Virus record (IMG/VR): IMGVR_UViG_3300028837_000751
Location: 1-44,122 of that record
Reading direction: 5' to 3' (one strand)
From: a virus
DNA length: 44,122 nt
Below, piece after piece: positions 1 to 44,122 of this stretch. Both the position numbers and the translations under genes were made by a program. Each line of letters begins with the position of its first letter. Position 1 is the stretch's first letter. The notes below the pieces were generated by a model that saw nothing but the letters and a program-made list of their open reading frames with translations, did not search any database and was not told the origin of the DNA.

Positions 1-1584
1 CATATCTATACCATAGGCCCAGTCATCATCGGCTGAAGATCCACCAGCCCCGTATGACGATTCAATTCTCAGAGCCGTATCCGCGCCACCTCCTGCTGAG
101 GAAGTATTACGAATATTGAGCCCATAAGAGGCTGTTGGGTCTGTGGCATCTTTGCGATTAAGTTCAAAGTCGGCCACTTGTAGAAGATCGGTCGCATCAC
201 CCGACATTTCCGCGTGAGCACGAAGGGCTACGACACTATCAGAGGTACTACCCGCGTCGCCAACAGCGGTAATTTGTGCCCCCCGGAGAGTGCCTGTCGC
301 GTGCCCGTCATCGTTTTTGGCTTCGATGTCCGCGCCGGTCTGAACGATACCAGCAACACGGGAAGGTGCGGAGTTCTTGTACCTCACCTTGATTCCAGCG
401 TCGTCAATGTTGCCGCTGACGTTGGCTACGGTGCGCTCCATATCAACGTACATACCGTAGGTCTTGGCACCAGAAGCCGTCCCCGTCACATCGCCCTCGA
501 CGGTCAGAAAGTAGTCGTATTCCGTATCCGCATCACGCGCACCCGAAACTAGAAAGTTGCCTTCAACGTCAATGGTCCCGTCGGTATCGTTGCTGATAAG
601 CTCACCGTTCTCCATTGAGATGTCGCCAGTCGGGGCGACGATACCACCCATTGTGATGGTTCCGTCGGTCGTATTGGCGATATATTCCTCATTCTGGAGG
701 CGGATGTCTGCTGTTGTAACGACAGCGGGATTCAGGTCGATACCATACGTCCAATCTGCATTGGCATCAGCACCACCTGCACCGGCAGAGGTTTCTAGCC
801 GATAGCCTACGTCAGCACCTTGACCAGCCGAACTTGTGTTCCTGACGTTGATACCATACTCAGTAGTTGGCTCGGTCGCGTCTTTTCGGTTCAGTTCAAA
901 ATCCGCGACCTGGAGATTGGTAACATCGCCCGACATCTCAGCGTGTGCTCGTAAAGCGACGGCGGTATCCGTGGTAGAGCCAGCATCCCCAACCGCAGTG
1001 ACTTGCGCCCCTCTGATAGTACCGGCGTGGTGGTCATCGTCTGTTTTCGACTCAGCATCTAGAGCATTCTGGACGATGCCCGCCGTTCGGCTGGTTGCAC
1101 TGGTCTTGATCCGAAGCTTAGCCGCCGCATCGTCGATATTTCCACCCGTGTTATTCTCGGTGCGCTCCATACTCACGTATAGGCCATAAGTTTTCGCGTT
1201 GTTGGCTACACCAGTTGCGTCCCCTTCGATTGTGAGGAAGTAATCATAATTTGCGGTGCCATCACGTGCGCCCGCGATTGTCATATCACCTGTGACCGTT
1301 GTCGTATCACCCGCAGCATCTCCCAAGGCAGTATCACCAGTAACAGTAGCATTACCCGTTACGGTCAGATCGCCAGTCAGGTCCAGATCACTGTCAAAAT
1401 CGACGCCATCAGCGTTCAACGTGCCATCGATATCCACATCACCGTCCACATCCAGATTGTGCTCGACGTGCACATTGCGGAATTTGGTCCATAACGTCTG
1501 GGCCTGGCTCGGGGCCACTATTGGAGTTGCCAGAATAATGAGCGCCAGCAGAGCCAGCACCGCCAAAAGGTATCTGAACTTCAT
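1..1584 (-). CDS. Secreted giant repeat protein, N-terminal part (continues at 44007-42274 across the circular join)
   Basis: Minus-strand frame open from ATG at 1584-1582, with AGGAG six bases upstream, to base 1 without a stop; it continues in phase at 44007 and ends at 42274, giving about 1105 residues. The N-terminus is a textbook Sec signal peptide: MKFR, a Leu/Ala/Ile-rich core to about residue 22, then a PSQA|QT cleavage-like site near 28. A turn-rich stretch of DGDVDIDG and LTVTGNATVTG follows (about 35-95). Four tandem modules of about 220 residues then start near 100, 340, 570 and 790. Each runs from GARD..YDYFLT(V/I)EGD through AKTYGLYV, GNIDDA, FELNRKD, (N/R)NTSSAG and ends in ADIRLQN. 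The gene lies directly after the major capsid gene, where a fibre or decoration gene could sit, yet the signal peptide implies export across the host membrane. Function unknown: surface adhesin, superinfection or conversion factor, or virion fibre. Confidence 0.85.
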   Translation of the reverse strand, partial: MKFRYLLAVLALLALIILATPIVAPSQAQTLWTKFRNVHVEHNLDVDGDVDIDGTLNADGVDFDSDLDLTGDLTVTGNATVTGDTALGDAAGDTTTVTGDMTIAGARDGTANYDYFLTIEGDATGVANNAKTYGLYVSMERTENNTGGNIDDAAAKLRIKTSATSRTAGIVQNALDAESKTDDDHHAGTIRGAQVTAVGDAGSTTDTAVALRAHAEMSGDVTNLQVADFELNRKDATEPTTEYGINVRNTSSAGQGADVGYRLETSAGAGGADANADWTYGIDLNPAVVTTADIRLQNEEYIANTTDGTITMGGIVAPTGDISMENGELISNDTDGTIDVEGNFLVSGARDADTEYDYFLTVEGDVTGTASGAKTYGMYVDMERTVANVSGNIDDAGIKVRYKNSAPSRVAGIVQTGADIEAKNDDGHATGTLRGAQITAVGDAGSTSDSVVALRAHAEMSGDATDLLQVADFELNRKDATDPTASYGLNIRNTSSAGGGADTALRIESSYGAGGSSADDDWAYGIDM

Positions 1585-1620
1585 GTTAATCTCCTATTTT
1601 TTAGAAAGTATTTTTCTAGA

Positions 1621-1642
1621 AGGGGAGAGTCGCCCCTCCCCT
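1621..1642 (-). other. Weak hairpin between capsid and repeat-protein genes
   Basis: In the 77-bp gap the minus strand reads AGGGGAG, eight bases, CTCCCCT: a 7-bp GC-rich stem. It is followed by A/T-rich sequence (tctagaaaaatac) rather than a clean U-run. It may act as an attenuator lowering expression of the repeat protein relative to capsid, or as an mRNA processing site. Confidence 0.35.
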
Positions 1643-1661
1643 GATTAGTTGTTTATCCGTT

Positions 1662-2759
1662 CTATGTCGGTGTGCCATCGACCCACGATGCATTGTTGAC
1701 ATGGCGCGGTGTGCCGTTAGTCCTATCGGCCACCCCAACCCCAAACTCCATAAAGAGCATGAGATATTGGATTGGGGTTGTCGCATTCCCTGCGCGTGGG
1801 TCGGTCATCGCGATCACCTGCAGAGCGGATGAGCCTTTGTGTAGCCGCAGCCGCAACGGGTTGCGCTGGCTCAGACGACCATAGCTCTTGTAGCCAAAGC
1901 CATAGTATTGCGGCATCCCTCTGACTTCCCTCACTCGGAAATGGTTGATCACACCAATGTAATCCTGCACCGACACGCTCGCCCGGTCCTGCGTTGCGCC
2001 GTAAATGATGAGCGGGTTAGTCGTCGGTGTGTAGTTGGTCAGTGCCTCCACAGTATCGCGGTCGGACGGCCCAATGAGAAAGTCGAAAGGCGGTTCATGG
2101 CCGTGTTCGCGCAACTCATCATAAGCATCGGTGAAAACAGCATTGGTGAAGACACCGCCCTCGATGGGTACATAATGCTCATGAGTATTATCGAAGCTTG
2201 TGCCCTCAAAGGTCGGTGGCACGAAGTCCACGCTGGTTGAGCCTTCGTCAGTCGCGAAGCCCGGCGAGTAGCCAGAGCCCAGATGTTTGGCGCTGCCGGT
2301 CTCATCGTCGCGGTCAAGCAAACGTGTCAGGATATTCACCCGTCGCTTGTCGCGAGCATCTTTAATGGCGTCGGCAATATCGGCCTCGATTTGCACCATT
2401 CGCGCATCGCGCAGGTAATCCCAGGTCCAGCCAAGACCCCGGTCGTAAGCGAGCAAGGGTAGCATATGGCCTTCAGTATCCGCCCGTTGCGCCTCAGGAC
2501 GCCCATACTCAGTATGCGTTTCAAAACCGTTGCTGGCCCCGACACGGTATTCCACTTCGGGATTGTCTTGGTAGCTGAATAGCTCGGCCATCCAGTCACC
2601 TGAGAATTCAGCATTCAGCGCAGCCAGGGCGGCGTTGATGCGGGAAACTACTTCCGCGTAGGTGGTGCCGTCCTGGAGTTTATAGTTTGCAAGTACATCA
2701 GCATCCCAGCCGGTCATCATGACCAAGCTGGATAGGTCTCTCGGTCCTATGTTAGCCAT
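1662..2759 (-). CDS. Major capsid protein (HK97-fold type, inferred)
   Basis: 365-residue acidic protein starting MANIGPRDLS, with AGGAG upstream of the ATG at 2759. Assignment rests mainly on synteny: it follows the scaffold (3189-3857) and the small decoration protein (2802-3185), the usual order of TerL, portal, MuF, scaffold, decoration, capsid. The size fits an HK97-fold capsid. An N-terminal helical region (about 1-60), a central acidic region with DEGS and PPTFEG, and a C-terminal portion rich in strands and aromatics (YYGFGYKSYGRL, TPIQYLMLF) are visible. No protease gene is obvious and no delta domain is apparent. A perfect ATACTCAGTAT palindrome lies inside the gene at 2505-2515. 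The only competing role for this position would be another abundant virion protein. Confidence 0.75.
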   Translation of the reverse strand: MANIGPRDLSSLVMMTGWDADVLANYKLQDGTTYAEVVSRINAALAALNAEFSGDWMAELFSYQDNPEVEYRVGASNGFETHTEYGRPEAQRADTEGHMLPLLAYDRGLGWTWDYLRDARMVQIEADIADAIKDARDKRRVNILTRLLDRDDETGSAKHLGSGYSPGFATDEGSTSVDFVPPTFEGTSFDNTHEHYVPIEGGVFTNAVFTDAYDELREHGHEPPFDFLIGPSDRDTVEALTNYTPTTNPLIIYGATQDRASVSVQDYIGVINHFRVREVRGMPQYYGFGYKSYGRLSQRNPLRLRLHKGSSALQVIAMTDPRAGNATTPIQYLMLFMEFGVGVADRTNGTPRHVNNASWVDGTPT

Positions 2760-2783
2760 AGTAAATCTCCTATTTTGTCTTAA

Positions 2784-2801
2784 ATCAGGTTTTCGCCTGA
2801 T
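2784..2801 (-). other. Short hairpin between decoration and capsid genes
   Basis: Minus strand ATCAGG, CGAAAA loop, CCTGAT, followed by TTAAGAC, just after the stop of the decoration gene. The stem is only 6 bp and the U-run is poor, so this is at most a leaky attenuator or processing site in a high-expression late operon. Confidence 0.3.
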
Positions 2802-3185
2802 CTAGGTGAAGTCGATAATCTGAGGTTGCACAAAAAGCACGGTTGCCGTCTTAGCGTAGCCTACCACCAAGTCCGCAGTACCAGCCGACTCTCCTGGTTC
2901 TCCGGCATCGTCAGTAGCATAGATGAGTGCTCCAACAGTCGCACCCGCTAGGCATTTGACCGGACCAAATACTACCGCATCAAGCCAGGTAGTATCACTG
3001 CCATCTTGGAGTGCCACGGCCACGGTGAGTTGTGCCGAACTGGTATCGGTCGGATTCCACTTCCCATCGGATTGGAGCGTGATTAACTCCCCGGCATCGA
3101 TTGCCGCGCCAGCCTGCACTTTTTGTACAATCGCCCCTTCCAAGGGCTTGATATGTTCATTAGTTGTGTCTCTTGTAGCAGCCAT
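2802..3185 (-). CDS. Capsid decoration / head stabilisation-like protein
   Basis: 127 residues, start MAATRDTTNE, AGGAG seven bases upstream. It is a beta-rich, Gly/Ala/Asp-rich small protein with alternating hydrophobic strands (GELITLQSDGKW, AVALQDGSD, VVGYAKTA) typical of DUF2190/gpD-like capsid cement proteins. It is wedged between scaffold and capsid genes, the normal place for a cementing protein that binds the outside of the expanded head. Family membership is inferred from fold-like pattern and neighbours, not from a signature residue. Confidence 0.65.
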   Translation of the reverse strand: MAATRDTTNEHIKPLEGAIVQKVQAGAAIDAGELITLQSDGKWNPTDTSSAQLTVAVALQDGSDTTWLDAVVFGPVKCLAGATVGALIYATDDAGEPGESAGTADLVVGYAKTATVLFVQPQIIDFT

Positions 3186-3188
3186 TGA

Positions 3189-3857
3189 TTAACTCCTTTT
3201 CTGTAATCTAAAATTCTCTGGTTTGACAAATCGCGGATCAACGCCATAGCGGGCCGCGAATTCCTTAATGTCCTCTTCGCTCATCGTCGGCGTCTGGGTT
3301 CCGGTCCCGCCGGTGCCTTGCTGCGCATCGTTGCCAATAGTCGATTTCGGCAACGCAGCCAACACCACCTGGGCGTCGGCCTTGATTTCGTCTTCGGTTT
3401 CGCCTGCCAGTCGTGAGGCCAGTTCTTGTGGCAAGCCTACCTCAGTGGCAATCTTGGATTTGAGAGCGTCCAGCTCTAGGCATTTCGCTTGCATCTCAGC
3501 CGCCTCGCGTTTGGTAAGTTCCTCTTCGTAAAGCTCTTTATATTTGCCTTGCTCCTCCGCCGCTTTGCGTGTTGCAATTTCGGCGTCGGTTTCGGCCTGC
3601 TTTTTGGCTTTGCGATGTGAGGCATTCTCGCCGCGCAATTCCTTAATGAGCGTTTGCGCCCAATCGGGTAGGGCGTCTACAGTCTCTGGTTGTTGACCCG
3701 ATTGAAGATCGGAAAGCGCGCCTTTGGTCCCGCCTTCGGCCGTCGTTTCCGTCTCAGTTCCAGCGTCCTGCGCTGGCATAGTTTCGGCGTCCTGCGCCGG
3801 TTCTGGCGGAGTTTCCCCCGCGCCATTCGTATCTGAAAGATATCGCTTGATTAACAT
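3189..3857 (-). CDS. Capsid scaffolding protein
   Basis: 222 residues starting MLIKRYLSD, with AGGAGG just upstream. The N-terminal 60 residues are disordered and rich in Glu, Thr, Pro and Gly, with repeated AQDAET-like runs. Residues about 65-150 form a long charged coiled coil (LIKELRGENASHRKAKKQ, then EEQGKYKELYEEELTKREA). The C-terminus contains a basic helix ending QKRS, as expected for a capsid-contacting scaffold tail. This architecture is typical of GP20/DUF4355-like phage scaffolds, which nucleate procapsid assembly and then leave the head. It sits upstream of decoration and capsid genes and four bases from the former. Confidence 0.8.
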   Translation of the reverse strand: MLIKRYLSDTNGAGETPPEPAQDAETMPAQDAGTETETTAEGGTKGALSDLQSGQQPETVDALPDWAQTLIKELRGENASHRKAKKQAETDAEIATRKAAEEQGKYKELYEEELTKREAAEMQAKCLELDALKSKIATEVGLPQELASRLAGETEDEIKADAQVVLAALPKSTIGNDAQQGTGGTGTQTPTMSEEDIKEFAARYGVDPRFVKPENFRLQKRS

Positions 3858-3897
3858 TTCTCGACCTCCTGGGTCTTGGGCACCTGGCCCAAATAGA

Positions 3898-3966
3898 ATA
3901 AAAAAAGCGGCCCATTCCTGAGCCGCTGCTTTCGCGGTAGCTCTCTCAGAAATGGGCCGCTGGTTT
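3898..3966 (-). terminator. Strong rho-independent terminator ahead of the scaffold gene
   Basis: The minus strand carries a long stem, AGCGGCCCATTTCTGAG against CTCAGGAATGGGCCGCT with few mismatches, around a 25-30 base loop, followed by TTTTTTTATTCT. It stops or reduces transcripts that have read through portal and MuF genes before the highly expressed scaffold/capsid set, which suggests a separate promoter or deliberate read-through control here. Confidence 0.8.
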
Positions 3967-3999
3967 CCCGGTGGCTATTTGGTTGTTAGAAAATCCCTA

Positions 4000-4278
4000 C
4001 TATTTTAGAAATATCACCGCTGCCAATATCCCAATGAGAAGAGACATGAGGCAAAGATAAATCACAAGAGAAAATGATATCATCTTCCTAAAAAGATGAC
4101 GCTGAATCTTGTTTATGTCTTCTACATTCTCGATATACAGAGAATGAGAGCCAAAGAAGATTAAATGTATCCCTTTGACGACAATACTCCGATCACCCAA
4201 GTCCGCTTTATCGATTTTAGCATGAGTGATAGCCTCAAGATTCAGAAGCGTGCCATCGTTCAATTCAATGAGTTTCAT
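4000..4278 (-). CDS. Small membrane protein of unknown function
   Basis: 92 residues from ATG at 4278 (MKLIELNDGT), chosen over an upstream ATG because GAGG lies seven bases before it. The first 60 residues are soluble and mixed alpha/beta (LEAITHAKIDKADLGDRS, GIHLIFFG). The last 25 residues form one hydrophobic helix (FSLVIYLCLMSLLIGILAAVIFLK), a C-terminal membrane anchor. It lies between the MuF-like gene cluster and the terminator at 3898-3966. No family recognised. Confidence 0.6.
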   Translation of the reverse strand: MKLIELNDGTLLNLEAITHAKIDKADLGDRSIVVKGIHLIFFGSHSLYIENVEDINKIQRHLFRKMISFSLVIYLCLMSLLIGILAAVIFLK

Positions 4279-4306
4279 TACGTCCTCGAACTGTAACATT
4301 CGTTCA

Positions 4307-4435
4307 TTATCGCATCCTCAACTTGTGCTTGGGTATGATGCTACGCTCCATACCTAGGTAATCCTCCAACGCTCCCAGCGCGATAATGAGTGCTTGGCGC
4401 AGGGTCATCAAGCAGAGCTTAGTTCTATCACTCAT
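4307..4435 (-). CDS. 42-residue small phage protein
   Basis: From ATG at 4435 the product starts MSDRTKLC and contains a hydrophobic helix (TLRQALIIALGALEDYLGM) followed by a basic tail (IPKHKLRMR). A longer reading from a TTG at 4495 would give 62 residues but overlaps the previous gene. The RQALxxALGALEDYLG pattern is one I associate with tiny conserved phage proteins found near minor head genes; role unknown. The ribosome-binding site is weak, so the start is uncertain. Confidence 0.5.
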   Translation of the reverse strand: MSDRTKLCLMTLRQALIIALGALEDYLGMERSIIPKHKLRMR

Positions 4436-4466
4436 TATACCATGCTTGCCATCGTCGTTCAATAGC

Positions 4467-4718
4467 CTACTTTTCCTTACCCGTCGCTTTCTCAAAGCGG
4501 ATGTATTTTATATTATGTTTCTTGAGCCAATCGCGCGCTTCATCCGGTGTAAATGAATCGATTGAAAAACGATATGTCTGGATAGTCATAGTACTCTGAC
4601 CTTTCAATCGACCCATGATTGCTCGCACGCCTTGCCCAAGTGGCTTACTTCTAAAACTGTCAGGCTGAAAACGCCCAATATCGCGCACTCTGGCAGCATG
4701 TTCATTGGCATATGGCAT
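4467..4718 (-). CDS. Small conserved head-region protein
   Basis: 83 residues, start MPYANEHAAR with AGGAG upstream. The pattern MPYxNEHAARVRD, a central basic IMGRLKG and a C-terminal FTPDEARDWLKKHNIKYIRF helix-turn resembles a domain often joined to prohead protease or MuF-region proteins in other phages. Here it stands alone, two bases after the MuF-like gene. The tail (residues 44-80) looks like a small DNA/protein-contact fold. Function not assigned. Confidence 0.6.
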   Translation of the reverse strand: MPYANEHAARVRDIGRFQPDSFRSKPLGQGVRAIMGRLKGQSTMTIQTYRFSIDSFTPDEARDWLKKHNIKYIRFEKATGKEK

Positions 4719-4720
4719 TT

Positions 4721-5704
4721 TTATCTCCTACTCAATGCGCTGGCCGGGTGGATTTCCATTCGCTCGTGCGCTTTCCAATTTCGCAATTTGGTACGTAAAT
4801 TCTTAATTTCTTGCGTATCGGCATTCCTGATGCGGATATCGGGTGTTTGGCCCAAATCAGCTAATCGCTTTTTGATCTTGTCCATATGCGCCTGTGCTTC
4901 ATCCCGCGCTTTCAACTCGGATCGCGCCGCGTCTTGCATTGCACGAGTGAGTTCATCGTCTTTTTTCTGATTAGGGACAAGCGCAACTGCTGTTCGACAG
5001 TACCAATGGAAAGGCGGCGCATGCACTTTGTCAGCATAACGTGGCGTGCCTATCAAGATAAAATCTCCATCAACAGTCGTAGTCTGCCCATGCACGCGCA
5101 AACAGCAATCCGTAGTGCGCTCATCAATTGCCGCGATTGCCTGTCGCAAATATTCATCTTGTGCATCAGCCTGAACTAATGCCTGTGTCGTTGCCCGCTT
5201 GTGGCCCTCGATTGCTAATAGCGCTGTATAGCGTGCCGAATCGCGCATTACTGGGGCAGGGGAGAGCAAGCCCATGCGCATCTTGTCTCCGATTAACATA
5301 CTTTCATCACGAGTTGCCGCTATCACCCGCGCCGCATCGATTTGCGCATCCACGATACTGAGTATAGCAGATAATGCAGATTGAGTTTCCCGCTCCAAAG
5401 TGACAATTGCAATCGGTAAATTGTAAACGGATAGTTCCCGCTCAGCCTGGAAATTACCGAGATTCACAGCATTGTAATAAGTAGCCCGCAACGCGGTTTC
5501 AATTGCCATTCTCAGATTAAATAGAATCTCTTCCACTGCCTGCGGATTGGCTATATTGCCTCGAAGTGCCCGCCGTGCCTGACGGTATGCACTCAGTATC
5601 GCTCCACGCGGATGCTCAGCCGTGCCAAGGCGGGCGAAGAGGCGATATAATTCTTTCGTTGTGCGGCTTGCCAATTTCACTGCCTGGGTGTGTTCGTCAG
5701 GCAT
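4721..5704 (-). CDS. MuF-like minor head protein (SPP1 gp7 / Mu gpF family)
   Basis: 327 residues. The C-terminal third has the MuF signature: DERTTDCCLRVHGQ (about 193-206), then APPFHWYCRTAVALV (about 228-242), the region that in this family usually reads HPxCRC. The N-terminal half is helical (LYRLFARLGTAEHPRGAILS). The gene overlaps the portal gene by 8 bp, the standard portal-MuF pairing; these proteins enter the head interior and can be ejected with DNA. The tail (255-327) is highly charged and helical. A perfect ATACTGAGTAT palindrome lies at 5355-5365 and a second site at 5589-5599. Confidence 0.85.
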   Translation of the reverse strand: MPDEHTQAVKLASRTTKELYRLFARLGTAEHPRGAILSAYRQARRALRGNIANPQAVEEILFNLRMAIETALRATYYNAVNLGNFQAERELSVYNLPIAIVTLERETQSALSAILSIVDAQIDAARVIAATRDESMLIGDKMRMGLLSPAPVMRDSARYTALLAIEGHKRATTQALVQADAQDEYLRQAIAAIDERTTDCCLRVHGQTTTVDGDFILIGTPRYADKVHAPPFHWYCRTAVALVPNQKKDDELTRAMQDAARSELKARDEAQAHMDKIKKRLADLGQTPDIRIRNADTQEIKNLRTKLRNWKAHERMEIHPASALSRR

Positions 5705-7118
5705 TTTCTCCCATTCCTATCATGGCCATCCCCACGCTGGCTTGGAATTCTGAACTATTCGCCATATCCTCAATTTGCTCTTCAGTATAGCCCAGTTCGC
5801 GCCACCTCTGCTCAGTCGGGATTCTCCCCGCGTCCCACTTGATTTGGCGTGTTTCCATTTCCGCCTTCTCGTCTGCCGTTTCCGGTGGCTCCCACGTGAA
5901 GCTTAATTCCCCCTCTAATTCTTCCCCGCGATAGAGTTTGTGCAGCTTACGACCCATGTCGAAGCACTTGTCCCACGCGCCACCAAATTTAGCTTGCTTA
6001 TTTTCAATCTGAGCCACCAGACTAGCTTCCATAATGCGTAAGGCAATCCCCGATGGGGGTTGACTAGCACGATCAAGCACAAACAGGGGCCAACCTTTGA
6101 TTACTGCCAGGATATGAAGCCAAGACAATACGCCGGATTGAAACAACTTTTGCAAATCCGCTGGCTCAATACGCCCCATTTTGCCCTCACTAGCTAACCG
6201 AAACATTTGCCCCGGTCCATAGCCGGGAACGTAGGCATCGCCGTCACTATTAATCGGCAAATCAATCCCAGCCCCCCATAAGATGGGCCAGGCATGTTGA
6301 TCCACAGATTCGTCAAAGCTGCCTAGGGAATGGTTGAGAAGCTTTTGCAGCACCACCACGTCAGCAAGCTCAGAGCCGCCGGGATTTTCGAAGGGGATAA
6401 CGGGAATTCCGAGAGGTTCCCCCGCTCGATCCAACCACGGTTGCGGGTTTTGCGTTATCTGCCCCTTAGTGCTTTCGGCCACTTCCTGAGCACTCAGTAC
6501 CCGCCAACCGCTCGCCTGCCGATTGTCATACTCAAAGCGTTCAATTCTATCATCCAAGTACAGAGTTAGGCGTGTCTTACCAGTCACCCCCAATGTCGCC
6601 GGGTCCCACAATTGCCAACGTTTGGAGGCATACAATAGATTCCCGTCATTATCGTAATGGAAGCGCACCAGGCCGGTAGCACCATCGTATATCAAATTTG
6701 GCGTGTAGGTCGGTTTTTCGCCATCCCAGCCGACGATGACGGCTACACTGCCATCTTTAAGCGCCGCCTCGTATACGTCCTTTTGCTTACTCTCCAATTG
6801 GAGCGTATTCCACCAATCGGTCACGGTGCCGGCGTAGCTATCCGCGTCGGGGTCTGCGGGTGCAATACCATTAGATTTGAGCATCAAGCGGTCGCCGGGC
6901 ACAGCCACCACTCGCTTGCAAATGTTGCCAAAGGACTCAGTATCAAGACCGTCGCCGCGCCCCGTGAGATATTCCTTTTGGCGGTCCGAGAGTTCCACGC
7001 CTTGCTCACCTTCGTAGAAATCGCGATAGGCTGCAATCGCGTCCTCTTCCTCGGATTGTGCCGCGACGGCTGCGCGCAGGTATGAGATTCTTAGTTCGTC
7101 GTCATAGTTGATTGGCAA
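5697..7118 (-). CDS. Portal protein
   Basis: 473 residues from a TTG start at 7118 (LPINYDDELR reading M at 1), with CGGAGATAA upstream and no nearby ATG. Immediately follows TerL by two bases and overlaps MuF by eight, which fixes it as the portal. N-terminal helices (AYRDFYEGEQGVELSDRQKE), a central beta-rich wing region with KRWQLWDPATLGVTGKTR, and a long C-terminal helix with DRASQPPSGIALRIMEASL (a common portal clip/stem motif) are visible. It forms the dodecameric DNA channel at the head vertex. Carries a dispersed palindrome-family site at 6933-6943 and an 8-bp match at 6492-6499. Confidence 0.9.
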   Translation of the reverse strand: MPINYDDELRISYLRAAVAAQSEEEDAIAAYRDFYEGEQGVELSDRQKEYLTGRGDGLDTESFGNICKRVVAVPGDRLMLKSNGIAPADPDADSYAGTVTDWWNTLQLESKQKDVYEAALKDGSVAVIVGWDGEKPTYTPNLIYDGATGLVRFHYDNDGNLLYASKRWQLWDPATLGVTGKTRLTLYLDDRIERFEYDNRQASGWRVLSAQEVAESTKGQITQNPQPWLDRAGEPLGIPVIPFENPGGSELADVVVLQKLLNHSLGSFDESVDQHAWPILWGAGIDLPINSDGDAYVPGYGPGQMFRLASEGKMGRIEPADLQKLFQSGVLSWLHILAVIKGWPLFVLDRASQPPSGIALRIMEASLVAQIENKQAKFGGAWDKCFDMGRKLHKLYRGEELEGELSFTWEPPETADEKAEMETRQIKWDAGRIPTEQRWRELGYTEEQIEDMANSSEFQASVGMAMIGMGENA

Positions 7119-7120
7119 GA

Positions 7121-8527
7121 TTATCTCCGATACCTCATCACATCTAGCACTTGTTTCGGTTTCATTGCCAATGTTGCCAACACATAGCTATCTGCTAAAT
7201 CGTCCATTTCTCCTTCTGGCGCTCTGAGTGTACTTCCCTCGATACTTGCCAACTGAGTATAGGTGTCAAATGAATGAATAATTGTTTCCCCATCTCGGAA
7301 AGCGTCGGCGCCTGCGTCGTACATTAGAGCCTTGCCTTTCGTTGTGCTGTGCCACCCCTCGCGTCTATCGTGGCCTGGTAGCCGCTTGAGAAGGGAATTA
7401 TCACGTAGCCAGAGCAAAACAGCATGGCCGTGGTTGTTGCGCTCCACCATCAGGGCGGCACGATTGTAATATGTACCAATCACATCCGCGTGCGCTGCCA
7501 GCGTTGATGGTTGGAATTTTCCCCGCAACTTTGCAACTTCTTCCCCCGTGTCAATGTCCAGCACCGTCAACGCGCTATCGTCACTTGTCGGGTTGCCCTC
7601 TGCCGGGTCCGCGCCTATCCCGTAGGTATGCCCCGCCTCTGGTTCTCGATAGATTGTCAGCCCTGGTATAGCAGGTGAGCCCGGAGGTTCAATCGGTTCT
7701 TGCTCTATGTAGCATTGCTCCAACCAGGCGGGTGCAATTCGTTTATCAAGTGTTCTGGCCGAAAGTGCCTCCGTATCAGTCGCCGGGTATTGCTCATGCA
7801 AATCGTCCAGTGAGCCCGTCCGGTGCAAGATGTCCGCTGTTTGCGCCTCGTACCACTCAGTATCACGCTCGGGTCTGGCCTGCCAAGGTAAGAAAATCGC
7901 TACCCAGTCATTCAACTTCTGTTTGGCCGCCCGATAGATATTTTTGAATTCACTTTGCGGCTTGCTCTTCTCACTTCTACTAAGTAAGATCATCCGCCCG
8001 CCCGCGTCGATGGTTGGTTTTACAGACCGCATCAGCCGCCCCAGATCGGGTATCAAATCGGCCTCGTCCACAATTGCCAGACTGGCCGTGTAACTGTCCC
8101 CCGCCGTGGTTGGAAACGCTCGCGCCACGCTTCCATTACTGAGTTGAAACTCGTGGTCGTTGTCTTCAATAATCGCCCTGGCTTGCATCCATCGAGGGAG
8201 ACGTCTGTACATTCCCTTTAATCTATCACTCAGCAAGTGCACTGATTCGTCATCGCGCCGACTGAAAAGCAAGATAGTCGATGCGGGCCTGAACAACATT
8301 AACCACAACGCAAACGCCAACACCAGCCACGTCATTCCCAATTGTCTGGCTTTCAAAATGACTATTAGCAGATTGTTAAGGATCGTGATAAGTGCTTTGG
8401 CCTGTAATGGCCACAAGCGAAAATCAATCCAATCGCGTTCTATCGCGTCATAAATGCGACAATAGTTATCAACAAAATAGATTGGCGATTCGGAGCACTT
8501 GAGCCATTCAACCGTTTCATTCGTCAT
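7121..8527 (-). CDS. terL: Terminase large subunit
   Basis: 468 residues. ATPase half: Walker A KARQLGMT (59-66), Walker B LAIVDEAD (150-157), and a coupling motif GRMILLSRSEKS. Nuclease half: GIGADPAEGNPTSDDSA with its catalytic Asp, MVERNNHG, and a C-terminal DLADSYVLAT Asp, together matching the RNase H-like fold of viral terminases. It packages DNA into the procapsid through the portal encoded next door. Start ATG at 8527 overlaps the small subunit by 11 bp. Contains two dispersed palindrome sites (7250-7260, 7853-7863). Confidence 0.97.
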   Translation of the reverse strand: MTNETVEWLKCSESPIYFVDNYCRIYDAIERDWIDFRLWPLQAKALITILNNLLIVILKARQLGMTWLVLAFALWLMLFRPASTILLFSRRDDESVHLLSDRLKGMYRRLPRWMQARAIIEDNDHEFQLSNGSVARAFPTTAGDSYTASLAIVDEADLIPDLGRLMRSVKPTIDAGGRMILLSRSEKSKPQSEFKNIYRAAKQKLNDWVAIFLPWQARPERDTEWYEAQTADILHRTGSLDDLHEQYPATDTEALSARTLDKRIAPAWLEQCYIEQEPIEPPGSPAIPGLTIYREPEAGHTYGIGADPAEGNPTSDDSALTVLDIDTGEEVAKLRGKFQPSTLAAHADVIGTYYNRAALMVERNNHGHAVLLWLRDNSLLKRLPGHDRREGWHSTTKGKALMYDAGADAFRDGETIIHSFDTYTQLASIEGSTLRAPEGEMDDLADSYVLATLAMKPKQVLDVMRYRR

Positions 8528-8909
8528 CGTCCTCCCCGAATCGCTCTCGCTGCCACTCTTCTAGCTCCGCCTTAGCCTGAGCAAATTCATCAGAAGTGAT
8601 ATTCACCGTTTGCAGACTGCCGGATAGGTCTATCGCTTGAGGAGGCATACCATCGATGCGGCTATAGAGCCACTTCACAAGAGAAAGCCATGTACTGGCG
8701 TCAATTTCCTCCCTGCGCCCGTCTGGGAATTCAACATATCCCTCAGCGGTCGCCTGCCAGATTAATTGGGCGACCAACCGCTTGCGGGCCATGCCTTTGC
8801 CAGCGATTTGAACAGATTTGCTGCCCGCTCTACTGAGTATATCTGTCAGGCCGAAGCCTTTTTTTGGCCGCCCGTTAGGGTTGCCGCTCTCGCCCGGTTT
8901 CCAGGCCAC
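8517..8909 (-). CDS. terS: Terminase small subunit
   Basis: 130 residues from GTG at 8909, with GGGAGAAG upstream. The N-terminus has PGESGNPNGRPKKG, a basic motif common in phage small terminases (DUF5681-like). The middle is helical (ARKRLVAQLIWQATAEGYVE), and the acidic C-terminus (EEWQRERFGEDDDE) should contact TerL. It recognises phage DNA to start packaging. Directly overlaps TerL. No cos or pac site is evident from sequence alone. A CTACTGAGTAT site lies at 8830-8840. Confidence 0.85.
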   Translation of the reverse strand: MAWKPGESGNPNGRPKKGFGLTDILSRAGSKSVQIAGKGMARKRLVAQLIWQATAEGYVEFPDGRREEIDASTWLSLVKWLYSRIDGMPPQAIDLSGSLQTVNITSDEFAQAKAELEEWQRERFGEDDDE

Positions 8910-9072
8910 GATTTAGCTTCTCCCGTAGTTGCTCAATCTGCTTGCTGTTGCGTGAGTCCTCTAAAATGCGCAATAAGTGCAATAGCTTTTCTTCCTCAGA
9001 CAGATATTGCCACCACGTAAACAAATATTCTGCCGTGATCCAGATGCGGTGAAGGCGCTCTTTGTCGCTCAT
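8875..9072 (-). CDS. Small helical protein before TerS
   Basis: 65 residues, MSDKERLHRI, then aromatic and Leu-rich helices (YLFTWWQYLSEEEKLLHLLR) and a basic C-terminus. Overlaps both neighbours (35 bp into TerS, 4 bp with the upstream gene), so it is translated as part of the same late message. No family recognised. Confidence 0.6.
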   Translation of the reverse strand: MSDKERLHRIWITAEYLFTWWQYLSEEEKLLHLLRILEDSRNSKQIEQLREKLNRGLETGRERQP

Positions 9073-9359
9073 ATGAGCCCCGTGAGCCAGGCAGTTACGA
9101 CCGCTATAAGCACCATCACAGCCAGCCCGCCCACGTATTTGAGCACAGACTGAAAATGCTCTACGCGAATGATGCGCTTATCTTGACCATCCACCATCGC
9201 CTCTAGCTCCTTGACAGAATGCATCTTGCTATCAAAACGGTCCTTGCGCACCATGTTGGAGGAGAGGGAATTGAGAGCGTCTTTGATCTCCCCTAGCTGG
9301 TCCTCGACAACCTGAAATCTGCTCTCCACAAACTCTCGAAGTGGCACGTCATTTGACAT
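9069..9359 (-). CDS. Coiled-coil protein with C-terminal membrane helix (holin/XhlA-like)
   Basis: 96 residues: a soluble coiled coil (REFVESRFQVVEDQLGEIKD ... LSSNMVRKDRF) followed by a single C-terminal transmembrane helix (YVGGLAVMVLIAVVTAWLTGLI, about 74-95). This shape matches XhlA/haemolysin-type and holin-associated proteins that sit beside holins. It lies next to the three-helix membrane protein and ahead of terminase; together they look like the membrane part of a lysis cassette. Confidence 0.6.
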   Translation of the reverse strand: MSNDVPLREFVESRFQVVEDQLGEIKDALNSLSSNMVRKDRFDSKMHSVKELEAMVDGQDKRIIRVEHFQSVLKYVGGLAVMVLIAVVTAWLTGLI

Positions 9360-9362
9360 AAT

Positions 9363-9656
9363 TTATTGTCGCTTGACGAAGTACCAAAATCGCTTGGTGG
9401 TCTCGCCGGGAGCTAGTCCAAGAGACGCGCCAAACACGAGCACGACGGTCAAGACCTGCGGCAGCCAGACAGGGAGCGACGGGACAAGGCCCTCCAGAAG
9501 AGAGAGATTTGTCACGAGCAAATAAGCCAGCACTGCCCATCCAGCCGCGCCGACTTTCAGCCACTTCTCATCGACCGGCCAAAAGTACCGGACGATGGCA
9601 ATCAACATGGCCCCTACAACCGCGAGAGAAATTCCGTACACGATAGGGTCAGACAT
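9363..9656 (-). CDS. Holin-like membrane protein
   Basis: 97 residues from ATG at 9656 (MSDPIVYGIS), chosen because AGGAGG lies six bases upstream; the longer reading has none. Three hydrophobic segments are visible: about 4-22, 36-54 and 60-83, with charged ends (TTKRFWYFVKRQ). This is the first gene of the late operon. Its small size, membrane segments and coupling to an XhlA-like partner fit a holin, but no endolysin is visible anywhere in the genome, so an alternative membrane role stays open. Confidence 0.6.
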   Translation of the reverse strand: MSDPIVYGISLAVVGAMLIAIVRYFWPVDEKWLKVGAAGWAVLAYLLVTNLSLLEGLVPSLPVWLPQVLTVVLVFGASLGLAPGETTKRFWYFVKRQ

Positions 9657-9682
9657 TTTTTGCCTCCTGGTTAATCTGTTAA

Positions 9683-9693
9683 CCACTCAGTAT
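9683..9693. repeat. Dispersed palindrome-family site upstream of the holin-like gene
   Basis: CCACTCAGTAT, matching nine of eleven positions of ATACTNAGTAT, sits 27 bp before the first late gene, between any late promoter and the AGGAGG ribosome-binding site. Its location fits an operator or roadblock site, but the same motif is scattered genome-wide. Confidence 0.6.
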
Positions 9694-9866
9694 CGCTTCT
9701 GGATTTCGTGTGTAATAACCTTTATTATCCATACCAATAGGATTATATAGGTTATAAAGGTCTGAGTAGTCTATTACCCTCTCAAAACAAAAAGGATAGA
9801 CCGTGGTCTACCCCTATTGTATCATACACCCATTAAGAATTTCTTAATTAACATAACCTCTGAATT
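9690..9866 (-). promoter_or_regulatory. Late-operon leader and probable promoter region
   Basis: Gene-free stretch between the early-operon terminator and the holin-like gene. On the minus strand -10-like boxes are TATGATACAAT (9816-9826) and TATAAT (9742-9747), but neither has a good TTGACA at 17 bp, so activation by a regulator is likely. A TAGACC-AC-GGTCTA inverted repeat (9798-9811, 6-bp arms) lies between them and is a plausible operator. Confidence 0.5.
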
Positions 9867-9867
9867 A

Positions 9868-9897
9868 GCATAAAAAAAAGCCCCCGAAGGGGCTTAA
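9868..9897 (-). terminator. Terminator at the end of the early operon
   Basis: Minus strand AAGCCCC-TTCG-GGGGCTT followed by TTTTTTAT: a 7-bp perfect GC-rich stem with an ultra-stable UUCG tetraloop and U-run. It closes the leftward early operon and insulates the late leader. Confidence 0.93.
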
Positions 9898-9912
9898 TTC
9901 TGGCGCGGCGGC

Positions 9913-10173
9913 CTAGATGCATTTTGATGCGAAGCGTCCCATTTTACCGGTAAGCTGTCGCATCTCTGCAACTACCGTTTCATGGACTGAGGGGCTGTTA
10001 TGGCGCATCTTGCTTAAGTGCGCCTTGACCAAATTGATGGCTTCTTTCTCCTCGATTTCGGCATATCCGCTGGGTGATGGATCGCCTACTTGACCCTCAA
10101 AGAACTTGTGAAGGTCAATACCTGAGCAGAAGCCCGTCTTGTCTCGTAGGTCGTACAATGTCTGTGCTTTCAT
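9913..10173 (-). CDS. Last early-operon protein, unknown function
   Basis: 86 residues, MKAQTLYDLRDKTGF, with GGAAGGA upstream. Soluble, mostly helical; contains IEEKEAINLVKAHLSKMR and ends GRFASKCI. It lies just before the early terminator. Being the last gene before the late switch, it is a candidate late regulator, but no helix-turn-helix or zinc motif is clear. Confidence 0.6.
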   Translation of the reverse strand: MKAQTLYDLRDKTGFCSGIDLHKFFEGQVGDPSPSGYAEIEEKEAINLVKAHLSKMRHNSPSVHETVVAEMRQLTGKMGRFASKCI

Positions 10174-10217
10174 TTTCTTATCCTTCCCGCCTATCGCCCG
10201 GCGGGTGGGCGCTAGTG

Positions 10218-10523
10218 CTACTTCTCCAACTCGCCACGTAGCTGTGAGACGATGTGCTCCACTATTGCACGCTCTAGCACAATCTCCCCATCCTCGCCAC
10301 GGACGGGAAACTCGGCATAATCAAGCATCGCCTGATTATATCCGAGCATCATGAGCTTGTGGTCGCGCTCACTGCCCTGGGCTGCCACGCGCAGGCCGAA
10401 ATCGATGGCCTGGATCCGGCTATTGTGCTCATTGGGATCGAGCAGCAGATAGCCGCATACCTCTTCAAGAAGCCTATCGCGGGCCTCAGTCGGGCCGAGA
10501 TTAGTGTAGCCTGGTCGGGACAT
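10218..10523 (-). CDS. Hypothetical early protein
   Basis: 101 residues from ATG at 10523 (MSRPGYTNLG), with AAGGAG eight bases before; a longer reading to 10592 lacks a site. Helical, acidic C-terminal half (EIVLERAIVEHIVSQLRGELEK). No recognised family. Spaced 44 bp from its downstream neighbour, so less tightly coupled than other early genes. Confidence 0.6.
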   Translation of the reverse strand: MSRPGYTNLGPTEARDRLLEEVCGYLLLDPNEHNSRIQAIDFGLRVAAQGSERDHKLMMLGYNQAMLDYAEFPVRGEDGEIVLERAIVEHIVSQLRGELEK

Positions 10524-10560
10524 ATCTTTCTCCTTGCCGGGATTAAGGCTCCCGGCGGGC

Positions 10561-10857
10561 CTAATGGTTTGCAATCGCCTTACCCACAGCATCGCTCACG
10601 AGAGAGAAATCTGGGAGATATGCGAAAGCCAAGTTTGCAATTTCTTGCGGGTCATCGCGGTGGGTGCTGTGGATGACCACGTCTTGGTAAATCCGTCCAT
10701 CTGAGTGCAACATCTCGTGCCGTGTCCACTCTAGGCGGCATTCCCCATTACGCTCTTTGCGCTTAAGCCAAGTGCGCAACTCATCGCCACTGTCGTCAAC
10801 TGGCACACCCACCACCGCGTAGTCTTCGTCTCCCCATGCCATTCTGTCGCGTTTCAT
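10561..10857 (-). CDS. Hypothetical early protein
   Basis: 98 residues, MKRDRMAWGDED. Mixed alpha/beta with a basic patch (LRTWLKRKERNGECRLEW) and acidic surroundings. The gene begins eight bases after the previous stop. Family not recognised; a small regulatory or inhibitor protein is possible given position right behind the promoter-proximal gene. Confidence 0.6.
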   Translation of the reverse strand: MKRDRMAWGDEDYAVVGVPVDDSGDELRTWLKRKERNGECRLEWTRHEMLHSDGRIYQDVVIHSTHRDDPQEIANLAFAYLPDFSLVSDAVGKAIANH

Positions 10858-10865
10858 TTTTTATC

Positions 10866-11186
10866 CTATTTCTGGGGATTGTTTACGTACATCTCTTTTT
10901 CAGCGTCGCTCAACTCGGTCAGTCGTCGGTACTCGGCCAGCGGATCACCCGTCTTGCGGCGGGGGCTGTAGACGCTAGCCTCGTATTGCCCGACATCGTG
11001 ATCCTCGTCAGGCATTTCGGCATCGCTCCTGCTATTCCACTCTTTCAAGATTGCCTCAAATTTGGCCTGCGCCTCTGGGCTTGAGAACTGGATTGGGCGG
11101 CATCCGAGTATCGCGCTATAGACTGCCTCAGCCTTATCATCGTATTCTTTCTTTAGCTCTGCCTTCAACCACTCGTTTGCTGTCAT
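10866..11186 (-). CDS. Hypothetical early protein, first gene after an internal promoter
   Basis: 106 residues, MTANEWLKAELKKEYDDK, with AAGGAGAGG upstream. Charged, helical N-terminal half; Pro/Asp-rich middle (DAEMPDEDHDVGQYEAS). It is the first gene downstream of a consensus sigma70 promoter (11216-11244) whose -35 box is buried in a 15-bp palindrome, so it belongs to a separately controlled four-gene unit ending at the 9868 terminator. Function unknown. Confidence 0.65.
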   Translation of the reverse strand: MTANEWLKAELKKEYDDKAEAVYSAILGCRPIQFSSPEAQAKFEAILKEWNSRSDAEMPDEDHDVGQYEASVYSPRRKTGDPLAEYRRLTELSDAEKEMYVNNPQK

Positions 11187-11215
11187 TTCCGTTCACCTCT
11201 CCTTTTCTTAATACC

Positions 11216-11244
11216 ATTGTACCACAACCGGGTACACTTGTCAA
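11216..11244 (-). promoter_or_regulatory. Sigma70-type promoter for the 11186-9913 gene group
   Basis: Minus strand: TTGACA (11244-11239), 17-bp spacer, TACAAT (11221-11216), a near-perfect promoter. It follows the terminator at 11300-11323 and reads into the gene starting at 11186. Confidence 0.88.
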
Positions 11245-11248
11245 GTGT
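11234..11248. promoter_or_regulatory. 15-bp palindromic operator over the -35 box
   Basis: ACACTTG-T-CAAGTGT is a perfect palindrome with 7-bp arms that contains the TTGACA -35 element, so a bound dimer would block RNA polymerase. It differs from the dispersed ATACTNAGTAT motif, so a separate repressor is implied; the XRE repressor (29495-29851) is the natural candidate. Confidence 0.8.
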
Positions 11249-11299
11249 TTGGCCGAAATTGACCATATTTTGGTAGATTTCTCAGCCAAATTCATGGAA

Positions 11300-11323
11300 C
11301 AAAAAAGCCGCCCGAAGGCGGCT
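11300..11323 (-). terminator. Terminator inside the early region
   Basis: Minus strand AGCCGCC-TTCG-GGCGGCT followed by TTTTTTG; 7-bp stem, UUCG loop, U-run. It ends the transcript from the replication/partition block four bases after the stop of the 11327-11551 gene. Confidence 0.93.
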
Positions 11324-11326
11324 AAC

Positions 11327-11551
11327 TCATTTCCCATTCTCTCCCATCTTGCACCGTTCCAGCTTGCACCACTTCCCCTCATCGTCACAATAAATACTGA
11401 GTACACGGGAAAGACCTGTCATAAGAAACCACGCACCTGGTCGGGTCAGTCCCGTCAAGTCCATTATATCTCTAGTTGTTAATCTTGCGCCAAACGCGAG
11501 CAGCCACGCCACTAATCCCGCCCGCTCTTGCGCCGTCAAGTCGGTCTGCAT
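11327..11551 (-). CDS. Small helix-turn-helix-like protein
   Basis: 74 residues, MQTDLTAQERAG. Residues about 22-47 (LTTRDIMDLTGLTRPGAWFLM) look like a helix-turn-helix with the recognition helix at TRPGAWFLMTGL. A short C-terminal segment carries two Cys (YCDDEGKWCKL). The start lies five bases after a perfect dispersed palindrome (11555-11565), so binding there could control this gene; it is itself a candidate reader of that motif. Possibly a transcription factor; family not certain. Confidence 0.6.
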   Translation of the reverse strand: MQTDLTAQERAGLVAWLLAFGARLTTRDIMDLTGLTRPGAWFLMTGLSRVLSIYCDDEGKWCKLERCKMGENGK

Positions 11552-11554
11552 TTT

Positions 11555-11565
11555 ATACTCAGTAT
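11555..11565. repeat. Perfect dispersed palindrome at a gene junction
   Basis: ATACTCAGTAT, extended to 13 bp as TATACTCAGTATA. It contains the stop codon of the upstream 26-residue gene and lies three bases before the ATG of the helix-turn-helix-like gene. One of the few sites in a clear regulatory position. Confidence 0.85.
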
Positions 11566-11639
11566 AAGTGTCCTATCAGCATCCCCAAAACGATAATCGC
11601 CACTACCACCGGCAACAACAAGGCTATTGTCTTACTCAT
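11559..11639 (-). CDS. 26-residue membrane micro-protein
   Basis: ATG at 11639 overlaps the stop of the upstream gene (ATGA). The product is MSKTIALLLPVVVAIIV then LGMLIGHLY: a single transmembrane helix with a one-charge N-terminus. It stops with TGA inside the ATACTGAGTAT palindrome. Short but well placed for translational coupling; role unknown, perhaps a membrane tether or toxin-like peptide. Confidence 0.5.
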   Translation of the reverse strand: MSKTIALLLPVVVAIIVLGMLIGHLY

Positions 11640-11791
11640 GTTCCCGGCGCTCCTTTCTCGATTTCGACGGCTATAGTCGCTCCGCAATCTTCACATTGCA
11701 AAGTGATCTGTATGAAATCGCCTTTATCTTCTCTGCTGATTTCCTTCATCTTGCCGTTGCAGTTGTAGCAAGTGTCAGTATATTTGGCCAT
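11636..11791 (-). CDS. Small zinc-ribbon protein
   Basis: 51 residues from ATG at 11791 (MAKYTDTCYNC), with GGAGGAG seven bases upstream. Two CxxC knuckles, CYNC near residue 8 and CEDC near 33, separated by a charged beta region (EISREDKGDFIQITLQ), form a classical zinc ribbon. Likely a nucleic-acid or protein adaptor in the early operon. One of at least three tiny zinc-ribbon genes in this genome. Confidence 0.7.
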   Translation of the reverse strand: MAKYTDTCYNCNGKMKEISREDKGDFIQITLQCEDCGATIAVEIEKGAPGT

Positions 11792-12131
11792 GTTCTTCTC
11801 CTCCAGATTTTCTCGGTGCCCCCTGCGACTTGGGGCAAATCGGCACGCCGTGATTGTCAAGGACATATTCGGCCCAGGCTGCTTGCTCCAGTTTCACCTT
11901 GAAGAAATATTCTCCCAAGTGGACCAATCCACCCCACGTCTTAATACCGTGTTGCGTAAGCAGGTCTTCAATGTATCCAGCGGACCACCCCCTGCCAATC
12001 GCTTTGTCATTGGGAATATAGAATGTCCACACATCAGGGTTGAATGGGCCTCCCTCTACCACATCCTCCAATAGCGCCACCGTCGGCGTGATCCAATCGA
12101 AGATAGATAAAAATTCAAAGAGTTTACGCAT
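11775..12131 (-). CDS. Hypothetical early protein
   Basis: 118 residues, MRKLFEFLSIFDW. Aromatic-rich N-terminus, then a mixed alpha/beta body (FYIPNDKAIGRGWSAGYIED) and a His/Gly tail. It overlaps the zinc-ribbon gene by 17 bp. Preceded by the GGTGTAA repeat cluster, which may regulate it. Family not recognised. Confidence 0.6.
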   Translation of the reverse strand: MRKLFEFLSIFDWITPTVALLEDVVEGGPFNPDVWTFYIPNDKAIGRGWSAGYIEDLLTQHGIKTWGGLVHLGEYFFKVKLEQAAWAEYVLDNHGVPICPKSQGAPRKSGGEEHGQIY

Positions 12132-12140
12132 TTTATCCCT

Positions 12141-12198
12141 GGTGTAAGGTGTAAACGTGCTTTACACCCGCTTACACTATACCTTTACACCTTACACC
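12141..12198. repeat. GGTGTAA/TTACACC heptamer cluster with long inverted repeat
   Basis: In the gap between the FtsK-like gene and the next gene, GGTGTAA occurs twice in tandem (12141-12154) and TTACACC three times (12162-12168, 12185-12191, 12192-12198), with a one-mismatch copy at 12172-12178. The outer copies make a perfect 15-bp inverted repeat (12141-12155 against 12184-12198). The arrangement resembles an operator, iteron or small centromere for a multimeric DNA-binding protein; a 28-base loop and no U-run argue against a simple terminator. Confidence 0.75.
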
Positions 12199-13449
12199 CT
12201 ACTTAAACCTACTTAAAATCCGCTTGACTTCATTATTCTGGTTGCCACCCTTAGAGCCAAAAACAGCCTCAGCGATTGCCGAAACACTCTTACCCTCTTC
12301 CTTCATACTCAGTATTCGCTGCTCGATTTCGCTCAATTCGGGCTCTGGCAATTCCAAGCTAGGCTTGCTGACTGTCCAGGTTTGTCCATTAAACTCGCCT
12401 GGTAGAATGGTCGGGATCGTCTCCGTGTGATCATCATACTTGATCTTGATGATTGCTGAGCGTTCACCAGTCACCTGATTGTAGTTAATTTTGACGATTA
12501 CCAGACCATCCTTCAAATCTCCCCGACCGGACAACTTTAGAGGCTCCACCCGCTCGGAATGAGATCCCAGCCAAAGATGAACATTGGCTTTCCTCGCCTC
12601 GGTGAGCAATCGCCGGAAACATTTCGCCGCGTTGGGACACTCATCAGCAATCGCCATCCATTCATCGACGACGACAGTGATTAGCCTATGCCCTTCCTCT
12701 TCGACCAGCCCGTCGCCAATCTCCCCATATCGTCTTTCCATCAGAGCGACAAATCCATCAAGTGCCCTGGAGATTTCTGCATGATCCGAACCACGACCAA
12801 TAACCTCGGCAGGCCACGTAGTAGGCCCCGCATGGGGGTCGATTACAACCACTTTCCCCAAGTGAGCGCGCTCAGTGACCATCCATTTTAAAAGAGTTGT
12901 CTTTCCTGCATCGGAAGCACCGACAATCAAGCCACGCTTGACTGGTCTTAGAAATGAAAGCAAATCCACCGGCTGCACCGCGTCGAGCAAATTCTGTCCC
13001 GCGGTGATTGCACCTCGATTAGCCGTCGCGTGGAACGAGTGATACAACGCCCACGTTTGGATTTCGGCCTCGGTTGGTAGCTGCCCCTCTGCGATTAGCA
13101 CCCGCGAATCCAACGTCAAGTTGCGGTATCGCCCGTTGCTCTCATGCACCCAAATTTGCTGGTTGACTGGTGCCGTGATTGTCGTAATCGCCGCCTCGTG
13201 TTCTGCCTTATGCCGCGCCGCTCTCATACTCAGTATGGTCTCCGCGCCAAACCAAACACCATATGCGACGACGACAATCCCCCCGATACTGAGTATCACG
13301 AGCATAACGTGAGACAGAACCACGCCCAATCTGAGCATATCCGAGATTGTCTCCCTCAGCATATCCGGCACGAGGATAAGAGCCAGGCAGGCGAAAATGG
13401 ATAGCAGACCTAGAATGATAGATATGATACTTGCTCTCATAACAGCCAT
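12199..13449 (-). CDS. Membrane-anchored FtsK/HerA-type DNA translocase-like ATPase
   Basis: 416 residues from ATG at 13449 (GAGG five bases before). Two transmembrane helices (about 5-28 and 40-68). Walker A GASDAGKT (177-184) in GLIVGASDAGKTTLLKW; Walker B ITVVVDEW (257-264) followed by MAIADE; sensor-like WLGSHSERVE. The C-terminus (about 375-416) is a helix-turn-helix-like domain (SVSAIAEAVFGSKGGNQNNE), the position of the DNA-reading gamma domain in FtsK. The family pumps double-stranded DNA at the membrane in division, conjugation or packaging. Lying beside parM and parR it may move or segregate phage DNA. Three perfect palindromes of the dispersed family are within it (12305, 13226, 13286). 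Could also be a conjugation-type coupling ATPase. Confidence 0.8.
   Translation of the reverse strand: MAVMRASIISIILGLLSIFACLALILVPDMLRETISDMLRLGVVLSHVMLVILSIGGIVVVAYGVWFGAETILSMRAARHKAEHEAAITTITAPVNQQIWVHESNGRYRNLTLDSRVLIAEGQLPTEAEIQTWALYHSFHATANRGAITAGQNLLDAVQPVDLLSFLRPVKRGLIVGASDAGKTTLLKWMVTERAHLGKVVVIDPHAGPTTWPAEVIGRGSDHAEISRALDGFVALMERRYGEIGDGLVEEEGHRLITVVVDEWMAIADECPNAAKCFRRLLTEARKANVHLWLGSHSERVEPLKLSGRGDLKDGLVIVKINYNQVTGERSAIIKIKYDDHTETIPTILPGEFNGQTWTVSKPSLELPEPELSEIEQRILSMKEEGKSVSAIAEAVFGSKGGNQNNEVKRILSRFK
13226..13296. repeat. Pair of perfect dispersed palindromes 60 bp apart
   Basis: ATACTCAGTAT at 13226-13236 and ATACTGAGTAT at 13286-13296, start-to-start 60 bp, both inside the sequence encoding the second transmembrane helix region of the FtsK-like protein (reading as ILSM and ILSI). 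The closest pair of perfect sites in the genome. Confidence 0.85.
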
Positions 13450-13667
13450 GCTAACCTCGACCAAAAACCTAAACGTTTTTTGCGCTTTCTAGGCTTCAAT
13501 TTCCCAATCCACTGACCCAGCCGCACCGAAGATTCCAATACAACAACTAAAATCTGGAGCAAAATCAAGAATGCCTGCGCGATCTTCTGGAGGGTCACAC
13601 CATCCACGTCATCCGATTTGAGCTTAATCTGTATTAGAATTTCGTCACGGAGTACCCAGGTACTCAT
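13437..13667 (-). CDS. Small amphipathic/membrane protein
   Basis: 76 residues, MSTWVLRDEI. A soluble N-terminus (QIKLKSDDVDGV), a hydrophobic helix at about 30-46 (AFLILLQILVVVLESSV), then a very basic stretch (KPRKRKKRLG). Overlaps the FtsK-like gene by 13 bp, suggesting a partner of that membrane ATPase. No family recognised. Confidence 0.55.
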   Translation of the reverse strand: MSTWVLRDEILIQIKLKSDDVDGVTLQKIAQAFLILLQILVVVLESSVRLGQWIGKLKPRKRKKRLGFWSRLAWLL

Positions 13668-13673
13668 TATTGC

Positions 13674-13865
13674 CTATCCCGCCCCGGATGCGCCTTTTGG
13701 CTCCAATACAGTATATTTCGCGTCATACTCGATCCAACGATTTGGATTAGCTGGATCACGCTTGATATGTTTTGTGCCAGAAAGCCCGTGCTTCTCGCAC
13801 AGCATGCGATAGTGCTCATCGGGTGATACAAGATATCCATCTTTGAGTTTAATTCGTATTGTCAT
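13674..13865 (-). CDS. Small hypothetical protein
   Basis: 63 residues from ATG at 13865 (MTIRIKLKDG), preceded by GAGGGAG. Contains strands and a KHIKRDPANPNRWIEYD segment; ends GASGAG. It lies between parR-like and the small membrane gene in the same unit. Start could be one of two adjacent ATGs. Function unknown. Confidence 0.55.
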   Translation of the reverse strand: MTIRIKLKDGYLVSPDEHYRMLCEKHGLSGTKHIKRDPANPNRWIEYDAKYTVLEPKGASGAG

Positions 13866-13966
13866 CTCCCTCATCCCCCTCGATACGAAACAAATCATTC
13901 ATATCTCAGTCCCTTTCGGTGATCCACGTGATACCAATATGTCGTGTTCACCTCCCTTTGCTCCTT

Positions 13967-14248
13967 TCATAATCCGAGATTGTCAAGCGCACTTGCTATA
14001 TCTTCGGGCTCCTCCGACATCTCGTTGTGATTCCCGCTACTCAGTATCACGCCTCCTTGCCCGATTTTACGCTCCAAGGCCAGCACAGCCTGGTAGACGT
14101 CGCCCAGAGTAATCTCGTGCGCTAGATAGCTTGAGAGAGCCTCACGGATGGCTTTCGATTTGCCACGCTTAGGCAAATTGTCAAGCCAGCGTGCCAAGGC
14201 AGGATACTCAGTGTCGTCAAACGTAAACGTTTCAGTCCTTTTCGCCAT
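13967..14248 (-). CDS. parR: ParR-like centromere-binding protein (ribbon-helix-helix)
   Basis: 93 residues, MAKRTETFTF, with AAGGAAG before ATG. Residues 5-45 fit a ribbon-helix-helix: beta strand TETFTFDD, helix YPALARWLDN, then SKAIREALSSYLAHE. The C-terminus ends EDIASALDNLGL, an acidic amphipathic peptide like the ParR tail that grips ParM filaments. It is the second gene after the actin-like parM, with one small gene between. In R1-type systems ParR coats iterated centromere repeats; here two ATACTNAGTAT-family sites lie in the gene (14037, 14204) and one just upstream (14277). Assignment is by fold pattern, size, tail and neighbour, so moderate. Confidence 0.65.
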   Translation of the reverse strand: MAKRTETFTFDDTEYPALARWLDNLPKRGKSKAIREALSSYLAHEITLGDVYQAVLALERKIGQGGVILSSGNHNEMSEEPEDIASALDNLGL

Positions 14249-14276
14249 ATCTTCCTTCTAGTATTACTTGGCTATA

Positions 14277-14287
14277 CTACTCAGTAT
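14277..14287. repeat. Dispersed palindrome-family site upstream of parR
   Basis: CTACTCAGTAT (10 of 11) ends at the stop codon of the preceding gene, 29 bp before the ParR start. Together with sites inside parR at 14037-14047 and 14204-14214 it makes three sites in 250 bp, the densest local group and a natural place for autoregulation by ParR. Confidence 0.75.
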
Positions 14288-14673
14288 TACTGCTGGATAA
14301 AAGCCAGCACCTCCAGCACTGCCAAGCACACGGCGCGTTCCTCGGTATCGGCGTAGGTATGCCCGATTACGCTGCGCTTGGGGATTACTCTGAATTCGAT
14401 TGGCTCGATAGGGTGATTTGTATTCGTCAACCGATACCACCATTTGCGGCGTCTCAATTCCGCCTTGACTAGCGCGCAGGCGGCAGGGTCGTTAAGTGGG
14501 TTAAAATCGTGATAGGTAATGGCCCCGGTAACACCAATAGTATCATTCGCACGCCGAAACCAGACGGTACCCGTTATCCCTTCAAATGAATAAAGGCCAA
14601 TTATCTGTTTATCATCGGTAAACTGCCAACCCATAAACTCAGCAAGCCATTCGATTATTTCTTGATCAGTCAT
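14287..14673 (-). CDS. Phage ABA-sandwich-like small protein
   Basis: 128 residues from ATG at 14673 (MTDQEIIEWLAEFMGW); ATGA overlap with the ParM stop fixes the start. The pattern EIxEWLAExMGW, FNPLNDPAAC, then RRKWWYR, and a C-terminal EERAVCLAVLEVLAFIQQ is that of the phage ABA-sandwich family, small accessory proteins seen in many phages and plasmids. Its place between parM and parR is unusual. Confidence 0.65.
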   Translation of the reverse strand: MTDQEIIEWLAEFMGWQFTDDKQIIGLYSFEGITGTVWFRRANDTIGVTGAITYHDFNPLNDPAACALVKAELRRRKWWYRLTNTNHPIEPIEFRVIPKRSVIGHTYADTEERAVCLAVLEVLAFIQQ

Positions 14674-15650
14674 GATTTCCCTCCTAATCGTTGCGCAAAC
14701 TTCCAATACCCGCTAGCATTCGCAAACACGGGGTCCTCCACCACGCGAGCATGGCGGAAACGTTTCTTAATCACCGGGCCTAGGAGAAGCGCACCGCCAC
14801 CACTCACGAGGATGGCAGATAAAGAAGCGCCCGCGTTCCACAACTGAGTAGCCTGCGCCACAATCTGCGCGGCCATCGGTTCGAGGGCGGCATCCACGAC
14901 CGGCCCCAAATCCACCTTCCCATCGTAATAGGCCACGGAGCGCGCTATCATTGCCTCGATAACCTGATGGTCTCTCAGCACCAGGTCGGGGCAGTGATTG
15001 CTCAGATAATCCCGTACCATCCGCGCCGCGTCCCACGAGCCAACGTTGACAGAGGCAGTCTCACGAGCGATTTCTGCCAAGCGATTGACAGATAAGAGAT
15101 TTGTCGTTTTCCCGCCAACGTCCACAATGCCGATTTTCCCCGTCGCCAACTCAGTATCAGCAACACGACCGCGATTATCCAGGGCCAGGGACAGAAGGCT
15201 TCCGAACGGCTGTGGGATTACGCGGCAATCCCCAACCCTGAAGACCTGCGAACGGCGCCCCTCACGGGCTGCGCGGTGCTCGCCGAGGAGAAGATCCCGC
15301 AGCTTATCCTTGTCGCCATAGTAGGCCACGGGCAAGCCGGTTACGACCGTGAGCTCGCACGAAGTGGCCGTGGTAAGCTCGGTGAAAGTCGCCAGCACCA
15401 GGCGATAGTATTCAGCACTCGTAATCCAATCCCTATCCTCCCATCTCGGAGCAAACCGCGATTGCTCTACCGCGCCCTGGCCAACGAGGAAGGTGCCGTC
15501 AGCCAAGTTGAGAATAATGTCATTCTCCCCCGCGCCATCGAGGGAAAATCTAGCCCGGTCCGGCGTGCCGACAACGCTAGGGAAGGTCACGCGCCGGTCG
15601 TTGCCAATCGCTTTCACGGCACTATACCCTACGTCGAGTCCTGTGTTCAT
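14670..15650 (-). CDS. parM: Actin-like plasmid segregation ATPase (ParM/Alp type)
   Basis: 326 residues. Actin-fold nucleotide motifs are clear: phosphate-1 GLDVGYSAVKA (4-14), phosphate-2 GIVDVGGKTTN (174-184), and adenosine motif ILVSGGGALLL (280-290). TVVTGLPVAYY (about 101-111) is a segment also typical of the ParM/Alp7/PRTRC-type branch. Such proteins form dynamic filaments that push plasmid copies apart when capped by ParR bound to a centromere. ATG at 15650 overlaps the stop of the 47-residue gene. A dispersed palindrome site is at 15147-15157. Presence next to a ParR-like gene and in a phage with an integrase is notable. Virulent phages also use actin/tubulin homologues for intracellular positioning, an alternative. 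Confidence 0.85.
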   Translation of the reverse strand: MNTGLDVGYSAVKAIGNDRRVTFPSVVGTPDRARFSLDGAGENDIILNLADGTFLVGQGAVEQSRFAPRWEDRDWITSAEYYRLVLATFTELTTATSCELTVVTGLPVAYYGDKDKLRDLLLGEHRAAREGRRSQVFRVGDCRVIPQPFGSLLSLALDNRGRVADTELATGKIGIVDVGGKTTNLLSVNRLAEIARETASVNVGSWDAARMVRDYLSNHCPDLVLRDHQVIEAMIARSVAYYDGKVDLGPVVDAALEPMAAQIVAQATQLWNAGASLSAILVSGGGALLLGPVIKKRFRHARVVEDPVFANASGYWKFAQRLGGKS

Positions 15651-15790
15651 GCTTTCAGTTGCTCCAATCTTGCCCTAATCTTCGCCTTGTCCTCTGCGCT
15701 CAAATCAGGATTTTCCAACGCCTCTTGTAGCATGGATTCGGGAATCAAATCCATCACGTCGTCGTTCCATTCGTAGCGATACTCTTTCAT
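15647..15790 (-). CDS. 47-residue acidic helical protein
   Basis: From ATG at 15790 (MKEYRYEWNDDV) with AGGAGG upstream; the longer reading has no site. Mostly helix: PESMLQEALENPDLSAEDK then ARLEQLKA. Overlaps parM (ATGA). Could be a small regulator or partner of ParM; no family recognised. Confidence 0.6.
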   Translation of the reverse strand: MKEYRYEWNDDVMDLIPESMLQEALENPDLSAEDKAKIRARLEQLKA

Positions 15791-15806
15791 TTTCGTTAGC
15801 CTCCTT

Positions 15807-16289
15807 TTAATCAACAGCATCCGCGAAGGCGATTGCCATCCGCTTAGCATCTTCTAACGTTTTTGCCTCGAATCCAACGGGCAGTCTCAAATCTTCCTCC
15901 GGGTGCTCTTCCAGATACTCATCTGTCCAGCCAGACGTAGCACACAGATGGTTCTCGCTGGTCACCACATCCCCAATACCAAAGCCACAAAGGGCTCGAT
16001 GTGACCAGCCATACCATTTCTGATTGGTCTCGGAAAAGCCGATAGTGCATGTCCGCCCTCTGCCGCCGTTTGCCTCCAGATCGCATGATCGGGGCTCCGG
16101 CTTGATACCCCGTTTCTTGCACAGTCTATAGGCCATCACAGGGTCGCCGATATAATGCCCCTCTGGTATCGTATATGCTGACTTGATCTCGAAATCGTCA
16201 CACTCGAACTCTGAGCCATCAATCAACTCAGTATGTACCTCATACCCCGCTTTGTAGTATCTGATCTTCAACACTTGCTTTACTGACAT
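15807..16289 (-). CDS. Hypothetical conserved-looking phage protein
   Basis: 160 residues, MSVKQVLKIRYYKAG, with AAGGAGG before ATG. Several Cys (RLCKKRG, SCDLEANGGRGRTC, RALCGFGIGD, HLCATSG) and aromatic Trp (KWYGWSHRA) suggest a metal- or nucleic-acid-binding fold. The central GFSETNQKWYGWSHRA is a striking motif of unknown meaning. Contains a site of the dispersed palindrome family at 16224-16234. Confidence 0.6.
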   Translation of the reverse strand: MSVKQVLKIRYYKAGYEVHTELIDGSEFECDDFEIKSAYTIPEGHYIGDPVMAYRLCKKRGIKPEPRSCDLEANGGRGRTCTIGFSETNQKWYGWSHRALCGFGIGDVVTSENHLCATSGWTDEYLEEHPEEDLRLPVGFEAKTLEDAKRMAIAFADAVD

Positions 16290-16290
16290 C

Positions 16291-16389
16291 TTAGCCTCCT
16301 TTCAGGCTTAAACTTTTTCTACACTTCCAGCACTTGCCGGATTTGTCACTCGTAAGTCGCCCACAGTGGGGACATTTGATTAACGCCAT
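16291..16389 (-). CDS. 32-residue zinc-ribbon micro-protein
   Basis: ATG at 16389, GGAG upstream. Product MALIKCPHCGRLTS then KSGKCWKCRKSLSLKGG: two CxxC pairs (CPHC, CWKC) 10 residues apart, a minimal treble/zinc ribbon. The AAAGGAGG site of the next gene is at its 3' end. Such tiny ribbons are easily missed; role likely an adaptor for primase or another early protein. Confidence 0.6.
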   Translation of the reverse strand: MALIKCPHCGRLTSDKSGKCWKCRKSLSLKGG

Positions 16390-16417
16390 CACGCCCACTC
16401 CTCATACCAGCCTATCT

Positions 16418-17272
16418 CTACATCCTATCCTGCATGTCCGCTATCGCTTCCTCGATTGACAAATCATTCTCCACCGCCCACAAGTCAATCACGTCCCAGG
16501 GGAGCTTAGTACAGCCTGCGAAACAACCACACAAGTCACGCTTGGCATCAATCCAAAACGAGGGATTTTTATCATCATGATATGGACATCTCGTGACGTA
16601 CCAACCATCACCCGATTTCTTAGCATCGGGGAAGAAGTCCAGAATTGGATAACTTCGTTTAATCCTCGACACTAAATCACCCCGCCCATTGCCCCGGATA
16701 GGCTTGGGCTTGGCAATCTGGACTATGCTAGGAATGTCCAGAATATCACCAATGCCGTCTACACTCAGTATCGGTGTGGACTTGTCCAGGGCAGTATAGG
16801 CAGTCCCCGATGGGTGAATGCTCGGCGGCACCAAAACGTATCCCCCACCTGCTTTGACATCTATTCCTGGTAACATGAATCCGCTGACAGGATTTTTTAG
16901 AAAAAAGTAGCAATGCACGCCGCGCGTTGTGAGTACTGAGTATGTGGCTGGTAAGCTACTGTCTTTTTGCCAGTCATTGTAAACAATGAAGTCATCAAAG
17001 TCTACCACCACTAGATTTTGCCAGCCGGTGATAATGGCCAAATTATGGCGGGTTGAAAACCAACGCTTTATCTCTTCCTCCGTTGGCAATCGTTTCTGAT
17101 ATGGTTCCCAGGTGTGTTTGGGTTTTCCATTGTCCAGATAAATCAGATTGCCATCTTCATCATACTTGAGAGGCAATAAATTAGCATCGGGTCTTTTATT
17201 CTTGTACAGAATTGGAATAGGCGCAATTCCTTGATGCAACCAATCTAGTGCTGTTGAGAGAATGTCAAGCAT
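16418..17272 (-). CDS. Primase: Prim-Pol domain with C-terminal CHC2-type zinc finger
   Basis: 284 residues. N-terminal archaeo-eukaryotic primase/polymerase (Prim-Pol) pattern: LVVVDFDD with catalytic Asp pair (91, 93), TTRGVHCYF (115-123) and DVKAGGGYVLVPPSIH (138-153). A zinc finger follows: CPYHDDKNPSFW (229-240) and CGCFAGC (248-254). It would make primers, and perhaps extend them, during phage replication. Gene order primase, origin-like gap, VirE-like helicase is a compact replication module. Two dispersed palindrome sites lie within it (16761, 16933). Confidence 0.9.
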   Translation of the reverse strand: MLDILSTALDWLHQGIAPIPILYKNKRPDANLLPLKYDEDGNLIYLDNGKPKHTWEPYQKRLPTEEEIKRWFSTRHNLAIITGWQNLVVVDFDDFIVYNDWQKDSSLPATYSVLTTRGVHCYFFLKNPVSGFMLPGIDVKAGGGYVLVPPSIHPSGTAYTALDKSTPILSVDGIGDILDIPSIVQIAKPKPIRGNGRGDLVSRIKRSYPILDFFPDAKKSGDGWYVTRCPYHDDKNPSFWIDAKRDLCGCFAGCTKLPWDVIDLWAVENDLSIEEAIADMQDRM

Positions 17273-17579
17273 TTGTCACATTCCTGTTACATTTCTGTAA
17301 AACAACATTTTATGGTAAAGCAGATTAGTATTGTAATACCAATGTAGCTACAATTGTGAATATTCTAGTAATTTGCTATCTGTCATTTTGTTTGTCATAA
17401 TCATTGAAATATCTATGATAATCTACCATTTTGGCCTTTCTCTATGACACATATGACACATATGACAGATAATGCCTATTAAAGTATTCCCTCCCCCCCC
17501 CTATAGTACTAAAGTATTAGTACATTATATAATAGGAATAACTGTCATTATCTGTCATCTGTCATTTTCCTTGTCATAA
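17273..17579. other. Probable replication origin: AT-rich gap with TGTCAT iterons
   Basis: 307 bp without a gene between helicase and primase. TGTCAT or its complement occurs nine times: 17381, 17393, 17444, 17453, 17462, 17543, 17553, 17560 and 17572. The three at 17444-17470 are perfect 9-bp tandem units ATGACACAT, ATGACACAT, ATGACAGAT, flanked by TGTCAT groups in the opposite orientation. A hairpin GTACTAA-AGTA-TTAGTAC (17506-17523) and a C9 run (17493-17501) lie between. High A+T and position within the replication genes support an iteron origin; a dense operator is the alternative. Confidence 0.75.
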
Positions 17580-18746
17580 TCACGGTATTAATGATTTCCT
17601 GCGAATGCCTTTGTAGCCACGTGCTGTAGTCGTTCTGTGCTTTTCCACGTTCAGTTTCTTCATCGTCGCCGCGATGCGTCTTGACATTCCAATACTGCTT
17701 TCGCGAATGCCAGCATCTTGCAGCATAGAGAGAATATCCGTTGCGGGTGAAAAATCGAATGGATTGTGAGTAATATCGAAATGCTCCTTGATTAAATCCT
17801 CAACCGGGTCCTGAATTTCGTATTCTTGGTTAATCTTTGCCTGTTGTTTCGCCTCATCTGCCGTCAAGTGCCACTGTTCACCATCAAAGTAGGCTTGCTG
17901 AGCCTCCGCCCACACCATGTTGACATCCACGTCGGTTGAATAATTCCAGTCAATCTTGGTGAGAGAACAGATATTGAATCGCCTGTTACCGGTCGGATCA
18001 CTCAAGACTCCGCCTTCGTCGTTGAACGTGCCGATGAAACTAGCCAACGCTGGCTTATCCATTGCGTGCTTTCCCCACGGTTTGCGCACCGTGACAAGCT
18101 CTATGGTGAGAAAGAATTTCAGCGCCTCTCGGTCTGTTTTACGTGTCGTTGCTCCTAATTCTCCCACTTCCCACACCCACTTGGTAGCTAAACTGATAAG
18201 ACTATCCTTGTCGTCGGGGCTGATCGGGGCCTCGACGTACAAGCCAGAGATGGGACAGAGCCACTTGACAAAATATGACTTACCTACGTTTTGCGGTCCC
18301 TCCAGCACGAGCATCATATTTTGATAGCCCGTGTGAGCTTTGGCCACTGCCCCAATCAGCCAGCGACGCAGGTAAATGTGAAACATGTTATGCTTGTCCT
18401 CGAAGTATGTCGCCAATTGACTGATGTAATTCCCCCCGTCCCAGGTGAGCCCACCTAAATAGTCCTTGACGGGATGAAAGCTGTTACCCCTTGCCTCTGC
18501 GATATAAGCATCTTCAAACGCTCTAATGCGCTTCGTGTAAATCGCTTTCTTGTCTCGCATCCTGACGCGGATTTCGGCGGCCAGGGCGTCATTCAGACGT
18601 TCCCCGCTCACGTAAATGCTATCATCTCTGAGATCCATTCTGAACGTGTACCCCAGGCCGGCGAGTTCTTTAATGTAATCTGCCGAAGTCAACCGGCTGT
18701 TTTTGGGGGTAACGATAGTAGTCTTTTGCGTGGTCGTGGTCGCCAT
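17580..18746 (-). CDS. VirE-family superfamily 3-like replicative helicase/ATPase
   Basis: 388 residues from ATG at 18746 (MATTTTQKTT), GAGG upstream; a GTG further up overlaps the preceding gene. Contains a Walker A EGPQNVGKS (149-157), Walker B-like WVWEVGEL (190-197), an arginine-containing LSDPTGNRRFNIC sensor region and FIGTFND. This is the virulence-associated E type found with phage and plasmid Prim-Pol primases. C-terminal 90 residues form a winged-helix-like segment (SMSRRIAATMKKLNVEKHR style). It opens DNA at the neighbouring iteron region. Confidence 0.88.
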   Translation of the reverse strand: MATTTTQKTTIVTPKNSRLTSADYIKELAGLGYTFRMDLRDDSIYVSGERLNDALAAEIRVRMRDKKAIYTKRIRAFEDAYIAEARGNSFHPVKDYLGGLTWDGGNYISQLATYFEDKHNMFHIYLRRWLIGAVAKAHTGYQNMMLVLEGPQNVGKSYFVKWLCPISGLYVEAPISPDDKDSLISLATKWVWEVGELGATTRKTDREALKFFLTIELVTVRKPWGKHAMDKPALASFIGTFNDEGGVLSDPTGNRRFNICSLTKIDWNYSTDVDVNMVWAEAQQAYFDGEQWHLTADEAKQQAKINQEYEIQDPVEDLIKEHFDITHNPFDFSPATDILSMLQDAGIRESSIGMSRRIAATMKKLNVEKHRTTTARGYKGIRRKSLIP

Positions 18747-18774
18747 AGGGGCCTCGGATTTTAAGGTGCTATTT

Positions 18775-20031
18775 TCAAAGCGTTGGATACTCACGTATTC
18801 TTTGACTGTCACTCATGCCGGGAATGAGATTAGTTTTCCAGTAAATCTTACACTTGGCTGCATGAGCTTGATTGTAAAGATGCACAATATCAGGAATTGG
18901 CGGTCGGTATTCTGGCGTCTGGCTCGATTTCGAGGCACCACCCATTACAACCCAGTCAAATACGTCAAGATTAGGGAATGTCAAGCATTCCATCATTGGT
19001 TCACAAGACAACCAACAAATGCCATCGAATCCCGATGCTTTGATTTTGCTGAATGCCTCTTCTGCCTGCTCTACTCTATGTTGTCTATCAACAGTTGTTC
19101 CAAGCCAGACATTAGGCGGGTAGACAAACTCAGCCATGCGGATGGGGAATTTGGTTAGTAGCAGGAAATTCCATTGTGGGTTAGTAGCGATGGTTCTTAG
19201 AGTTGCGTTAATCCATTCCTCTGGTACCCAATCGCCGAAAAGGTCTGCCATACTGCAAACGAAAACACCTCGATAACCGATATCGTCTTGCCAACGAGGA
19301 GAGGGTACTTTCGTATTTGTTGGTGCCGTCAATCGACTGGGCTTGAACGTCGGTTGAAAATGTTGCGGGTAGAACCGATTGGCAATATCGCGAGCATAGC
19401 AATAAGGGCAATTGTTAAGACATCCCGTGACTGGGTTCCAAGACCAAAGCGCCCATTCGATGTTTTCATTGACTTGGTTCATCGGTTTCGTGTTAAGATT
19501 GGGTTGTGTCAAGATGCGTTGACATTCGTCTTCACTGAGTTTTTGCCACTCATCAAGCGTGATCCAATCCTTTTCAAGTTCGGCTTGTTTGCGTTGTACT
19601 TCGGCCTCTACAATTTTGGCGGTGATATTTCGGCCATCAGTGTTAGCTATGACACGTTGCCAAACTTCAGCCCGCAATTCGGGTTTTTCCAATTTGGTGA
19701 GTGGGCGGATATGGGTTTCACGAGTGGGAAGCTCAACTTTAGTAGAGCTTTTATCAACTAAGGTTGATGTTAGTTGAGCCAAGATTTCACAAGCTATAAT
19801 GATTTGATGGGCTCTTTGAAAACTCATTTCCCACCGTTCTTGTATGTATCGCTCCCAGGTACAACCCGACTCGAAGGCAATGTACCATTTATTATCACGT
19901 ATTAATTTGAGTTTTGCTCCCCACACCTCAAATTTGTGACGATCTGCCCGCTCCATGTCCTGTTCAGCAAGAGCCAATTGTTCTTTTACTGCGTCCATCG
20001 CTTGGATTTCTTCTTGTGTGAATATGTCCAT
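18775..20031 (-). CDS. Gp37/Gp68-type three-Cys protein (DUF5131) fused to an N-terminal DNA-binding-like domain
   Basis: 418 residues. The C-terminal two-thirds begins WSWNPVTGCLNNCPYCYARD; Cys 204, 208 and 211 form a CxxxCxxC cluster like radical-SAM proteins, then PTFKPSRL, GVFVCSMADLFGDW and LLLTKFPIRM, all landmarks of the phage Gp37/Gp68 family. The N-terminal 150 residues are extra: a helical segment with SFQRAHQIIIACEIL and RPLTKLEKPELRAEVWQ, similar in layout to ParB-like or plasmid HTH regions. Family members are usually paired with a three-Cys-motif partner, as here (20041-20793). Reaction unknown; modification of nucleic acid or protein is inferred from the iron-sulphur-like cluster. 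Confidence 0.8.
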   Translation of the reverse strand: MDIFTQEEIQAMDAVKEQLALAEQDMERADRHKFEVWGAKLKLIRDNKWYIAFESGCTWERYIQERWEMSFQRAHQIIIACEILAQLTSTLVDKSSTKVELPTRETHIRPLTKLEKPELRAEVWQRVIANTDGRNITAKIVEAEVQRKQAELEKDWITLDEWQKLSEDECQRILTQPNLNTKPMNQVNENIEWALWSWNPVTGCLNNCPYCYARDIANRFYPQHFQPTFKPSRLTAPTNTKVPSPRWQDDIGYRGVFVCSMADLFGDWVPEEWINATLRTIATNPQWNFLLLTKFPIRMAEFVYPPNVWLGTTVDRQHRVEQAEEAFSKIKASGFDGICWLSCEPMMECLTFPNLDVFDWVVMGGASKSSQTPEYRPPIPDIVHLYNQAHAAKCKIYWKTNLIPGMSDSQRIREYPTL

Positions 20032-20040
20032 CTTATTCTC

Positions 20041-20793
20041 CTATAAAAGCAACGGTTGTAATCGGCTATTTGCGGATTGTACTTCGTTCAATCGCTCAAT
20101 GATTGCTAGTCCTCTCTCCGAGGCTAAAGGTACAAATTCTTTGCCGGGGATAGGGCAATCTTTCCAGTTAGTGCCAAAAAGAAAAGTCCATTGCCATTTG
20201 TCTTGTGGTTCTCTCACAAACCACACTTTTTTGTTAATCCTAGCTAAATAGTCAATCATGCAGCGATTTGCGCGTTTGGCTCTTTTAATCGCTGTAGCTG
20301 AGAAGTGAATGAGAATATCTAACTGCTCATATCGCTTGGTTTTACTAGTCTGTTCCAAAACTTCGAATTCTGTGATTGGCTCTCCATTCGGATCTGCGTA
20401 AATCAAACCCGTTCGTTTTTGCCCTCTCTTGTTTAGATAATCTTTCATAATGTCTCTATGGTCGCCATAGTGAATCTTGACATTAGGATAGAAGGCAAGA
20501 GCACGTTGCAATCTTTCGTAATGCGTCCTCTGGTTTTCAATGAATACCGCTCTATAGTTGACTGATAGCTCAAATGCTTTTTCGAGGAAGATGATAGGAC
20601 TTCCCAAAATGAAACTATCTAAACTGGTTGCAGGACCAGCGTTGATGTCAAAGTAATATACCTGAGGTTCCAGATAATCACATCGGCTTGTAATTCCTGT
20701 ATAGATTGGAAAGAGCATACTGAGTATATATGCTAAATCACATTGTTTTGATAGCGTATGCTCCGAGTACCCATAGTTATTATCGTTTGGCAA
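20041..20793 (-). CDS. tcmP: Three-Cys-motif partner protein (TcmP)
   Basis: 250 residues from TTG at 20793 with AGGAG upstream. Typical TcmP features: SEHTLSKQCDLAYIL near the N-terminus, VYYFDINAGPATS, LGSPIIFLEKAFEL, AVFIEN, IHYGDHRDI, GLIYADPNGEP and LDILIHFSATAIKRA. The DINAGP, IEN and DPNG motifs resemble a class I methyltransferase fold. The partner always neighbours the Gp37/Gp68 protein; the pair's substrate is unknown. A perfect ATACTGAGTAT palindrome is at 20717-20727, about 65 bp into the gene. Confidence 0.88.
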   Translation of the reverse strand: MPNDNNYGYSEHTLSKQCDLAYILSMLFPIYTGITSRCDYLEPQVYYFDINAGPATSLDSFILGSPIIFLEKAFELSVNYRAVFIENQRTHYERLQRALAFYPNVKIHYGDHRDIMKDYLNKRGQKRTGLIYADPNGEPITEFEVLEQTSKTKRYEQLDILIHFSATAIKRAKRANRCMIDYLARINKKVWFVREPQDKWQWTFLFGTNWKDCPIPGKEFVPLASERGLAIIERLNEVQSANSRLQPLLL

Positions 20794-20802
20794 TTTTATC
20801 TC

Positions 20803-22068
20803 CTATCTTGGTTTCCTCTGCACGAGCACTATCTCGAAGTCAATCGAGTTTTCGGGATACTTGTCTTCGTAAAGGCGTCTGAAAAATGATTTGCGGGCAA
20901 TTGTTTTTGTCTCACTTCCCCCAAACAAGTCGTATTGAGTACCGCGGTCCTCGATAAGCCACGCCCGGATTATCTCGATAGTTTCAAAGCCGCACGCTTC
21001 TCCTAGTTGCTTCCATTGTGAGGGAAAATCCACGATTTGCTTGTCTCGGACAAACGCCTTGAGTACCCAAATTGCGACCGCGCCAGGTCTCAATACTGAG
21101 TAGGTTTGTGCCATAATGAGAGCGGCCGCGGACCAGAAGGTGGCACCCGATTCGGTTCCGAGTTGGCCGCGTGAAAAGCCATAAGCAGTATCTCGTTTAT
21201 GACTACGCTCGCTTATTTCCTGTCTCATTCCGGCTGTGTCCGCTACATCCCCAAGATTTGCGCCATTATCTTCCCACGGCGGGCTCCCCAGTGCCGCGTC
21301 TATTTCCCCTGGTGGCATGGCTCCGAGTTGGCCGGGGGAGGAGCCGTAGACTTGCGGCTTGTTCAATACGCTATGTGGTCCGCCTACATTGGGCTTGTGA
21401 GATGTGTCAATTCCAGCCTGTTCTTTGCGCTCGATACGTCGCTCTGCGTCATTGGCCACGCCTTGTTGATTGATACTGCCAGCATAAGGAGGAGACCCAA
21501 TCGCCGCGTCAAAATCCCCTTCTGGCATTTTCCCGATTTGGCCTTCGCTTTCTCCATACTCAGCCGTGAGGGTCTTGTCTGTGCGCCGCTTGGGGTCGCG
21601 GTACAATCCCCCGCGCTTGTCAGGATTGTCGCTTGCCAGAGATTCGGAATAGGGCGGCGAGCTCACCACCGCGCCCGCTTCTCTCAGCACCTGGCACAAT
21701 TGCCGCGAGTCGCCCTGGATAATCTCCGCCGTGCCCCATCCAGTCAATCCCCATTGCTCAGCTTTCAACATACGCTCATACCATAGGTCGATGTTTAGAT
21801 TGCCTAATGTGACAAACTTCTCTTCCAATTCCATGCCAATCCAGTGCAAGCCCAGGGGAATAGCGTCACAGCCACCCAGGCCCACGCCCGCGAACGGGTC
21901 AAGAATGGCATCGCCCGGCTTTATCCATCCCTGTTCTAGCGCGTGTGCGTAAATGCGTCGTATCAAACCGCGTGCAAATTTGGCGGGATGGGCAAACGCT
22001 TCGTCTATGATTTCGCCCTTCCAAGAATCGGAATAGAGCCCGTGCCAGTCGCGTTCAATTATAGGCAT
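20803..22068 (-). CDS. DNA methyltransferase with triplicated SPPY-type region
   Basis: 421 residues from ATG at 22068; it overlaps the zinc-ribbon micro-gene by 10 bp. AdoMet-binding motif DPFAGVG (56-62) and catalytic SPPY (137-140) identify an amino-methyltransferase of the N4-cytosine/N6-adenine class, SPPY favouring N4-cytosine. Two more copies, SPPY (192-195) and SPPW (262-265), follow repeats of YGxSxGQLGxMPxGxxDAA; a third degenerate copy reads YGFSRGQLGTESGATFW. So the catalytic loop region is tandemly expanded. No restriction enzyme gene is adjacent: an orphan, probably protecting phage DNA or acting in regulation. Recognition sequence cannot be predicted. Confidence 0.88.
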   Translation of the reverse strand: MPIIERDWHGLYSDSWKGEIIDEAFAHPAKFARGLIRRIYAHALEQGWIKPGDAILDPFAGVGLGGCDAIPLGLHWIGMELEEKFVTLGNLNIDLWYERMLKAEQWGLTGWGTAEIIQGDSRQLCQVLREAGAVVSSPPYSESLASDNPDKRGGLYRDPKRRTDKTLTAEYGESEGQIGKMPEGDFDAAIGSPPYAGSINQQGVANDAERRIERKEQAGIDTSHKPNVGGPHSVLNKPQVYGSSPGQLGAMPPGEIDAALGSPPWEDNGANLGDVADTAGMRQEISERSHKRDTAYGFSRGQLGTESGATFWSAAALIMAQTYSVLRPGAVAIWVLKAFVRDKQIVDFPSQWKQLGEACGFETIEIIRAWLIEDRGTQYDLFGGSETKTIARKSFFRRLYEDKYPENSIDFEIVLVQRKPR

Positions 22069-22151
22069 TCGACACAATTCCACTGGCCCCACAGCCAGAC
22101 GTGGCGGGTCCACTTTTTACACTTTGCACAATAGCATACTTCAATAGACAT
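22059..22151 (-). CDS. 30-residue zinc-ribbon micro-protein upstream of the methyltransferase
   Basis: ATG at 22151 in a TGATG overlap with the upstream stop. Product MSIEVCYCAKCKKW then TRHVWLWGQWNCVECL: CxxC (CAKC) and CxxC (CVEC) with a Trp/basic linker. Its stop lies within the methyltransferase start region. Too short for default gene callers; coupling on both sides supports translation. Confidence 0.6.
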   Translation of the reverse strand: MSIEVCYCAKCKKWTRHVWLWGQWNCVECL

Positions 22152-22402
22152 CAGAGACTCCCCACGAACGCGATTTTGAATGCCTCACTTGGTGTGAGCG
22201 GCCTCGATTTCGGGTATTCCTGCGCCCGCATCGAGGCGAAGAGCGCGATAATCCCCGCTTCTGTCTGGTCGGCGGCGAGCTCTTCCAGTGTCGCAACCCC
22301 ACTCAGTATGAGTTGCGCAGCCAGGTCCGCGATGTGAATTGTCTCTAGCGCCTGGTCAAGCGTCTCAGGTGGTGCCGTGAGCCTATTGAGTGCTGTGATC
22401 AT
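22151..22402 (-). CDS. Small hypothetical protein
   Basis: 83 residues from ATG at 22402 (MITALNRLTAP), GGAG about eight bases upstream; a GTG four codons earlier is possible. Helical and hydrophobic in the middle (LDQALETIHIADLAAQLIL ... LEELAADQTEAGIIALF). Overlaps its neighbours. Contains a dispersed palindrome site at 22299-22309. No family recognised. Confidence 0.6.
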   Translation of the reverse strand: MITALNRLTAPPETLDQALETIHIADLAAQLILSGVATLEELAADQTEAGIIALFASMRAQEYPKSRPLTPSEAFKIAFVGSL

Positions 22403-22403
22403 G

Positions 22404-22685
22404 CTATTCTCCACAATTTAGAAAAGTCTTCCCCTGCACCATGCGTGTCGCATGGCCTTTCAATATCAAATTCCATTTTTCAGCTAGCCACTTGGGTAAA
22501 TGAGATTTGGAGTATGAGTGATTAAGCCCGCAATCCTTACACACGACCCATAGTGTAACAAATTCTATTCCTAAATAGTGATCTGAGAATTTGTAGACGC
22601 CACCTTCAAACACGTGGTCTATATGCTCACGTACCGTTTCTGTGATTATTACGTTTTCGTGCGAACATCTAAGTGCGGTAATCAT
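22404..22685 (-). CDS. Small protein with possible metal-binding knuckles
   Basis: 93 residues, MITALRCSHENV. Cys/His groups at RCSHE (N-terminal), VVCKDCGLNHSYSKSH (about 48-63) and a final NCGE suggest zinc binding. The first residues MITAL match those of the next gene, hinting at local duplication of the start region. TAATG-coupled to the 53-residue gene upstream. Function unknown. Confidence 0.6.
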   Translation of the reverse strand: MITALRCSHENVIITETVREHIDHVFEGGVYKFSDHYLGIEFVTLWVVCKDCGLNHSYSKSHLPKWLAEKWNLILKGHATRMVQGKTFLNCGE

Positions 22686-22846
22686 TATTTCCTCATTGCC
22701 CTGAACAGGGGAAGCAAAATTGAGTAATAGCTTTGCACTCTGTTGTAGAGCGATTGGAGTTCATCAGTTCTTTGAACAAGTTCCCCTGTTGAGAGCAAAA
22801 ACAGAATGTCAAGTATCGCTCTAAAATCCTTCTCAATTGTTGTCAT
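22685..22846 (-). CDS. 53-residue small helical protein
   Basis: ATG at 22846 with GGAGG five bases before; stop overlaps the next start as TAATG. Product MTTIEKDFRAILDILFL then helical segments LVQRTDELQSLYNRVQ and LPLFRAMRK. Leu-rich amphipathic helices, maybe a coiled coil. Too short for common gene finders. Function unknown. Confidence 0.6.
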   Translation of the reverse strand: MTTIEKDFRAILDILFLLSTGELVQRTDELQSLYNRVQSYYSILLPLFRAMRK

Positions 22847-22949
22847 TTCGCCTCCAACAAGAGCATCACGGGTTAGCGTGGTCGATTTCGTGAACGATTT
22901 AAGCCTAATCGTGGTTGAATTAGCCTGTATCGCTCACGTAATCGCTCAC

Positions 22950-23237
22950 TCAGTATTCCCACCACGTTGGCAGTCTGTCTCGATGATTTTCATATATCCA
23001 ATCATCCAACCGCTCGAACCATCGCCACTTACGCTCTACCATCCAGGAATATAGGCGGGTGAGTAGGCGAGGCAATGTGATCTTGTCTTGTGGCCAACTC
23101 ACGAGACATCTGGAGCAGTAGTCATCTTCATAGTCCCATACCTGCCCCGCTCGTTCGTCGTGGCCCACGAAAAAGCAACCGACGCGCTGAAACATAAGCT
23201 CTAATTTCCACAGTACATCGTATAAGAATTGTTTCAT
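22950..23237 (-). CDS. Hypothetical protein rich in Trp
   Basis: 95 residues, MKQFLYDVLWKLEL, overlapping the exonuclease gene by 4 bp (ATGA). Eight Trp, with RWFERLDDWIYENHRDR and PTWWEY at the end, and a DYCSRCLVSW knuckle. No recognised family; sits right behind the recombination module. Its last codons overlap a dispersed palindrome site at 22946-22956. Confidence 0.6.
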   Translation of the reverse strand: MKQFLYDVLWKLELMFQRVGCFFVGHDERAGQVWDYEDDYCSRCLVSWPQDKITLPRLLTRLYSWMVERKWRWFERLDDWIYENHRDRLPTWWEY

Positions 23238-23995
23238 TGTCGCCCCCTACAAATTCCCCAATAATCGCAATATTTTGCGCTGCACAAGAACGATCCCGCC
23301 CCGGTTGGGGCAAAATTTTCTTTCTGGATGTTCTCCCATACCTCGCGGATGAGGTCGAAGAGCCAGATAATTTCATCGATAGAGTATTGTGTTTCAAAAG
23401 TTTGAACTTTCGGTGTCTTGTTGCGAACAAAGATATAATGCCGGAAATACCAACCGTGCTCAAAAAATCCCATTTGGCCCAACGCCGCCAAGTAAAAAAG
23501 CGGCTGCAATTCCCTTTGTACCCGATCCGGGCTCCACGATTTACCAGCCGTCTTAAAATCGACCGGCACGCCATCGGCTTCAATCATATCAATATAGCCG
23601 ATGATTGGAATTGGCACACCAGGGACGCGCAACTCAATGTAGTGCTCGATTTGAGGCTCTTCGTCAATCACGAGTGGCTTTAGCGCGTCAATCACATTGA
23701 ATACGTCGGGCTCGGTAAGGATGCGGATCCCCTCGTTGCACAATGCCTCTGGCGTGTCCTTCTCCCAGGCGATTTGGCCATCCAGTTCAGCCAACTTGCT
23801 CTCCCAGGCCGCGGCCCAAGACTGGATGATATCCCCCCTACTGAGTATGTAGGATTCTATCGCCTCGTGGAACACTGCCCCGAATAGGAGCGCCGTACTT
23901 TTCCTTTCGGGGATTTCGTCAATGTACTTGAACCGCCAGGCGCGGTGACATTTGAGGTAAGTGTTGATGCTCGAATAGCTCAAATGGTCAAGCAC
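23234..23995 (-). CDS. RecB/Cas4-type exonuclease (PD-(D/E)XK, likely Fe-S)
   Basis: 253 residues from GTG at 23995 with GGAGGGG before. Signature N-terminus LSYSSINTYLKCHRAWRFKY with Cys16; GAVFHEAIE (His43); catalytic IDM (Asp136) and VDFKTAG (Asp146, Lys148); C-terminal Cys238, 243 and 249 in CSAKYCDYWGIC. Four Cys in this arrangement bind an iron-sulphur cluster in AddB/Cas4-like nucleases. With the RecT-like protein two genes upstream it makes an exonuclease plus annealase pair for phage recombination. Carries a dispersed palindrome site at 23838-23848. Confidence 0.9.
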   Translation of the reverse strand: MLDHLSYSSINTYLKCHRAWRFKYIDEIPERKSTALLFGAVFHEAIESYILSRGDIIQSWAAAWESKLAELDGQIAWEKDTPEALCNEGIRILTEPDVFNVIDALKPLVIDEEPQIEHYIELRVPGVPIPIIGYIDMIEADGVPVDFKTAGKSWSPDRVQRELQPLFYLAALGQMGFFEHGWYFRHYIFVRNKTPKVQTFETQYSIDEIIWLFDLIREVWENIQKENFAPTGAGSFLCSAKYCDYWGICRGRQ

Positions 23996-24365
23996 TTTTC
24001 CCCTCCGCTTTGGCGATTGCCTCTCGCACTTTTATTACTGGACAATCCGAGCGATGCTCAAAGTCGCACGCCGACACGTTCTGAGGCTCCGCATTGCAAC
24101 AAGCGCACCGATAGGTAAAATTTTCCAGCAGATACAATGTGGCTTCATTTGCAAATGGTATGCACACTTCCAGCAAGTCAGGGGAGGCAGATAGCAATCG
24201 ACTATTAGCAATGAATTCCTTTTCATCAAATTGGTCAGTCGGTATGATTGCTATTTGGTTCAAAACACCATCTATGATACTGTGACCAGTGAAGAGCTCT
24301 GTATCAAAGCTATATTCAAGCTCTTCGTCTTCCTCAAAGTGCCACGGTCCCGGCGTGTGTGCCAT
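23988..24365 (-). CDS. HTPGPW-type phage accessory protein
   Basis: 125 residues from ATG at 24365, in a TGATG overlap with the RecT stop. Begins MAHTPGPWHFE and has FIANSRLLSASPDLLEVC, the hallmark layout of small phage proteins often near recombination and replication genes. A Cys-rich segment YRCACCNAEPQNVSACD then RSDCPVIK may bind zinc. Role not known. Confidence 0.65.
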   Translation of the reverse strand: MAHTPGPWHFEEDEELEYSFDTELFTGHSIIDGVLNQIAIIPTDQFDEKEFIANSRLLSASPDLLEVCIPFANEATLYLLENFTYRCACCNAEPQNVSACDFEHRSDCPVIKVREAIAKAEGKSA

Positions 24366-25096
24366 CACTCCGCCTCCTCTTCTTTCGTCGCTAATTTCTC
24401 CGCCACGGCTCGCACTTCCTCACCCGTGCCCGGAATGCGCCCCTCGTTGGCCTCCATGATTTGCTCTGCGCTATACTGAGTGAGGAGTGTTTCGAGTGTT
24501 GGCGCCGCCGCTTCATACTGAGTATCGGCAACGCTCCACTCTCCCTCGATTGCGTTGTTCCCGTCAAGCTCTTCCGGCACATAAACTGGCTGGCTAAAAA
24601 TGTCGGGGCAGTGCAACTTGTAGGCCCGGCTGATTGCCCTATTGAAAAACATATCTTCTGGATATGCTTTCCAGTTGTCCTTGCCTAATAGTCCGGCCCG
24701 TTTGGCCATCGTTTCAGTGAATGAGGCCCGATGATACTCTACCATCTCCCCGCCGATATTGCGTCTCAGGATAGCAATGGTGCATCCCTTGTCATCGAGG
24801 CTGACAATCTTGTAATCATAATCGGGATGCCTGCGGATGCTGGCTGCGATAACATTCCCCATCACGCCCAATCTGCCATTGACGACGTAGAGCCCCGTAT
24901 TGGCCGCGGAAAGGGGTAGACCGTTTTCGAGGCAGAAGATGAGCTTGATTGCCGTTTCGCCTCGTGTGGCACCAAAGCGCCGACTCTCATATGTCGCCTG
25001 GTCAATCTCTTGAAACATTCGCCAGATTGACGTGTTTAATTCTTGCCGTGGTACAAGTGCGGTTTCTTTAGTTGCGGTTTCGTGTTCTTCGGTCAT
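24365..25096 (-). CDS. RecT-like single-strand annealing recombinase
   Basis: 243 residues, MTEEHETATK, AGGAGG upstream. Core region residues about 40-170: GETAIKLIFCLENGLPLS, then TGLYVVNGRLGVMGNVI, and WKAYPEDMFFNRAISRAYK followed by CPDIF, the most recognisable RecT-family landmark. Acidic C-terminus (EKLATKEEEAE). It anneals complementary strands for phage recombination, working with the RecB-like exonuclease. Two dispersed palindrome sites lie in the C-terminal part (24473, 24515). Confidence 0.85.
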   Translation of the reverse strand: MTEEHETATKETALVPRQELNTSIWRMFQEIDQATYESRRFGATRGETAIKLIFCLENGLPLSAANTGLYVVNGRLGVMGNVIAASIRRHPDYDYKIVSLDDKGCTIAILRRNIGGEMVEYHRASFTETMAKRAGLLGKDNWKAYPEDMFFNRAISRAYKLHCPDIFSQPVYVPEELDGNNAIEGEWSVADTQYEAAAPTLETLLTQYSAEQIMEANEGRIPGTGEEVRAVAEKLATKEEEAE

Positions 25097-25105
25097 GGTT
25101 TCCTC

Positions 25106-25483
25106 CTAGCTGCATACCATTTTATAAATGGTTTCGGTTTTCTCTTCAATCGGTACACGTTGGCATGTTGCACCTTCGTAGTTCAGAATCAACCAGATTA
25201 GCAACTCAGCCTGCGGATATTCCTTGTGAACATATCTGAGTTCGACATCGCCGTCTTGATGCTGCATGCGATATTTTCTGTGCCAATCTCGCCCTAGCAC
25301 CCTACGCACATCTTTCAGCATTTTGGGTGAAGCTGGTATTGAGATTGCAATGTAATTTTGGTGTGAATATGCTTGCTGGGCATGGGGAAGTTCATTGGGC
25401 AATAGATTAGCACACAATTTCCATGCTCTGAGTTCCTTTTCTTTATCTTCGATTTCTTTGTTGAGTTCTTCTCTGATGTTCAT
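25106..25483 (-). CDS. Hypothetical early protein
   Basis: 125 residues, MNIREELNKEIEDKEKEL, with GGAGGAAAC before ATG. N-terminal coiled coil, then a mixed domain (YIAISIPASPKMLKDVRRVL) ending in Cys-containing strands. No family recognised. Between the XPF-like nuclease and RecT, so a recombination accessory is possible. Confidence 0.6.
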   Translation of the reverse strand: MNIREELNKEIEDKEKELRAWKLCANLLPNELPHAQQAYSHQNYIAISIPASPKMLKDVRRVLGRDWHRKYRMQHQDGDVELRYVHKEYPQAELLIWLILNYEGATCQRVPIEEKTETIYKMVCS

Positions 25484-25495
25484 TGGTTTCCTCCT

Positions 25496-25594
25496 CTACA
25501 TTCCCAGTAATAGGAATCCCTGGTCTTTGAACACGCTGCGAATGATCATAGCCATGAGAACGATAGAAATAATGAGTTCAAGTATCTTTTTCAT
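25496..25594 (-). CDS. 32-residue membrane micro-protein
   Basis: ATG at 25594 overlaps the end of the XPF-like gene by 17 bp. Product MKKILELIISIVLMAMIIRS then VFKDQGFLLLGM: a positively charged N-terminus and a single hydrophobic helix. No strong ribosome-binding site; translational coupling assumed. Function unknown. Confidence 0.45.
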   Translation of the reverse strand: MKKILELIISIVLMAMIIRSVFKDQGFLLLGM

Positions 25595-26294
25595 TTTCGT
25601 TGCCTGCAATCGGCCACAATTCCTCGCCATCCTTCAATTCAAGCGTTTTTCTCACCGCTCTCTTAATCCCATCCCCGATGCCGGGCACGCTGTCCTTTCC
25701 CAGCGTTGTCAAGTAGTTCAGCGCCCACGCCGGGGTGCCGCAATAATCGAGCAGCGCTTTCACTTTCTCATATCCAATTCCTGGTAAGCTCGCCAAGAGC
25801 TTATCGCCAGCACTCAGTATATGAGGCTGCCGGACGGGATGGATGTGGATATCTTCACGCTTGCGCTTGGCTAGTCGTTCCACGCATGGGCAAAAATCAT
25901 CGTCGTTGGCACAAAAGACGACGCCGACGCCTAATTCTTGCACGGTGAGCAACGCGCCATACACCGCGGACATATCCCAGCCGGTCGTCTTGTAGCCGAC
26001 GATGAGCTTTCCCGTGTCTTGCTCCCAGATGAGAGCGCCGGTGATAATGACGTAGCACCAGGGGGAAAGTTTCCTCATTTTCGCTACTTGGTTGAATAGG
26101 CGCCCGTCCGAGATTGAACCTAGCAAATCTGAAACTGTTTTGCGCTCGATAACAAGCATTGCATTGTCACTGGTGGCTACTTGCAAATCGCCGATGTCCA
26201 AAGTGACATTTGCCGTGGGCACGCCAAAATCGAGGTCGCGCACCCAATCGGGTTCGCGATTGTCGATGAAAATGCCCTTTATGGTGTTGCTCAT
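25578..26294 (-). CDS. XPF/ERCC4-type structure-specific nuclease
   Basis: 238 residues. N-terminal nuclease: FIDNREPDWV (Asp11), TLDIGDLQVA (Asp36), and the ERK core VIERKTVSDLLGSISDGR (50-52). C-terminal helix-hairpin-helix pair: LLASLPGIGYEKVKALL and SVPGIGDGIKRAVRK. Such enzymes cut branched DNA at single/double-strand junctions, useful for resolving recombination or replication intermediates. It heads the recombination module and overlaps the small upstream frame by ATGA. A dispersed palindrome site sits at 25810-25820. Confidence 0.9.
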   Translation of the reverse strand: MSNTIKGIFIDNREPDWVRDLDFGVPTANVTLDIGDLQVATSDNAMLVIERKTVSDLLGSISDGRLFNQVAKMRKLSPWCYVIITGALIWEQDTGKLIVGYKTTGWDMSAVYGALLTVQELGVGVVFCANDDDFCPCVERLAKRKREDIHIHPVRQPHILSAGDKLLASLPGIGYEKVKALLDYCGTPAWALNYLTTLGKDSVPGIGDGIKRAVRKTLELKDGEELWPIAGNENEKDT

Positions 26295-26434
26295 TTCTGC
26301 TCCCAGTACTGGCGTAGGGCGGCATCGGCCTGTTTATACAGGCGATCGACAATTTTCTGCGCCAGTCGCTCTTTAAGGAATTCCTCCAGTACCACCGCCA
26401 GCGCATCAGCGGCGGCGAGGCGGGTGGTTAGTAT
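26291..26434 (-). CDS. Small helical frame with no canonical start, coupled to the XPF-like gene
   Basis: A frame of about 47 codons reads LTTRLAAADALAVVLEEF then LKERLAQKIVDRLYKQ and ends WEQK, stopping with TGA in an ATGA overlap with the nuclease ATG. The composition is clearly protein-like and helical. No ATG, GTG or TTG opens it fully: candidates are ATA 26434, ATT 26443 or an internal GTG. It begins as the previous gene stops (26428), so re-initiation at a rare codon or a frameshift from that gene is possible. The start given is a guess. Confidence 0.4.
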   Translation of the reverse strand: MLTTRLAAADALAVVLEEFLKERLAQKIVDRLYKQADAALRQYWEQK

Positions 26435-26643
26435 ATCCCCAATGTGTATCGCTCTTGTGCCAATTGCTCAGGTGATTTCCTATTCCGACTTTCCTGAACG
26501 GCTATGCGCATAGCATATGTATACTGGAGGTCAGGTGTATTTTCGTTAATCTCTACACCTGCGGCATTCGCCGCAGTTATAAAATCTTCTCGGTTCATTT
26601 CTCGTAATTCCCTATACCGTTCAACATTGCTCTTTGCCATCAT
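26428..26643 (-). CDS. Small hypothetical protein
   Basis: 71 residues, MMAKSNVERYREL, with AAAGGAG upstream. Helical and charged: EMNREDFITAANAAGVEI, QYTYAMRIAVQESRN. No family recognised. Confidence 0.6.
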   Translation of the reverse strand: MMAKSNVERYRELREMNREDFITAANAAGVEINENTPDLQYTYAMRIAVQESRNRKSPEQLAQERYTLGIY

Positions 26644-26658
26644 TCGCTCCTTTCCGCC

Positions 26659-26913
26659 TCAGCGGGGCCTTACTTCTACTCTGATACCATACGCCGCTAG
26701 ATACTCTTTATCAGACAATTCGGCTTCCTCTTGGTGATATTCCTGATAATATTGCGTCAGCCGCTTGAGCATATGCCGTAATTCGCGGCCTCGTTGATGT
26801 GGTGTGCGTTGACTGCTTTTTTCTAGGTCTCTGATGATGCTTTTGATCGTACCGGACGTGAGATGGTTCAGCATCATTTGCTCTTCAAGAATATAAATCT
26901 CATCAGTCTTCAC
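26659..26913 (-). CDS. Small helical protein, GTG start
   Basis: 84 residues from GTG at 26913 with AAGGAGA six bases before. Basic helical protein (TIKSIIRDLEKSSQRTPHQR, HMLKRLTQYYQEYHQEE), ending VEVRPR. May be DNA-binding; no known motif. Confidence 0.6.
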   Translation of the reverse strand: MKTDEIYILEEQMMLNHLTSGTIKSIIRDLEKSSQRTPHQRGRELRHMLKRLTQYYQEYHQEEAELSDKEYLAAYGIRVEVRPR

Positions 26914-26940
26914 TTTGATCTCCTTTCCGCCTCAGTGGGG

Positions 26941-27078
26941 CTAAATCGGGGAGCGGTCTGCCCCGCCTAGTTGCGTGACCTTATAAACGCGGATTAATAA
27001 GGCTTCTGACCGCTCCCCTTGCCGGACTTCTGCCGGCCATGTCCCCACGCCGGGTATCGAGCCCGGAGGAGCTATCAT
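26941..27078 (-). CDS. Possible 45-residue gene
   Basis: ATG at 27078 overlaps the previous stop as ATGA, and the frame MIAPPGSIPGVGTW runs to 26941. Composition is Gly/Pro-rich and less protein-like than its neighbours. Supported only by coupling and by filling an otherwise empty 160 bp. Confidence 0.3.
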   Translation of the reverse strand: MIAPPGSIPGVGTWPAEVRQGERSEALLIRVYKVTQLGGADRSPI

Positions 27079-27398
27079 TCCTCGCCACCGTGGATCTCGT
27101 GGGGGAATAATCCAAGCCAGGGATTTGTCAGGCCGATGATACCATCTGGCAATGTCGCCACTGCCTGACCATTGGATTTGTTTGGAGATCCAACGATACA
27201 CTTTTGTAGCTTGGGTCGTATTGCGCTCTGGCAATTTTTCCCGTGGTATACGGTGAAATGTGATAGGCTGCTGTTATGAACGTAGCAGCCACATTTTAAT
27301 ATGGTCCCCTCGCGCACCAGAGCGATGGTGTGTCCGATAGTGGGCAACTTGCCTTTCTGAATACGGATTTTGTTGAATATTTCTGTGTAGTCTTCCAT
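27075..27398 (-). CDS. Hypothetical early protein
   Basis: 107 residues, MEDYTEIFNKIRIQKG, with AGGAG before ATG. Contains an LKCGCYVHNSSLSHFTVYH segment with Cys/His that might bind metal and a Gly/Pro-rich C-terminus. Preceded by the structured gap 27399-27539. No family recognised. Confidence 0.55.
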   Translation of the reverse strand: MEDYTEIFNKIRIQKGKLPTIGHTIALVREGTILKCGCYVHNSSLSHFTVYHGKNCQSAIRPKLQKCIVGSPNKSNGQAVATLPDGIIGLTNPWLGLFPHEIHGGEE

Positions 27399-27539
27399 AC
27401 TTATCTCCTATTAGGGCAAATTCGGGGTAGCCGATTGGGGGAGGAGAGCAATGTGAGACCAATCAGCTACCCCGTGCCGCCCCGCCGTGTGGTCGCGGTT
27501 CGTCGGACCATCACGCACGGGGCAGGTTAGGCACTAAAA
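27399..27539 (-). promoter_or_regulatory. Structured intergenic RNA with competing hairpins
   Basis: On the minus transcript a 16-bp stem forms between CGGGGTAGCTGATTGG (27474-27459) and CCAATCGGCTACCCCG (27438-27423). The same first strand, GCACGGGG, can instead pair with an upstream GCCCCGTGC. Only one pairing can form at a time. No U-run follows, so this looks like an mRNA stability element or an attenuator-like switch between the 27540 and 27398 genes. Confidence 0.5.
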
Positions 27540-28211
27540 CTAAAACACTTTCTCCGGCGTCAGCAATGCCTTAACTTCCGGCGAGTCGATCTTGAAGTGC
27601 TTTTCGATGAGTGGAGTATTAGCAATCATCACCTTCACTTTCTCAGGATCGCCATTAGCGCTGGCAACCAGACTAGGCAAGAATTGCAACGCCACATCTT
27701 TTTCAGGGTCGCCGGTCGAGGCTGGGGTTGGTTCAGCGTCGCCATTCCCGCCGCCGTAGAGTTCCGCCGCGGCTTTCTCGGCTGCCTCTTCGGTCTGGTA
27801 GAGAGCCAAGAATTTTGGCGTGGTTAAGTTCTTCTCTTCGCCCACGCCGTTGACATATGAGCCATGCACGACCATCTCATACTTGACCCACTTTTCGTGT
27901 AGCTCTCGCAGATTGACACCCAGGGTCTTGATACTTGGCAACGTGATTGACGCCCACTCGCGGGCGAAATCCACGTATCCGCGCTCAGTCACGAAGTCAA
28001 CGTTGGCGCTCGGAAGGGGGGTGATTGTCAATTGGATCGCCGTCCGCCTCTGCCCTTCCTTGTGCGCGTTGGGGTCGAAGGGGACTTTCCCCACGCCCTT
28101 CTCCAGGACGCAGGCCCAGACATCCAGCCCCACCTGCCCGAAGTAGGTCTTCGGTAACTCTTTTGCTTCCTCGGCTGCTTGCCACGGGTCATACTGAGTT
28201 TGTTCGTTCAT
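27540..28211 (-). CDS. Early protein, possibly single-strand DNA-binding
   Basis: 223 residues, MNEQTQYDPWQAAEEAK, AGGAG upstream. An N-terminal domain (about 20-140) of strands such as GLDVWACVLEKGVG, RRTAIQLTITPLPS, FAREWASITLPSI and KYEMVVHGSYV, then a Gly/Ala/acidic linker (YGGGNGDAEPTPAST) and a helical C-terminus. An OB-like domain plus flexible acidic tail is what phage single-strand binding proteins look like, and the early position fits, but no specific motif confirms it. Confidence 0.45.
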   Translation of the reverse strand: MNEQTQYDPWQAAEEAKELPKTYFGQVGLDVWACVLEKGVGKVPFDPNAHKEGQRRTAIQLTITPLPSANVDFVTERGYVDFAREWASITLPSIKTLGVNLRELHEKWVKYEMVVHGSYVNGVGEEKNLTTPKFLALYQTEEAAEKAAAELYGGGNGDAEPTPASTGDPEKDVALQFLPSLVASANGDPEKVKVMIANTPLIEKHFKIDSPEVKALLTPEKVF

Positions 28212-28271
28212 CGTTTTACTCCTATTTTCTAAATTGATTGGATTGGGTCTTGATAAACAATTCGTTTTGTG

Positions 28272-28484
28272 CTATATTGGTTCTAGGTATTCTTGGGCCA
28301 TCACCTCCTCATCGCCATAAATCTCAATCCAGCTTTCAAAATCGAGAATGTCAGCATCTAAAATTGCCGCCGCTTCGCTGCGCCCACACCCGATACTCAG
28401 TAGTGAGACAAATTCGTTTTTTGGCTTTGGATGTGGCGGGTTGTACTCTCGCCGGGTTAGCTCAAACGTGGGGTCATATGGCAT
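28272..28484 (-). CDS. Small acidic hypothetical protein
   Basis: 70 residues, MPYDPTFELTRREYNPP, overlapping its upstream neighbour by 11 bp. Contains SLLSIGCGRSEAAAILDAD and an acidic tail (EIYGDEEVMAQEYLEPI), like a small RNA polymerase- or enzyme-binding inhibitor, though nothing proves it. A dispersed palindrome site is inside (28393-28403). Confidence 0.55.
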   Translation of the reverse strand: MPYDPTFELTRREYNPPHPKPKNEFVSLLSIGCGRSEAAAILDADILDFESWIEIYGDEEVMAQEYLEPI

Positions 28485-28683
28485 CGGGCACCTCGCAACC
28501 TAGCTCAGCCAGCTTCTTGTTGGCCTCGGTGTACGTGATGAGGCCATCTAGACAACTCTCAATAATTGCATCATATTCCCGTTGCCAAGTTTGATAGCAC
28601 TCTTCTCGAACGGTGCAATTAGAGCAATCGAAATCAGCGGGCACTTCTTGCCCGAAGTGGGGACAAGGATTATTGTCGCTCAT
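28474..28683 (-). CDS. Small Cys-rich (zinc-knuckle) protein
   Basis: 69 residues from ATG at 28683 (MSDNNPCPHFGQEV), in an ATGA overlap. The Cys/His set CPHFGQ, DCSNC and EECYQTW suggests a zinc knuckle; the rest is helical (YDAIIESCLDGLITYTEA). Similar tiny Cys proteins occur on plasmids and phages beside regulators. Confidence 0.65.
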   Translation of the reverse strand: MSDNNPCPHFGQEVPADFDCSNCTVREECYQTWQREYDAIIESCLDGLITYTEANKKLAELGCEVPDAI

Positions 28684-28889
28684 TCTGTAACTGCCTTTGC
28701 TGTGAACATGTACCCGTGCCACTTGATGTGATCTATCTTGCCAGTCTGAGGACAGGTGACACCGTAGACCGGTTTCAATCCGAGTTCCTTTTCCGTTTGG
28801 TCGCAGGCGTCAAGTGCATCTTCTGCGAGGGGGACAAAGAAGGTCTTTAGTGGGGTGCCTGCCTTGGATATCTCTACCAGGTAGCTCAT
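28680..28889 (-). CDS. Small hypothetical early protein
   Basis: 69 residues from ATG at 28889 (MSYLVEISKAGTPLK), preceded by GGAAGGAAG and overlapping the 58-residue gene. Mixed alpha/beta (VPLAEDALDACDQTEKELG, IDHIKWHGYMF). Third gene of the early transcript. Unknown function. Confidence 0.6.
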   Translation of the reverse strand: MSYLVEISKAGTPLKTFFVPLAEDALDACDQTEKELGLKPVYGVTCPQTGKIDHIKWHGYMFTAKAVTE

Positions 28890-29062
28890 GCTTCTTCCTT
28901 CCAAACTCGCGCCGCTGCACCGACTTTCACCCGTCCGCCGTTCTCAATGTCAGCTAAGTCGGTCTGGCTCAAGCGTTTCTTGATGCGCTCCCACTCTTCA
29001 GCGGTGAGCGTGAAGGATTTCGTCAGGTGCTCGTAGGGGTTGAAGTATCGATAAGTGTTCAT
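28886..29062 (-). CDS. 58-residue small early protein
   Basis: ATG at 29062 overlaps the stop of the upstream regulator (TAATG) and its own stop overlaps the next start (ATGA). Product MNTYRYFNPYEHLTKSFTL, then AEEWERIKKRLSQTDLADI and KVGAAARVWKEEA. Well coupled on both sides, so almost certainly translated, although below common length cut-offs. Function unknown. Confidence 0.7.
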   Translation of the reverse strand: MNTYRYFNPYEHLTKSFTLTAEEWERIKKRLSQTDLADIENGGRVKVGAAARVWKEEA

Positions 29063-29325
29063 TAATGGTCTCCCACCAAAATCAAAATCCCGGCCTCGGT
29101 GGCAAATTCGTTATCCGTGATTTTTTCACGGAGGTAGCTTTCCGCGAGTTCTCTGAGCCGGGCCATCTGTTTGCTGTCGCCTGGGTCTCTAGTTTGTCGC
29201 CAGTGATCCACGATAATGCGCACCGCACCTGATAGGGAAGTATGATGTGCATGACGCAATGTTTCAAATTCTGCCCAATCAGTTTTGGGTATTCTGATGG
29301 TTTTTGCTATGACTTGTTCTCCCAT
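29062..29325 (-). CDS. Ribbon-helix-helix early regulator (Cro/Arc-like)
   Basis: 87 residues from ATG at 29325 (MGEQVIAKTIRIPK). A longer reading to 29439 is excluded because it would begin inside the promoter. Strand AKTIRIPK, helix DWAEFETLRHAHHT and helix SLSGAVRIIVDHWRQ fit an Arc/CopG ribbon-helix-helix. A helical C-terminus (MARLRELAESYLREKI) may oligomerise. First gene downstream of the early promoter and opposite the XRE repressor, the place of Cro. Could bind the 10-bp repeats at 29405-29430 or the dispersed palindrome. Confidence 0.7.
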   Translation of the reverse strand: MGEQVIAKTIRIPKTDWAEFETLRHAHHTSLSGAVRIIVDHWRQTRDPGDSKQMARLRELAESYLREKITDNEFATEAGILILVGDH

Positions 29326-29404
29326 TACTGCGTCCCCCTTGGGTGATGTTTTGTATCTTAGGAGTGACATAGAGGGTAAAAAAAACTTGCCTCCTAAACT
29401 CCTA

Positions 29405-29430
29405 TGCACCATTATACACCACTTTGCACC
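29405..29430. promoter_or_regulatory. Three 10-bp-spaced TRCACC repeats over the early promoter
   Basis: TGCACC (29405), TACACC (29415) and TGCACC (29425) recur exactly every 10 bp, one helical turn, covering the -10 box and spacer. The arrangement suits cooperative binding by a ribbon-helix-helix protein on one DNA face. The core TACACC resembles the TTACACC cluster at 12141-12198. Confidence 0.6.
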
Positions 29431-29439
29431 GTTTGTCAA
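29411..29439 (-). promoter_or_regulatory. Consensus early leftward promoter
   Basis: Minus strand TTGACA (29439-29434), 17-bp spacer, TATAAT (29416-29411): a perfect sigma70 promoter driving the early operon from 29325 leftward. Its start site lies near 29400. Confidence 0.95.
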
Positions 29440-29494
29440 CCCTAAGAGACAGTTTGGAACCTTAAAGTTTTCCGAATGGGGGTAGAATAATAAT

Positions 29495-29851
29495 ATGTGT
29501 GAAAAACTACGCCGTTGGTTAATAGACGAATTGGATGATCGAGGGTGGTCGCATCGGGAACTATCGAGACGGTCAAGAATATCACATGCTCAAATATCTG
29601 GTTTCCTATCTGGCGAGCGGGGGATAGGACTAGACACAATTAATGCTATCTCTCGCGTGCTGCAAATCCCACCCGAGAAATTATTAGAGATGGCTGATCT
29701 ATTACCGTCCACCATCCCGAAGGATCACACGTTTGATGAGATCTTCAAAGTCATGAAACGGCTCAGTCCCGAACGTCGCCGGGAATTATTGGAGTTTGCC
29801 TATCTCCAATCTCGTTTGCAAGAAAGAGAAACAAACAAAGAGAGCAGTTGA
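29495..29851 (+). CDS. XRE-family repressor (cI-like)
   Basis: 118 residues, MCEKLRRWLIDELDDRG. Helix-turn-helix at about 18-45 (HRELSRRSRISHAQISGFLS) with a following GLDTINAISRVLQIPPEKLL, the XRE/HTH_3 layout. C-terminal helical segment IFKVMKRLSPERRRELLEFA may dimerise; no protease-type cleavage domain, so not a LexA-style repressor. It diverges from the early promoter 56 bp away, so it most likely maintains lysogeny. Likely operator candidates are the palindrome at 11234-11248 and repeats at 29405-29430. Ribosome-binding site is weak (GGGGGT at 29476). Confidence 0.85.
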   Translation: MCEKLRRWLIDELDDRGWSHRELSRRSRISHAQISGFLSGERGIGLDTINAISRVLQIPPEKLLEMADLLPSTIPKDHTFDEIFKVMKRLSPERRRELLEFAYLQSRLQERETNKESS

Positions 29852-30133
29852 GAATTCTTGTTGTAAGTGCGCTTATCAATGCACTTTGAGAGATGAACCA
29901 GAGTATGTGAGACACGACATAACAACTCCTTAATCAGCCCAAGGGGGGGGGGCGGGGAGAATACAATCCTATAGTAGCATAGATTTTTACCTAGTGAAAT
30001 AGTACCTTAGTCTGACAGAAAGTTAAAGAATATTAGAAAACCATATGAAGAAAACCGTAGACCACACAGTTAGAAAACTATAGGCCACACAAGTACACCA
30101 AAATTAAGACCTGTGTAGCCTACAATCCAAAAT
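29852..30133. other. AT-rich gap between repressor and attP, with G-tract
   Basis: No gene seen. Contains a G10-C-G4 run (29943-29957), an imperfect AAGTGC/GCACTT hairpin (29866-29890) and two arm-type repeats (30057-30069, 30081-30093). The G-run could form a G-quadruplex or vary in length. Confidence 0.5.
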
Positions 30134-30135
30134 GC

Positions 30136-30188
30136 GCCTCTCACGGTTCACATCCGTGAGGTCACAAGTTCGAATCTTGTCGCGCCCA
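30136..30188 (+). other. attP: attP core: 3' half of tRNA-Val(CAC)
   Basis: Anticodon arm CACGG-TTCACAT-CCGTG (30142-30158) gives anticodon CAC; variable AGGTC; T arm ACAAG-TTCGAAT-CTTGT (30064 offset: 30164-30180); acceptor strand CGCGCCC plus A. There is no D arm or 5' acceptor strand, so this is not a functional tRNA gene. Integration at the host tRNA-Val gene would restore its 3' end. Crossover is expected in the anticodon region. Host 5' acceptor should read GGGCGCG. Confidence 0.9.
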
Positions 30189-30240
30189 CTTTTTATTAGT
30201 CCAGACTTCACAAGACCCCGAAATACCATACCTGTGTGGT

Positions 30241-30251
30241 CTACTCAGTAT
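30241..30251. repeat. Dispersed palindrome-family site upstream of integrase
   Basis: CTACTCAGTAT overlaps the end of an arm-type repeat and lies 39 bp before the integrase ATG. It could serve regulation or a second factor at attP. Confidence 0.65.
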
Positions 30252-30289
30252 AGAAGTCCTCTGATACCAAAAATTGGAGGCCACACAAG

Positions 30290-31273
30290 ATGAAAATTGC
30301 CTTGTCCCAGGCGATTGACGGGTTTTTATTGGACAAAGAAATCGCAGGCGCATCACCCTATACCATCCGCAATTACAAGTTAAGCTTACATAGATTTGCC
30401 GCCTTCCTCGAGACAGACCCCCCGATACTTAGTATAGAGACAAGCCACGCCCGCGCCTATCTTCACCATTTCCAGACCACACAGCTTACCCCTGCAGGAA
30501 TTGCGCCTAGACCCGCCAAACTCCCTAGCCCTAAAACGGTCCTCAACGAGTACACCGCTTTGGCCTCGTTTTGGTCTTGGGCCGTCGCGGAGGGCTATAC
30601 TGAGTGCCATATTATTCAGCCTATCAAGCCACCTCGACCGTCCGAGCACAACATTGATCCCATTACTCAGGCTGATTTTCAAGCGTTGCTCAAGGCGGTT
30701 AATTTTGCCAATCCCTGGAAAACTAAGCCTCGCACGCGCTCCCATCGGCCCGAAATTCTCCGCCAGCGTGACCGCGCCATATTGCTCTTCTTACTCGATA
30801 CCGGCGTGAGAGCGGCTGAATTGTGCCGGTTGTGCATCGCCGACCTAGATCTAAAAAACGGCTCTGCCACGGTTGCAGGCAAAAGTCGCCTTAATTCTGG
30901 ACGGGGGAAGGTGCGCGTGGTCCACTTCGGGCGAAACACGCGAAAGGCAATCTGGGAGTACTTGACCACTCGCGAGGCAAATTCTGACGATCCAGTATTC
31001 GCTACTATTGGGGGAGGCTTTCTAGACCGGCGCCACCTAGGGCGACACATCAAGCGACTGGCAGAGCGTGCCGGGCTCAAAAATGTAAATCCTCACCGCT
31101 TTCGTCACACTTTCGCCATCAATTATCTGCGAAACGGCGGAGATATTTACACGCTACAATCCATTTTGGGACATACTAGCCTGGACATGGTGCGACGCTA
31201 TTTGCGCATCGCTGAGGCTGATTGCGCCGACGCACACCGGAGAGCTAGCCCGGTTGACAATTGGTTCAAGTAG
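30290..31273 (+). CDS. int: Tyrosine-family site-specific integrase
   Basis: 327 residues. Catalytic residues all present: Arg174 (TGVRAAELCRL), Lys in GKSRLNSGRGKVR (about 198-207), His269-Arg272 (NPHRFRHTF), His295 (ILGHTSLDM) and Tyr304 (VRRYLRI). The N-terminal SAM-like core-binding domain spans about 1-105. It recombines attP (30136-30188) with a host tRNA-Val gene; a Xer-like role in resolving dimers is an alternative. A T-centred palindrome ATACTTAGTAT occurs at 30425-30435 and another family site at 30597. Confidence 0.96.
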   Translation: MKIALSQAIDGFLLDKEIAGASPYTIRNYKLSLHRFAAFLETDPPILSIETSHARAYLHHFQTTQLTPAGIAPRPAKLPSPKTVLNEYTALASFWSWAVAEGYTECHIIQPIKPPRPSEHNIDPITQADFQALLKAVNFANPWKTKPRTRSHRPEILRQRDRAILLFLLDTGVRAAELCRLCIADLDLKNGSATVAGKSRLNSGRGKVRVVHFGRNTRKAIWEYLTTREANSDDPVFATIGGGFLDRRHLGRHIKRLAERAGLKNVNPHRFRHTFAINYLRNGGDIYTLQSILGHTSLDMVRRYLRIAEADCADAHRRASPVDNWFK

Positions 31274-31282
31274 GTTTTCCCT

Positions 31283-33157
31283 CTATGGAGTAGGCACATT
31301 GCTCCAGAACCAGTCATAGAATCCCTCACGGCCCGATGACGATGCATCAGTCCTCTTAAAAATAATGCCCACTCGCGTCGGAACACTGGACCAATTATCT
31401 ATGTCGCCCATGACCAAGCCGATATAGGGAAACGCCGGGGTGTCAATACCAGCATAGCCGTAGAAAGCGTTAGGCGCTCCACAGCTTATTGACAACATGT
31501 ACCACTCGATTGGGACCTGACTAATGGCGGTAGTAGTTGTGATCCCACCGCCATTCTCCTGCCACCGTCCTACTAGGTCCAACAAGCCAGTGTTGGTAGT
31601 TTTAACATACATCTCAACAAAGTCAGTATCATCTCCTGTATCGATACGAATACCGGCCTCAGCACCCATCACTGATATCAATCTCGCAGCAATCCGATAG
31701 GCGGTGTCTATTGTCCAATCCACCGTGCGGTAGCGGAAAAACCTGTCATTTTGCACTGCATCGTTCAACCGCAACACATCAGAAGTAGTGGCAAAATCAA
31801 CACTACTGGGAATACTATTAAATGGTGCTCCCGCCCACCCCGTCGTCAACCAGAGAAAATCGCCACGAAAAAACTCATTCGGAGTAAACCAAAAGTTGAT
31901 ACTTCGAGTAGCTAACCCTGCCGTGTCTCCATCCGGGAAAATGTCGTCATCCAGTGCGCCAATGAGATCGCCATCAGCATCCGTATAGTATCCGCTCGCC
32001 GTGCCATTGTTGGTAAAGCCACCTTCTATTTTTGGTGGAGCTTCAAAGTAAGCATTATCTCCGCTGGATACATTGTAAATCGCCGCTGTATCCCCGACGT
32101 AGCTGCCGCCATAAATGTGGACATCATTAGCATTTACCAATCCATATAGACCACCAGCCGCGCCAGTACTGACTACCTCGCATTGCCTCAGTGTGAGTGT
32201 GCCCGAATTATTGATGCCCCAGGCTCCAGTAGCTGTGCCAGAGGTATTATTGGCATAAATCTTGACGTTGAATAATTCGCACGTGTCGCCAGCCCCGATG
32301 ACTATTGCGGCTATAGTGCCCCCATCGCTGGCCCACTCATTTTGAATGGTGAGATTGGCGACGTAGCAACCATTTCCTATTGTCAGCGTTCCAGCCTGGG
32401 AGGTGGTGCGTAGGATGCAAGCATCTTTGTCCACACCAATGAGATTCACGCCGTCGGGTAAAGTTTGGTTGTCGCAGGTCCAGGTTCCTATATCCAGAAG
32501 AATCGTGTCGCCCGCTGCGGCGGCGGCAATGGCCAGCGCGACAGTTGTATAATGTCCCTCAGCACCGACGACTAACAAATCATCGCTGGCGAGTTTCCAT
32601 CCAGCATCTGTGGCCTGCCATTCGCTTGAACCATCGACCCAAGTCAATACCTCTTTGTCGGAGGGTGCCGCCGCGTTTACGTCTGTCAATTCATCCAAGG
32701 CGAGATCCACATCGCCGTCGAATTGTACAGCTTCGCCTGCGCTGCCAATAATTGTAGTCTGCCCCGCCGGTGCAGTGATAGTTAAATCGGCGCCCGTTGG
32801 GCTGGTCACGCCGGGCGTCTGGGTCCAAGGAATCGGCGCGTCAGCGGCGTTATTTCCCGTCCCGCCACCTTTCACAAAACCGTCAAAAATAAACGTATCC
32901 TGAACTGATGGATCGTGGCGAATCCAAATAACATCGTCGGCGGCTAGGTCCACATTGGCGCGTACTTGGACTGTAATGTCCTCACTGGATAGAGCGCATG
33001 TGCAAGCGACCGTGCCAGTGGTCTCGCGGTCCGTCACGCTCGCGACAGTGGCGACATATCGTTTAACCGTCGCAACTTGTCTCATTCCCTGTGCAACAGT
33101 TTTGGCTGCCTGCTTTGGCGTTAACCGTCTGCCGATGTTTTTACTACTCGGTCTCAT
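31283..33157 (-). CDS. Tail spike / fibre with pectate-lyase-like beta-helix
   Basis: 624 residues, GGAG just before ATG. N-terminal 120 residues look like a tail-attachment region (KRYVATVASVTDRETTGT, an OB-like strand set). A short LDELTDVNAAAPSD linker follows. The middle (about 200-400) is a beta-helix: YTTVALAIAAAAAGDTILL, then repeating turns LIGVDKDACILRTT, VANLTIQNEW and LRQCEVVSTGAA. The C-terminal 220 residues form a jelly-roll-like receptor domain (FYGYAGIDTPAFPYIGLV, IIFKRTDASSSGREGFYDWF). Likely receptor-binding and perhaps polysaccharide-degrading. Last gene of the tail module. Confidence 0.75.
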   Translation of the reverse strand: MRPSSKNIGRRLTPKQAAKTVAQGMRQVATVKRYVATVASVTDRETTGTVACTCALSSEDITVQVRANVDLAADDVIWIRHDPSVQDTFIFDGFVKGGGTGNNAADAPIPWTQTPGVTSPTGADLTITAPAGQTTIIGSAGEAVQFDGDVDLALDELTDVNAAAPSDKEVLTWVDGSSEWQATDAGWKLASDDLLVVGAEGHYTTVALAIAAAAAGDTILLDIGTWTCDNQTLPDGVNLIGVDKDACILRTTSQAGTLTIGNGCYVANLTIQNEWASDGGTIAAIVIGAGDTCELFNVKIYANNTSGTATGAWGINNSGTLTLRQCEVVSTGAAGGLYGLVNANDVHIYGGSYVGDTAAIYNVSSGDNAYFEAPPKIEGGFTNNGTASGYYTDADGDLIGALDDDIFPDGDTAGLATRSINFWFTPNEFFRGDFLWLTTGWAGAPFNSIPSSVDFATTSDVLRLNDAVQNDRFFRYRTVDWTIDTAYRIAARLISVMGAEAGIRIDTGDDTDFVEMYVKTTNTGLLDLVGRWQENGGGITTTTAISQVPIEWYMLSISCGAPNAFYGYAGIDTPAFPYIGLVMGDIDNWSSVPTRVGIIFKRTDASSSGREGFYDWFWSNVPTP

Positions 33158-33159
33158 GA

Positions 33160-34635
33160 TTACTCCGTAAAGTACAGTTTGGTGGCGTGTATTCTGCGAG
33201 TCCAGAAGCCGCGTGTGAAGTCGAATTCATAGCTGGTGTCATCCACCAGCCAAATCGAGTCTGCTGGTACCGCATCCCCCAGCGGGTGGGCTATTTCGGC
33301 TGTGGTGAAAACGTCGCCCGGATTCAACTCGTGCCCCATCGCCATACGGAAATCCATCTCATAATCGGTATTCAGCCAGTCCAGATAGTCCGCCGCCCAC
33401 TGACCTAACACCACGTCGCTGGGTGCAGCTAGTCCAGTCAATTCCAGTATATCTCCGAAGTCTCCAAGCGGATTGCCGAGAAGCGTGTCGCAAATTGACA
33501 TATCAGGCAAAATAGCTTGGAGAGCTAGCCGCCCCACCCTATCTTGGCGTTTCCGGTGCAGCGTGTATTCCAGGAAATGTGCATCTGTGATGTTTGCTAC
33601 ATACACCGGATCATTCAAATTATCCCATTCATCGTAGCGCGCGCGAGGGTCCGGTTTTCCATTCAAATTCGACCAACGGTCAAAGTAGAGCAAGCCGAAA
33701 TTATAGCCGTGGGCATCTTGGCTCGCTTCCCAAATATTAGCGTTGGCGCGAATGTTAAAATTATCCACCTCGCTGGTATTGTTCCAGAGCGAGATATTGA
33801 AGTATTGCCCCAGATTGGTGGCTTCGCGCAATAGATAATAAGCCGCGTCCGTGGGCGTCAAGTTAGCCGTGCTAAAGATGCCAGAGCCAGCCGTCTTACT
33901 GAATTTCGCCTCTCCATTGTATAGCAACGTCTTTTTCAGCACGTAGGCTGGGGTTTCTAGATGTAGAATGGTCTCATATTCCCCTGAGTGCTTTTCGCGC
34001 AAATCGGCGTCACGACAGAGAAGTACAAAAGTATTATTGTGGTGTCGGTACCCGCCGAACGTGTTGGCTGCGCCATCCCAATAATGAGTAACATGCATCA
34101 AAATCGGCTGATCTTTGCCGTCGTTGGTAAGCGCTGCTGAGTAATCGCCGCGCAGCACAATGTCGGCCTGCCATTCCCCCGTGGCCAGCGAGCCGGAAAA
34201 GCCCTCTATTCGTGAGGCGATAGCCGCCAGATTCCCCGCAGGATTATAATAGACATAGGCATACCCAGTGTGGGTTTGACCATTGGAGGTAGCTACTGCC
34301 TCCACGACAGTCATCCCTGCATCACCCTCGTTTGTGACCGTGCAAGTATTATCCTCATTATCGGTGACTGTTCCGGGTCCGCTGCTTTTGCTAAAAGCCA
34401 CACTATCAGCACCGACACCACCCCGGATATAGCTATCGGTGCCAGAGATGACAACTTCCGCGCCGGCGGTGAACACGTAGCGAGGTGAGAGGAGGCAAAA
34501 GGGCTTCCAGGTAATGGCGCCCGCGGTGAGATTGCTTTGAGTGAAAGTAATAGCCGGGAACGCGACAAACTCCACGATGAAATTTTGATAGCGGGCTTTG
34601 AGTAATGCAAGTTGCGCCTCAGAAACAGCCATCAT
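33160..34635 (-). CDS. Tail protein of the tip/baseplate region
   Basis: 491 residues, starting MMAVSEAQLALL; either Met is possible. The N-terminal part (about 1-120) has an extended beta region with an Ig-like segment (KSSGPGTVTDNEDNTCTVTN). A long central mixed domain and a C-terminal VDDTSYEFDFTRGFWTRRIH follow. Its place between the 118-residue tail protein and the spike suggests a tail-tip or hub protein; there is no peptidase motif that I can see. Confidence 0.6.
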   Translation of the reverse strand: MMAVSEAQLALLKARYQNFIVEFVAFPAITFTQSNLTAGAITWKPFCLLSPRYVFTAGAEVVISGTDSYIRGGVGADSVAFSKSSGPGTVTDNEDNTCTVTNEGDAGMTVVEAVATSNGQTHTGYAYVYYNPAGNLAAIASRIEGFSGSLATGEWQADIVLRGDYSAALTNDGKDQPILMHVTHYWDGAANTFGGYRHHNNTFVLLCRDADLREKHSGEYETILHLETPAYVLKKTLLYNGEAKFSKTAGSGIFSTANLTPTDAAYYLLREATNLGQYFNISLWNNTSEVDNFNIRANANIWEASQDAHGYNFGLLYFDRWSNLNGKPDPRARYDEWDNLNDPVYVANITDAHFLEYTLHRKRQDRVGRLALQAILPDMSICDTLLGNPLGDFGDILELTGLAAPSDVVLGQWAADYLDWLNTDYEMDFRMAMGHELNPGDVFTTAEIAHPLGDAVPADSIWLVDDTSYEFDFTRGFWTRRIHATKLYFTE

Positions 34636-34988
34636 GCCCTCGTGATGAAGGTTACGCGCATACGCACATTAAAGCGTAATCCGCCGCGTGCTTCTCCTAA
34701 AGGCTCGTGCCAGTACGCGGTTGTCACCGTGTCATAGGTGCTTAGAGACGATCCACTCTCTTCGGGTAGCTTGCCAGTGACCAGCGTTCCCTTGTTGGTG
34801 TTCCAGCGCGTGTGTAGCTCACCATACTCTTGCTGAGATAGGCAATTCCAAATCACGGTACCGCTCTCTAGCCCTTGCAAAAGGGGAGCGCCATCGGTGT
34901 ACGTATCCCGCTCAGCAATGCCTTCCGGTTGCCAGCCGCTTGGATCGGGCAAGTATGTAAAGGTGCCGTTCAGTGAAAATTGCCCCAT
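34632..34988 (-). CDS. Small tail protein next to tape measure
   Basis: 118 residues, MGQFSLNGTFTYLPDPSGW, overlapping the tape measure gene by one base. Beta-rich (FNVRMRVTFITRA). In this position siphophages carry distal-tail or tube-capping proteins. The LPDPSGWQPEGIAERD motif is typical of phage proteins recently seen at this site; family not certain. Confidence 0.65.
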   Translation of the reverse strand: MGQFSLNGTFTYLPDPSGWQPEGIAERDTYTDGAPLLQGLESGTVIWNCLSQQEYGELHTRWNTNKGTLVTGKLPEESGSSLSTYDTVTTAYWHEPLGEARGGLRFNVRMRVTFITRA

Positions 34989-36412
34989 TACTCTAGCTCC
35001 TCGGCTAGTGAGTTCATACCATCAGTTACAGCACCATCCGAAATTTGCTTAACATGCGCGTTGAATTTTTCATCGTCGCTAGTGACACGCACTTCTAACA
35101 TGATTTTTTGAGCAACGGCTGCCGCTGCACCAGATGGTCCTTGTCGGATTAGACCCTGCAAGATGTCGCTCTCTTCAACTTGCTGATTGATATCTCGCAA
35201 CGTGCGAGCCACTCCGCCCATGCCGGGCTTGCCTACTGCCTCAGCGAAAGCTTCTGGGTTTTCCTCGGCAAATTGGCCAATCTCTTTAATTTGCTTCCAC
35301 ACTTCCGCCGCGCGATTGACAGCCTCTAATGCGTCAGCGATGGCTTGAACAGCTTTGGCGATTCCTTCCAGGGTTGTTTTGGCACTTTCCCAGTCACCTT
35401 CTTTCAGTGATTGAGCTAGTAGCAACATATCATCAGCTACTTTGTCCCAATCGATTTTTTCCAGAGCATCAAAAGCTTTTTGCAAATTATCGGCTAGAAA
35501 CTCACCAATAGTACTGGCGAAGGCTTCTACCTTCTCAGGATTTTCTTGCAGCCAATCAGCCAACTTGGATAATTCCGTATTAAGCGCCTCGAAAATTGGT
35601 TCACCGACAGTATCCGCAATCTGGCCTAAAATTTGCTGGAAACGCTCTAAGCCGGAAAGCTCTGCTACATCTTCAATTAATCCTGCCGTTGCTCCTGCTT
35701 TGGTCAGTGCCTCATCTAATAAATCAAGGCTTTTTAGCGCATCCTGAGCCGCCTCATCTGTTTTGGTGGTAATGAATGTCACGCCCTGACCTATCTGGTC
35801 GGGGACTTTGGCAACCTCATCAGCGGCGTCTTTGAGGCCAATTAATTGGCGCAGATTGACATCCAGGAACATTTCGAGACTGGACCAATTGCCAGTCTGC
35901 ACCGCTGAGGATAAACCACGCGCTAATCGGTCAAGTGGCACATCAGGACGTAAAGCAGCCATGCGCTGGAGCATATTCATTAATCGCTGAAACTTGGAGA
36001 AGTCAAAGGCCCCCGAGGCATCCTTAGCAGCCACCGCCATGAGGCCCGCCCCAGCGGCCAGTTCATCAAAATCAGCGCCCGTATCGGCGGCGGTCTGCCT
36101 GAGCAAATCCATGACACGTGTCGCGTCATCCGCTGAGCCAGTGACATTCTTCAGTTTGGCCTCTAATTTTGCCGCATCACCCGCGCCTTTAATAAAGGTG
36201 TCAAAAAGCCAGCGACCGGCCTGGGCCAATGTGTTCAATGCCTCGCGGACGAAAAAGACGCCGCGTGCCAACTCGACTAGCGCACGACCGGCATGTAGCG
36301 CACCAGAGGTGATGCCACTCACAAAACCCTTGAAAACGCCGCTGGCACTACGCGCGCCCTGGGAAAATCCGCGTGTGATTAGCTCTAAGACAATGCGTAA
36401 ACGCTTATCCAC
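34988..36412 (-). CDS. Tape measure protein
   Basis: 474 residues from GTG at 36412. N-terminal KRLRIVLELITRGFSQGARSA and long amphipathic helices throughout; central hydrophobic segment near 60-85; tape-measure motifs LRQTAADTGADFDELAAGAG, KFQRLMNMLQRM, and a C-terminal coiled region rich in Ala and Glu. It sets tail length; at about 1.5 angstrom per residue the tail would be around 70 nm. Overlaps the small membrane gene upstream by 8 bp. Confidence 0.88.
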   Translation of the reverse strand: MDKRLRIVLELITRGFSQGARSASGVFKGFVSGITSGALHAGRALVELARGVFFVREALNTLAQAGRWLFDTFIKGAGDAAKLEAKLKNVTGSADDATRVMDLLRQTAADTGADFDELAAGAGLMAVAAKDASGAFDFSKFQRLMNMLQRMAALRPDVPLDRLARGLSSAVQTGNWSSLEMFLDVNLRQLIGLKDAADEVAKVPDQIGQGVTFITTKTDEAAQDALKSLDLLDEALTKAGATAGLIEDVAELSGLERFQQILGQIADTVGEPIFEALNTELSKLADWLQENPEKVEAFASTIGEFLADNLQKAFDALEKIDWDKVADDMLLLAQSLKEGDWESAKTTLEGIAKAVQAIADALEAVNRAAEVWKQIKEIGQFAEENPEAFAEAVGKPGMGGVARTLRDINQQVEESDILQGLIRQGPSGAAAAVAQKIMLEVRVTSDDEKFNAHVKQISDGAVTDGMNSLAEELE

Positions 36413-36587
36413 TCAATTCCCCTATCTCTGCGTCAATTTCTTTTCTGTGTCGCCGATACACCATCTCGATATGAAAGCGATGCAATACCTGCCTCCAGTC
36501 GTATCCAGCCAACGTAACAATCCAGATAGCGAAGGATAGACCGAGAATGAAGCCGACAAATAGCCCTGCCAAAAGTCCTATAGCCAT
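36405..36587 (-). CDS. Small membrane protein upstream of tape measure
   Basis: 60 residues, MAIGLLAGLFVGFILG: a single N-terminal transmembrane helix to about residue 28, then a basic helical tail (RQVLHRFHIEMVYRRHRKE). It occupies the space where tail-assembly chaperones normally lie, but bears no resemblance to them. Divergent to the plus-strand gene at 36629, 42 bp away. Confidence 0.6.
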   Translation of the reverse strand: MAIGLLAGLFVGFILGLSFAIWIVTLAGYDWRQVLHRFHIEMVYRRHRKEIDAEIGELSG

Positions 36588-36628
36588 ATTGATTCCTCTT
36601 GTGCTATATTGAGTATAGGAGGTGCATC

Positions 36629-37420
36629 ATGACACGCACTCAATCTTATATCATTGTCGGTTTGGCTATGTCGGTTGTCGTGGTTTGTATGTTTACTGTG
36701 GTGCTGATTTGGATTCGATTCAGTTCCGATGCTTCATTGGTTTCAGTTCCCACACTCACAGCAACCTATACCCTATCACCGACTGTGACACTTTTACCGA
36801 CCTCCACCCTATCGCCCACATCAACGGCGACTCGCGTCGTTCCTTCATCCAATCTCACAAATGCAGAGCGTGAATATTTGTCAGATATTACTCTCCGTGT
36901 GAAGCGTATTCATGGCCTTCTGATTGGAATAGCAAACTTATTTGATATAGAAGAGACAGATTCCTCAATCATATACAATGAAAATTGGCAAAACAATCTA
37001 GCTTGGCGTGCTGTCCTTATGAGTTCTGAGGGTGAATGGTTGAAAAAAGATGTATCCCCACCCCCATCAATGTACATTCTTCACCAAGATATCTTGGAAT
37101 TGACTGGTCATCTTATTAATGCTGGATATGCACTTGAGATGTTTGTAGATACTGACAACAGCCAATTTCTCGAAACGGCAACCAATGAATTGCTAGCCAT
37201 CGCCCCTGTTCAGGATCGTATACTTGAACAACTGGAGGCATTGAACTTGCAAGAGTCTGCAATGCCCACCAGTACAAACACGCGTGTTGTTCAATCCGCG
37301 CCGCTGACTGTGACCCCAATCGCTCAAGCGAATACTCCTGCACCAATCCCAACCAAGCAAAAATGTCGGGTTAGGATGGGTAGTACATACATTCTAGTCG
37401 ATTGCGACCAGCTTGATTAA
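36629..37420 (+). CDS. Plus-strand inserted gene (moron): membrane-anchored Thr/Pro-rich surface protein
   Basis: 263 residues from ATG at 36629 with GGAGGTG before. A transmembrane anchor (about 8-30: YIIVGLAMSVVVVCMFTVV), a Thr/Ser/Pro linker (TYTLSPTVTLLPTSTLSPT), a helical domain (about 70-200), a second Pro/Thr linker, and a C-terminal KCRVRMGSTYILVDCDQLD with two Cys. Opposite to all structural neighbours and set inside the tail module between the tape measure region and tail tube. Such TPT-linked anchored proteins look like host (Chloroflexota-like) surface proteins. Probably expressed in the lysogen for exclusion or conversion. A near-match ATATTGAGTAT sits at 36606-36616. Confidence 0.8.
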   Translation: MTRTQSYIIVGLAMSVVVVCMFTVVLIWIRFSSDASLVSVPTLTATYTLSPTVTLLPTSTLSPTSTATRVVPSSNLTNAEREYLSDITLRVKRIHGLLIGIANLFDIEETDSSIIYNENWQNNLAWRAVLMSSEGEWLKKDVSPPPSMYILHQDILELTGHLINAGYALEMFVDTDNSQFLETATNELLAIAPVQDRILEQLEALNLQESAMPTSTNTRVVQSAPLTVTPIAQANTPAPIPTKQKCRVRMGSTYILVDCDQLD

Positions 37421-37800
37421 GTCGGCACCGTGATGGTGCTATTCGACCGGAAACTGACGACACGTTTTACCACGTCGCCAATATCCACAGTGTCCACCAG
37501 CTCCATATTGGCGTTAAATTCCCAATATTTGCCACTGACGATGCACAAATACAGGCGCGCCGTAGTCTGCCCGGTGATGGCCGTCTGCATAGCTACCTGG
37601 CCATTCGTATCACCATAATCGGTGTCACAATTAAGCGAACCCGCCAATTTTTTGATACCACCGATCTGCGCGCCGTATTCGTCCTGCAAGTAGACGGTAT
37701 CCGCGAAGCCGCTATCGAAGGTGGCTGTCCAACTGGTAATGGATGCCGCCAGATTTGCCCCGACATACACCGCTCCATCTTTTCCGTGTGTAGTTGCCAT
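37417..37800 (-). CDS. Tail tube-like protein B
   Basis: 127 residues, MATTHGKDGAVYVG. Paralogue of the gene just upstream: shared MAxxHGKDGxV start, GSLNCDTDYGDTNGQV against GSILCDWDQADSNVQG, and a VKRVVSFRSN/VKRTFNFRSS end. Beta-rich major tail protein features. Only one of the pair may build the tube; the other may be a terminal ring or a variant subunit. Confidence 0.75.
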   Translation of the reverse strand: MATTHGKDGAVYVGANLAASITSWTATFDSGFADTVYLQDEYGAQIGGIKKLAGSLNCDTDYGDTNGQVAMQTAITGQTTARLYLCIVSGKYWEFNANMELVDTVDIGDVVKRVVSFRSNSTITVPT

Positions 37801-37812
37801 GTGAAAATCTCC

Positions 37813-38196
37813 TTAATTAAATGATACTGTCCCGCTTGATCTGAAATTGAAAGTGCGTTTGACCGTACCGTTTACGTTGACATCCGCTCCCAGCGTGATA
37901 TAGGCCGGGATTGAGAAATACTTGGTGGCATTGACATATAAAAGCAATGTCGCCGTGCTACCTCCCTCTGCTGCTGTGAGTAACGCGCCCTGTACGTTGC
38001 TGTCTGCCTGGTCCCAATCACATAAAATCGAGCCAGACGCGGATCGCAAGCCATCTTGCAATATCTGCCAAGTGCCCTGGAGGGGAGAGGCGTCATGTAA
38101 TTGCGAGCCCATAGAATCAATGCGCCAAGCAGAGATAGAAGCGCCTGTATTGCCGCTGATTTTGACAAGCCCGTCTTTGCCGTGAATAGGGGCCAT
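37813..38196 (-). CDS. Tail tube-like protein A
   Basis: 127 residues, MAPIHGKDGLVKIS; same length as its neighbour and the same motif order (HGKDG, CDxDxxDxNxQ, VKRxxxFRS). Start overlaps the preceding glycosyltransferase stop (TAATG). Most likely the major tail tube subunit or its close partner. Confidence 0.75.
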   Translation of the reverse strand: MAPIHGKDGLVKISGNTGASISAWRIDSMGSQLHDASPLQGTWQILQDGLRSASGSILCDWDQADSNVQGALLTAAEGGSTATLLLYVNATKYFSIPAYITLGADVNVNGTVKRTFNFRSSGTVSFN

Positions 38197-39221
38197 TAGA
38201 ATGTCTCTAGAATCGGCAACACAATTTCTGCCGCTCGATTATAGAATGAACATGGTTGCACCCGATTTAGAGCCTCACGTGCCATGTCGAGTCGTTCATC
38301 CTCGTGCATTAAGAAATAATCAATCTTGGCTTGCAAATCCTCAGCATTGTGATAAGTCGCTACGCTGTCCCCGAAAATCTCTTGTAGCTCGGGTCGGGTA
38401 TCGTCACACAATTGGAAAGCGCCGCAGGCCGAAATTTCATAGGCCCGTGGTCCAATGCTTTCCCCCTGGATTTTCTCTTCACTTTCAACAACTGTCGTCA
38501 TGCGGTGAGAATTGAGCGCGATTCGGGTAGACTGATAATATTTGATCAATTCAGCATTAGGAGAGCCATCTTGTGTGTCACCTACGCCCGGTTCCCAACC
38601 TACACCAACGATGCGGGCGTTATGCCCATTGAAATTCAGACCATTGAACATTGCCGCGCGCTCTTCAAACCACGTGCCATGAAAATAAACATCCGTCGCA
38701 TACTCAGTATGAGGGCGTCCTGGCCGGTGACGGAATCGAGAGTAGCTGTGAGGTAGGTAGGTAGTATCCCCGCTGATAATACCCACGCTCAACCGGTCGT
38801 TGACGAAAATATGGTCAAATTTGGCCGCTTCCAGCATTCTTTTTTGCCGGTCGTCAATGTAGGGACATTCAGTCAAAATGACAGCTTTTGGAAAATCCAA
38901 TTTGTTCAGCATATCATAAGTGCGTGGATGAATCAGCAAACCATGCACAATCAAGATCACGTCCGGCTGAAATTCAATCACTTTGATAACCAGATACTCA
39001 CTAGCCAGCAGAGAACGAATGTTGAATACCTCTTTACCATCATAGCTAAAATGTGGATTGGCCTGTGACCAATAATTCAACGCTCCCTCGTGGTACTCAA
39101 GCCAGTCGTGAAAATTGTAGGGATAGACTTGGTGCCCCAAGCTACTTAAAATCTCGTGGTAGCCAAGTGCCACGTCGTAGGTACTACATACCTGACCGGG
39201 GTAGACAAGTAAGATTTTCAC
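38196..39221 (-). CDS. CgeB-like glycosyltransferase
   Basis: 341 residues from GTG at 39221, in a GTGA overlap; AGGGAAG upstream. N-terminal Rossmann-like KILLVYPGQVCSTYDVALG; PDVILIVHG; C-terminal half with LNSHRMT, then EKIQGESIGPRAYEISACGA and a trailing ETYHNAED-like loop, typical of GT-B/CgeB family proteins in which the GxRxxEIxACGA motif binds the sugar donor. Third of a three-gene glycosylation set. Target is not predictable: virion proteins or host surface glycan. A perfect palindrome is at 38700-38710. Confidence 0.85.
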   Translation of the reverse strand: MKILLVYPGQVCSTYDVALGYHEILSSLGHQVYPYNFHDWLEYHEGALNYWSQANPHFSYDGKEVFNIRSLLASEYLVIKVIEFQPDVILIVHGLLIHPRTYDMLNKLDFPKAVILTECPYIDDRQKRMLEAAKFDHIFVNDRLSVGIISGDTTYLPHSYSRFRHRPGRPHTEYATDVYFHGTWFEERAAMFNGLNFNGHNARIVGVGWEPGVGDTQDGSPNAELIKYYQSTRIALNSHRMTTVVESEEKIQGESIGPRAYEISACGAFQLCDDTRPELQEIFGDSVATYHNAEDLQAKIDYFLMHEDERLDMAREALNRVQPCSFYNRAAEIVLPILETF

Positions 39222-39868
39222 CGCAGCACTTCCCTGATATAGTGCGCACAAAATGCCTCACGTAGCAGAAAATGGTCGGGCTGTTTCTCCAGTCCCACAT
39301 CGCCCGCAGGCAATTCTTCCAATCGCGCTTTAAGCCCCTTGTCCGCCCAGTGCACCGGTTGTCCTCGCCCAATTTCCAAGCTAATGTAGAGATCATCGCA
39401 ATGCATGGCGTAGCGAGTGAACCAGGGACGGGTTAAATGCATCCGTTCCAGAAGATCGCGCCGGAAGAGCATAAAGCGACCTTTAATCAATTCAGCTTCA
39501 CCTATCACGTCAGGTTCTCGATAGTGCGGTGGTGTGAGGCTTAATCGTCGCGCAAATGTACCAGTAATGCCTTCATGACAGGTAGCGATGTCCAGCGCAT
39601 CTCCTATAAAATCGGGATCACCCGGGCATAGGTCGTCATCGAAAAAAGCCACCCAGGGCGTCTTTGCCAGCGCAGCTACCAGATAGCGCACGTATGGCCC
39701 CGCGTTCCAAGTCAAGCCCACACCATACTCAGTATAGGGGTTGCTTTTCATGCCATTGTCAATGACAACAATTTCAACTGGCACCGATTGCGCCTTGAGG
39801 GAGGCAATCAAACGAGGCAAGTTAGCCGGGCGTTTATAGTTTAGCAAAATAGCAGTTACATCACTCAT
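39218..39868 (-). CDS. GT-A (family 2-like) glycosyltransferase
   Basis: 216 residues from ATG at 39868 (MSDVTAILLNYKRP). GT-A fold: ILLNYKRPANLPRLIASL, VVIDNG, the metal-binding DDD at 77-79 (AFFDDDLCPGD) and a later KGRFMLFRRDLLER acceptor loop. Shorter than usual for family 2 but complete. Overlaps the short GT2 gene by ATGA and the CgeB-like gene by GTGA. A perfect palindrome lies at 39725-39735. Confidence 0.85.
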   Translation of the reverse strand: MSDVTAILLNYKRPANLPRLIASLKAQSVPVEIVVIDNGMKSNPYTEYGVGLTWNAGPYVRYLVAALAKTPWVAFFDDDLCPGDPDFIGDALDIATCHEGITGTFARRLSLTPPHYREPDVIGEAELIKGRFMLFRRDLLERMHLTRPWFTRYAMHCDDLYISLEIGRGQPVHWADKGLKARLEELPAGDVGLEKQPDHFLLREAFCAHYIREVLR

Positions 39869-40410
39869 TCTGGTTTCCCGTGGCTCCGCCTCTGAATTCG
39901 GGCAACTATGCAATCATGCCAGTACACGTTGTAGCCATTCTGGAATACTTCGTTGATGAAAGTGAAGTCCCCTGCAAAGCCCTTCTCAGTAAAAGCTTGT
40001 GCATGTTTCCTGAACACGTCCGTTTTGACCACGAAATTGAGCATGCTGATTCGGCCCTCGATGGGGTGTTGATGCCACACCTCACACGTTGGCAAAATGC
40101 CCGATTCGCCATTCTCAGACCGTACCATAATCACGTCTGGCGCGTGCTGATTTGCGATAGCCTGCAAATCGTTGACAAAATTCGGGTCAGTGATTTCGTC
40201 ATCGTCATCTAAGATATAGACATATTCCCCACTGACTTGTACATTAATTAATCGCCGGTTGGCTTCTGCAATGCCTACACCCATCTTATCAACTAGAAAT
40301 ACGTGCTCATAATTTTGGCAAGATTGGGTCTCTAATGACGCCTTATTGCGTGCCAGCATTTTAGGCCGCTTGTAACATCGGGTAACGATACTCAAGAATG
40401 GTCTAGACAC
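39865..40410 (-). CDS. Short GT2-like glycosyltransferase
   Basis: 181 residues from GTG at 40410. Begins RPFLSIVTRCYKRPKMLARN, with the metal site YILDDDDEITDP (68-71) and FAGDFTFINEVFQNGYNVYW. Complete but short; lacks a long C-terminal region. First of the three glycosyltransferases; immediately after the tail terminator-like gene. Confidence 0.8.
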   Translation of the reverse strand: MSRPFLSIVTRCYKRPKMLARNKASLETQSCQNYEHVFLVDKMGVGIAEANRRLINVQVSGEYVYILDDDDEITDPNFVNDLQAIANQHAPDVIMVRSENGESGILPTCEVWHQHPIEGRISMLNFVVKTDVFRKHAQAFTEKGFAGDFTFINEVFQNGYNVYWHDCIVARIQRRSHGKPE

Positions 40411-40855
40411 TATTTCTTACCATAAAGCGCAACGGGATGCGCTCACGCTGATATTCCTGTCCGCCCACCGCTACATCGTCGATAGTGCTTCGTCCCTCGT
40501 AATCAACGTCAATCCAATTGGCGGTAGAATTATTATCTACCACTACGTCGCATATTTCTTTCTCGATGAGGTCTAACCGATCAGTTGCGTCCGCTTCGTC
40601 CCAGTCGCCTTCATCCGAGTAGAGGACAAAAACAAATACGTCCAAGTAGACATCCGAACCAGTCTTGTCGAAAGCAGCCGCGCCTCGACCGGTCCCGCTG
40701 GGAGCAATAACCACAACTGGGCTTTGGCCCTGAAAATCTGCTTTCTTATAGCCATAAACTGCTTGCACTGGCAACCCGGTGCCAACCAACGCCGCACTCA
40801 GTAAGGTTGTGAAGGCATCCCGGATGGTCTCACGATTGGTAACGTCGCTAGCCAT
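40403..40855 (-). CDS. Tail terminator-like protein
   Basis: 150 residues, MASDVTNRETIRDAFTTLL. Alpha/beta fold with VVVIAPSGTGRG, DVYLDVFVFVLYSDEGD and a YQRERIPLRFMVRN C-terminal strand, a pattern of tail terminators (gpU/gp10-adjacent) that cap the tail tube. Sits after the gp10-like gene and before the tail tube region, the expected position. Confidence 0.7.
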   Translation of the reverse strand: MASDVTNRETIRDAFTTLLSAALVGTGLPVQAVYGYKKADFQGQSPVVVIAPSGTGRGAAAFDKTGSDVYLDVFVFVLYSDEGDWDEADATDRLDLIEKEICDVVVDNNSTANWIDVDYEGRSTIDDVAVGGQEYQRERIPLRFMVRNSV

Positions 40856-41243
40856 AGAGCATCCCTCTACTGAGTATCTGCATTGCTTCCTCGATAATCC
40901 GTGGCCCGGCTTCGTCTATGGTGCGTTGATAGGCGGCATGCGTTCCGCCCCGTGCTTCCTCATAAATACTATATTCTACTGGTCGATTCCCGCTCCGAGG
41001 ATTGACCGTGTTCGGATTGACGTAAATCAAGCCACGCTCACCTTTTACTTCCATCCACTGACTGGCGCGATAGGTGCCAGTATCCACATGTGTGATTGAC
41101 ACCAGATAGCGATGTGCCGCCGTTGTGGCATATAAGATGGCGCGCTCACGAGGACCAGTCGCCAGCAATCGAGCGATGGCTTTCACCATCTCGTTTTGCG
41201 CTTCTTGTATGCCAGTGATAGTCAAATTTACGTCAAAGCTCAC
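40848..41243 (-). CDS. HK97 gp10-like head-tail protein
   Basis: 131 residues from GTG at 41243 (GTGA coupling, GAGGAT eight bases upstream); an ATG further up has no support. SFDVNLTITGIQEAQNEM, TTAAHRYLVSITHVDTGTYRASQW and a helical end RIIEEAMQILSRG match the gp10/tail-completion family, which includes a THVDTGxYRxSW turn. Connects head to tail. Confidence 0.75.
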   Translation of the reverse strand: MSFDVNLTITGIQEAQNEMVKAIARLLATGPRERAILYATTAAHRYLVSITHVDTGTYRASQWMEVKGERGLIYVNPNTVNPRSGNRPVEYSIYEEARGGTHAAYQRTIDEAGPRIIEEAMQILSRGMLYG

Positions 41244-41578
41244 GTTTTCAGATCCTCGACCACCAACCATTTGTAAGCTGGCATAGAAGCTGTTGCTGCC
41301 CAATCTCCTACGGCCCGGATGGGATACTCAGTAGAGGAAACTACCAGAATGTCTCCCTCGCGGATGTCTAAGGCAGTGTCAACAAAGGTTTGCAAAAGCT
41401 CATGCGGTGTATCCAATGCCAGGCGTTGGCGTAGCTCTGGATTGATGGGATCGAGCGGCGTACATGCCAGGCTCTCAATATTGGTCGCTGGTGCGCCACG
41501 TTTGCCACCGCTGATACTTGGCGGTCGCTTGGTGCCAGCCGTTACGTTGGCCGCGCGTGCAAACGACTTGCTGGTCAT
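41240..41578 (-). CDS. Head closure-like connector
   Basis: 112 residues, MTSKSFARAANVT. Beta-rich C-terminal half with LDIREGDILVVSSTEYPIRAVG, the SH3-like feature of head-closure proteins (gp16/stopper types); N-terminal basic tail. Located between adaptor and gp10-like genes. Confidence 0.65.
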   Translation of the reverse strand: MTSKSFARAANVTAGTKRPPSISGGKRGAPATNIESLACTPLDPINPELRQRLALDTPHELLQTFVDTALDIREGDILVVSSTEYPIRAVGDWAATASMPAYKWLVVEDLKT

Positions 41579-41937
41579 GTGTACTCCGAATCGTCATCGG
41601 TATAAGCGTCGGTGCGTACCAGGGTTGCTACGCCGCCCTGTTGCTTATCGCGCCAAGTTTCCGCCTTTTGATGATAGCGTTCCGCGATTTGCGATGCACT
41701 TTCCCGCCGTGGACCAGCTTGCCAATCAGCGTAGCCTGCCCATGCCGCTTCGAGCACTTCAAAAGCGGCTGCTACCGCCTGTTGCCAATTCCCTTCGGCA
41801 GTCAGCAAGCCGTCAATCTCAGCATCAGTAAAGTTGCCGTCAGACGGTTTCGGCCCGGCGTCCTCTTCCGTATCCTGGATATAGAATCTGACTTTATCGC
41901 GGTCTGTCGCCAGGGTGCCTAAGTAAGTGAACGCCAT
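41575..41937 (-). CDS. Head-tail adaptor protein
   Basis: 120 residues, MAFTYLGTLATDRDKVRFY. The FxDAEIDGLLTAEGNWQQAVA helix pattern and early DKVRFYIQDTEED are diagnostic for the gp6/gp15-type head-tail adaptor. First connector after the repeat protein and zinc/E3-binding gene. Confidence 0.85.
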   Translation of the reverse strand: MAFTYLGTLATDRDKVRFYIQDTEEDAGPKPSDGNFTDAEIDGLLTAEGNWQQAVAAAFEVLEAAWAGYADWQAGPRRESASQIAERYHQKAETWRDKQQGGVATLVRTDAYTDDDSEYT

Positions 41938-42215
41938 TAATCCTCTATGAAGGGCTCCACATCGCCCCTGGTGATTCGACCATCTTTCCCGGTGCCCTGA
42001 ATAGTTGACAAGTCGATTCCATACTCAGTAGCAAGTGCGCGTGCGCTGGGTGTAGCGTCTATTCCGTCGCTTGGTTCTACTTCCTCGATTATCCCTACTT
42101 CCTCAGTCAATCCCCCTTCAGGAATCACCACCCGATACCAGCAAAATGGGCAACGAGGCCCGCGGTTATTGTGGTCGACGGGCGTCATTATTTCCCTGCA
42201 ATATGGGCATTTCAT
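41937..42215 (-). CDS. Zinc-ribbon plus E3-binding (peripheral-subunit-binding) domain protein
   Basis: 92 residues from ATG at 42215 (MKCPYCREIMTPVD), AAAGGA eight bases before. Two CxxC pairs (CPYC, CPFC) make a ribbon at 3-32. The C-terminal ATPSARALATEYGIDLS then IQGTGKDGRITRGDV (about 56-85) is the peripheral-subunit-binding domain of 2-oxoacid dehydrogenase E2 enzymes. In bacteria that domain binds E1/E3; here it is a structural-region phage gene, so an adaptor borrowed to hold another virion part is the likeliest use. A dispersed palindrome site lies at 42021-42031. Confidence 0.8.
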   Translation of the reverse strand: MKCPYCREIMTPVDHNNRGPRCPFCWYRVVIPEGGLTEEVGIIEEVEPSDGIDATPSARALATEYGIDLSTIQGTGKDGRITRGDVEPFIED

Positions 42216-42229
42216 AATACAATCCTTTC

Positions 42230-42258
42230 GGGGCGAGCTTTCACCCGCCCCTTTTTTT
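42230..42258 (+). terminator. Plus-strand terminator-like hairpin after the repeat gene
   Basis: GGGGCG, ten bases, CGCCCC, then TTTTTTT on the plus strand. No plus-strand gene precedes it within 4 kb, so it may stop antisense transcripts or act in both directions; on the minus strand the hairpin follows the repeat-protein stop but without a U-run. Confidence 0.6.
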
Positions 42259-42273
42259 GTTACATTTTCTTGG

Positions 42274-44122
42274 TTAGTTGTCGGCCATCGTCGCAAACAT
42301 ATTCCAGTTGTCCCCATTCCAGATAAGCGAGATACAATCTCCCGCCCCACCAGTTAGTGTCTGGTCCCCTCCGATGTCTGTATTGGCCCCATCCTTGATG
42401 ACTACGTTCTGAGCGTCCTCGTTGCAGATTATGAGAAGAGTGCCAGCGACGGCACCGTCAGCGATTGCCGTAGTTGCACTCGTATCAATGCTTCCCTCCG
42501 TCGAGTTGGTAATCGGTTGGTATGACGCTGCAGGCGTGATAGTGCCACCTGCCCCCAAGTCAATCACGTTACCCTCGGTCAGTGCCAGGAAGCCGCCGAT
42601 TTGTACAGCAGTATCAGTATTGTTGGAAATGGTTTCGCCGTTCTGAAGGCGAATATCAGTTGTCAGGTCGGCTTCCGACATGTCAATTCCATATGCCCAG
42701 TCGTCGTTAGCAGCCGCACCAGATCCCGCACTTTCGATCCTCAGAGCGACGTCCGCCCCACCCCCCAACTCGGAAGTATTTCGGATATTGATACCCCATT
42801 CATTCGTGGCATCGTCTGCGTCTTTGCGTTTGAGTTCCACGTCAAGCACATTGATCATATCGGAGATATCGCCTTCCTGCTCGACGTAAATATGAGCACC
42901 ATAAGCGTACTCGACCTCACTGCCAGCATCGGTATCGGCGGTAAACTGAGCGCCGCGCAAGACACTCACGTCCGAGTTGTTATCTGCCTTGCTCACAACG
43001 TCGATTCCTTGTTGCACCCCGCCAGTTGTCGTAGTGGCCGCATCGGAGTCGATTGTGACCTTCAGGGCAGTATCATCGATATTGCCGTGTGTGGTTGGGC
43101 TGCCAGCCGGACGGTTGACATCGATGAGCAATCCACGCGTCTTGGCGTTTTCCGCAACTCCAGTCGCCTCACCAGAGATCTTCACGAGATTCTCATAGCC
43201 GGTCGTCGATACACGAGTGGCAGTGATTTGTGTCGATCCAGTGATCCCGATATATCCATCAGTCACATTGTTGATACTTTCGCCGTTGCTCAGCCGGATG
43301 TCAGCCGTTACGATATCTGCCGGGCTCAGATCGACTCCATAGACCCAGTCAGCGTTGTCAGATGACCCACCAGCGCCGTAAGAGCTTTCCAGCCGATAAC
43401 CCACATCCGCACCAGTGCCGGCACTGGAAGTGTTGCGCAAGTTGATCCCGTATTCGGTTGTAGGCTCATTCGAGCTCTTTCGATTGAGCTCAAAGTCGCC
43501 AACTTGCACAGCCGTCGCCGTTGCACCATCAGCAATCTCTGCGTGTGCCCGGAATGGCACTTGTGCATCTGCCGTTGCGGAGTCATCGAGTACTGCTGTC
43601 GCGACCACGCCGCGAATAGTGCCCGCTTTGTGGCCATCGTCAACCTTGCCTTCAAAGTCCCCGCCAGTCTCGACGATGCCAGCGGTGCGCGAGGTCGCAC
43701 TGGTCTTATACCTGACTTTGACTCCAGCATCGTCGATGTTGCCACTGGCACTGTTGGCTGTACGCTCCATATCGACAAACAATCCGTAAGTTTTCGCACC
43801 GCTCAACGTGCCAGTAACATCACCCTCAACAGTCAGAAAGTAGTCATAGTCGGAGGTGTCATCACGAGCTCCTGCCACTGTGAGGTTGCCATCATAAGAA
43901 CCCGTTGCGTTGAAGTCCCCACCTAGGGTGATTAGACCATTAGTCGTATTCGCGATAGTCTCTTCATTCTGAAGCCGAATATCCGCCGTTGTTGCATCGG
44001 CGGAAGCCATATCTATACCATAGGCCCAGTCATCATCGGCTGAAGATCCACCAGCCCCGTATGACGATTCAATTCTCAGAGCCGTATCCGCGCCACCTCC
44101 TGCTGAGGAAGTATTACGAATA
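42274..44122 (-). CDS. Secreted giant repeat protein, C-terminal part (joined to 1-1584)
   Basis: Continues from base 1: position 44007 follows base 1 in the circle, and 44008-44122 duplicates 1-115. An internal ATG at 44010 is not the true start. This part holds the end of module 2, modules 3 (from about 43880) and 4 (from about 43225), and a C-terminal capping domain of about 110 residues with SYQPITNSTEG, TAIADGAVAGTLLIICN and a final DCISLIWNGDNWNMF. That cap resembles those ending other phage tail or environmental surface proteins. Each module keeps the GNIDDA and ADIRLQN landmarks, with fewer matches in module 4, as expected for ageing duplications. Confidence 0.85.
   Translation of the reverse strand, partial: IRNTSSAGGGADTALRIESSYGAGGSSADDDWAYGIDMASADATTADIRLQNEETIANTTNGLITLGGDFNATGSYDGNLTVAGARDDTSDYDYFLTVEGDVTGTLSGAKTYGLFVDMERTANSASGNIDDAGVKVRYKTSATSRTAGIVETGGDFEGKVDDGHKAGTIRGVVATAVLDDSATADAQVPFRAHAEIADGATATAVQVGDFELNRKSSNEPTTEYGINLRNTSSAGTGADVGYRLESSYGAGGSSDNADWVYGVDLSPADIVTADIRLSNGESINNVTDGYIGITGSTQITATRVSTTGYENLVKISGEATGVAENAKTRGLLIDVNRPAGSPTTHGNIDDTALKVTIDSDAATTTTGGVQQGIDVVSKADNNSDVSVLRGAQFTADTDAGSEVEYAYGAHIYVEQEGDISDMINVLDVELKRKDADDATNEWGINIRNTSELGGGADVALRIESAGSGAAANDDWAYGIDMSEADLTTDIRLQNGETISNNTDTAVQIGGFLALTEGNVIDLGAGGTITPAASYQPITNSTEGSIDTSATTAIADGAVAGTLLIICNEDAQNVVIKDGANTDIGGDQTLTGGAGDCISLIWNGDNWNMFATMADN
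44008..44122. repeat. 115-bp terminal direct repeat (assembly overlap of a circular genome)
   Basis: Identical to bases 1-115 and in phase with the reading frame across the join. The other copies of this protein module differ at DNA level, so it is not just an internal repeat. This supports a circular or circularly permuted molecule; the module count of the repeat gene could still be collapsed by the assembler. Confidence 0.9.

Follow-up and report, generated by a model that had tools for sequence, protein, structure and literature searches.

Genes and features of the locus

The window analysed here is the whole IMG/VR record IMGVR_UViG_3300028837_000751 (44,122 nucleotides). It encodes a ParM/Alp-type actin-like ATPase, a ParR-like adaptor and a putative membrane-anchored FtsK/HerA-type ATPase in a nearly contiguous cassette, together with replication genes, a repressor, a tyrosine integrase and an attachment site (Table 1).

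Table 1. Features of the partition cassette, replication region and lysogeny region, with positions in the window
Feature	Position	Strand	Evidence
TerL	7121-8527		Separate gene from the ATPase
Membrane-anchored FtsK/HerA-type ATPase with C-terminal helix-turn-helix (predicted)	12199..13440	-	Walker motifs, AF2 and Foldseek; relatives in L081, L046, L048 and L047
Small ORF with hydrophobic stretch and basic tail, between parR and ATPase	13437..13667	-	ORF list; without Pfam match
Small ORF between parR and ATPase	13674..13898	-	ORF list; without Pfam match
ParR-like adaptor, 93 aa	13967..14248	-	Family alignment, pSK41 ParR 2q2k, AF2 helices
139-aa ORF between parM and parR	14287..14706	-	ORF list; without Pfam match
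ParM/Alp-type actin-like ATPase, 326 aa	14670..15650	-	Pfam, phrog_691, PDB ParMs, tree
Prim-Pol primase	16418..17272	-	Pfam Prim-Pol 2.8e-19; upstream of par genes in the same gene run
Candidate parC (or origin iterons), TGACA/TGTCA repeats	17370..17600	.	5-mer cluster scan, shuffles, arrays in relatives
VapE-like replicative helicase	17580..18812	-	Pfam 1.3e-41, phrog_1313
Cro/C1-type HTH repressor	29495..29851	+	Pfam HTH_26 3.5e-9, HTH_3 9.8e-9
attP, tRNA-Val(CAC)-type	30142..30193	+	52-bp identity with an Anaerolineae tRNA gene
Tyrosine integrase	30290..31273	+	Pfam Phage_integrase 1.2e-31, phrog_1

A temperate phage of Anaerolineae

The window carries a 115-bp terminal direct repeat and thus represents a complete genome, circularly permuted and 44,007 bp long (GC 0.51). 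Its virion genes are complete (TerL, portal, scaffold, major head protein and tape measure), and we detected a replication and recombination set (VapE helicase, prim-pol, RecT, exonuclease and ERCC4 nuclease) and a lysogeny module composed of the repressor and the integrase. The attachment site sits immediately ahead of the integrase gene. Among 396 Anaerolineae genomes, one has a tRNA-Val(CAC) gene whose 3' part is identical to attP over 52/52 bp, and no integrated copy of the phage itself was seen. Relatives of the phage ParM at 62-65% identity occur in Anaerolineae genomes, and such a ParM (E <= 1e-25) is present in 38 of the 396. Host and integration site are well supported by this tRNA-Val match together with the ParM relatives.

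The co-occurrence of integrase and attP in one phage, as claimed in an earlier note on this DNA, is real. Integrase, repressor, an attP that matches a host attB and a full virion gene set mark an integrating temperate phage, and the same genome holds replication and partition genes of the kind that a putative phage-plasmid state would use. On sequence grounds, it is well supported that the window is the complete genome of a temperate phage, that its host belongs to Anaerolineae (Chloroflexota) and that it could integrate at a tRNA-Val gene.

ParM and ParR

ParM matches the Pfam families ALP_N (8.7e-25) and MreB-like_C (6.6e-14), phrog_691 "partition protein" (1.4e-55) and, in PDB, the pCBH ParM (3.4e-14). 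The protein is full-length with intact nucleotide-site motifs (GLDVGYSAVK, IVDVGGKTT and VSGGGA), and core residues D6, G8, K13, G179, T182, G284 and G285 are invariant in two sequence comparisons. The PF06406 (StbA_N) profile was uninformative on the window, since control proteins were without match too. Single-protein scans of viral contigs returned no relatives; alignment-based searches did find them. In a tree of 48 ParMs, the phage protein falls within a supported clade of 22 members (95/92), mostly Chloroflexota genome elements and IMG/VR phages, in which chromosomal elements and phages are mixed.

The ParR family alignment shows an RHH DNA-binding domain and a conserved extreme C-terminal tail (EP.D.A.ALD.LGL). 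Conservation of this tail is expected, because the C-terminal tails of known ParRs contact ParM. AF2 predicts helices at residues 16-23, 29-43, 48-63 and 82-90. Foldseek gave no match for the monomer model, whereas the family profile did match pSK41 ParR (2q2k, the ParR-centromere structure; E=1.4e-5). An actin-fold ATPase of the ParM/Alp type with intact motifs and an RHH adaptor encoded next to it are among the hallmarks of type II (ParMRC) systems, and both are present. The pair is of the partition type, and both proteins are what the earlier note had proposed.

The cassette had also been described as one operon. This holds in the sense of layout: the genes share a strand and lie almost end to end, a single ORF separating parM from parR and two more separating parR from the ATPase gene. 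The first of these has a TTG start that overlaps the end of parM and an internal ATG at 14672; a small hydrophobic ORF occupies the same place as the ATPase-proximal one in the Chloroflexi contig L081. The par genes are embedded in the replication module, together with the VapE helicase and prim-pol genes, and this module belongs to a same-strand gene run leading on to the terminase.

The FtsK-like ATPase

The ATPase gene starts at an ATG (13440), with a TTG at 13464 as an alternative, and its product has Walker A (GASDAGKT) and Walker B (VVVDEW) motifs. The protein itself does not reach the Pfam FtsK cut-off, whereas soluble relatives in the same position score above it, with FtsK_SpoIIIE matches as strong as 1e-34. 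The AF2 model, of modest confidence (mean pLDDT 62.6), contains helices 2-31 and 35-82, a motor and three C-terminal helices; hydropathy and the AF2 hairpin both predict N-terminal membrane helices. Foldseek groups the core with FtsK, TcpA and EccC motors (FtsK motor 6t8b, 2.1e-6; TcpA 6o1x, 5.2e-6; TM-scores of about 0.3), and together with the Walker motifs this places the protein among P-loop motors of the FtsK/TrwB clade. At the level of prediction, the two-helix FtsK/HerA ATPase with a C-terminal HTH is therefore as first reported. A match to phrog_2666 (terminase) was rejected as a P-loop cross-match, because TerL is encoded by a separate gene.

Two forms of FtsK-like protein are found near parM: most are soluble FtsKs, some with an alpha domain, and a divergent membrane-anchored form with a C-terminal HTH is found in the window, L081 and L046. 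The phage ATPase is 42% identical over the alignment to the protein adjoining parM-parR in L081 and 29% identical to that of L046.

Candidate centromere and dispersed palindrome

The AT-rich gap between the helicase and prim-pol genes contains nine copies of TGACA/TGTCA in 231 bp, compared with 0.7 in shuffles (0/5000 shuffles reach nine). This is the densest 5-mer cluster of the record, the next best having six copies, and it lies about 1.7-2 kb upstream of parM. GACA-core arrays also accompany par genes in five related loci: TGACA x16 between prim-pol and parM (L088), ACCGACA (L093), TGTCTGACTAGGTCAGACA between parM and parR (L089 and L136) and GGACATTTGTCC (L144). Arrays of GGCAAAGTTTTGCC (L072), GGAAAGAATTTTCC (L014) and CGAAC (L141) were likewise found beside par genes. 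Arrays scoring at least 17.5 occur near par in 12/35 loci and, as read by eye from the table, are rarer far from par.

Its position between helicase and primase genes means that the TGACA array could instead be a replication origin. In the group of L088, L093, L089 and L136, however, the array is found at either of two places and always with par, and this shift of place favours parC over an origin. We regard the array as a plausible candidate parC.

The 11-bp pseudo-palindrome ATACTSAGTAT has 28 dispersed sites with up to one mismatch (about 0.5 expected in shuffles), and its 8-mer core has 39 copies against 0.9 expected. The sites are mostly within genes, in all frames, and their phases (12/8/2) reject reading frame as the cause. 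This motif was our first candidate for a centromere and was rejected as par-specific because it is present in a par-less prophage and absent from the par-bearing relatives examined. That prophage (G221:C27, 144-174 kb) has 16 sites and a related integrase and repressor; G221 was the only one of 298 Anaerolineae genomes with a comparable cluster among the matches listed. The prophage encodes neither ParM nor ParR nor the ATPase, and the one weak ATPase-profile match falls outside its span. The sites are thus phage-specific and outside the par system. Pairs of the motif in viral contigs proved to be unrelated local repeats, and a KOPS-like role for the motor was discarded: strand counts were 26 and 13, and no polarity could be seen around attP. 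The sites are possibly stoperator-like; the repressor homologues differ in their recognition helices.

A recurring module in Chloroflexota

In most relatives, parR lies about 2 kb or less downstream of parM on the same strand. ParM-ParR occurs with a tyrosine integrase in L071, L141, L143, L144, L149 and G015 (the last by blastp), directly upstream of a large serine recombinase in L073, L076 and L085, and separated from such a recombinase by an FtsK-like gene in L078, L080 and L082 (contigs recovered by two genome searches were counted once: L234=L073, L235=L082, L236=L083, L237=L076). Gene orders include parM-parR-serine recombinase (L073 and L085), parM-parR-FtsK-serine recombinase (L080) and, following chromosomal-type genes, parM-parR-FtsK-tyrosine integrase-D5 helicase (L071); ordinary chromosomal-type genes flank the module in L071 and L085. 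An FtsK-like ATPase is encoded in 7/16 full ParM contigs, and in all seven the gene follows parM on the same strand at a distance of 0.7-5.5 kb (Fisher-combined P of about 8e-6 under random placement), as found with a profile that was seeded with near-parM copies and is biased toward near-par genes. In a few of the shorter loci, however, an FtsK-like gene is placed elsewhere (L083, L153 and L247).

Chloroflexota integrative elements repeatedly carry ParM-ParR as a module, often together with a site-specific recombinase and a downstream FtsK-type gene, and the phage has this module too. Since the pairing with FtsK recurs in other phages and integrated elements of the phylum, integration plus partition is a recurring design and not a one-off. 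The earlier note had started from the premise that a prophage usually uses one strategy; this fails here, since many phages and chromosomal elements of Chloroflexota have ParM-ParR together with a tyrosine or serine recombinase. Integrative and conjugative elements (ICEs; PMC4489591) and prophage CGP3 (PMC4446434) also unite integration and an actin system.

The Foldseek matches to the TcpA coupling protein would also fit another role for the ATPase, as a TcpA/TraB-like conjugation pump of an integrative-conjugative module, in which circular DNA could pass from cell to cell and ParMR would stabilise it in recipients. Consistent with this, parM-parR-ATPase in L081 is accompanied by an AAA_25 helicase and a Replic_Relax gene, and L071 resembles FtsK+integrase+replication elements. 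We consider such a pump very unlikely in the phage, where the window ORFs scanned include neither a relaxase nor another transfer gene and the complete virion gene set already provides transfer. That the module is common to phages and non-phage elements would also fit unused passenger DNA derived from an integrative element, which we think extremely improbable: none of the three frames is broken, their motifs are conserved, and parMR is kept in the sister phages G008, G015 and G016 despite partly different gene content.

Proposed role of the partition locus

Partition-type ParM and ParR, a plausible centromere, a replication module, an integrase, a repressor and a tRNA-type attP make it plausible, from gene content, that integrated and partitioned circular states exist in the same phage. 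On the simplest reading, the target of parMR is the phage genome in its circular, extrachromosomal form, comparable to the role of srpMRC in SXT/R391 ICEs. We think it probable that this temperate Anaerolineae phage integrates at tRNA-Val and that its excised circular form is served by a type II (actin) partition locus. ParR dimers would load onto the TGACA array and cap ParM filaments with their C-terminal tails, and the filaments would drive sister circles away from each other or towards the membrane during an extrachromosomal phase that may follow infection or excision or correspond to a plasmid-like lysogen. The membrane-anchored FtsK-like motor may belong to this pathway as well, and would then pull or clear double-stranded phage DNA at the septum or membrane.

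The main rival reading is delivery to the membrane, in which ParM filaments would bring induced, excised phage DNA there for lytic replication, the membrane ATPase would be a docking partner and there would be no stable plasmid lysogen. The position of the par genes in the replication region of a same-strand run leading to the terminase is compatible with this, and strictly lytic phages have actins too, as illustrated by a related gene in SPO1, whose lifestyle is lytic. In the integrated prophage CGP3, AlpC, AlpA and alpS provide a direct precedent, with early expression after excision (PMC4446434). Close cassettes are, however, shared by integrative or plasmid-like elements without recognised phage genes (L071, L080, L085 and L081). 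This sharing speaks for maintenance rather than a purely lytic function, and we judge membrane delivery to be possible but somewhat unlikely.

A bolder extension of the partition reading is rather unlikely. Here ParM-ParR and the adjacent FtsK-type motor would work as a single machine that combines an actin spindle with a membrane DNA pump. It would serve Chloroflexota integrative elements, either segregating their circular double-stranded DNA or passing it between cells, and would have been adopted by phages.

In the mobile elements of this little-studied phylum, integration and actin-type partition routinely occur together, and naming the recurring parM-parR-FtsK linkage gives a testable question, namely whether an actin partition system cooperates with a DNA pump. 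For vector building, the phage brings together a temperate lifestyle in Anaerolineae, a defined tRNA-Val attB and a candidate partition locus.

Comparison with known systems

The srpMRC locus of SXT/R391 ICEs is an actin-type, type II partition locus that stabilises the excised replicating form (PMC4489591) and, like the phage locus, belongs to an integrase-encoding chromosomal element. It differs in being part of a gammaproteobacterial ICE and not of a phage, in its SrpR, which has no homology to known ParRs whereas the phage ParR is an RHH protein, and in the lack, in the excerpts of that study, of a described FtsK-type motor beside srpMRC.

The closest phage precedent is the AlpC/AlpA/alpS system of CGP3 in Corynebacterium glutamicum, which also combines an actin, a DNA-binding adaptor and iterated sites in an integrated phage (PMC4446434). 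It was interpreted as membrane delivery for replication and not as segregation, and the excerpts of that study describe no FtsK-like partner. Temperate phages with partition systems are also known from cluster A mycobacteriophages (PMC7157519), in which a ParA-type parABS replaces the integration cassette; the one-strategy rule holds there and was probably the source of the earlier surprise, whereas the phage parMR coexists with an integrase.

Plasmid ParMRC systems (R1, pSK41 and pCBH) share the actin ATPase, an RHH adaptor to which the phage protein is related (pSK41 ParR) and a repeat centromere, for which the phage array is a candidate. In the phage, the system is part of an integrase-encoding genome and the candidate centromere does not directly adjoin parM. 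The ATPase is predicted to share a P-loop motor fold, N-terminal membrane helices and a C-terminal DNA-binding-type domain with FtsK/SpoIIIE, TcpA and TraB translocases, but its motor is divergent, an HTH replaces the gamma winged helix of FtsK, and it is encoded beside parMR. Our literature search, of incomplete coverage, found no description of the ParM-FtsK-Chloroflexi combination and nothing relevant on Anaerolineae phage ParM. Relative to the known analogues, SXT/R391 srpMRC and CGP3 AlpAC, the pairing of ParMR with FtsK is a new variation.

A dispersed palindrome in the phage and in a par-less prophage

The 11-bp pseudo-palindrome ATACTSAGTAT is scattered over the window (28 sites, 856 to 42031) at about 50-fold the expected frequency, with most sites intragenic and every frame represented. 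An Anaerolineae prophage without par genes (G221:C27, 144-174 kb) carries it too, at 16 sites. The sites possibly have a stoperator-like role. The RHH/Arc-like gene beside the repressor, which has an Arc-like counterpart at the equivalent position in this prophage, is a candidate Cro equivalent, and its product a candidate binder of the motif.

Features of the window and of compared phages
Feature	Location	Strand	Remark
RHH/Arc-like gene	window 29062-29439	-	divergent from repressor
Arc-like gene	G221 prophage 144726-144929
Tad6 match	window 15807-16289	-	Pfam, strong, E 5.1e-51
DUF5131 gene (phage Gp37/Gp68-like)	window 18775-20031	-	radical-SAM match weak
Probable tail fibre	window 42274-44010	-	C-terminal phage depolymerase domain, Pfam 5.2e-7
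ATACTSAGTAT, examples	window 2505, 5355, 11555, 12305, 13226, 13286, 20717, 24515, 38700, 39725
TATTTCCYRGGAAATA, examples	G002 contig 7450, 13374, 15856, 28572, 35637, 39114, 41738, 45998

Other genes and par-bearing elements

Directly upstream of the par genes lies the match to Tad6, an inhibitor of type I Thoeris. The DUF5131 gene carries a fused N-terminal extension of ~185 aa with no family match, and the depolymerase-domain gene probably encodes a tail fibre.

L081, a 6.1-kb Chloroflexi contig, is a plasmid-like element ordered parM-parR-small hydrophobic ORF-ATPase-AAA_25 helicase-iterons (AGATTCCCACATTCCCA)-Replic_Relax. The integrative element L071 (7600-17600), adjoined by chromosomal-type genes and with no recognised phage genes, reads parM-parR-FtsK-tyrosine integrase (4-bp overlap)-D5/NrS-1-type helicase.

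Palindromes in G002 and G010

ATTTCCNNGGAAAT occurs in three copies in G010. The G002 contig (L054-L056), like the window a ParM phage, has its own scattered palindrome, TATTTCCYRGGAAATA, with arms exact in eight copies; this palindrome is similar to the Noc-binding site.
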